Positions 1 through 36,815 of a stretch of DNA of 36,815 nucleotides are shown piece after piece (the first letter of the stretch is position 1; each line of letters starts with the position of its first letter). Position numbers and translations under genes: made by a program. The notes under the pieces were generated by a model. That model worked only from the letters and a program-made list of their open reading frames with translations, was not told the origin of the DNA and searched no databases. This stretch comes from Bacteroidales bacterium (GTDB lineage: Bacteria > Bacteroidota > Bacteroidia > Bacteroidales > UBA1715). Where the stretch lies: contig JAQICB010000099.1 of the NCBI GenBank assembly GCA_027858745.1, positions 1-36,815 on the forward strand, in the 5' to 3' direction.

Positions 1-3000
1 CCTATTCCGGTGTCTTTAATTTGAATTTCAATATCATCCTCAATTTCGCGAACCAAAATCTCAATACTTCCTCCTTCCGGAGTATATTTTAAGGCATTAT
101 TATATATATTGCGAATAGTTATAACTATCATTTCTCTATCAGCATAAAATTTATAATCATATGTTGCATCAAAATGGATAGTAATATTTTTTTCTTGTGC
201 AAGATGCTGATACGACTCCAAAACATAGTGGACAATCTCATTTATTGTACAATATTCAGGACAACATTCTATGGTAGTTGATTGCATTTTAGACCAATAC
301 AAAAGATTTTCTAATAAATCAACCGTTTTTAATGTTGCATTAGAAATGAGTGAAGTTATTTTATGTTTTTGTGCTGTAGTAATAGCATCATAATCATTTT
401 TAAGTGTTTCACTTAAACTATGAATAGAATAAAAGGAATTTTTAACATCGTGTGTAATTAATGAAAAGAACTGATTATTTGTTTCGTTAAGCTGTTTGAG
501 AGATTTGTTCAATTCTGCCAACTCAGATGATTCCTCTTGCAACTGTTTTGTTAAATCCTCAAGTTCTTCTTTTTGAATAGACAAAACTTCATTACTTTCT
601 TGTAATTTATTAGAAACATGCAATAATTCTTTATGCTGATTTTCTATATGCTGTTTCTGGTTCTCAAGTTTTTTTGTTTGCTGAGCAACCTCTTTTTTAA
701 GTTTCCTTTTTTGTTTTTCCAAAGAAACAAGTCGCATATAATATAAGACATATAATAATAGAGCAAGCCCTAATAATGCAAATACCGTAAACCACCACGT
801 TTTCCACCAGGGAGGTAATATTTCAATAAACAGAGAGGTAGAAAGTGCATCATCAATATTTAATTGCCAAGCCTTTACTTGTAATTCATATGTTCCCGGA
901 GGCAAATTTGTAAACACGACTTCATGCTTTTTTCCCAAATAATTCCAATTATCGTCAAAACCAATTAATCTATATGCATACTCTATTGCTTCGGGAGAAT
1001 TATAACATACCGATTCGAACGCCACCCCCCATGTTGTATTATACGCATCTAACACTAAGGTGTCTACATACGATAAATGCTTTGGCAATGTAGAAGAACC
1101 GGGTATTTGTTTTTCATATGAAATATATAAATCGGAAAAATACAATTCAGAAATAGCATGTTTTTGAGAAATCTCAGAAGGTTTAAATGTGAACAAACCT
1201 TCATTGGTACCAAAATAAATGGTTCCGGTACTATCCACAAATGCGGCTCTTTCAAAAAAGAATAAGCCTAAAGAAGTTTTAGAAAAAATAACTTTTTTAT
1301 ACGATTGTGTATAAGGATTATACTGAAACAAACCGCGAACAGACGCCAACCAATATGTTGAATCTTGTGTTGACAAAACCGACAATATATTTGTTTGAGC
1401 AAGCTCAGGTATTAGCGTATCAAAACTCCGTTTTTCAAATGTCTGAGCATCAACCACAAAAGGTCCTTTATTTGTTGCAACGAGTATTTTATTGTCGTGT
1501 GTTTCAACAATATCACAAACCTCAATCGGATTATGCGAATAAATATGGCTATCTTTTTCTATTACATTAATAGCTTTTCCATTTTCTATACAATATAAAT
1601 TTCGAATTGTTGCGACCCAAATTTTACCGTAGGAATCATATATAATTTTATTAATATATTTTTGAACATTCGGATAATATTCGCCATAATCAATGGGTAA
1701 ATTCATAGTTATGGAATCCGTTTCTTTATTATAAAGCCCCAATCCATGTTCATGAGTACCAAGATATATTTCATTATCTACCAAACAAATACTTTTAACT
1801 GCGTTAGTTGATAAATTTGAATTATATGTCACAAATCGTTCAATTTCATAATTTTTTGTATGTATTCTCATAATACCACCAGACCATGCTGAAACCCACA
1901 TATACTCATCATCTAACTCAAAACTCATAATTGAATTTGAAGATAAACCTGATTCTTGATTTAATACCTTACGCAGATTCATATCATCATCAAAAATGGT
2001 GATTCCACCACCATCTGTTCCAACCCACAAATTTCCATGAGAGTCCGATTGAATTGCGGAGACAACATTATGAGACAAGCCCGACTTAGTGCCAGTCTGA
2101 TTTATTCCACTAAAATCCGGATTATACATAAACAAACCGTTTCCATGCGATGCGATCCACACCCGCCCATCTCTATCACATATTATATCATTAACAATAG
2201 CTATCGAAACCCCATCGGTTTCAATATCAGATATTCGTCGCAAGTGATTTTTATGTGTCATAATCCACAATCCTTTATACGTAGTGCCAATCCACACATT
2301 CCCCTCTTTGTCTTGTGCTAACGCATCAATAGAAACACCGTCTAAATCATCTTTATACAATTGTGTAACAGAAAATTTTCCAAAATCTGAATAGCTTACA
2401 GAAAATAATCCATGAGAGGTTCCTAATAGCATAAGGCTATCGGAAAGGGATAAAATCTTACGTACAACCGGCGGTTTTTGTAAACTAAACGCAGGAAATT
2501 CTACGATAATTTTCCGTGATGAGTCTGCAGAAAAACACAACAATCCTTTTGTATTTGTTCCTATCCAATAATTACCCTGGGTATCAATATGCATAGCATA
2601 CACTTGTTCATTGTTCAAAACAGGAAATTCGCGAAAGCCTTTGTGAAATTTATGAGAGTAAATACTGTAACGGTAAACACCATGTGCCGAAAGTCCATAT
2701 AATTCGGAAGAATCAGATTGGTAAAAAGCCCTAAAAATAGGATATTCTAATAATGTAACATGGTGTAATGAAACATCTTCAAATTTATGTAATTCATGAT
2801 TAAACCGATAAATTGTACCATTATAACTACCAAACCATAATTGATTATTACCATCTTCATATACACACAAAAAATCATTGCGAACGAGATTTGAATAGGT
2901 AGTATCGTCTCGCAGATACGTTTTAAAATTGCTCCCATTAAAAGAATTAATGCCATGTCCGGATGCAATCCATATTTGTCCGCGAAAATCTTCTTCTAAA

Positions 3001-3125
3001 TCATATATATAATTATCACTTAAACCATCAACTTTTGAATAATTCAACAGATTATATGACTGTTGTGAAAACAGTGAATAAGAGGAAAAGTAAATAATAG
3101 CAAAAAGTAGTACCTGTTTAATCAT
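1..3125 (-). CDS. Propeller-type sensor histidine kinase (Y_Y_Y domain), C-terminus beyond window
   Basis: The reading frame stays open from the ATG at 3125 to the window edge, about 1,041 codons. An N-terminal hydrophobic segment (about residues 3-20) looks like a signal peptide. Residues about 25-690 hold many two-component-regulator propeller repeats with motifs such as IWIAS, LWFGS, YWIGT and LWVGT. A Y_Y_Y domain follows (about 700-755, with LPPGTYELQVKAW), then one membrane helix (about 770-797) and a long coiled coil (about 800-880). The HisKA box FFSLITHDVKNSF places the phospho-accepting His near residue 892. The ATPase N box (RNIYNNALKYTP) and the G1 box DTGIG lie at the very edge. 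In this family the propeller senses a periplasmic ligand, often a glycan. Many relatives are hybrids that continue with a receiver and an AraC-type domain; whether this one does cannot be seen. No partner gene such as susC/D is in the window, so the ligand is unknown. Confidence 0.93.
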   Translation of the reverse strand, partial: MIKQVLLFAIIYFSSYSLFSQQSYNLLNYSKVDGLSDNYIYDLEEDFRGQIWIASGHGINSFNGSNFKTYLRDDTTYSNLVRNDFLCVYEDGNNQLWFGSYNGTIYRFNHELHKFEDVSLHHVTLLEYPIFRAFYQSDSSELYGLSAHGVYRYSIYSHKFHKGFREFPVLNNEQVYAMHIDTQGNYWIGTNTKGLLCFSADSSRKIIVEFPAFSLQKPPVVRKILSLSDSLMLLGTSHGLFSVSYSDFGKFSVTQLYKDDLDGVSIDALAQDKEGNVWIGTTYKGLWIMTHKNHLRRISDIETDGVSIAIVNDIICDRDGRVWIASHGNGLFMYNPDFSGINQTGTKSGLSHNVVSAIQSDSHGNLWVGTDGGGITIFDDDMNLRKVLNQESGLSSNSIMSFELDDEYMWVSAWSGGIMRIHTKNYEIERFVTYNSNLSTNAVKSICLVDNEIYLGTHEHGLGLYNKETDSITMNLPIDYGEYYPNVQKYINKIIYDSYGKIWVATIRNLYCIENGKAINVIEKDSHIYSHNPIEVCDIVETHDNKILVATNKGPFVVDAQTFEKRSFDTLIPELAQTNILSVLSTQDSTYWLASVRGLFQYNPYTQSYKKVIFSKTSLGLFFFERAAFVDSTGTIYFGTNEGLFTFKPSEISQKHAISELYFSDLYISYEKQIPGSSTLPKHLSYVDTLVLDAYNTTWGVAFESVCYNSPEAIEYAYRLIGFDDNWNYLGKKHEVVFTNLPPGTYELQVKAWQLNIDDALSTSLFIEILPPWWKTWWFTVFALLGLALLLYVLYYMRLVSLEKQKRKLKKEVAQQTKKLENQKQHIENQHKELLHVSNKLQESNEVLSIQKEELEDLTKQLQEESSELAELNKSLKQLNETNNQFFSLITHDVKNSFYSIHSLSETLKNDYDAITTAQKHKITSLISNATLKTVDLLENLLYWSKMQSTTIECCPEYCTINEIVHYVLESYQHLAQEKNITIHFDATYDYKFYADREMIVITIRNIYNNALKYTPEGGSIEILVREIEDDIEIQIKDTGI

Positions 3126-3139
3126 AGTGAAATCACTAT
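3124..3139. promoter_or_regulatory. Inverted repeat overlapping the sensor kinase start codon
   Basis: ATAGTGA, two bases, then TCACTAT form a perfect 7-bp inverted repeat that includes the first bases of the sensor gene's ATG. It could be an operator or an RNA hairpin hiding the start codon. Its role is inferred from position only. Confidence 0.35.
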
Positions 3140-3235
3140 TTTTTATAATTCAATAAATATAAAACTTTTTTTTGAAACACAATTTTTTTTAACAAAAAAT
3201 AACTATTCAACACATTATTTTTCCCGTTAGATTAT

Positions 3236-3305
3236 AACCTGAGTTCGATATAATGTTTTTGTTCAGACCGCTTATGAATGCATAGATTCAATTAGAAATG
3301 ATGAA
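3236..3305 (+). repeat. Decayed 5' half of the 146-nt intergenic repeat (R1a)
   Basis: It starts with AACCTGAGTTCGATATAAT, identical to the head of the full copies. It then follows the 5' arm with many substitutions (CGCTTATGAATG against CGCTTATAAATAG) and stops before the central loop. It lies 8 bases before a near-full copy in the same orientation, which suggests tandem insertion or partial duplication. Confidence 0.75.
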
Positions 3306-3313
3306 GCACTAAC

Positions 3314-3458
3314 AACCTGAATTCGATATAATTTTTCAGGTTCAGAACGCTTATAAATAGTAAGGTTCAATCAAAAATAATGAAATAATAACGGGTTATT
3401 TTAAATTATTTTTGAGCTGAAGATGGCTGTTTAAAGCGGAAATATATAGCTTTATATA
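3314..3458 (+). repeat. Near-full copy of the 146-nt intergenic repeat (R1b)
   Basis: This 145-nt copy matches those at 9939 and 20692 along its whole length, including the central AATAACGGGTTATT. Long arms pair CGCTTATAAATAG (3348-3360) with CTGTTTAAAGCG (3427-3438); one base of the 3' arm is lost here. The terminal mini-hairpin differs in sequence from the other copies (TATATA-GCTT-TATATA instead of TATGC-TTT-GCATA) yet is still self-complementary. Confidence 0.9.
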
Positions 3459-3522
3459 AAAATCTGAACGAAAAAAATCACCGTGAACGTACGTTTTTTT
3501 GTATTTTTACAAAAAATAAGAC

Positions 3523-4167
3523 ATGAAAGACTCTATTTTACACAAAGGGAAACGAAAACAGCTGATTGAAGAATTACGCTCAAAAGGTGTGAGAAACGAA
3601 CAAGTTTTGGACGCAATGATGTTGGTTCCTCGACATGTTTTTTTCGATATTGCACTTGAAAATCACGCCTATGAAGACAAAGCCTTTCCTATTGATGCCG
3701 GGCAAACAATTTCGCAACCATATACCGTTGCGGTACAATCTTCTCTGCTAAACGTTCAAAAGTACGATAGAATATTAGAAATTGGTACCGGTTCGGGGTA
3801 TCAGGCTGCTGTTCTTTGTAGAATGGGGGCTCAGGTTTTTTCTATAGAACGACAAAAAAAACTATTTTTCACCACAAAAAACATCCTTCAAAAGCTGCAT
3901 ATACATACACAATTATTTTTAGGAGACGGCTTTAAAGGATTGCCACAATTTGCCCCTTTTGATAAAATTCTGATTACCGCTGCAGCTCCTTTTATTCCCC
4001 GCACTCTATTGAATCAACTCAAAATTAATGGATTGCTCGTTGTACCTTACGGCGAAGGAAATACGCAAAAAATGATACGCATAACAAAAATATCTGAAAC
4101 CGAATTTGAACAAGAAGAACATGGGAATTTTTCATTTGTTCCCATGCTGAAAGGTATTCAAGAATAA
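3523..4167 (+). CDS. pcm: Protein-L-isoaspartate O-methyltransferase
   Basis: This cytosolic enzyme uses S-adenosylmethionine to methylate L-isoaspartyl residues in aged proteins, which starts their repair. The 214-residue length is normal for the family. The SAM-binding motif I is ILEIGTGSGYQAAVL (about residues 85-99). The region before it (VPRHVFFD, then AFPIDAGQTISQPYTVA) is the typical PCMT substrate and active-site segment. The ATG at 3523 follows an A-rich stretch with no Shine-Dalgarno sequence. A weak -7-like box lies at 3502-3509. The next gene starts 58 bases downstream behind its own -7-like box, so co-transcription is uncertain. Confidence 0.95.
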   Translation: MKDSILHKGKRKQLIEELRSKGVRNEQVLDAMMLVPRHVFFDIALENHAYEDKAFPIDAGQTISQPYTVAVQSSLLNVQKYDRILEIGTGSGYQAAVLCRMGAQVFSIERQKKLFFTTKNILQKLHIHTQLFLGDGFKGLPQFAPFDKILITAAAPFIPRTLLNQLKINGLLVVPYGEGNTQKMIRITKISETEFEQEEHGNFSFVPMLKGIQE

Positions 4168-4200
4168 ATTAATCTTATTTTTTTTACTCTAATTTTTCCG

Positions 4201-4208
4201 TATTTTTG
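4201..4208 (+). promoter_or_regulatory. Probable -7 box (TATTTTTG) for the MBL hydrolase-tsaB pair
   Basis: TATTTTTG fits the Bacteroidota TAnnTTTG -7 consensus exactly and ends 17 bases before the ATG at 4226. The -33 position holds only T-rich sequence (TTTT), so the call rests on the -7 box and its position. Confidence 0.45.
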
Positions 4209-4225
4209 AAAAAAAAAAAAACGAT

Positions 4226-4870
4226 ATGCATATTCAAACTTTTCAATTCAATCATTTTTATCAAAACACCTATGTTATAACAGATTCTGACACTCGTCAA
4301 TCTGCCATTATAGACCCGGGTTGTTTTTTCGAAGCAGAAAAGCAAAAACTTATATCATTCATTACCGATAACAATTATACGCTCAACACCATACTTTATA
4401 CCCATTGCCACCTCGACCACGTATTTGGTGCAGCTTGTATATATGAAAAATTTCCGAACATACCAATATATGGTCACAAAGACGAAAACCCCTTTATTGA
4501 CAATGCTATTAGTCAAAGCATCCGGTACGGCATAAGTATGGATCAACCGCCAAGCATAACAAATTACATTTCGGAAGGCTCAGCAATTCAACTGGGAAAC
4601 AGCACCTTATATGCCATTCATGTTCCGGGACATAGCAAAGGGAGTATCTGTTATTATTATCCACAGGATAATATCTTATTTTCGGGCGATGCACTCTTTG
4701 CCGGGAGTATTGGACGGAGTGATTTACCGGGCGGCAATCATGAAACTTTAATTGAAAACATTTCAACAAAACTACTCCCTCTTCCCGGCGAAACAATTGT
4801 ATATCCCGGACATGGTGAACCAACAACTATTCAAATAGAAAAAGAATCTAATCCGTTTTTACAAGAATAA
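4226..4870 (+). CDS. MBL-fold hydrolase, glyoxalase II / YcbL-like
   Basis: This is a metallo-beta-lactamase-fold protein of 214 residues. The metal-binding motif is THCHLDH (about residues 59-65). Further ligands lie in HVPGHSKGS and FSGDALF, and the C-terminal YPGHGEPT supplies the last histidine. The layout matches hydroxyacylglutathione-hydrolase-like proteins of the short YcbL type, which lack the glyoxalase II C-terminal substrate domain. The substrate could be a glutathione or other thioester, but the sequence does not decide this. tsaB begins 1 base after the stop codon, so the two genes are almost certainly co-transcribed. Confidence 0.85.
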   Translation: MHIQTFQFNHFYQNTYVITDSDTRQSAIIDPGCFFEAEKQKLISFITDNNYTLNTILYTHCHLDHVFGAACIYEKFPNIPIYGHKDENPFIDNAISQSIRYGISMDQPPSITNYISEGSAIQLGNSTLYAIHVPGHSKGSICYYYPQDNILFSGDALFAGSIGRSDLPGGNHETLIENISTKLLPLPGETIVYPGHGEPTTIQIEKESNPFLQE

Positions 4871-4871
4871 C

Positions 4872-5567
4872 ATGACTCGTATACTTAGTATTGAAACTGC
4901 TACAAATATTTGTTCGATTGCTATTCATGAAAATGAAACTTGCATACATATTTCTGAAATATCCGAACCACAGGCTCATTCGGCGAAATTAACCGTTCTC
5001 ATTGAAGAGATGCTTGCACACGCATCATTCACCATAAAAGATTTTGACGCTATTGCAATTTCTGAGGGACCGGGTTCATATACCGGCTTACGCATTGGCA
5101 CATCGGTAGCAAAAGGATTATGCTATGCCGCCGACCTTCCGCTTATTACTATAAATACATTGGAAGCTTTGGCTTTACAATACACTCTCAACTCAAAGAA
5201 ATCCATACCGGAGAATGCTATTCTCTGCCCAATGATTGATGCCCGCAGAATGGAAGTTTACACCGCACAGTTTGATGCATACATAACTCAATTACAGAAA
5301 ACGCACCCCCTTGTCGTTACTGAAGAAACTATCCAGCTTTTTGAATCACATAAGTCATATTATCTTTTTGGTGACGGCAGTCAAAAATTACAAGAAATTT
5401 TATCGGCTCCGCATATACATTTTGTTCCGAACATTACCTGCTCGAGCGAAAGTGTTGGACAGATTGCATATTCACAATACAAACAAGGCAATTTTGCTGA
5501 TGTTGCTTATTTTGAACCTTTTTACTTGAAAAACTTTCAAGCAACAACACCAAAAAAACAACTGTAA
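4872..5567 (+). CDS. tsaB: tRNA threonylcarbamoyladenosine biosynthesis protein TsaB
   Basis: TsaB is the non-catalytic partner of TsaD in making the universal t6A37 modification on ANN-decoding tRNAs. The N-terminal ASKHA fold is clear: ILSIETATNICSIAI, then the HSAKL segment where TsaD would carry its metal site, then EGPGSYTGLRIGTSVAKGL. The protein is 231 residues long, normal for TsaB. The C-terminal half is less conserved, as in the family. It is the last gene of the + strand run and faces the class IV aminotransferase-fold gene. The 164 bases between the two hold no recognisable terminator. Confidence 0.93.
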   Translation: MTRILSIETATNICSIAIHENETCIHISEISEPQAHSAKLTVLIEEMLAHASFTIKDFDAIAISEGPGSYTGLRIGTSVAKGLCYAADLPLITINTLEALALQYTLNSKKSIPENAILCPMIDARRMEVYTAQFDAYITQLQKTHPLVVTEETIQLFESHKSYYLFGDGSQKLQEILSAPHIHFVPNITCSSESVGQIAYSQYKQGNFADVAYFEPFYLKNFQATTPKKQL

Positions 5568-5731
5568 ATGAGGTTTGAAAAATATATTTCTCACCCTTAT
5601 TTGTTTGCATATTATATACAATAATAGCATGACAATATATAGAAATTAAAGGAGGACAATTTTTCACCAACAATTGAATTCAACGAAGACTTTCATTTCT
5701 CAACAGATAGTTTTCATATCTATAAAAATAA

Positions 5732-6574
5732 TCACACATCAATAATCTGTTGAAGTAAAGAATATATTTTTTTCGACAGTGAATAACTTACAATCTTATC
5801 GTTTACCCGCACAACCCATTGAATACCGGTAATAGGATGCGTTACAAAAACCTCATCGGCAGACATAATATCATCAACAAACATATTTTCTGCTTCATGA
5901 ACAGCTATACCCTGCCGTTTTAAGGTATCAATAACATGATTAGTGAGAGGATGCCGAAACGTATTAATTTCAGCATTCGGACAATAAACTTCCATATTTT
6001 TTACATAAAAAATATCTCCTGCCGAGGTATGAAAAATCTGCTCATATTCCGTAAAAAAAGTCAGAGCATCTGCACCTGTTTTTTGCAACAAAAAAGGAAT
6101 TTTCCGTTGCGTTAACATATGAGCAGAATACATGGTATATAAATATGGTTTTTGAATGACAACAGAAGGAATTATTGCCAACGAAATTCCCTTTGTATTA
6201 AATTCAAAATCTCTCTCTGCCAGCGAATCAACAAAAATAATAAATTGAGATTGAGTATCTGTTTCTTCATGTGAAAAAATTGAAGCTTTTCGAAACACGC
6301 ATATTTTACAAATGCCTCCTTTGTAAACTTTATTCACATTCAACAAACGAGTAATTTGACGAGACACATACGACACCGAAAAATTATTCGGATACGGAAA
6401 CGACAACACATCCATTGTCTCCAACATCTTTGCAATATGTTCATTAATAAATAAAGGTTTTGTGTTATACAATCGTACCGTTTCAACTAAAGAATCAAAC
6501 ATTCCAAAAACATTATCCAAAGACATAATCGAATCTGAAATTTTTGTAATCTCGTTATCAATAACACAAAACAT
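5732..6574 (-). CDS. Class IV aminotransferase-fold protein, probable pseudoenzyme
   Basis: The 280-residue protein aligns with PLP enzymes of fold type IV (IlvE, Dat, PabC). Visible landmarks are FGMFDSLVETVRLYNTKPLFINEHIAKM near the N-terminus (residues 23-50), GADALTFF (167-174) and SADEVFVTHPITGI towards the C-terminus. The residue 18 positions before GADAL, where these enzymes carry the PLP-binding lysine, is Tyr149 (MYSAHML instead of the usual KTLNYL). The usual EGxxxNIF cofactor motif reads HTSAGDIF (182-189). Transaminase activity is therefore doubtful; a binding or regulatory role is possible. It is the last gene of a (-) operon, 5 bases after the gmhB-like stop. Confidence 0.8.
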   Translation of the reverse strand: MFCVIDNEITKISDSIMSLDNVFGMFDSLVETVRLYNTKPLFINEHIAKMLETMDVLSFPYPNNFSVSYVSRQITRLLNVNKVYKGGICKICVFRKASIFSHEETDTQSQFIIFVDSLAERDFEFNTKGISLAIIPSVVIQKPYLYTMYSAHMLTQRKIPFLLQKTGADALTFFTEYEQIFHTSAGDIFYVKNMEVYCPNAEINTFRHPLTNHVIDTLKRQGIAVHEAENMFVDDIMSADEVFVTHPITGIQWVVRVNDKIVSYSLSKKIYSLLQQIIDV

Positions 6575-6579
6575 ACTTA

Positions 6580-7077
6580 TTATACTTTATTTTGAACAAT
6601 AGCTTGGCAATATGGAAAAATATTTTCATTTTTTTCAATTAATAGAGACTGTAAACCCATTTTATTTCCGGCAATAATATCACGCTCACTGTCACCTATC
6701 ATGTACGAACGAGAAACATCTACTGATAAATCCTGCACAGCCTTTTCAAACAACTCGGTTTTGGGCTTTCGGCAATCACAATCAAAAACATCAGGATGAT
6801 GAGGACACATATATATTTCGGCAATACTAATATCATGTTTGTGAAATTCTTGAATCATATATTCATGTACTTTTTGTACATCGCACAAAGAATAGATACC
6901 TTTTGCGACACCACTTTGATTTGTTATAATAATAAGTATAAAATCATTTTCTTGCAATAATTGTAATCCTTCAATAACTCCATCATTAATACGAAAATCA
7001 GGAATAGTATACGTATAATATAATGAACCATCATTAATAACCCCGTCTCTATCTAAAAATACTGCTTTTTGTACCAT
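6580..7077 (-). CDS. gmhB: HAD-family phosphatase, GmhB-like (heptose bisphosphate phosphatase)
   Basis: This 165-residue HAD-IIIA phosphatase has motif I LDRDGVIND (residues about 8-16), motif II ITNQSGVAKG and motif III/IV MIGDSERDIIAG. The zinc-binding insert CPHHPDVFDCDC is diagnostic for the GmhB / histidinol-phosphatase group. GmhB removes the 7-phosphate of D-glycero-manno-heptose 1,7-bisphosphate in making lipopolysaccharide-core or S-layer heptose. No other heptose genes are adjacent, so the exact substrate is inferred from the family. The gene sits 2 bases after the upstream MBL gene and 5 bases before the class IV protein, which implies one transcript. Confidence 0.88.
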   Translation of the reverse strand: MVQKAVFLDRDGVINDGSLYYTYTIPDFRINDGVIEGLQLLQENDFILIIITNQSGVAKGIYSLCDVQKVHEYMIQEFHKHDISIAEIYMCPHHPDVFDCDCRKPKTELFEKAVQDLSVDVSRSYMIGDSERDIIAGNKMGLQSLLIEKNENIFPYCQAIVQNKV

Positions 7078-7079
7078 GT

Positions 7080-7850
7080 TTATATCTGTATTTGCAAGCC
7101 GTCATAAGCCAAAGACACATGGGGCGGTAATTTTTTTTGTGTTTCGGTATGATCACCAAGATAATGACTAATATGGGTTAAGTAGGCATGTTTCGGTTTC
7201 AATATTTCAATTATGTGCAATGCTTCCTCAAGATTAAAATGCGAATAATGCTTTTCGAAACGCAAAGCATTGATAACAAGAACATCCAGGTTATGTAATT
7301 TCCGCATTTCAGAATCTTCAATTAAGGAAGCATCGGTAATGTATGCAAAAGAATCTATCCGAAAACCAAAAACAGGCAAATCCCAGTGATATGTACGTAT
7401 AGGTTGAATAGTGAGCGAATTAAATTGAAATGACATATTTGAAATTTCGTGTAAAACCATTAATGGCACACCTGGATATGTCTTCTTTTTAAACACATAC
7501 GAATATTCACGTCGAACAGATTCTATAACTCTGTCTTCAGCATATATATCCATTGCCTGCTTCTTTCTAAAATTAATAGGACGTATATCGTCAAGTCCAC
7601 CTGTGTGGTCTTTATGTTCGTGTGTTAAAAGAATTGCATCTACGTTTGTAATATTATTTTGAAGCATCTGCTGACGAAAATCGGGTCCGGCATCAATCAC
7701 AATATCAACATCTTTATATGAAAGAAAAAAAGACGTACGGAGCCGTTTATTGTAAAGATTTTGAGATTTACATACCGAGCAATCGCATCCAATTACTGGA
7801 ATACCTTGTGAAGTTCCTGTTCCTAAAAAAACACCTTTTAAAACTGCCAT
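7080..7850 (-). CDS. MBL-fold metallohydrolase, PhnP-like
   Basis: The 256-residue protein opens with GVFLGTGTSQGIPVIGCDCSVC, the glycine-rich start and cysteine pair typical of PhnP-type cyclic phosphodiesterases. The metal motif is THEHKDHTGGLDD (about residues 76-88). More ligands follow in RTYHWDLPV, ITDAS and YLTHISH. PhnP itself hydrolyses phosphoribosyl cyclic phosphate, but the wider family includes other cyclic phosphodiesterases and no phn genes are near, so the substrate is open. It lies 29 bases downstream of the SpoIIE-type phosphatase and 2 bases upstream of the GmhB-like gene. Confidence 0.83.
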   Translation of the reverse strand: MAVLKGVFLGTGTSQGIPVIGCDCSVCKSQNLYNKRLRTSFFLSYKDVDIVIDAGPDFRQQMLQNNITNVDAILLTHEHKDHTGGLDDIRPINFRKKQAMDIYAEDRVIESVRREYSYVFKKKTYPGVPLMVLHEISNMSFQFNSLTIQPIRTYHWDLPVFGFRIDSFAYITDASLIEDSEMRKLHNLDVLVINALRFEKHYSHFNLEEALHIIEILKPKHAYLTHISHYLGDHTETQKKLPPHVSLAYDGLQIQI

Positions 7851-7879
7851 GAGAAAACGAGATTTCTACACAATAAATT

Positions 7880-9118
7880 TTACAGAAAATCGAGACCAAT
7901 AATTGTAATATCATCACCCAAAGAGTTTCCATCAAGAAAAGCATCAAGTGAGGTATTCAAATAATGAATAGACTCATCGATTCCACCATCGATAGATATA
8001 GCACCTTCCAGCGGAATAGTTCCGAACTCGGTAAGAGCATCATTTTCAGCCTCAATCAAGCCATCGGTATAACACACCAATTTATCACCTGGGCTAACAT
8101 GTACTGTACCTACACGAATTGTAGGAATTTCCTCAAACATACCAAGCCCTACACATCCGTTTGTAAGATATACCATCGACTGTTTTTCCTTATGCAAAAG
8201 CAAAGGAGGGTTATGTCCGGCATTAATATATTGTATAGACTTATTTTTAATATTGTATTTTGCGATAAAAAAAGTAATGAATTTCTCTCCGTGAGCACTT
8301 GCATTCACCAGCTCATTCAATTCTTTAACCAAATTTATCAGAGATAACTTACTTTTGAACAAAGCCCGCAAATTTGCTTGAAAATTTGACATCAAAATAG
8401 CTGCAGAAACACCTTTACCCGACACGTCAGCAATACAAAACCCAAATTCATGCTCGTTGAGAGCCATAAAATCGTAATAATCGCCCCCAACTTGTGAATG
8501 TGGTTTATAGTAGGTTGCAACATTAAGGTACGGATTTTTGGGCAAAGAATCTGTTGATGGTATAAGCATTGATTGCATTTTTGACGCAACCTCCAACTCT
8601 TTTCGCAATACCTCTTTTTCTAAAGACTCTTGATATAAGCGTTTATTTTCAATTGCAACAACTATGATATTCGTAATTGTTTGAATAAATTTCAGATGTT
8701 TTATTATTGGACTAATACCTTGTTGCTCTTCGTCTATATCACCAATAAGTACATAAGCAACGGGTTCATCCTTGTGAAATACAGGAATAATAACATCAAA
8801 AATATCGAAAGGATATTTCATTTGAAAAGAAATGCCGGTAATCTCCTCATATTTAAGCATTTCTGGCTCAATATTCTTATACAGGATATTCTCATGTGAC
8901 TCCGGTATACCTACACGAAGGATAGTTTCCCAGTCATTATCCTCAATAAATACGATTATTTTACCGATATTCAGTTCATGACATAAAATATTCTCGTATT
9001 TTTCAAGCAACCCGACAGTCGAAAGATTCTCGTTAATTGCCTGAGTCAAATCTAACAAAGAATTTAACTTAAAATTTGAAAGATTTAACTTTCGTAAAGA
9101 AGCATTTTGCGATACCAT
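7880..9118 (-). CDS. GAF-like / SpoIIE-type PP2C phosphatase
   Basis: A putative sensory domain of GAF type spans about residues 20-155, then a coiled linker (about 156-185) and a PP2C_SIG (SpoIIE/RsbU) domain (about 190-412). The metal-binding sites are visible: VGGDYYDF (210-217), ADVSGKG (230-236), YTDGLIEAE and the terminal GDDITI (401-406). Such phosphatases remove a phosphate from a STAS anti-sigma antagonist in response to a signal. A matching STAS protein with a serine site is encoded at 17065-17400, but no RsbW-type kinase is in the window. There is no membrane segment, so it is cytosolic. It is the first gene of the four-gene (-) operon. Bases 9119-9271 upstream hold no convincing promoter. 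Confidence 0.92.
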   Translation of the reverse strand: MVSQNASLRKLNLSNFKLNSLLDLTQAINENLSTVGLLEKYENILCHELNIGKIIVFIEDNDWETILRVGIPESHENILYKNIEPEMLKYEEITGISFQMKYPFDIFDVIIPVFHKDEPVAYVLIGDIDEEQQGISPIIKHLKFIQTITNIIVVAIENKRLYQESLEKEVLRKELEVASKMQSMLIPSTDSLPKNPYLNVATYYKPHSQVGGDYYDFMALNEHEFGFCIADVSGKGVSAAILMSNFQANLRALFKSKLSLINLVKELNELVNASAHGEKFITFFIAKYNIKNKSIQYINAGHNPPLLLHKEKQSMVYLTNGCVGLGMFEEIPTIRVGTVHVSPGDKLVCYTDGLIEAENDALTEFGTIPLEGAISIDGGIDESIHYLNTSLDAFLDGNSLGDDITIIGLDFL

Positions 9119-9271
9119 CTTGAATATTTTTTCTAAAAATAAAAAAAAGCATGCAATAAAAAAAAATTACAAGCTTTTTTCTTTCTCAAATACGGTGTTT
9201 TTCTTTAAAAAAGACAAACTTCGGTATATAGACAAACTCTGTTGAGTTCAAATTCCACATACGGAATTACA

Positions 9272-9838
9272 TTATTTTACCCGTTCTACATACGATTTCT
9301 CCACAGTATTTATTTTAATTTTATCACCTTGATTAATAAATAAAGGAACCATAATTTCTGCGTTAGTTTCAACCGTTGCAGATTTTAATGCGGTAGAACT
9401 TGACGTGTCGCCTTTTAAGCCCGGCTCTGTATAAATAACTTCCATTACAACTGTTTGAGGAAGTTCTGCATACAATACATTTTCGGTGTCGGCATGCACA
9501 ACAATCTCAACTTCTTGACCTTCTTTTAATAATTCCGGACAATTAATAAGCTCTTGCGATAATGATAATTGATCGAAAGTTTCACTATTCATGAAATTAT
9601 ACCCCATATCATCACTGTATAAATATTGATGCGGACGACGCTCTATGCGTGCTACATTTATTTTCACCCCCGCATTAAAAGTATTATCAAGCACTTTTCC
9701 GGTTTGCACATTTTTCAATTTTGTTCGCACAAAAGCTGCTCCTTTACCAGGTTTTACGTGTTGAAATTGTGTAATTGTATATAAATCGTTATTATATTCT
9801 ATACATAATCCATTTCTAAAATCTGCTGTCGTTGCCAT
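9272..9838 (-). CDS. efp: Translation elongation factor P
   Basis: EF-P binds ribosomes stalled on proline runs and stimulates peptide bond formation. The protein has 188 residues, the standard length, with the three-domain order: KOW-like N-terminus, central OB domain, and a C-terminal domain ending VEKSYVERVK. The loop VKPGKGAAF carries Lys32, the position modified or left bare in different lineages. The modification genes epmA and epmB are not in the window. A TATTTTTG box lies on this strand at 9862-9869, 23 bases before the ATG. Confidence 0.97.
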   Translation of the reverse strand: MATTADFRNGLCIEYNNDLYTITQFQHVKPGKGAAFVRTKLKNVQTGKVLDNTFNAGVKINVARIERRPHQYLYSDDMGYNFMNSETFDQLSLSQELINCPELLKEGQEVEIVVHADTENVLYAELPQTVVMEVIYTEPGLKGDTSSSTALKSATVETNAEIMVPLFINQGDKIKINTVEKSYVERVK

Positions 9839-9861
9839 AGTTATTACATTTAAGTTTTGAG

Positions 9862-9869
9862 CAAAAATA
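9862..9869 (-). promoter_or_regulatory. Probable -7 box for efp
   Basis: The (-) strand reads TATTTTTG, an exact TAnnTTTG match, 23 bases before the efp ATG. About 19 bases further upstream is TGTT rather than TTTG, so the -33 element is imperfect. Confidence 0.45.
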
Positions 9870-9938
9870 CTAAAAAACTGAATAATAAAACATCTGTTTA
9901 TTATAATTTTTCAGCTCTCGACTCATATCAACAATTAT

Positions 9939-10084
9939 AACCTGAGTTCGATATAATTTTTTAGGTTCAGAACGCTTATAAATAGTGAGATTCAATCGAA
10001 AATAATGAAATAATAACGGGTTATTTTAAATTATTTTTGAGCTGAAGATGGCTGTTTATAAGCGGAAAAAGTATGCTTTGCATA
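9939..10084 (+). repeat. Full copy of the 146-nt intergenic repeat (R2)
   Basis: It is 146 nt long and differs from the copy at 20692 at four positions by my count, all G/A transitions. The outer arms CGCTTATAAATAG (9973-9985) and CTGTTTATAAGCG (10052-10064) pair over 13 bp with one G-U. The inner arms are the A-rich TCGAAAATAAT and ATTATTTTTGA around AATAACGGGTTATT. It ends in the mini-hairpin TATGC-TTT-GCATA (10072-10084). It lies between efp and the LRR gene, antisense to both. The rest of this 295-base gap shows only the efp -7 box. Confidence 0.95.
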
Positions 10085-10133
10085 AAAAACAGTTTTTCTG
10101 CGTTATATTGATTATTGGTTTCAAATATGTGGT

Positions 10134-11231
10134 TTAATCAAGAAACAGCACAGACGGATTTTTTTTCTTAAAAGCTTGCTGACGCTGTTTTGAAACATCA
10201 GAAGCACCATGTATACCAAGAATATCGAGTTGCATAGCTAGCAACATCTTTTCTGATTGTTCAAGAAGCGTATAATCAATATATAAGTTTTGTATAGATT
10301 CCATTTTGGTCAGCACACGAGGAAGCTGATTAAATGAATTATTATACATGTGTAACTCAAATAAATAGTTTAGTTGCACGAAAGAAAGCGGTAATTGTGA
10401 TAAATTGTTATTATATATAAACAAAATCTCTAATTCTGATAATTGTCCAATAGAAAATGGTAATGTTCGCAAGTTATTATTTTGAAAATACGCATTTTTT
10501 AATTGCGGCAATTTTGACAACTCTTCCGGCAATAAAGTGAGTTTATTCGAAGAAACATCTAAAATAGTTAGTCGTTGTAATAAACCTATAGACGATGGGA
10601 GTGTGTCTAACTGGCAGTTTGAAACATACAATTCTTCTAATAAGGTTAAATTATAAAAAGCATCAGGAATCGTTTTTATCGGATTATTACTTAAACTTAA
10701 ACTGACTAAACGTGAATTATATAAAATTTGATTTGGAAAATAATGTAACTGGTTAGATTGCAAAACGATATCCCTTAAGTTTGTTAGATTTTTAAAACTT
10801 TCGGGTAATGCTGTTAATTGATTATTTAACACATGAATTTTTTTCAGGGTGTGAAGTTCACCAATAGATTCAGGTAATTGAGTTATCTGATTATTATTCA
10901 AATTTAAGACTTCAAGAAATGATAATTTTTTTATCTGCTTAGGAATTCTTGTCAGCGAATTATCTGCGACAGATAGAACCGTTAAATGTTTTAAGCGAAA
11001 AAGCCATCGAGGTAATTCAGATATTTCATTTCGAGAAATATCTAAATACATTAAATTTTTACACTGCAATATTTCTTTAGGAATTTCAGCATATCCCTTG
11101 TTTCGTAACTCAAGACTAACAACTGTTTCTGGATCTTCCAAGGCCTCTTCAATAGAAGAAACATACCGTTGATTTTGAGCATACGCAAATGATGCGAAAA
11201 TACTTAATACAATAAATAATAGATTTTTCAT
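10134..11231 (-). CDS. Secreted leucine-rich-repeat protein
   Basis: A signal peptide (about residues 1-18, hydrophobic core LLFIVLSIFASFAYA with likely cleavage before QNQ) is followed by twelve leucine-rich repeats of exactly 23 residues, from about residue 33 to 310. The pattern is LxxLxxLxLxxNxLxxLPxxI, the bacterial small LRR type. A degenerate thirteenth repeat and a short basic tail end the 365-residue protein. No anchor, lipobox or sorting domain is seen, so it is probably periplasmic or released. LRR folds bind proteins, but no partner is suggested by the sequence. Its neighbours are the R2 repeat downstream and a 288-base gap upstream. Confidence 0.9.
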   Translation of the reverse strand: MKNLLFIVLSIFASFAYAQNQRYVSSIEEALEDPETVVSLELRNKGYAEIPKEILQCKNLMYLDISRNEISELPRWLFRLKHLTVLSVADNSLTRIPKQIKKLSFLEVLNLNNNQITQLPESIGELHTLKKIHVLNNQLTALPESFKNLTNLRDIVLQSNQLHYFPNQILYNSRLVSLSLSNNPIKTIPDAFYNLTLLEELYVSNCQLDTLPSSIGLLQRLTILDVSSNKLTLLPEELSKLPQLKNAYFQNNNLRTLPFSIGQLSELEILFIYNNNLSQLPLSFVQLNYLFELHMYNNSFNQLPRVLTKMESIQNLYIDYTLLEQSEKMLLAMQLDILGIHGASDVSKQRQQAFKKKNPSVLFLD

Positions 11232-11468
11232 ATGTATATTTTATTAATTTTTAATTGTCATAACTTGCCCCAAACTCTTTTCAGGAATAAGTCTCACCAG
11301 TATTAACGAAACTACTTTGATAAGCTATATCAAAATAATCATTTCAATAACTGTGATTCGTCATTCGGCAAATCATGTCTCGGTTCATATCAAATGTTAC
11401 ATAATTCAATATCAAATATACACTAAATAAATGTAGATTCAAAAAGAAAAAAATGATGCTTTTTGACA

Positions 11469-11501
11469 CAAAAAAAGCCGCCTTGAAAAACAAGACGGCT
11501 T
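11469..11501 (-). terminator. Rho-independent terminator of the lipoprotein-barrel operon
   Basis: On the (-) strand AAGCCGTCTTG, a TTTTT loop and CAAGGCGGCTT form an 11-bp stem with one G-U, followed by seven T. It lies 18 bases beyond the stop codon of the OmpP1/FadL-like gene. The rest of 11232-11519 holds only a weak hairpin (TTTGATA / TATCAAA, 11316-11334) and no ORF worth calling. Confidence 0.9.
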
Positions 11502-11519
11502 ACATAAAAAAAATACACA

Positions 11520-12995
11520 TTAAAATTTAATACCAAAAGTAAGAAAGAAATTATCGGAATATGTATCAGACTTAGCAGATACAGTATTTGAATTAAAGTC
11601 TGAGTACAATGCTTCGTATCCAAATTGTTTTGATTTTACCCATGATAAATCACAATAAAAATTATTATTACTAATACCTACCCCACCTGAAATATTTCGT
11701 TTATAAAACCATTGCTCAAACTCAAGGTTTTTATATGGATTATCATAGAAAGCCATTCCGCCGCGGAAACTAAATGGTCCGTATCGTAATTCCGCTCCAA
11801 TTTTCAAATTATTAACGCTTTGCAACTCTGTTGTTATTTCATTATTGGCATTTGAAAAAGATTCACTCGAAGCAGACAATTGAGAATATGAGTAGTTAAT
11901 GCTCTCATAATCAATACCTACCATTGCAATATTTTTATAAATATATGATGCACTTGTTATAAATTTTCCCGGTTTTAAAACCTTATATGAAAAATCACTT
12001 AAATAATCTTGTGACATAGAATAGTCATACCCATTAATTGGAACATCATATTGTGCATTTATTTTTGCATCATACTCTTCATATAATGAATACATAGTTG
12101 GAGTGTGTGCTGCAAGTCCTAAACGGATAGACTCATTCGGTTTCACAATCAGTCCAATTTTTCCATTAACTCCCGACCCACTCACATCAAGCTTTGTGGA
12201 ATACACAAAAGAATTTAAATAATCATAATTACCGGCATCATCAGATTCTTTAATATCAAATGATTCTGTATACGAAACAGCTTCAATATTAAAACTTGCA
12301 CCAAGATATACAACTTCAGAAAAATCTACTCCAAGATTAAATGTATATTCTTTCATCGAACCACCTCGATTAATAGTAATATCTTGTTCTATTCCATATA
12401 AAGTGTATTCATAATTATTGTCATACCAATGAAAATCACTTTCGTACATATTTGCAGTACTATCATAATCAAACAAATAGGTTTCCCACGCTAAATCGGT
12501 ATAATTAGACTCAGAACTACCTGCATTTGCCCGTCTTAAAAAATCATCGGTTAGGGAATGTTTAGTATTGAAGGTATTAAAATTTGCAATACTATTAAAA
12601 TCATTTGTTCGATTGATTCCAAAAGCAAAACTAATACCGGACACAAACAGTTCATTATCATCTAGTGTTTGCGTAAACACTACTCCAAAATTGGGAATTG
12701 CCATAGAACTGTTAAACGTACCATTATAACTTCCCAAATAATAATTTTGTGTTTTGGTAAGCAAAAATGCAGGAGTAAATTCAATTGCATTTTTCTTAAA
12801 AACCGCACTTCCGGCAGGATTAACCGTTAAGCCTGAAATATTTCCACCTAAAGATCCAAATGCACCTGACATTGCAGTAAATCGAGCATTACCCAGAGGG
12901 AAAGACTCACTATATCGTAAAGCATCTTGAAAATTTTGAGCAAAAATAAACGATGCGAAACTAATACCTATAATAAATAAACTAAACTTTTTCAT
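11520..12995 (-). CDS. OmpP1/FadL-family outer-membrane protein
   Basis: The 491-residue protein has a signal peptide (MKKFSLFIIGISFASFIFA, then QNFQDALRYS). Its N-terminal segment RFTAMSGAFGSLGGNISGLTVNPAG is typical of the Bacteroidota OmpP1/FadL/TodX group, where an NPAG-like motif marks the hatch region. The rest alternates aromatic and polar residues as beta-barrel strands do and ends in FGIKF, an outer-membrane C-terminal signature ending in Phe. FadL-type barrels carry hydrophobic compounds such as fatty acids inward; the substrate here is unknown. It lies 18 bases after the lipoprotein gene and before a strong terminator, so the two form an operon. Confidence 0.88.
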   Translation of the reverse strand: MKKFSLFIIGISFASFIFAQNFQDALRYSESFPLGNARFTAMSGAFGSLGGNISGLTVNPAGSAVFKKNAIEFTPAFLLTKTQNYYLGSYNGTFNSSMAIPNFGVVFTQTLDDNELFVSGISFAFGINRTNDFNSIANFNTFNTKHSLTDDFLRRANAGSSESNYTDLAWETYLFDYDSTANMYESDFHWYDNNYEYTLYGIEQDITINRGGSMKEYTFNLGVDFSEVVYLGASFNIEAVSYTESFDIKESDDAGNYDYLNSFVYSTKLDVSGSGVNGKIGLIVKPNESIRLGLAAHTPTMYSLYEEYDAKINAQYDVPINGYDYSMSQDYLSDFSYKVLKPGKFITSASYIYKNIAMVGIDYESINYSYSQLSASSESFSNANNEITTELQSVNNLKIGAELRYGPFSFRGGMAFYDNPYKNLEFEQWFYKRNISGGVGISNNNFYCDLSWVKSKQFGYEALYSDFNSNTVSAKSDTYSDNFFLTFGIKF

Positions 12996-13013
12996 GTTTT
13001 CTCTATTTTTAAA

Positions 13014-14525
13014 TTAACGACGTGATCTACTATATGAAGATGATGAACTATTTGGTTTTGAATATGACGAACGACTACCCGAACGAGATTCATCTGACCT
13101 AGTGCTACTTGGCTTTCGATAACCTGATTGCGAAGAACCGCCACCTTGATTGGTGTACGAAGCATTATCGGATGGACCGCGTGACGAACGTGACGAAGAA
13201 GACCTACCACTCGTTCCCGACGAAGAGCGAGACGAACTGCTACTACCCGAATATGACGATGACGACGATCTGCTCGGACTACTACTTCTCGAATATGAAG
13301 AAGTTGAAGAACTTTTTTGTGGAGAAGAATAACTTCGTGACGGAGAACTTGAACGTGTTGACGATCCACCATAAGATGAACGAGAACTTCCGGTATTAGT
13401 ATCGCTTTTTCTCACATTAGTCGAACTTTGTGTTCGGTTAGGAGAAGGCGAAGTTGTTGACCTGTTTGGGCTTGAATAACTTCGTTGAGACGATGGTACC
13501 GACGTTCTATTTTCATTCGTAGTTCCCGATTTAGTACGTGTTGAACTTTCTTGCCGAGTAGACGAGCTTCGTGAAGAATTAGTTCGGGTACTCGCTTTTT
13601 GGCTTGGTTGCACATTACTTCGTGACGAAGAAGAGTTCACTGCACCATCTTTCGAATACGAACGTGTTCCGGAACTCGAACGTGTTGAAGTTCGTGGAGT
13701 ATTCGATTTATATGTCTCATTTGAACGTGAATTCACATTACCTCTGCTTGTAGAAGAGCGTGGTTGTGTAACTCGTTCAGATGAAGAGCCGCTTTTTACC
13801 GTAGATGATTTCGATCTGTCAGGATACGGTCTTGAAGATGAATTGTTCGATCTGTTGTACGATGATGAACGCGGAGCATACACTGCTGATGAACGTCTGT
13901 TCGGATAGTTATAATAATATGAATTATCATAATTTCTATACCGAGAATAAGGAGAGTGATGATAGCGATTATAATGAGAATAACCATAATATGGATTATA
14001 GTATGAAGAATAACCATAGTATCCGGGATATCTATGATACGACCAATATGGCCTATACGAAATTGACCAATATGGATTTCCTACCTGAACAGAAAAATAC
14101 CATTTATCATAATAATCATATCCATAATAGTCATAAGAATAACGAGGAGAATATGAATCAAAAAAACGTCTTGAATAATAATAATCATCTGAATAAAAAT
14201 TATTACTATAATAATTATTCACAACATTTTCCGATCCGTCGGTATACTCAGAAGTATAACCGTCATTTTCCGACTCAGAGACATACTCTTCAGAAAATTC
14301 TTCCGTGTTATATTGTTCGTCTTCATAATAATCTTGACGGAGCGGTTCCGAGGAACTTTGAACGGGCTCAAACTCTTCTTGTGTTTCAACTGATTGATTA
14401 TCAGATTTAACATCAGAGCGACTGATATATATATCGTCCTGATATTTTGCATTAACAGATTCCCAAGAACTACATGACATTAGGACTGGAATCATTAAAA
14501 TTAAAAAAAATACGTGTGTTTTCAT
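13014..14525 (-). CDS. Low-complexity lipoprotein (Tyr-rich then Ser/Arg-rich)
   Basis: I do not recognise a named family. Starting at the ATG at 14525 gives 503 residues with a lipoprotein signal: MKTHVFFLILMIPVLMSC, Cys18 as lipidation site. An upstream in-frame ATG at 14540 is less likely because GGAGG lies 8 bases before 14525. Residues about 20-100 are acidic. Residues about 100-205 are extremely Tyr-rich with Pro, Gly, Trp and Asn (segments such as NPYYGYSHYNRYHH). Residues about 205-503 are mostly Ser, Arg, Thr and Pro and strongly basic, ending SSSYSRSRR. It would be anchored at the outer membrane with a long disordered tail. The OmpP1/FadL-like gene follows 18 bases later. The bias leaves spurious open frames on both strands. 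Confidence 0.85.
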   Translation of the reverse strand: MKTHVFFLILMIPVLMSCSSWESVNAKYQDDIYISRSDVKSDNQSVETQEEFEPVQSSSEPLRQDYYEDEQYNTEEFSEEYVSESENDGYTSEYTDGSENVVNNYYSNNFYSDDYYYSRRFFDSYSPRYSYDYYGYDYYDKWYFSVQVGNPYWSISYRPYWSYHRYPGYYGYSSYYNPYYGYSHYNRYHHSPYSRYRNYDNSYYYNYPNRRSSAVYAPRSSSYNRSNNSSSRPYPDRSKSSTVKSGSSSERVTQPRSSTSRGNVNSRSNETYKSNTPRTSTRSSSGTRSYSKDGAVNSSSSRSNVQPSQKASTRTNSSRSSSTRQESSTRTKSGTTNENRTSVPSSQRSYSSPNRSTTSPSPNRTQSSTNVRKSDTNTGSSRSSYGGSSTRSSSPSRSYSSPQKSSSTSSYSRSSSPSRSSSSSYSGSSSSSRSSSGTSGRSSSSRSSRGPSDNASYTNQGGGSSQSGYRKPSSTRSDESRSGSRSSYSKPNSSSSSYSRSRR

Positions 14526-14533
14526 GGTAAAGT

Positions 14534-14538
14534 CCTCC
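14534..14538 (-). promoter_or_regulatory. Shine-Dalgarno sequence deciding the lipoprotein start
   Basis: GGAGG on the (-) strand stands 8 bases before the ATG at 14525. Clear Shine-Dalgarno sequences are rare in this window. This one selects 14525 over the ATG at 14540, which sits directly against it. Confidence 0.7.
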
Positions 14539-14606
14539 ATATATTTATTAAATCAATTTATTTCATTTATTTTGCATTATCAAATAAAAATTAAATTATA
14601 AGTAAT

Positions 14607-14628
14607 GTATTTGTATTTTTGCAAATAC
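14607..14628 (+). promoter_or_regulatory. Inverted repeat framing the proS -7 box
   Basis: GTATTTG (14607-14613) and CAAATAC (14622-14628) are perfect inverted repeats lying exactly either side of TATTTTTG (14614-14621), an exact -7 consensus 24 bases before the proS ATG. No -33 TTTG is found at the usual spacing. It could be a promoter with an operator, for instance for autoregulation or for the divergent lipoprotein gene. The function is inferred. Confidence 0.45.
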
Positions 14629-14645
14629 CATACCAAATAAAAATT

Positions 14646-16118
14646 ATGGCAAAAAAATTAACACGTAGAGAAATAAATTATTCTCAATGGTATAACGAGC
14701 TAGTTGTACAAGCAGATTTAGCAGAATCATCAGCCGTTAGAGGTTGTATGGTTATAAAACCTTACGGATATGCTATCTGGGAAAAAATGCAAGCAATTTT
14801 AGACAAAATGTTTAAAGAAACAGGGCATGTAAATGCATACTTCCCATTATTTATTCCAAAATCATTCTTTAGTAAAGAAGCTAGCCATGTTGATGGTTTT
14901 GCAAAAGAGTGTGCTGTGGTAACCCACTACCGATTAAAAAACGACGGTAACAATAACATTGTAGTTGACGAAGACGCTAAATTAGAAGAAGAACTAATTG
15001 TACGACCAACATCTGAAACAATTATTTGGAATACGTATAAAAATTGGATACAATCATATCGTGATTTACCAATTTTATGTAATCAGTGGGCAAATGTAGT
15101 GCGTTGGGAAATGCGGCCTCGTCTCTTTTTGCGAACTGCAGAGTTTTTATGGCAAGAAGGGCATACTGCTCATGCAACACAAGAAGAAGCTATAGAAGAA
15201 ACCGAAAAAATGATAAATGTATATGCCGATTTTGCCGAAAAATATATGGCAATGCCGGTAATAAAAGGAAGAAAAAGTGCACATGAACGATTCGCAGGAG
15301 CTATTGACACATATACAATAGAAGCTCTCATGCAAGATGGTAAAGCTCTTCAATCGGGCACCTCTCATTTTTTAGGTCAAAATTTCGCAAAAGCATTTGA
15401 TGTCACATTTACCAATAAAGAAGGACAAAATGATTTTGTATGGGCGTCATCATGGGGAGTTTCTACCCGTTTAATGGGTGCTTTAATCATGGCTCATTCT
15501 GATGACAATGGATTAGTATTACCGCCCGAGTTAGCTCCTATTCAAGTTGTTATTGTTCCTATATATAAAAACGACGAACAACTTGATAACATACGCAAAC
15601 AAGTATCTGACATACAAAAGAAATTAACCGGCAAAGGTGTTTCTGTTAAATTCGATGATAGGGATACACACAAACCCGGATGGAAGTTTGCTCAATACGA
15701 ACTGCAAGGTGTCCCAATTCGTCTCGCAATGGGACCTCGCGATATAGAAAACGGAACAGTTGAAGTAGCACGAAGAGATACCTTAACAAAAGAAACCGTT
15801 GAAATAAAAAATATTGAAGATTATATTGAAAATCTACTCGATACAATTCAACAAAATATTTACGACAAGGCCTTCAATTACAGAAAAGAACATACTCATA
15901 CGGTTGATACATATGATGAATTCAAAGAAATCATTGCTCAAAAAGGTGGTTTTGTTTCAGCTCATTGGGATGGCACAAGTGAAACCGAGGAAAAAATAAA
16001 ACAAGAAACAAAAGCAACAATTCGTTGTATTCCTCTTGACGCTAAAGAAGAACCGGGAACATGTATATATTCGGGAAAACCGTCAAGCAAACGGGTGCTC
16101 TTTGCTATTGCATATTAG
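14646..16118 (+). CDS. proS: Prolyl-tRNA synthetase (archaeal/eukaryotic-type)
   Basis: The enzyme charges tRNA-Pro with proline. It has 490 residues from the ATG at 14646 ([20 protein letters not shown]). A longer frame from a TTG at 14619 runs through the -7 box and is not credible. The class II motifs are present: the motif 1 region around [19 protein letters not shown], motif 2 [24 protein letters not shown], and the motif 3 region with [20 protein letters not shown]. There is no bacterial INS editing insertion. The anticodon domain and a C-terminal extension ending in Tyr (LFAIAY) identify the short type-3 form, common in Bacteroidota. It converges on rnz, with 25 bases between the stop codons and no obvious terminator. 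Confidence 0.97.
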
Positions 16119-16143
16119 AAAATTTCTAAACAGAAAATAGTGC

Positions 16144-17058
16144 TTAAAAAGTAAATCTTTGAAGATCTTCGGCAGCGTCGGTATTAGGAAATAGAGCTCG
16201 AGCCTGCAGGATTAATTTTTCTACACTGTGATATCGAGCAGAAAAATGTCCGATAATCAAATGTTGAGCCTGTACTAAAGATGCAAATTGTGCCGCTTCT
16301 TCAGAAGTTGAATGATAGGTCTCTCGGGCACGCTGAGCCAAATCAACATCAAAAGTAGCCTCATGATACAATAAAGTTGGCGGCATGCTTATTAGCTCGG
16401 CCAATGAGGGCTTAAAGCGAGTATCTGTAACATACAAAAACGAAACCGGATGCTTTGTATAAGTTAATTCATGATTAGCAATTCTGTGCCCATTTTCTAG
16501 AGTTAAATCTCCGCCTGATTTAATTAATGCAATTTCAGACAAAGAAAGATTATAGAGACTTATACATTCTTTTATAATATTTCGCTCTATTGTATTGTGA
16601 GAAAATTCGAAAGCAAAACAAGGTATACGATGATTTAATTTAAAAGCACGAACAACAACTTTTTTATCGACATACAATTCCGAACGTTCTTCATGAGGAA
16701 TTTCAATAAATCGTAAATCAAAAGAGAGATTTTTTTCCACAAATCGAAGTTGCATACGAACCAATTGTTCCAAACCTTTAGGAGAATATATATTTAAGGG
16801 AGCTGTTCGTCCCAACATGTTGAAACTAGAAAGCACACCAAATATTCCGAGATAATGATCACCATGAAGATGACTAATAAAAATAGCACGAATTTTATTA
16901 AAAGGTATTTTCAAGCGACGCAATTGAATTTGCGTACCTTCTCCGCAATCAATCAAAAAAAAACGCTCAAATATTCGTAATATTTGAGCGGATGAAAATC
17001 TTTGAGACGTTGGTAATGCTGAACTACTTCCTAAAATAGATAATTCATGATTTAGCAT
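16144..17058 (-). CDS. rnz: Ribonuclease Z
   Basis: RNase Z (ElaC-type) cuts the 3' trailer of tRNA precursors that lack or expose CCA. The protein is 304 residues, the length of the short form. It opens with LGSSSALPTSQRFSSAQIL, followed by LIDCGEGTQIQLRR and the zinc motif SHLHGDHYLG (about residues 62-71). Further ligands lie in YVTDTRF, LYHEATF and IIGHFSARY. The MBL fold is shared with the proteins at 4226 and 7080, but the GEGTQ segment and the exosite arm region mark this as RNase Z. It starts 6 bases after the STAS gene, so the two are likely co-transcribed. Confidence 0.95.
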   Translation of the reverse strand: MLNHELSILGSSSALPTSQRFSSAQILRIFERFFLIDCGEGTQIQLRRLKIPFNKIRAIFISHLHGDHYLGIFGVLSSFNMLGRTAPLNIYSPKGLEQLVRMQLRFVEKNLSFDLRFIEIPHEERSELYVDKKVVVRAFKLNHRIPCFAFEFSHNTIERNIIKECISLYNLSLSEIALIKSGGDLTLENGHRIANHELTYTKHPVSFLYVTDTRFKPSLAELISMPPTLLYHEATFDVDLAQRARETYHSTSEEAAQFASLVQAQHLIIGHFSARYHSVEKLILQARALFPNTDAAEDLQRFTF

Positions 17059-17064
17059 ATATAT

Positions 17065-17400
17065 TTATATCATTTCTTCTGCTTTTTCTAGAGTTGTCGT
17101 AATATTTAATACAGAATCTAGTTGAGAAATAGTAATTAATCGTTCAACAGCCGACTGAAGACCACATAACACAAAAGTTCCATTAGCGTTTTTGCATAAT
17201 CTATTGGCGACTAATATAGCACTTAGTCCGGAAGAGTCACAATAGCGACAATTAGATAAATCAAGAATAATATTCTTTTCTTTATTACCGGAAATTAATA
17301 CCAATTCGGATTTTAAAGAAGGAGCTATTTGAGAATCCAACTTATCCGAAATTATTTCAATAAGAGTATACGAGTCTTTTTTTGTTATTTTGCAGTCCAT
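17065..17400 (-). CDS. STAS-domain anti-sigma factor antagonist
   Basis: This single-domain STAS protein of 111 residues has the SpoIIAA/RsbV signature DLSNCRYCDSSGLSAILVANRL, where Ser56 or Ser57 matches the serine that RsbW-type kinases phosphorylate. In partner switching the unphosphorylated form sequesters the kinase/anti-sigma factor, and a SpoIIE-type phosphatase restores it. A candidate phosphatase is encoded at 7880-9118; the kinase and target sigma are not in the window. The gene lies between rpsA and rnz, 74 bases after rpsA across a strong hairpin. Confidence 0.9.
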   Translation of the reverse strand: MDCKITKKDSYTLIEIISDKLDSQIAPSLKSELVLISGNKEKNIILDLSNCRYCDSSGLSAILVANRLCKNANGTFVLCGLQSAVERLITISQLDSVLNITTTLEKAEEMI

Positions 17401-17433
17401 GACAATAAAATTTTATTTATAATAAGGTAAAGA

Positions 17434-17469
17434 TACATGGAAGCTTTAAAAAAACAAAGCTTCCATGTA
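17434..17469 (-). terminator. Strong 14-bp hairpin after rpsA
   Basis: TACATGGAAGCTTT and AAAGCTTCCATGTA are perfect 14-bp arms around an 8-base loop, placed 6 bases beyond the rpsA stop codon. On the (-) strand the bases that follow are ATCTTTACC, not a real T tract. It may be a weak terminator, a 3'-end stabiliser or a processing site that sets rpsA apart from the STAS-rnz genes. Confidence 0.55.
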
Positions 17470-17474
17470 AAAAT

Positions 17475-19556
17475 TTACTCGTCATTTTTCTTTTTTTCCT
17501 CATCTTTCAATGTGAACTTAAGATTTGCTAATTCAGAAACATCTCCAAATGTTGTTTTTTCGATGCTCTCATGCATCTTTTTAATGGATTTTTTCGTGTT
17601 TGTTTTAGCTTTACTAGTATCAGTTTCTTTTTTAGGCTTCGCTTCTTCAAACGTACGAGTATGAGAAACAAAGATTTTTTTCGCATCTTTTAAGAATTCT
17701 GTTACTCTAAAATCTAATTTTTCATCAACTTGAGCTGTTGAGCCATCTTGTTTTTTAATATGATTAACTGTTGAAATTGCCTCAACACCGTATGGTAAAG
17801 CTACTACAACATTTTTGTTATCATTTACTTCAACAATAGTACCTTCATGTACTGAATCAACATTAAAAATTGTTTCAAACACATCCCATGGATTTTCTTC
17901 TAATTGTTTATGCCCAAGGCTTAAACGACGATTTTCTTTATCCACTTCGAGAACAACAACATCGATATCTGCACCTACTGTTGTAAATTCTCCCGGATGT
18001 TTCACTTTCTTAGTCCAAGACAAATCAGAAATATGAATTAAGCCATCAACACCTTCTTCAATTTCAACGAATACACCAAAGTTTGTAAAGTTACGTACTG
18101 TTGCAGTATGTTTACTTCCTACAGCATATTTAGAATCAATTTCGTCCCATGGATCCGGTTTTAATTGCTTCATACCGAGCGACATTTTACGTTCTTCACG
18201 ATCTAATGTTAACACAACAGCTTCCACTTCGTCACTAACAGAAAGAAATTCATTTGCACTTCGTAAATGTTGAGACCATGATATTTCAGAAACGTGAATA
18301 AGACCTTCAATACCCGGAGCTATTTCAACAAAAGCACCATAATCGGCCATCACAACAACTTTTCCTTTTACTTTATCACCGATTTGTAAATCTTTATCTA
18401 AAGTATCCCATGGATGTGGCGTTAATTGTTTTAATCCAAGAGCAATACGTTTTTTCTCATCATCAAAATCAAGAATTACAACATTGATTTTTTCATCCAA
18501 TGACACAATTTCTTCCGGATGAGAAATTCGTCCCCATGAAAGATCTGTAATGTGAATTAATCCGTCTACACCACCTAAATCGATAAACACACCATACGAA
18601 GTAATGTTTTTAACAACACCTTCTAAAACTTGACCTTTTTCCAGTTTCGAAATAATTTCTTTTTTCTGAACTTCTAATTCAGCCTCAATAAGAGCTTTGT
18701 GAGAAACAACAACGTTTTTAAATTCATGATTAATTTTCACAACTTTAAATTCCATTGTTTTTCCAACATAAATATCATAATCGCGTATAGGCTTAACATC
18801 GATTTGTGAACCTGGCAAGAAAGCTTCAATACCAAATACGTCCACTATCATACCACCTTTTGTACGACATTTTACATATCCTTTAACAATTTCATTATCT
18901 TCTAAAGCTTGATTAACTCTATCCCATGATTTAAGAGCACGTGCTTTTTTATGCGACAATACTAATTGACCATTTTTGTCTTCTTGGCTTTCAACAAAAA
19001 CCTCAACAGTATCTCCTTGTTTTAAATCAGGATTATACCGAAATTCATTAACGTTAACAATACCATCAGATTTATAGCCAATATTTACAACAACTTCTCG
19101 TTTTGTAAGAGTCTCCACAACTCCATCGACTACCTCATTCTCCGTAATTGTCGAAAGAGTTTGATCGTAAGTTTTAGCAAGTGATTCACGTTCTTTATGA
19201 CTGTATTCATCTTCTTCAGCTTCAAACTTATCCCAATCAAATGCCGGTTGAGATAATTTAGATTCAGCAATTATTGAATCAACCTCCGAATCATCATCAG
19301 AATGATCTTCAGAATCTTCTTCATCATTTGCTGTTACCTCTTCAGATGAAGAAGTTACTTCATCTTCGTCGTTTTCTTCTGTAAGCTCATCATTTTGTGA
19401 CTCTGCTTTTTCAGCAGGTTTTTGTTCTTCTTTTACATCATCATTTTGTTCTTTTGATGATTCCGATTGCACAGTCTCTTCTGTTTGTGCTTTCGCTGTT
19501 TGTTCGTCAAGATTTTCTTCTTGTTCTTTGTTTACTTCTGAATTTTCTTGTGACAT
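17475..19556 (-). CDS. rpsA: 30S ribosomal protein S1
   Basis: S1 binds mRNA on the 30S subunit and helps initiation on structured or weakly signalled mRNAs, fitting the rarity of Shine-Dalgarno sequences here. The 693-residue protein begins with about 125 strongly acidic, low-complexity residues (Glu/Asp/Ser-rich). Six S1 OB folds follow, from about residue 140 to 630; the clearest have GVFIDLGGVDGLIHITDLSW, GAFVEIAPGIEGLIHVSEISW and GVFVEIEEGVDGLIHISDLSW. The first and sixth are more diverged. A Lys/Glu-rich tail ends the protein. The gene is divergent from rpoD across a 200-base gap. Confidence 0.95.
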   Translation of the reverse strand: MSQENSEVNKEQEENLDEQTAKAQTEETVQSESSKEQNDDVKEEQKPAEKAESQNDELTEENDEDEVTSSSEEVTANDEEDSEDHSDDDSEVDSIIAESKLSQPAFDWDKFEAEEDEYSHKERESLAKTYDQTLSTITENEVVDGVVETLTKREVVVNIGYKSDGIVNVNEFRYNPDLKQGDTVEVFVESQEDKNGQLVLSHKKARALKSWDRVNQALEDNEIVKGYVKCRTKGGMIVDVFGIEAFLPGSQIDVKPIRDYDIYVGKTMEFKVVKINHEFKNVVVSHKALIEAELEVQKKEIISKLEKGQVLEGVVKNITSYGVFIDLGGVDGLIHITDLSWGRISHPEEIVSLDEKINVVILDFDDEKKRIALGLKQLTPHPWDTLDKDLQIGDKVKGKVVVMADYGAFVEIAPGIEGLIHVSEISWSQHLRSANEFLSVSDEVEAVVLTLDREERKMSLGMKQLKPDPWDEIDSKYAVGSKHTATVRNFTNFGVFVEIEEGVDGLIHISDLSWTKKVKHPGEFTTVGADIDVVVLEVDKENRRLSLGHKQLEENPWDVFETIFNVDSVHEGTIVEVNDNKNVVVALPYGVEAISTVNHIKKQDGSTAQVDEKLDFRVTEFLKDAKKIFVSHTRTFEEAKPKKETDTSKAKTNTKKSIKKMHESIEKTTFGDVSELANLKFTLKDEEKKKNDE

Positions 19557-19607
19557 GTTAAAAATAAATTAGAAATTAATAGTTAGACATTATATTTAAT
19601 TGAGCGG

Positions 19608-19615
19608 CAAAAATA
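19608..19615 (-). promoter_or_regulatory. Probable -7 box for rpsA
   Basis: The (-) strand reads TATTTTTG, an exact -7 consensus, 51 bases before the rpsA ATG. An ATTG about 22 bases upstream is a poor -33 match. It leaves a moderately long 5' UTR, where S1 autoregulation could act. Confidence 0.42.
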
Positions 19616-19742
19616 AGATTTATATTTATGCATCACACAATTATTTACTTTTTTTTTATAAAAAACAGCTATATTCTCAAAAAAAAGACGAAATTTGCAA
19701 ACCAAAAAAAAAGGAATTCGTATATATTGTTTTATAAAACAT

Positions 19743-19748
19743 AAGGAG
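19743..19748 (+). promoter_or_regulatory. Shine-Dalgarno sequence of rpoD
   Basis: AAGGAG lies 8 bases before the ATG at 19757, one of the few clear ribosome binding sites in the window, and it fixes the rpoD start. Confidence 0.7.
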
Positions 19749-19756
19749 TAAAGAAT

Positions 19757-20620
19757 ATGAGGCAACTAAAAATTACCAAACAAGTAACAAATCGTGACAC
19801 CCCCTCATTAGACAAATATTTACATGAAATCGGCAAAGTTGATTTAATTTCTGCCGAAGAAGAAGTAGAATTGGCTAAACGTATTCGTGAGGGTGATCAA
19901 CGAGCACTTGATAAACTTATCAAGGCAAATTTACGATTTGTTGTTTCCGTTTCTAAACAATATCAAAATCAAGGACTCAGTTTACCTGACCTTATTAATG
20001 AAGGTAACCTTGGCTTAATAAAAGCAGCTCAACGTTTTGATGAAACACGCGGTTTTAAATTCATTTCCTATGCGGTATGGTGGATTAGACAATCTATTCT
20101 TCAGGCTCTTGCTGAACAAGCACGTATTGTTCGTTTACCTTTGAACAAAATTGGTTCAATTAATAAAATAAACAAAACTCTTTCGAATCTTGAACAAGAA
20201 TTTGAGCGTGAACCAACAGCGGAAGAAATTGCAAGTCAACTTGAATGTAGTGCACGTGATGTAAAGGAATCTGTAAAAAATTCCGGTCGTCACATTTCAA
20301 TGGATGCTCCCCTTTCTCAAACGGAAGAAGGAACTCTCTATGATGTGCTTGACAGTAAAGACACACCAACACCTGACACTTCGCTTATTCAGGAATCTCT
20401 TCAAAAGGAAATTGAGCGTGCTATTTCTACCTTAACTGAACGTGAAGCAAACATTATTCGTTTATATTTCGGCCTGGGACAAAAAAACCCGTACACTCTC
20501 GAAGAAATTGGCACTGAATTCGGATTAACACGCGAACGTGTTCGACAAATTAAAGAAAAAGCGGTAAGACGTTTGAAACATACAACCCGAAGTAAAATCC
20601 TCAAAACATATCTCGGGTAA
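19757..20620 (+). CDS. rpoD: RNA polymerase primary sigma factor RpoD
   Basis: This 287-residue protein is the short Bacteroidota primary sigma factor without region 1.1. It contains region 1.2 ([15 protein letters not shown]), region 2 ([49 protein letters not shown]), region 3 and region 4 with the helix-turn-helix [23 protein letters not shown]. It directs transcription from TTTG / TAnnTTTG promoters like those seen here. It has a clear Shine-Dalgarno sequence and ends before a strong terminator. It is divergent from rpsA; a promoter in the 200-base gap is not clear. Confidence 0.97.
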
Positions 20621-20640
20621 CAGAAGATATTATTCTCATA

Positions 20641-20677
20641 AAAAAGGTGTTAGAAAAAAAATCTAACACCTTTTTTT
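20641..20677 (+). terminator. Rho-independent terminator of rpoD (possibly bidirectional)
   Basis: AGGTGTTAGA (20645-20654) pairs with TCTAACACCT (20662-20671) around an A-rich loop, followed by seven T and preceded by A, so it can work in both directions. It starts 20 bases after the rpoD stop codon. Confidence 0.93.
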
Positions 20678-20691
20678 ATGGCTTAATTATA

Positions 20692-20837
20692 AACCTGAGT
20701 TCGATATAATTTTTTAGATTCAGAACGCTTATAAATAGTGAGGTTCAATCAAAAATAATGAAATAATAACGGGTTATTTTAAATTATTTTTGAGCTGAAG
20801 ATGGCTGTTTATAAGCGAAAAAAGTATGCTTTGCATA
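20692..20837 (+). repeat. Full copy of the 146-nt intergenic repeat (R3)
   Basis: This is the cleanest copy. Outer arms 20726-20738 and 20805-20817 pair over 13 bp with one G-U. Inner arms 20749-20759 (TCAAAAATAAT) and 20783-20793 (ATTATTTTTGA) pair perfectly over 11 bp around AATAACGGGTTATT. It ends in TATGC-TTT-GCATA. It fills the space between the rpoD terminator and the end of serS, stopping 6 bases before the serS stop codon. Confidence 0.95.
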
Positions 20838-20843
20838 CAAAGA

Positions 20844-22115
20844 TTACTCAATACACGAAAAACCGGTATATGGTACCAAAGCTTGGGGAATAGAAATTCC
20901 TTCTGCTGTTTGATTATTTTCGAGTAAAGCCGCAACTATCCGAGGCAAAGCCAGGGCACTACCATTTAATGTGTGAGCCAGGCGTGTTTTTTTAGTTTCT
21001 TCATCTTTGAAACGTAATTTTAATCGGTTTGCCTGAAAATCTTCAAAATTCGACACCGAACTCACTTCGAGCCAGCGTTCTTGCGCAGCAGAATAAACTT
21101 CAAAATCATAGGTTAAAGCAGAGGTGAAACTGATATCACCGCCACATAAGCGAACAACACGATACGGTAATTCCAAAGCCTGTAATAAAGACTCTACATA
21201 AATAACCATTTCATCGAGAGCAGCATAGGAATTATCGGGATGTTCGAGCCGTACAATTTCAACTTTATCAAATTGATGTAAGCGGTTCAGTCCCCGCACA
21301 TCTTTTCCGTACGAACCGGCTTCACGGCGGAAACATGGCGTGTATGCAGTACATTTTACCGGAAAATCAGAAGGAGAAAGAATTGTATTTCTAAAAATAT
21401 TGGTAACCGGAACTTCGGCAGTTGGAATAAGATACAAATTATCTTCTGTTACATGATACATTTGGCCCTCTTTATCGGGTAATTGTCCCGTTCCAAATCC
21501 GGAATCTTCATTTACCATAATCGGTGGCATATATTCCAAATATCCTGCTTCGTGAGCTTTATCTAAGAAAAAGCTAATAAGAGCACGTTGCAATTTTGCA
21601 CCTTTGCCAATATACACCGGAAATCCGGCACCGGTCAGCTTATTCCCAAGTTCAAAATCTATCAAATTATACTGTTCAGCCAAATCCCAATGAGGTTTCA
21701 TCTGCTTCAATTGGGGCAAATCACCAAAGGAACTCACTTCAACATTATCTTCATCAGAATGACCTTCGGGAACCGAAGGATGAGGAACATTGGGTATAGT
21801 AACAATATTTTTTTGCAAATCGCTCTCGCAGGTAGAAAAGTATGTATCAAGTTCTTTAATTTCTTGCTTAAGAATAGCTGTTTTTTCCTTTGCAGATTGA
21901 GCTTCCGCAGTCTTTTTCTGTTTAAACAATTCGCCAATTTCTTTTGACAAAGCATTTAATTCAGCTTGTTTTGCATTTAACTCTTGCTGTATCTGTTTAC
22001 GACTGTCATCTAATTGTAGAATGGTATCGATAACCGTATGAGCATCGAAATGCTTTTTTTGCAAGAGTGCAATTATTTCGTTTTTGTTATCCCGAATGCG
22101 TTGAAGTGTAATCAT
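20844..22115 (-). CDS. serS: Seryl-tRNA synthetase
   Basis: The enzyme charges tRNA-Ser (and tRNA-Sec where present) with serine. It has 423 residues, the standard length. The N-terminal long coiled-coil arm that grips the tRNA variable loop spans about residues 30-100 (KQIQQELNAKQAELNALSKE). Class II motif 2 is FRREAGSYGKDVRGLNRLHQFDKVE, and motif 3 lies near LNGSALALPRIVAALLEN. It ends in the normal family tail. A -7 box (TATTTTTG) lies upstream at 22134-22141, directly after the rpmA terminator, so serS probably has its own promoter. Confidence 0.97.
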   Translation of the reverse strand: MITLQRIRDNKNEIIALLQKKHFDAHTVIDTILQLDDSRKQIQQELNAKQAELNALSKEIGELFKQKKTAEAQSAKEKTAILKQEIKELDTYFSTCESDLQKNIVTIPNVPHPSVPEGHSDEDNVEVSSFGDLPQLKQMKPHWDLAEQYNLIDFELGNKLTGAGFPVYIGKGAKLQRALISFFLDKAHEAGYLEYMPPIMVNEDSGFGTGQLPDKEGQMYHVTEDNLYLIPTAEVPVTNIFRNTILSPSDFPVKCTAYTPCFRREAGSYGKDVRGLNRLHQFDKVEIVRLEHPDNSYAALDEMVIYVESLLQALELPYRVVRLCGGDISFTSALTYDFEVYSAAQERWLEVSSVSNFEDFQANRLKLRFKDEETKKTRLAHTLNGSALALPRIVAALLENNQTAEGISIPQALVPYTGFSCIE

Positions 22116-22133
22116 ACTAATATATTATAGACA

Positions 22134-22141
22134 CAAAAATA
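22134..22141 (-). promoter_or_regulatory. Probable -7 box for serS
   Basis: TATTTTTG on the (-) strand, 18 bases before the serS ATG, overlaps the end of the T tract of the rpmA terminator. No TTTG is seen at the -33 position. Confidence 0.42.
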
Positions 22142-22190
22142 AAAAAAAACTCCTGAAAAATACCCGCATTGCGAATATATAATCAGGAGT
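22141..22190 (-). terminator. Rho-independent terminator of rplU-rpmA
   Basis: On the (-) strand ACTCCTGA (22190-22183) pairs with TCAGGAGT (22156-22149), followed by nine T. Inside, ATATTCGC pairs with GCGGGTAT around AAT, extending the hairpin. It lies 24 bases beyond the rpmA stop codon. Confidence 0.92.
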
Positions 22191-22214
22191 ATATTTTTCA
22201 AACATATGAATCTG

Positions 22215-22475
22215 TTATGCCTCAGCTTCTACTATGGAAACATATGACTTATTATCTTTCTTTTTTTGAAATTTCACGACGCCATTAGACAAAGCAAAAA
22301 GCGTATGATCTTTACCGAGTCCAACATTTCTACCGGGATTGTGAGCAGTTCCGCGTTGACGAACAATAATGTTGCCTGCTTTCACCACTTGACCGCCATA
22401 AATTTTAACGCCTAAACGTTTACTTTCTGATTCTCTACCGTTCTTTGAACTTCCGGCTCCTTTTTTATGTGCCAT
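22215..22475 (-). CDS. rpmA: 50S ribosomal protein L27
   Basis: L27 has 86 residues with the normal start [20 protein letters not shown]. The N-terminus reaches towards the peptidyl transferase centre. It carries no Firmicutes-type cleavable leader. The conserved [24 protein letters not shown] segment is intact. It lies 19 bases after rplU and before a terminator, so rplU-rpmA is a two-gene operon. Confidence 0.97.
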
Positions 22476-22494
22476 AGTTTGCTATTTTTTAAAA

Positions 22495-22809
22495 TTATGC
22501 TGTAATTTCTTCTATTTGAATTTGAGTAAGACATGGTCTGAAACCATTTTTTACCCGGTAACCTTTACGTCGTTTCTTTTTGAAAACGATAACTTTATCA
22601 CCTTTTAAATGTGTTAAAATTTTTGCCGTAACTTTTGCACCTTTAACTTCCGGTGTGCCAACATTGACTTTTTTGTCATCTTGCGTTAACAAAACTGACT
22701 CAAAATCAACAGACTCTCCTTCAGCTTGAGTTAATCTGTTTACAAAAACTTTATCATCTTTTGCAACTTTAAATTGTTGCCCTGCTATTTCTACTATCGC
22801 GTACATCAT
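22495..22809 (-). CDS. rplU: 50S ribosomal protein L21
   Basis: L21 has 104 residues (or 103 from the second ATG at 22806). The start MMYAIVEIAGQQFKV and the conserved KKRRKGYRVKNGFRPCLTQIQI tail are diagnostic. Family members usually begin MYAIVEIAG, which favours the second ATG. A full consensus promoter lies 31 bases upstream. Confidence 0.97.
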   Translation of the reverse strand: MMYAIVEIAGQQFKVAKDDKVFVNRLTQAEGESVDFESVLLTQDDKKVNVGTPEVKGAKVTAKILTHLKGDKVIVFKKKRRKGYRVKNGFRPCLTQIQIEEITA

Positions 22810-22840
22810 TTTGTATTTTTCTTTCTAAAAAATCGGACTG

Positions 22841-22871
22841 CAAATGTATACATTTTTATATAAATGCCAAA
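22841..22871 (-). promoter_or_regulatory. Consensus Bacteroidota promoter for rplU-rpmA
   Basis: On the (-) strand TTTG (22871-22868), a 19-base spacer and TACATTTG (22848-22841) match the -33 / -7 consensus exactly. Confidence 0.8.
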
Positions 22872-22952
22872 TACTTTTGTTGATTATTTTTTAATAAAAA
22901 ATTTATTTTTAGTGAACATCATATGGAGAAGTCCTAAAATAAAACTAAACAA

Positions 22953-24011
22953 TTATTTCAAAATAAGCATTGCATCACCATAGGAACCAAAGCGATATTT
23001 TTCTTTAATTGCCGTTTTATATGTGTCCATAACCATATCGAATCCGCCAAAAGCAGTAACCATCATAAGCAATGTTGATTGTGACAAATGGAAATTTGAT
23101 ATTAATCTATTTGCGACACTAAAATCATACGGGGGAAAAATAAATTTGTTTGTCCATCCATCATATGGTTTCAAATGTCCGGTGGTAGAAACCGATGTTT
23201 CCATCGAACGAAGAACGGTTGTGCCACACGCAAATATATTTGATTTTCGTTCTTTTGCTTCATTCACAATACGTATTGCTTCTTCGGGAATTATCATCCG
23301 TTCCGAATCCATTTTATGTTTAGTAAGATCTTCAACCTCAATGGTATTAAAGTTTCCAAGCCCCATGTGTAAAGTCAAAAAAGCTAAATCTACACCTATA
23401 ATTTCGAGTCGTTTGAGTACCTCGCGACTAAAGTGCATTCCTGCAGATGGCAGAGCAACCGCACCTTCATTTTTTGCAAATATTGTTTGAAATCTGTCAC
23501 GATCGTCAGCGTTAGCTTTTCGTTGATCGTTAATATGATTCGGAAGAGGAGTCTCACCTAAAGAATACAGTAATCGTTTAAATTCCTCATGGTCATCTTC
23601 GTACAAAAATCGTACAGTACGACCGCGAGAGGTTGTATTATCAATAACTTCGGCAACTAATTCGTTGTTTTCTCCGAAATACAATTTATTTCCGATTCGA
23701 ATTTTACGAGCCGGGTCAACCAACACATCCCACAAACGTTGCTCACGATTAAGTTCTCGCAGCAAAAACACTTCGATTTTTGCTCCTGTTTTTTCCTTGT
23801 TTCCGTACAATCGAGCAGGAAACACTTTTGTATCATTAAGCATCAATACATCTTTATCATTGAAATATTGAACTATATCTTTAAAAACCTTATGTTCAAT
23901 TTTTCCTGTCTTCGCATCAAGAACCAATAGTCTGGATTCATCTCTACTGCCTGAAGGATGGAGAGCTATTAATTCACTCGGTACTTTTAACTTAAAATTT
24001 GATAACTTCAT
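22953..24011 (-). CDS. queA: S-adenosylmethionine:tRNA ribosyltransferase-isomerase
   Basis: QueA transfers and isomerises the ribosyl group of SAM to make epoxyqueuosine at the wobble base of GUN-decoding tRNAs. The protein has 352 residues, normal length. Landmarks are the N-terminal [27 protein letters not shown], the [12 protein letters not shown] segment, [13 protein letters not shown] and the C-terminal [21 protein letters not shown]. It starts 11 bases after truB and is the last gene of the glyS-to-queA block. The 143 bases to rplU hold the rplU promoter. Confidence 0.96.
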
Positions 24012-24022
24012 ATCGTGTACAT

Positions 24023-24751
24023 TTATAGTGTGTGTAATAATTGTTCGAAATCTTTAATTGCAATGCATTGTTGTATGTCAAAACCGCCACTTTTGGTACG
24101 CCGCAATGATGATAAAAACGCACCGCTATTGAGAGCTTTTCCAATGTCGTACGCTAAGGAACGAATATATGTGCCTTTTGAGCACACAAACCGAATGCGT
24201 GCTGTATTTTCGCTGTAGCCTATCAATTCATGTTCATAAATAGTAACCGGAACAGCGGTCATTGTAACCTCTTCTCCTTCTCGTGCAGATTTATATGCTC
24301 GTACCCCATTTATAATTTTTGCCGAATATATTGGTGGCGTTTGCATAATTTCGCCGCTAAATTGGGTGTCGAGACAGTGTTGAATAATTTCCTCGGAAAC
24401 ATCTGCTGTTGAGTATGTGGCACAGGGTTCTGTTTCAGAATCATACGATGGGGTTTCTGCCCCAAATGTAATATCGGCTATATATTCTTTTGATTCATTT
24501 TGATACGAAGATAAATTTTTTGTTTCACGTCCAATACCAAGAATGAGTAATCCGGTAGCCTGTGGATCGAGTGTGCCACCGTGACCGACCTTTATTTTTG
24601 GTAATGAACATGTTTTTTTTATCATATATCGAATTTTGTTTACCACATCAAATGATGTCCAATCTTTTTGTTTATCAATCAGAACAACATGTCCTTCCTG
24701 AAAATCAATACCTGATATTGTATGTATATTTTTATCAATTATCATATGCAT
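24023..24751 (-). CDS. truB: tRNA pseudouridine(55) synthase TruB
   Basis: TruB converts U55 in the T-loop of tRNAs to pseudouridine. The protein has 242 residues. The catalytic motif is [19 protein letters not shown], with the catalytic Asp in TLDP. The substrate-binding YIADITFG and [15 protein letters not shown] motifs are present. The start could be residue 1 or the Met at residue 3. The short C-terminus lacks a clear PUA domain. It lies 4 bases after uppP and 11 bases before queA. Confidence 0.95.
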
Positions 24752-24755
24752 CTTA

Positions 24756-25565
24756 TTAAATCAATGAAACAAGTATTGACGTAATGCCGATAATTGCACA
24801 ATAAAGTGAAAACCAAATTAATTTACCTTTTTTTACTATTCGTATCATAAAAGTGCACGCAAGCCAACCCACAAAAAAAGCTGCCATAAAACCTATTAAC
24901 AGATTAAACGTGTTAATATTACCTGTCGCCGCTGTAATCTCGGATGATGATTCGCTGAGCGAGTCTAATAATTTTTTTGCATTTGCACCAATAATAACGG
25001 GAACAACCATTAAAAATGAAAATGATGCTGTTTCTTCTCTTCTGTTACCGAGCAAAAGTCCGGTTGCAATTGTTGCTCCCGAACGGGAAATTCCCGGTAA
25101 AATGGCAAAAGCCTGAGCTATCCCAATAATAAATGCATGAGAATATGACAGCTTGTTTGCTCGCGGTTTTGCATAATAAGTAAATGCTAATAAAGTGGCA
25201 GTTATGAGAAGCATAATGCCGACAAAAAATAAATTTCCATCGAAAAATGCTTCTAATTCTTCTTCAAACAACAACCCAATAATAATAGCCGGAATCATTG
25301 AAAGAACTATTTTTGCAATGTAATGGGTTTCATCGTTCCATGAAAACCGAAATAATCCTTTGAATAAATCACCAATATATTTTCGGAACACTACAATGGT
25401 ACTGAGTACCGTAGCACCGTGTACAACAATAGTAAAAGCCATATTATTTTCTCCGTCGAGATCAAAAAAAGCTTTTGACAGCTCTAAATGCCCGCTGCTA
25501 CTTACAGGTAAAAATTCAGTTACGCCCTGAATGATTCCCATAAGAAGTGCCTCAAACCACTCCAT
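24756..25565 (-). CDS. uppP: Undecaprenyl-diphosphatase (BacA type)
   Basis: This inner-membrane enzyme removes a phosphate from undecaprenyl diphosphate, recycling the lipid carrier for peptidoglycan and other surface polymers. It has 269 residues and about seven or eight hydrophobic helices. The diagnostic motifs are MEWFEALLMGIIQGVTEFLPVSSSGHLEL at the N-terminus (the Glu and SSSGH are catalytic) and LPGISRSGATI in the second inverted repeat. Overproduction of this family gives bacitracin resistance. It lies 2 bases after the DUF3098 gene. Confidence 0.96.
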   Translation of the reverse strand: MEWFEALLMGIIQGVTEFLPVSSSGHLELSKAFFDLDGENNMAFTIVVHGATVLSTIVVFRKYIGDLFKGLFRFSWNDETHYIAKIVLSMIPAIIIGLLFEEELEAFFDGNLFFVGIMLLITATLLAFTYYAKPRANKLSYSHAFIIGIAQAFAILPGISRSGATIATGLLLGNRREETASFSFLMVVPVIIGANAKKLLDSLSESSSEITAATGNINTFNLLIGFMAAFFVGWLACTFMIRIVKKGKLIWFSLYCAIIGITSILVSLI

Positions 25566-25567
25566 AT

Positions 25568-25867
25568 TTATTTTCTAAAAAGTTTCTGTATAATTTTAGA
25601 TTCAGGACGAACCATAATTGCAAATACTTCGAATGCATACCCAAATAACACAAGTATAGGGGCTAATGTAATTCGGCGAAATGAAAACATTTCCGGAGTT
25701 TGAGATGGATCGTTGTTTGGATAAAATGTGTTTGGATCTTCAATTTTTCCTCCGGACATGAGAATAAAACCGAGGATAATTATTGCAAATCCGATAGCCA
25801 TAAGAATGTAATTTTCTTTTTCTAATGCATATCCTTGTGTCTGCTCATTCTTGTTTTCGTTGCCCAT
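25568..25867 (-). CDS. DUF3098-family small membrane protein
   Basis: The 99-residue protein has two membrane helices, about residues 25-43 (YILMAIGFAIIILGFILM) and 67-87. Between them is a Pro/Asn-rich loop (GGKIEDPNTFYPNNDP). It ends in a basic tail. This matches the DUF3098 family, found in Bacteroidota between ftsX and uppP. Its function is unknown; the fixed location beside ftsX and uppP suggests an envelope or division role. It starts 1 base after ftsX. Confidence 0.85.
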   Translation of the reverse strand: MGNENKNEQTQGYALEKENYILMAIGFAIIILGFILMSGGKIEDPNTFYPNNDPSQTPEMFSFRRITLAPILVLFGYAFEVFAIMVRPESKIIQKLFRK

Positions 25868-25868
25868 A

Positions 25869-26756
25869 TTATATGTATAAATCGTCTTTATTAATATTTA
25901 AAAATTTGTTAACCGCAAAAAAAGTTGCCACTAAAGAAAGAAATATCCCAATTAAAATGACGGACAAAAATAATACACCTAATAGCTCAAAGTCAAGATA
26001 ATTTGTAATTTCTTTAATTTCATTTTGTAAAAAGTACAATAAACCGGCAAGCATAGCAAGCGCTATAGTCCCTGAATAAAAGCCGTTGAAGGCTCCATGA
26101 AGCAAAAATGGGGAGCGAATATAATTTCGGGTCGCACCAACCAATTGCATGGTATTAATAATAAAACGCTTCGAATAAATTGAAAGACGAATCGTATTAT
26201 TAATAAGCACCACCGAAATAATGAGGAGAAGGAAACTAAATCCAAGAAGCAACATGCTGATTTTACGAATGTTAGCATTCAACTTGGCAACCTGCATCCG
26301 GTCGTAATGAATGGTATCGACCATCGCATTGTCTTTCATCATGTTTTCTATTTCGCTAAAACTTTCGGCTGTTGCGTATTCTGCAAAAAAACGAACTTCA
26401 ATAGAAGGTGGAACCGGGTGATTTTCAGCTAAATCTACATACTCTTTCCCTAACGTTTCTGCCAAACGCATACTCGCCTCTTCCTGACTTACAAATTCCG
26501 AAGATTTCACAATATCCATTGCATCAATTCGCTTGCGTAATTTATGCATGTCGACTTGTTTAATATCTTTCTTCAAAAAAATAGTAAAGCCCACGTTTTC
26601 TTTTATATGATTCGTAACTTTATGCTGATTAAACAGTAAAAGCCCGACCAAACTCAACAAAAATAATACAAGAGAAATACTGATTAAAGTACTTGTATAA
26701 GACGATAATAATCGTCTTTTAATAAGTCTCTTTTGTTGTTTTGTTTGTTTTTTCAT
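25869..26756 (-). CDS. ftsX: Cell division protein FtsX (ABC permease-like)
   Basis: FtsX with FtsE controls peptidoglycan hydrolases at the division site. The 295-residue protein has a basic cytosolic start (KKQTKQQKRLIKRRLL), a first membrane helix at about 22-45, and a periplasmic domain (about 46-165) with the FtsX extracellular fold sequence VGFTIFLKKDIKQ. Three C-terminal helices follow in the FtsX-like permease order. No ftsE is adjacent; in Bacteroidota the two genes are often apart. It lies 32 bases after glyS. Confidence 0.93.
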   Translation of the reverse strand: MKKQTKQQKRLIKRRLLSSYTSTLISISLVLFLLSLVGLLLFNQHKVTNHIKENVGFTIFLKKDIKQVDMHKLRKRIDAMDIVKSSEFVSQEEASMRLAETLGKEYVDLAENHPVPPSIEVRFFAEYATAESFSEIENMMKDNAMVDTIHYDRMQVAKLNANIRKISMLLLGFSFLLLIISVVLINNTIRLSIYSKRFIINTMQLVGATRNYIRSPFLLHGAFNGFYSGTIALAMLAGLLYFLQNEIKEITNYLDFELLGVLFLSVILIGIFLSLVATFFAVNKFLNINKDDLYI

Positions 26757-26788
26757 TTGCTCAATTTAACGATAATTGTACTATAATA

Positions 26789-28324
26789 TTACATCAATTT
26801 CGAAAGTAATGTGTTCATAGACACTTTTTCGTCAACAATTGAAAATAACGAATCAATCGAAACACGTTCTTGTTTCATGCTGTCTCGGTCTCGAATGGTG
26901 ACCATATTATCTTCTTTTGTTTGATGATCGACGGTAATGCAAAATGGTGTCCCAATCGCATCTTGACGGCGATATCGTTTTCCGATAGAATCTTTTTCGT
27001 CGAATTGACAGTTATGATGCAGCGTCAGTTTTTTGAGTATATTTCGAGCTATTTCTGGCAATCCGTCCTTTTTCACCAATGGCATCACCGCAACTTTTAT
27101 AGGTGCAAGAGCCGGCGGAATACGTAATACAATACGCGTTTCTTTTTCTAATTGCTCCTCCTCATATGATTTTGATAAAATAGCCAGGAAGGTACGGTCA
27201 AGTCCAACAGATGTTTCCACCACATATGGCACATAACTTTTATTTATTTCCGGGTCAAAATACTGAATTTTTCTGCCCGAAAATTCTTGATGTTGCGATA
27301 AATCGAAATCTGTACGTGAATGTATTCCTTCTAATTCTTTGAATCCCATAGGGAAGTTAAATTCAATATCGCAGGCCGCATTTGCATAGTGAGCAAGTTT
27401 GTCGTGGTCGTGAAAACGGTACGCATCGTCGCCCAAACCGAGAGCTTTGTGCCAAGTTTCGCGATTAGCTTTCCATTTCTCAAACCATTCCATTTCGGTG
27501 CCGGGACGAACAAAAAATTGCATTTCCATTTGTTCAAATTCGCGCATGCGAAATACAAACTGACGGGCAACTATTTCATTACGAAAGGCTTTTCCTATTT
27601 GTGCAATGCCAAATGGTATTTTCATACGTCCGGATTTTTGCACGTTAAGGTAGTTTACAAATATACCCTGTGCCGTTTCGGGACGAAGAAATATTGAGCT
27701 AGCCCCTTCGGCTGTAGCACCCAATTTTGTTTCAAACATGAGGTTGAATTGTCGCACTTCAGACCAATTACTTGTTCCGGAAATTGGACATACAATTTTT
27801 GAATCAATAATAATCTGCTTGAGTTCTGACAAATTATTATCTTCAAGAGCTTTCACAAAACGTACATTCAATTCATCTATTTTTGTTTGATTTCGCAATA
27901 CATTCGGATTAGTTGTGCGAAATTGTTCCTCATCAAATGATTCACCAAATTTCCTTCGAGCTTTGGAAAGTTCTTTTTCAATTTTTTGATTGAGTTTTTC
28001 CCGATATTCTTCAATTAATACATCCGCCCGATATCGTTTTTTTGAATCTTTATTGTCAATTAATGGATCGTTAAACGCATCTACGTGTCCGGATGCTTTC
28101 CAAATAGTTGGGTGCATAAATATAGCGGAATCAATGCCGACTATATTTTCGTGCAAACGCACCATGGCATTCCACCAGTATGCTTTTATATTATTTTTTA
28201 GTTCAGTTCCATATTGTCCGTAATCATATACCGCACTCAAGCCGTCATACAATTCACTTGATTGAAATATAAACCCATATTCTTTCGAATGAGCTATTAT
28301 TTTTTTTAAAATATCGTCCGCCAT
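26789..28324 (-). CDS. glyS: Glycyl-tRNA synthetase (alpha2 type)
   Basis: This single-chain, class II glycyl-tRNA synthetase of 511 residues is the homodimeric type, not the bacterial alpha2-beta2 enzyme. The N-terminus has FIFQSSELYDGLSAVYDYGQYGTELK, then WNAMV and the motif 1 region. Motif 2 is FRNEIVARQFVFRMREFEQMEMQFF, and motif 3 lies near PYVVETSVGLDRTFLAIL. The C-terminal anticodon domain spans about residues 405-500. An insertion of about 60 charged residues (about 100-160) precedes the CPISG segment. A consensus promoter lies 33 bases upstream. Confidence 0.96.
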   Translation of the reverse strand: MADDILKKIIAHSKEYGFIFQSSELYDGLSAVYDYGQYGTELKNNIKAYWWNAMVRLHENIVGIDSAIFMHPTIWKASGHVDAFNDPLIDNKDSKKRYRADVLIEEYREKLNQKIEKELSKARRKFGESFDEEQFRTTNPNVLRNQTKIDELNVRFVKALEDNNLSELKQIIIDSKIVCPISGTSNWSEVRQFNLMFETKLGATAEGASSIFLRPETAQGIFVNYLNVQKSGRMKIPFGIAQIGKAFRNEIVARQFVFRMREFEQMEMQFFVRPGTEMEWFEKWKANRETWHKALGLGDDAYRFHDHDKLAHYANAACDIEFNFPMGFKELEGIHSRTDFDLSQHQEFSGRKIQYFDPEINKSYVPYVVETSVGLDRTFLAILSKSYEEEQLEKETRIVLRIPPALAPIKVAVMPLVKKDGLPEIARNILKKLTLHHNCQFDEKDSIGKRYRRQDAIGTPFCITVDHQTKEDNMVTIRDRDSMKQERVSIDSLFSIVDEKVSMNTLLSKLM

Positions 28325-28356
28325 AAAGGTATCTATATAATATGTCTAAATTGCTG

Positions 28357-28388
28357 CAAATATAGAGAGAAAGTTTGGAAAGTTCAAA
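28357..28388 (-). promoter_or_regulatory. Consensus Bacteroidota promoter for glyS
   Basis: On the (-) strand TTTG (28388-28385), a 20-base spacer and TATATTTG (28364-28357) match the consensus, 33 bases before the ATG. Confidence 0.75.
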
Positions 28389-28774
28389 CCTTTATGAAAT
28401 ATGCAGATTTTCGTTGTTTTTGATGTGTTTCATCTGCCTTTGTTTAGAATTAGAAACGAAAAATAGATTACTTGATAATCAGGGTGGCTAAAGTAACTTT
28501 CACTTTCATAACCTGTGTTCGACGTAATTTTTGGACTTCAGATTAGCTCCGCTGAGCTCGTCCTTTGTCCTCGGTTGTTGTAAAACACTGAAGGTTATGG
28601 AAAATAGATGAATAATAGCGAGCTCTTGTGAAATAATTTTCTAATATGACAACATGATTTTATTAAATCGTGTAGTATATAATTCCAAAAAAGTATTCAA
28701 GGATGAAATCAGTGACTGTCTCCTCATAGAAATAATAAAATTTCAATAGAAAAAGTTAAAAAACAAACAAAAAA
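28389..28774. other. Non-coding stretch between the divergent glyS and ilvD promoters
   Basis: No ORF longer than a few codons stands out. The stretch contains a repeat-derived hairpin at 28507-28599 and is otherwise AT-rich and featureless. Confidence 0.6.
28507..28599 (+). repeat. Repeat-head-derived hairpin (R4)
   Basis: AACCTGTGTTCGACGTAATTT (28510 onward) resembles the head of the 146-nt repeat up to TTCAGA, but the rest is unrelated. Together with downstream sequence it forms a hairpin: CATAACCT plus GTGTT (28507-28519) pair with AACAC, a 3-base bulge and AGGTTATG (28584-28599). GGAC / GTCC and GAGCTC add inner structure. It may be a different subfamily of the same element. Confidence 0.55.
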
Positions 28775-28805
28775 TTTGCATTATGATTTTTTATCATTAA
28801 TTTTG
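28775..28805 (+). promoter_or_regulatory. Consensus Bacteroidota promoter of the ilv operon
   Basis: TTTG (28775-28778; the whole reads TTTGC), a 19-base spacer and TAATTTTG (28798-28805) match the -33 / -7 consensus exactly. Transcription should begin near 28811, so the leader ORF would have almost no 5' UTR. Confidence 0.8.
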
Positions 28806-28816
28806 TTACCGTGAAA

Positions 28817-28882
28817 ATGATTATGAAAAATTTATTAAACATAGTGCTTGTCGTTGTTGTTGTCATTTCAGAAATGAAGTGA
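28817..28882 (+). CDS. ilv leader peptide, rich in Val/Leu/Ile
   Basis: The 21-codon ORF contains LLNIVLVVVVVI; 12 of its 21 residues are Ile, Leu or Val, with five Val codons in a row. It sits between a consensus promoter and a terminator directly before ilvD, exactly as E. coli ilvL does before its ilv operon. Starts at ATG 28817 or ATG 28823 (or GTG 28811, near the predicted 5' end) are all in the same frame. Its stop codon lies in the 5' arm of the antiterminator, so a ribosome finishing the peptide would block that arm. The function is inferred from the arrangement. Confidence 0.85.
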   Translation: MIMKNLLNIVLVVVVVISEMK

Positions 28883-28956
28883 GAGAATGACTTCTGCATA
28901 GTACTTTTGTAAAAAATATACAAGCAGCATTCTCTTACGAGTTTGCTGCTTTTTTT
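28869..28956 (+). promoter_or_regulatory. Transcription attenuator of the ilv operon
   Basis: Three mutually exclusive stems are visible. The protector is GAAGT (28876-28880) with ACTTC (28890-28894), or alternatively CAGAA (28869-28873) with TTCTG (28892-28896). The antiterminator is GTGAGAGAATG (28879-28889) with CATTCTCTTAC (28928-28938), 11 bp with one G-U. The terminator is AAGCAGCA (28922-28929) with TGCTGCTT (28944-28951). The antiterminator's 3' arm overlaps the terminator's 5' arm, and its 5' arm sits in the protector. A ribosome stalled on the Val codons would leave the antiterminator free; one at the stop codon would cover its 5' arm. Confidence 0.85.
28922..28956 (+). terminator. 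Attenuator terminator before ilvD
   Basis: The 8-bp stem AAGCAGCA / TGCTGCTT has a symmetric TT/TT internal loop and an inner CTC-TTAC-GAG hairpin, followed by seven T (28950-28956). It ends 30 bases before the ilvD ATG. Confidence 0.92.
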
Positions 28957-28986
28957 ATTATTAATTATGTATTATTAAAAAAGATT

Positions 28987-30816
28987 ATGGGATATACATT
29001 ACGAAGTGCAACTTCAACTCAAGGAAGATTAATGGCTGGAGCTCGTAGCTTATGGCGTGCTAATGGCATGAAAGAAGAACAAATCGGTAAACCGATTATA
29101 GCTATAGCTAATTCATTTACGCAATTTGTACCGGGGCATGTGCATTTACATGAAATCGGACAAAAAGTAAAAAAACTAATAGAAGACAAAGGTTTTTTCG
29201 CAGCAGAATTTAATACAATTGCAATTGACGATGGTATTGCTATGGGACATACCGGAATGTTATATTCATTACCATCTCGTGAGGTTATTGCCGATAGTAT
29301 TGAATATATGTGTAATGCACACAAAGTTGATGCTTTAGTGTGCATTAGCAATTGTGATAAAATTACACCGGGAATGCTCATGGCGTCTATGCGACTCAAT
29401 ATTCCAACAATTTTTGTGTCGGGCGGACCAATGGAAGCCGGTGTAATTGATGATGAAAAACTTGACTTAATTGACTCTATGGTTATGTCTTTAGACTCTG
29501 ACGTTGACGACAAAACTCTCGATTTAGTTGAGAAAAATGCCTGTCCAACTTGTGGGTCATGTTCGGGAATGTTTACAGCAAATTCTATGAATTGCCTTAA
29601 CGAAGCATTGGGAATGGCATTGCCGGGTAACGGAACAATTGTGGCAACTCATGCAAATCGTACGAAGTTGTTCGAACAAGCTGCGGAAAAAATAGTTGAT
29701 ATTACGAAAGATTATTATTTTAATGGAAACGATGCAGTACTTCCCCGTTCGGTTGCAACACGCACCGCATTTATGAATGCTATGACACTTGATATTGCAA
29801 TGGGTGGCTCAACAAATACGGCTTTGCATTTACTTGCTATTGCTCAGGAGGCTGAGGTTCAATTTTCTATGAAAGATATGGACGGACTTTCACGTAAGGT
29901 GCCATGTGTATGTAAAGTTGCACCAAACAGCAAAGAATATCATATTGAGGATGTCAACCGTGCCGGTGGTATTCTTGGTATTATAAATGAACTTGACAAA
30001 GCGGGACTTATTGACTCTTCTGTAATGCGTGCTGATGGTTTAACGCTAAAACAAGCACTTGCAAAATATGATATTACAAGTGATTCTGCCGACAAGAATG
30101 CAATTGAAATATATCGAAGTGCCCCGGGCGGAAAACCAAATTTAGTTATGGGCTCGCAAGCATCTACTTACAAAGAATTAGATATAGACCGTGAACATGG
30201 CTGCATTCGAAGTGTGCCACATGCATATACTCAAGACGGTGGATTAGCAATTCTGTTTGGAAATATTGCTGAAAAAGGTTGTATTGTTAAAACTGCCGGT
30301 GTTGATGAATCAATTTTCACATTTACCGGAACTGCACGAGTGTTTCATTCACAAGAGGATTCTGTTGATGCTATTTTAAAAGGGTATATCAAAGCAGGAG
30401 ATGTGGTTGTAATTATATATGAAGGTCCGAAAGGTGGTCCGGGAATGCAAGAAATGTTATACCCGACATCATATTTAAAATCTATGCATTTAGGAACAGA
30501 TTGTGCCTTGATTACTGACGGAAGATTTTCCGGCGGAACATCAGGCTTATCGATTGGACATGTATCTCCCGAAGCTGCAAGTGGTGGCGCAATCGGTTTA
30601 ATTAAAGATGGCGATAAAATTAAATTTGATATTCCAAACAGAAAGGTGGATGTGCTCATTTCCGACGAAGAATTAGCAGAGCGTCGTAAAGCAGAGGAAG
30701 CAAAAGGCAATATGGCATTTAAACCGGTTCGTGACCGTGTTGTATCAAAAGCACTGAAAGTGTATGCACAAAATGTGTCATCTGCTGATTTGGGCGCAGT
30801 AAGATTAATCGATTAA
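28987..30816 (+). CDS. ilvD: Dihydroxy-acid dehydratase
   Basis: IlvD dehydrates the dihydroxy acids of the valine and isoleucine pathways to 2-keto acids. The 609-residue protein is of E. coli type: [26 protein letters not shown] with Cys123, SGGPMEAG and [15 protein letters not shown] with Cys192, cysteines that bind the Fe-S cluster. The C-terminal swivel domain has [21 protein letters not shown]. It is the first structural gene after the leader attenuator and has no Shine-Dalgarno sequence. The next gene starts 24 bases later. Confidence 0.97.
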
Positions 30817-30840
30817 TAGTAATTAAATATAGACAAAGTT

Positions 30841-32211
30841 ATGAGAATGTCTAAAAAATATGATGCTTTTGTTACCTGGGCATCAGGCATTAAAATTCCA
30901 ACGAATAAAAAAATACTTGACCAGATGGCCGCGTGGTCATCAACGCTCAATAATAAAGTAAACCGAAATACTATAATGTCGTGGCGGGTAATGGAGACAA
31001 ACAGTATGTTTGCTGACAGAATTTCGGATGTGCCAAAATCGTATATCCGTGAGATTCTTAAAGTAGCTGTTTCTCCAAATATTATTTCGTTTGCAGGTGG
31101 TTTGCCAAATAGAGATTTGTTCCCTGTTCAGGAATTACAAGATGCAGCAAATGCGGTGTTTAATGACAATCCCAAAGATGCCTTGCAATATAGTAATACG
31201 GAAGGCTATTTACCGCTTCGCGAATTTATTTCTCGTCGGTACAAAGAGGTAAAAGGCTTGAATATTGAACCAAAAAACATTCTTATAACTACCGGTTCGC
31301 AACAAGCACTCGATTTGTTAGGAAAAACATTCATAAATGAGAAAGATAAGGTTATTATTGAAAAACCGGGGTATCTTGGTGCTATTCAATTATTTTCGAT
31401 TTATAAAGCTCGATTCTCTCCGGTAACATTGGAAGAGGATGGAGTTAATATTGCTGAATTAAAAAAAGCATCGAAAAAGCGAAACACAAAACTCATGTAT
31501 ACTGTTCCCAATTTTCAGAACCCGACAGGAATTACCTATTCGAATGAAAAACGGGAAGAAATTGCTGAGGTGTTACGCGGCAAACCACTTATTCTTATCG
31601 AAGATGACCCATATGGAGATTTACGATATAGAGGTGAGCAACAATCTTCGTTTATGAATTTTTTGCCCGAACAAACAATTTTGTTAGGTTCTTTTTCAAA
31701 AACCGTTGTGCCTTCGTTTCGTACAGGATGGATTGTGGCTCCGGATGAAATTATGGAAAAGCTTATTGTGGCAAAACAAGCATCTGATTTGCATACCAAT
31801 TATTTTACTCAAAAACTTTTGGTTCAGTATCTCGATAAAAATGATTTGAATGATCATATTTCAAAAATTAAAGATGTATACGGTCATCAATGTTTAGCAA
31901 TGATTGATAGTATCAAACGGCACTTTCCCGAAGAGGTTTCGTATACCTTACCCGAAGGTGGCATGTTTTTGTGGGTAACATTGCCCCATGGCATTTCTGC
32001 AATGGATTTGGTGCAAAAAGCAATTGAAAAAGATGTTGCTTTTGTACCGGGAAACCCATTTTATGTCGATACCGAAGAAACGATTTCGACCTTGCGGCTC
32101 AACTTTTCGTGTGTTGATGAGGCAACTATCGAAACAGGAATAGCAAGTCTCGGACAGGTTATTAAGGATTTTATTGCGAATAAAAAATCAAATAGTATTA
32201 AAAAAAAGTAA
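30841..32211 (+). CDS. PLP-dependent aminotransferase (class I/II, LysN/MocR-like), in the ilv operon
   Basis: The fold type I aminotransferase core starts near residue 56 (MFADRISDVPKSYIREILK, then IISFAGGLPNRDLFP). PLP landmarks are TGSQQALDL (151-159), NPTG (227-230), EDDPYGDLRY (254-263) and the Schiff-base Lys287 in GSFSKTVVPSFRTGW. The closest well-known group is 2-aminoadipate/branched-chain-like transaminases without the MocR DNA-binding domain. Its place between ilvD and ilvB suggests the final transamination to Val, Ile or Leu; that is inference. An N-terminal extension of about 50 residues precedes the core. Starts at 30991 or 31006 are possible, but 30841 shares ATAGACAAA-N-TTATG context with ilvN. 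Confidence 0.88.
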   Translation: MRMSKKYDAFVTWASGIKIPTNKKILDQMAAWSSTLNNKVNRNTIMSWRVMETNSMFADRISDVPKSYIREILKVAVSPNIISFAGGLPNRDLFPVQELQDAANAVFNDNPKDALQYSNTEGYLPLREFISRRYKEVKGLNIEPKNILITTGSQQALDLLGKTFINEKDKVIIEKPGYLGAIQLFSIYKARFSPVTLEEDGVNIAELKKASKKRNTKLMYTVPNFQNPTGITYSNEKREEIAEVLRGKPLILIEDDPYGDLRYRGEQQSSFMNFLPEQTILLGSFSKTVVPSFRTGWIVAPDEIMEKLIVAKQASDLHTNYFTQKLLVQYLDKNDLNDHISKIKDVYGHQCLAMIDSIKRHFPEEVSYTLPEGGMFLWVTLPHGISAMDLVQKAIEKDVAFVPGNPFYVDTEETISTLRLNFSCVDEATIETGIASLGQVIKDFIANKKSNSIKKK

Positions 32212-32286
32212 AAAGAAAATGAGGAAGATACATGAATTTCGAGTCAATTTTATAAATAATTCAAATGAAAAATGATGTGTTTTTAT

Positions 32287-32324
32287 GAAACATCTATAAT
32301 AATCTAACACAGATTAGATGTTTC
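32287..32324 (+). promoter_or_regulatory. Bulged hairpin in the aminotransferase-ilvB gap
   Basis: GAAACATCT (32287-32295) pairs with AGATGTTTC (32316-32324), and after a 5-base bulge AATCT pairs with AGATT around AACAC. No T tract follows, so it is not a standard terminator. The 171-base gap holds nothing else except an 18-codon ORF without branched-chain bias. A processing, stabilising or binding site is possible. Confidence 0.55.
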
Positions 32325-32382
32325 GTATGAGCATTACAAATCAATTATACTAAATTATATGAAAAATTAAGGTACATATATT

Positions 32383-34083
32383 ATGAATGCAACAAACGAA
32401 CATATAACCGGCTCTGAAGCCTTATTGCGAATTTTGATTGAAGAAGGGGTTGATACTATTTTCGGATATCCCGGCGGTGCTATTATGCCGATTTATGACA
32501 GATTATTTGATTTTGGTGATACACTTACGCATATTTTAGCTCGTCACGAACAAGGTGCGGTACATGCTGCACAAGGCTATGCTCGAGCAACGGGTAAAGT
32601 TGGGGTATGTTTTGCAACATCGGGACCGGGTGCAACAAATCTCACAACCGGTATTGCCGATGCGATGCTCGATTCTACACCTTTGGTTGCTGTTACCGCT
32701 CAAGTTGTTTCACCACTTCTTGGTACAGATGCCTTTCAGGAAATTGATGTAATTGGTATTACCATGCCAATTACGAAGTGGAATTATCAAATTACGTCTG
32801 CAGAGGAAATTCCGGAAACTTTGGCTAAGGCATTTTATCTTGCACAAACAGGTCGTCCCGGACCGGTTTTGATTGATATTACAAAAGACGCACAAATTCA
32901 AATGATGAATTACGCATATCAAAAATGCACCTATATGCGCGGCTATTATCCCTATCCGAAAATTAAACAATCACAAATAGACGAAGCCGTTTCACTCATA
33001 AATACGGCAAAAAAACCATTAATTTTAGCCGGACAAGGGGTAAATATTTCGAAAGCACATAAAGAATTAGCGGCTTTAGCCGAAAAAGCGGGTATTCCGG
33101 TAGCAACAACGATTTTGGGATTAAACAATATCGGCTCCGACAATCCCTATTACGTTGGAATGCTGGGAATGCACGGAAATTACGGCCCGAATATTAAAAC
33201 GAATGAAGCCGATGTGATTATTGGTGTTGGTCTTCGTTTCGATGACCGCGTAACGGGTAATACCGCAGTATATGGAAAACAAGCGAAAATTATTCATATA
33301 GAAGTTGATGCTGCTGAAATCGGTAAAATTGTTAAACCTGCAGTTGCTGTTCATGCCGACGCAAAAGGTGCATTGAAGGTGTTGACTGATAGTGTACGTG
33401 CAAACACTCATCCGGAATGGTTGCAAGAATTTAAGGATGCCTATAAGACTGAATATGAAAAGATTATTAAAAAAGATACGCTTCCTGAAGCCGGAGAAAT
33501 AAAAATGGGTGAAGTTATTAAACGCATCTCCGACAAAACCAACGGACAAGCTATTGTGGTTACTGACGTTGGTCAGCACCAAATGGCAACATGTCGGTAT
33601 TACGATTTTAAAGAAGGCTCGGAAATTATTACTTCCGGCGGTTTGGGTACCATGGGATTTGGCTTACCGGCTGCTATGGGGGCAAAAGTTTCAAGTCCAC
33701 ATAAAGATACCGTTGTGTTTAGTGGCGACGGTGGTTTTCAAATGACAATTCAAGAATTAGGAACAATTGCAACGAATAATATTGGCGTTAAAATGATTGT
33801 GTTGAATAATCATTATTTAGGAATGGTTCGTCAGTGGCAAGAACGCTTTTTTGATTCTCGCTACTCATTTGTTGATATTGAAAGTCCCGATTTTATTACC
33901 ATTGCAAAAGGGTACGGAATAAAAGGGGTAAAAGTAACCGAGCGAAAAGATTTGGCTCAAGCTATCGAAGAAATGTTTGCCGAAGAGGGTCCGTTTTTAT
34001 TGGAAGTTTCGGTTGAAAAACAAGAAAATATTCTTCCGATGATTGAGCCGGGACTTGGTGTTGGTGATATTAAATTGGAGTAA
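32383..34083 (+). CDS. ilvB: Acetolactate synthase, large catalytic subunit
   Basis: This TPP enzyme makes acetolactate and acetohydroxybutyrate, the first common step of Val and Ile (and Leu) synthesis. The protein has 566 residues. The N-terminal domain has [12 protein letters not shown] and the catalytic Glu56 in [16 protein letters not shown]. The FAD-binding middle domain is present. The TPP motif begins GDGGFQM (about residue 448) and ends VKMIVLNN. The C-terminal end is complete ([17 protein letters not shown]). ilvN follows 45 bases later. Confidence 0.97.
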
Positions 34084-34128
34084 TACGGTGTTAGAAAATA
34101 ATGTGTTAATACTAAAATAGACAAAATT

Positions 34129-34680
34129 ATGGAATCAAAACAATATACAATAGCAGTGTTTACGGAAAATCATATTGGTCTGCTCAATAAAATCACCATT
34201 GTATTTACTCGCCGTAAAATTAATATCGAGAGTCTCACAGTCTCCGAATCGCAAGTTGAAGGAATTCACAGTTTTACTATTGTGATAAATGCTACTGAAG
34301 AAAAGGTTCAAAAAACGGTTGCTCAAATCGGGAAACTGGTTGAGGTCATTAAAGCCTTTTATTACGAAGAGGAACAAATTCATGCTCAGGAAATTGCATT
34401 ATATAAAATGCCTGCTGATGCAATCCAAAGAGGTATTGATATGGGACGTTTTATTCGTGAAAATAATGCACGCATTCTCGATATGACACCGGAATATTTT
34501 GTAATTGAAAAAACCGGCACAAAAGTCGAAACGCAATTATTACTCGAAAAATTAAAACCCTACAATGTACTCGAATTTATTCGTTCGGGGCGGGTTATTA
34601 TTACAAAACCAATGAAACCACTTGTGCAGTATATGAAGGAAAAACATGATGCATATGATTATGTACGTCCGAATAATTAA
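34129..34680 (+). CDS. ilvN: Acetolactate synthase, small regulatory subunit
   Basis: This regulatory subunit of 183 residues has an N-terminal ACT domain (YTIAVFTENHIGLLNKITIVFTRRKINIESLTV, about residues 6-38), which binds valine for feedback inhibition, and the longer C-terminal AHAS-activation domain of the IlvN/IlvH type. It is the last gene of the visible operon; ilvC and the leu genes are not in the window. No convincing terminator is seen after it. Confidence 0.94.
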   Translation: MESKQYTIAVFTENHIGLLNKITIVFTRRKINIESLTVSESQVEGIHSFTIVINATEEKVQKTVAQIGKLVEVIKAFYYEEEQIHAQEIALYKMPADAIQRGIDMGRFIRENNARILDMTPEYFVIEKTGTKVETQLLLEKLKPYNVLEFIRSGRVIITKPMKPLVQYMKEKHDAYDYVRPNN

Positions 34681-34740
34681 TTTCGTGCCTTGTACGTAAT
34701 TGTATCTGTTCTGAACTACCGAAGGCGATTAGGTGTTTTT

Positions 34741-34850
34741 ATGCGATACATTTGCATGTTTTATTGTCTGTTCAGCTTTTTTGTTTGATTGGCTATACTC
34801 AGATACGTTTTCCGGGAATACTTTATAATGAAGCAATGTTGGAACATTTC
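34741..34850 (+). pseudogene. Possible remnant of a secreted-protein gene
   Basis: The ATG at 34741 opens a signal-peptide-like start (MRYICMFYCLFSFF) that stops after 15 codons. One extra T in the six-T run at 34777-34782 would join it to LIGYTQIRFPGILYNEAMLEHF. The sequence then meets the exact repeat head AACCTGAGTTCGAT at 34851. It may be a decayed gene cut by the repeat, or chance: a TTG-start frame at 34752 reads through the same stretch, and no family is recognised. Confidence 0.25.
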
Positions 34851-34864
34851 AACCTGAGTTCGAT
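34851..34864 (+). repeat. Head fragment of the 146-nt repeat (R5)
   Basis: AACCTGAGTTCGAT is identical to the first 14 bases of R2 and R3, then similarity ends. It overlaps the last region before the htpX stop codon at 34870. Confidence 0.45.
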
Positions 34865-34869
34865 TGTTC

Positions 34870-35826
34870 TCAAAACTGCTCAAGTATCTGAATCCTTTTT
34901 TGTACAGGAGGATGCGTTGCGAAAATTCCGTTTATCATTGAATTCAATGATGAAGAATCTTCTTTTTTTGTAGGATGGTCAATAAACATTTGTGCGACAT
35001 CATCTCGTTTAACAGCTTCAATCCATGGATCTTTTGAAATTTTTCTGAGAGCACGTGCTAATGCGTCCGGATTTTTTGTTAGTTCTGCTGCTCCGGCATC
35101 TGCAAGATATTCCCGTTTTCGGGATAAAGCAAAACGAAATACAATAGAAAGAATATATCCGAGAATTCCTACTGCTAACATAATTACTATAAGAGCAAAG
35201 CCGTTCTTTTTTTGACTACGACCACCAGCGCTATAAAGTAAAGATCGAAAAGCAATCTGTGAAATAAAAGCAAATATTCCGACAAAAATTACTGAGATAA
35301 TGAGTAAACGGACATCTTTGTTCATAATATGGGTTAGCTCATGAGCTATAACAGCTTCCAATTCATCATCTTCTAATTTGGAAATAATTCCTCGCGAAAG
35401 TGAAATTGTGTAACTTTTTTTTGAAATACCACTTGCAAAAGCATTTAAAGAATCATCTTCAATAATATTGAGTTGTGGCATAGGAAGCCCTCGTGACATA
35501 CATAAGTTTTCAACTAAATTATATACCCGCATATTTTCTTTTCGTGTCAGCGGTTTTGAGAGTGTCGCTTTCTGAATCATACGGGTATGAAAAAGCCAGG
35601 CAATAGCAAACCAGATTCCTACTGCAAGCAAGACAAAAGGAACAGCTTGTATAAACTGCTCCTGAATTTCCGCATAATTAACAATGCCAGTTTCAGAAGC
35701 ATATCGCTGGATTAAAAATAAAAAAAGCCACACCATACCAACAATAAGAACAGGAAACGAAATAATTAAAAAAACCGATCGAAGATTGTTTTTCCACATC
35801 TGCGATTGTATACCTACATATTGCAT
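34870..35826 (-). CDS. htpX: HtpX-like M48 membrane metalloprotease
   Basis: This inner-membrane zinc protease of 318 residues has two N-terminal membrane helices (about 18-40 and 61-80). The zinc motif is AVIAHELTHIMNKD (His162, Glu163, His166), followed by two more hydrophobic segments. The third ligand Glu is in SRKREYLADAGAAELT. It ends FATHPPVQKRIQILEQF, typical of M48B enzymes, which degrade misfolded membrane proteins. lemA lies 12 bases upstream on the same strand, a common pairing. The C-terminal coding end overlaps the spurious frame on the + strand. Confidence 0.92.
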   Translation of the reverse strand: MQYVGIQSQMWKNNLRSVFLIISFPVLIVGMVWLFLFLIQRYASETGIVNYAEIQEQFIQAVPFVLLAVGIWFAIAWLFHTRMIQKATLSKPLTRKENMRVYNLVENLCMSRGLPMPQLNIIEDDSLNAFASGISKKSYTISLSRGIISKLEDDELEAVIAHELTHIMNKDVRLLIISVIFVGIFAFISQIAFRSLLYSAGGRSQKKNGFALIVIMLAVGILGYILSIVFRFALSRKREYLADAGAAELTKNPDALARALRKISKDPWIEAVKRDDVAQMFIDHPTKKEDSSSLNSMINGIFATHPPVQKRIQILEQF

Positions 35827-35838
35827 ATAAAATAAAGA

Positions 35839-36402
35839 TTAAAATGAAATATCAGGAGCTTTATCCATCTCCTTGCGGGTATCTACGCCCACATCAAACA
35901 TCGGTTCTATTTTAAATCCAAACATACCTGCAATAATATTCGATGGAAATGCCTGAACTTTTATATTAAGTTCCTTTGTAGCAGAGTTAAAGTAACGGCG
36001 AACCGCAGCAAGTTTGTTTTCAACATCTGAAATTTCAGATTGCAATTGTAAAAAATTTGTATTTGCCTTCAAATCCGGATATGCTTCTACCGCTATTTTA
36101 AATCCTTGAAGAGCTGACGAAAGATTATTTTCAGCAGCAATTTTTTCATCAATTCCTTCTGCATTCATTGCTCCGGCACGTGCTTGAGTAATATTTGTAA
36201 GTACCGATTCTTCATGTTTCATGTATCCTCGCACCGATTCTACAAGTTGTGGAATAAGGTCGTGCCGCTGTTTCAACTGCACATCTATATCGGCAAATGC
36301 ATTTTCTCTGTTTATTCGTAAACGAACAAGCTGATTGTACATTATAATTAGTATAAGTACTATAAAGCCTGCTCCGAGTAATATGTAACCTGTTGTTGTC
36401 AT
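35839..36402 (-). CDS. lemA: LemA family protein
   Basis: The 187-residue protein has an N-terminal membrane helix (about 5-22, ILLGAGFIVLILIIMYN), then a four-helix LemA domain: RENAFADIDVQLKQRHDLIPQLVESVRGYMKHE, ITQARAGAM, AVEAYPDLKANTNFLQLQSEI and AVRRYFNSATKELN. It ends FDVGVDTRKEMDKAPDISF. LemA proteins are of uncertain biochemical role and often pair with HtpX, as here, probably in one operon. A TATTTTTG box at 36428-36435 on the same strand may be its -7 element. Confidence 0.94.
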   Translation of the reverse strand: MTTTGYILLGAGFIVLILIIMYNQLVRLRINRENAFADIDVQLKQRHDLIPQLVESVRGYMKHEESVLTNITQARAGAMNAEGIDEKIAAENNLSSALQGFKIAVEAYPDLKANTNFLQLQSEISDVENKLAAVRRYFNSATKELNIKVQAFPSNIIAGMFGFKIEPMFDVGVDTRKEMDKAPDISF

Positions 36403-36427
36403 AGCTATTATTTTAGTTTAATCTGTT

Positions 36428-36435
36428 CAAAAATA
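36428..36435 (-). promoter_or_regulatory. Probable -7 box for lemA-htpX
   Basis: TATTTTTG on the (-) strand, 25 bases before the lemA ATG. The -33 position reads GTTG, within the head of repeat fragment R6. Confidence 0.45.
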
Positions 36436-36455
36436 CATTTATTTTGTGAACTAAC

Positions 36456-36489
36456 AACCTGATTTCGACCTAATTTATTAAGTTCAGAA
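36456..36489 (+). repeat. Head fragment of the 146-nt repeat (R6)
   Basis: AACCTGATTTCGACCTAATTT followed by AGTTCAGAA matches the first 36 or so positions of the repeat with several changes. The arms and central loop are missing. It shares TTCGAC with R4, whereas R1-R3 have TTCGAT. Confidence 0.5.
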
Positions 36490-36591
36490 TCTTGTTCGAA
36501 GTAGGCAAATTGACGTAAAAAAAGTACGCCAAAAAAAATCATACCCCCAGTTCGTTAACTCTACCGATTTTTTGGTGTTATACTTTAAAAC

Positions 36592-36624
36592 AAAAAAACC
36601 GAAAAGAATTTCTTCTTTTCGGTT
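36592..36624 (-). terminator. Rho-independent terminator of the YceI-family gene
   Basis: AACCGAAAAGAA and TTCTTTTCGGTT form a 12-bp stem with a 4-base loop, followed on the (-) strand by seven T. It lies 9 bases beyond the stop codon of the partial gene. Confidence 0.92.
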
Positions 36625-36633
36625 ATGCATATA

Positions 36634-36815
36634 TTATTTTGTAACCGTCACATATATAGTAAATCCCACATCATTGGCTATCAAATAGTCTACCGGAACG
36701 CCCTTGGTTCCTTCGGTGTTGTAGTTAAGCCCCCACTTTCGTCGGTCTACCGAAAAATCTTCTGATGCAATACTCACCGAACTATCAGCTACAAATACAT
36801 TTGCCAAAAAGGTAA
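36634..36815 (-). CDS. YceI-family protein, C-terminal end only
   Basis: The last 59 codons are in the window; the start lies to the right. The sequence FVADSSVSIASEDFSVDR then RKWGLNYNTEG and a terminal strand ending VTVTK match the end of the YceI lipocalin-like domain, with the FSVDRxxWG motif. YceI proteins bind isoprenoid or other hydrophobic ligands and are usually periplasmic. A signal peptide cannot be judged here. Confidence 0.8.
   Translation of the reverse strand, partial: TFLANVFVADSSVSIASEDFSVDRRKWGLNYNTEGTKGVPVDYLIANDVGFTIYVTVTK

Follow-up and report, generated by a model that had tools for sequence, protein, structure and literature searches.

A likely ribosome-mediated transcription attenuator in the ilvD leader of a Bacteroidales bacterium

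Leader-peptide attenuation is best known from the Proteobacteria; examples also come from Actinobacteria and Firmicutes. In the ilvL-ilvGMEDA, ivbL-ilvBN and leuL systems of Escherichia coli and Salmonella, the leader peptide abounds in residues of the regulated amino acids, and protector, antiterminator and terminator structures are mutually exclusive; both features recur at the ilvD locus considered here. As no Rfam family matched our sequence, we treat the likeness to E. coli ilvL and leuL as a functional analogy; the Bacteroidales leader differs from the E. coli and Salmonella attenuators in its Bacteroidota-type promoter, the lack of a Shine-Dalgarno sequence, the order of the operon genes and a stop codon that usually lies inside the antiterminator arm. 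The authors of a 2010 study knew of no example outside Proteobacteria and Actinobacteria except their own Firmicutes case (PMC2965389). Other papers describe a Leu-rich leader attenuator for Staphylococcus aureus ilvDBC (PMC5794164) and an attenuator for Corynebacterium ilvBNC (PMC11857589, PMC10272879), likewise leader-peptide attenuation of ilv operons outside Proteobacteria, in phyla other than ours. Nearer by kinship, though still a more distant lineage of the same phylum, is Flavobacterium psychrophilum, where leader-peptide attenuation was proposed from transcriptome data before amino-acid biosynthesis operons, in a report whose main text names no ilvD (PMC9723704).

Bacteroid-trp (RF01692, PMC2864571) looks, from its sequence layout, like a sibling of the ilvD attenuator. 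In relatives of our genome it has a Trp-rich leader (in the same genus MFIVFNIWWWHIQSEKN followed by a stop codon) with TAnnTTTG upstream, and in the same-genus case the stop TGA lies inside TTGAGAGG, which pairs with CCTCTCA of the terminator much as in the ilvD leader; amino acid and operon differ. The RF01692 model gave no match above its gathering score in the DNA analysed here and none in the genome it belongs to. Bacteroid-trp elements at loci L122, L120, L116, L115 and L121 have Trp-rich leaders (e.g. WWW) before a terminator and share the general design of the ilvD leader.

We analysed a 36,815-nucleotide stretch of this Bacteroidales genome (the window; features in Table 1), for which the original prediction, made from the letters alone, had proposed a translation-coupled attenuator upstream of ilvD. 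We put the probability that this element controls the ilvD operon as a classical ribosome-mediated transcription attenuator at roughly 93%; conservation, compensatory changes, a masking simulation and the match between leader amino acids and operon all support that reading.

Table 1. Predicted leader elements and genes of the ilvD operon in the window
Feature	Position	Strand	Basis
Inferred promoter: TTTG 28776-28779 (-33 region) and TAATTTTG 28798-28805 (-7 box TAnnTTTG)	28776-28805	+	56/63 matches; Bacteroidota consensus
Leader ORF, (MI)MKNLLNIVLVVVVVISEMK and stop	28823-28882	+	Sequence; TGA stop 28880-28882
Protector, long imperfect hairpin, control codons paired with sequence 3' of the stop codon	28839-28910	+	Minimum-energy fold; approximate limits
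Control codons, five consecutive Val (GTC GTT GTT GTT GTC)	28850-28864	+	Sequence; Val-rich leaders kept in family
Antiterminator 5' arm GTGAGAGAATG, contains stop TGA	28879-28889	+	Sequence; pairing kept in same-genus relative by G-C to A-U change
Antiterminator 3' arm CATTCTCTTAC, overlaps terminator 5' arm and loop	28928-28938	+	Sequence; masking simulation
Intrinsic terminator AAGCAGCA..TGCTGCTT, stem 28922-28951, T run 28950-28956	28922-28956	+	-15.9 kcal/mol; all 11 pairs kept in 12/12 family members
ilvD, dihydroxy-acid dehydratase, first gene of operon	28987-30816	+	NF009103/TIGR00110 above cut-off
Class I/II aminotransferase-like protein	30841-32211	+	PF00155; NCBIfam matches below cut-offs
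ilvB, acetolactate synthase large subunit	32383-34083	+	TIGR00118 above cut-off
ilvN/ilvH, acetolactate synthase small subunit	34129-34680	+	TIGR00119 above cut-off; PF10369

The leader ORF was predicted within 28798-28986, and a check of the sequence found it at those coordinates, with the claimed 14 nt between the five-Val run and the antiterminator arm. An alternative in-frame ATG at 28817 would prepend MI to the leader peptide MKNLLNIVLVVVVVISEMK. The ATG at 28823 is the likelier start, as it lies 17 nt from the TAnnTTTG box, inside the 15-37 nt usual in relatives, versus 11 nt for 28817. TAnnTTTG and TTTG, which we take to be the Bacteroidota-type promoter consensus, add a promoter to the elements listed in the original prediction; TAnnTTTG stands upstream of the leader ORF in 56 of 63 matching loci (defined below) versus 8.3% of shuffled segments, mostly 15-37 nt from the ATG. 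Transcription would thus start near 28811, which would leave a very short 5' UTR, and no Shine-Dalgarno sequence was seen for the leader ORF. Together with its conservation in relatives, the Val run would make this a short leader ORF enriched in codons for the operon's products. Sigma-70-type promoter matches were near background (7 versus 3.9 expected) and were set aside; the scan that gave them did not list the terminator at 28922.

The 11-bp antiterminator and the terminator with its seven T residues are exactly where they had been placed, and bases 28928-28938 are common to both, so that the claim of mutual exclusion stands. Of the 11 pairs in the antiterminator GTGAGAGAATG/CATTCTCTTAC, one is G-U. 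Its 5' arm also holds the leader stop codon, a point absent from the original prediction. The protector stem, also part of that prediction, is present and larger than had been implied: in the minimum-energy fold it includes the Val codons. Folding predicts a long protector for each of the remaining 11 members of the family, too. For the full leader RNA, the predicted structure combines the long protector with the terminator at -38.8 kcal/mol (z -3.5 against shuffles), and z-scores were -3.9 for the terminator alone and -3.8 for the antiterminator fragment. A predicted intrinsic terminator therefore lies between the leader ORF and the first structural gene, with only 30 nt from its T run to the ilvD start in the window.

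We infer the start site, the stalling, the termination and the amino-acid response of the following scheme. A ribosome would begin the leader peptide on RNA started at about 28811. If charged tRNA-Val (probably with Leu- and Ile-tRNA) were plentiful, it would reach the stop codon at 28880 and cover the antiterminator arm, whereupon the terminator would fold and RNA polymerase would leave at the T run. If charged tRNA-Val were short, the ribosome would stall on the Val run, and the free 5' arm would pair with the 3' arm before the 3' half of the terminator is made, so that ilvD and the downstream genes would be transcribed. With no ribosome, the protector would tie up the antiterminator arm and the terminator would form.

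We simulated these states by hiding the RNA up to the leading edge of the ribosome and computing antiterminator and terminator probabilities. A ribosome covers about 12 bases past the first base of the A-site codon, which predicts leading edges of 28862-28874 for stalls on the Val run and of about 28892 for a ribosome at the stop codon. With RNA made to 28945, an edge anywhere from 28854 to 28878 gave an antiterminator probability of 0.97-0.999, and an edge at 28887 or beyond gave 0 for the antiterminator and, on the full leader, 0.999 for the terminator. The unmasked full leader also gave a terminator probability of 0.999. Once the leader is complete, equilibrium favours the terminator at most stall positions (0.88-0.998), and only an edge at 28866 or 28878 lets the antiterminator win; as in other attenuators, the antiterminator would therefore have to fold ahead of the terminator while transcription is under way. 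Without a ribosome, equilibrium on RNA reaching only to 28945 favours the antiterminator (0.966), hence termination without translation would depend on the protector forming first. In computation, then, the antiterminator excludes the terminator; a stall at the control codons releases it and a ribosome that has reached the stop codon blocks it, with the full-length equilibrium mostly on the side of the terminator.

A lack of conservation in close relatives had been named as grounds for rejecting the prediction, and the comparison clearly contradicts it. Taking 400 bases upstream of ilvD from the window and 109 relatives (110 loci, not phylogenetically independent of each other), we scored as a match any leader ORF with a 10-residue run holding at least seven Ile/Leu/Val and, 10-90 bases downstream, a terminator of -8 kcal/mol or lower. 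The combination occurs at 63 of the 110 loci; 550 dinucleotide shuffles of the upstream regions yielded none. When loci are divided by record titles and kinship, all the matches fall among the 87 from Bacteroidota (63/87), with 0/23 in other phyla. Eleven of 12 same-family loci qualify; the twelfth (L024, MKFFQTIVVVQVIFQM) falls just below the threshold with an identical layout. Across homologous ilvD leaders the sequences differ and the layout is constant, with the distance from terminator to ilvD ranging from about 17 to more than 200 nt. Several Prevotella-type loci (L084, L091, L093, L095, L099 and L108) have no recognisable leader or terminator before ilvD, which suggests, as far as sequence can tell, that attenuator control was lost or replaced there. 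Other orders of the class have a few plausible ilvD leaders (L138, L140, L135 and L141) and many loci without one. Some candidates before distant ilvD genes, for example at L147, L149, L156 and L168, appear spurious, being long ORFs that enter coding sequence, and were not counted as support.

Compensatory changes, the other check proposed for the stems, are present in both antiterminator and terminator, across 59 loci and in a 12-sequence family alignment. In 53 of 63 matches the predicted antiterminator arm shares bases with the 15 nt counted from the start of the leader stop codon, so that a terminating ribosome would cover it; in 53 of 63, too, its pairing is stronger than that of 95% of shuffled arms (p<0.05). 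Typically the arm is TGAGAAAGGT, its TGA being the leader stop codon. Paired positions of arm and terminator alternate across the 59 loci, with, for example, 24 A-T versus 15 T-A at one pair. When arms were swapped, own arms paired with their own terminators at -16.7 kcal/mol versus -12.0 for foreign arms, whose register was re-optimised. Among foreign regions, a median of 11% paired equally well, as is explained by the conservation of the motif. These covariation tests pick the best register and so are biased toward the attenuator model. The family alignment (A1) keeps all 11 terminator pairs throughout, including exchanges of C-G for G-C at 28927/28946 and of G-C for A-T at 28924/28949. Antiterminator pair 28879/28938 is G-C in the window and A-T in the same-genus relative. 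Most other family members pair in another register, GAATGGTG with CACCATTC, so that terminator and antiterminator have changed together. These comparisons show co-evolution between antiterminator arm and terminator.

The amino-acid content of the leaders points the same way. The products of ilvD, ilvB and ilvN make valine, isoleucine and a leucine precursor, and an Ile/Leu/Val leader therefore suits the operon. The leuA locus of the same genome (L112, contig C164) has a second leader, MNKTIIILSIILLA followed by a stop codon, which is rich in Leu and Ile and free of Val, with TGAGAGGG near the stop codon and then a terminator, AAACCCTCTT..AAGAGGGTTT. At 17 of 28 loci examined, leuA is preceded by a Leu/Ile-rich leader and a terminator. 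Leu makes up 35% and Val 5% of the leuA leaders within the family, against 10% and 35%, respectively, of its ilvD leaders, a difference which argues that each leader would sense the product of the operon it precedes.

Codon choice within the ilvD leaders is likewise uneven. Relative to the ilvD genes of the same genomes, GTC is enriched 3.6-fold and CTA 6.7-fold, the GTC excess being found at 54 of 59 loci. Theory and experiments with CUA codons in Salmonella indicate that rare-type codons raise the sensitivity of attenuation (PMC1183508). The enrichment agrees with this selective-charging theory of control-codon sensitivity and extends the agreement to a distant phylum, and rare synonymous control codons are common to both systems, CUA in leuL (PMC1183508) and CTA with GTC in the Bacteroidales leaders. 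Alternatively, the protector structure may require GTC, which would also produce the bias. We also considered that GTC might be read by a single tRNA-Val(TAC). This was the only Val tRNA found in our genome, a draft from which some tRNAs are missing, and among the best 30 tRNA loci of genome G003; G015 carries Val-GAC beside Val-TAC. At 1182-2923 of L271 (G015 contig 3) there are tandem tRNA-Val(TAC) copies mixed with several tRNA-like copies that could not be given a proper anticodon.

Other explanations have to account for these same data. A structured leader with a terminator before a biosynthetic operon is also typical of riboswitches, here for a branched-chain amino acid or other ligand, and of T-boxes that read uncharged tRNA, in which case the leader ORF would be incidental. 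Rfam models of T-boxes and known riboswitches, however, gave no match in the window or in the leaders of 19 related loci; conservation extends only to the pairing arms at the stop codon and to the terminator, with no conserved ligand core, and what has been kept is an Ile/Leu/Val-rich ORF of variable sequence whose composition tracks the operon. We consider such a sensor very improbable. We give even less credence to a constitutive terminator with fixed read-through and no regulation, next to an ORF that holds Val codons by chance. Equilibrium folding of the full leader does strongly favour the terminator, but ORF and terminator recur together at 63 of 110 loci as against 0 of 550 shuffles, and the antiterminator pairing coevolves. 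On the strength of conservation and shuffles we rejected a chance Val run.

A last possibility is that attenuation relies chiefly on ilvD translation, on the stability of the transcript or on a Rho-like factor, and that the hairpins act at another step. The short distance from T run to ilvD start in the window would fit this, and species-specific factors are conceivable. Yet a strong stem with a T run is found in all matches, where the search required it, and throughout the family alignment, and a terminator-ilvD spacing as variable as that described above misfits control of ilvD translation initiation. This proposal is improbable, if slightly less so than a riboswitch or T-box, and we retain ribosome-mediated transcription attenuation as the preferred reading.

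The mechanism is thus already known in kind, and what seems uncatalogued is a common Bacteroidales ilvD design: no Rfam family matches the window or the 19 related leaders, and our literature search found no description of this ilvD leader. A comparative study by Vitreschak and colleagues in 2004 reportedly listed some Bacteroidetes/Chlorobi attenuators, and it is possible that ilv cases were described there. We think it probable that a branched-chain attenuator family not in Rfam extends across most Bacteroidales and shares one design with Bacteroid-trp, marked by TAnnTTTG, no Shine-Dalgarno sequence, rare GTC/CTA control codons and a stop codon inside the arm TGAGAAAGGT. If that shared design is real, ribosomes would keep near RNA polymerase in Bacteroidales, at least in leaders. 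Bacteroidales are a dominant gut order, and general attenuation of ilvD and leuA would give these operons a defined regulator; annotators could add a covariance model, and transcription-translation coupling in the phylum would become testable by a simple reporter.

Within the operon, an inverted repeat (GAAACATCTA..TAGATGTTTC, 32287-32326) without a T run lies between the aminotransferase-like gene and ilvB. The aminotransferase-like gene, itself between ilvD and ilvB, adjoins ilvD in only L003, L004, L005 and L024 among the relatives examined and does not do so in the family's g3 genus. Its product is related to the MocR/PdxR aminotransferase domain, with no DNA-binding domain detected, and might be a transaminase of the pathway.
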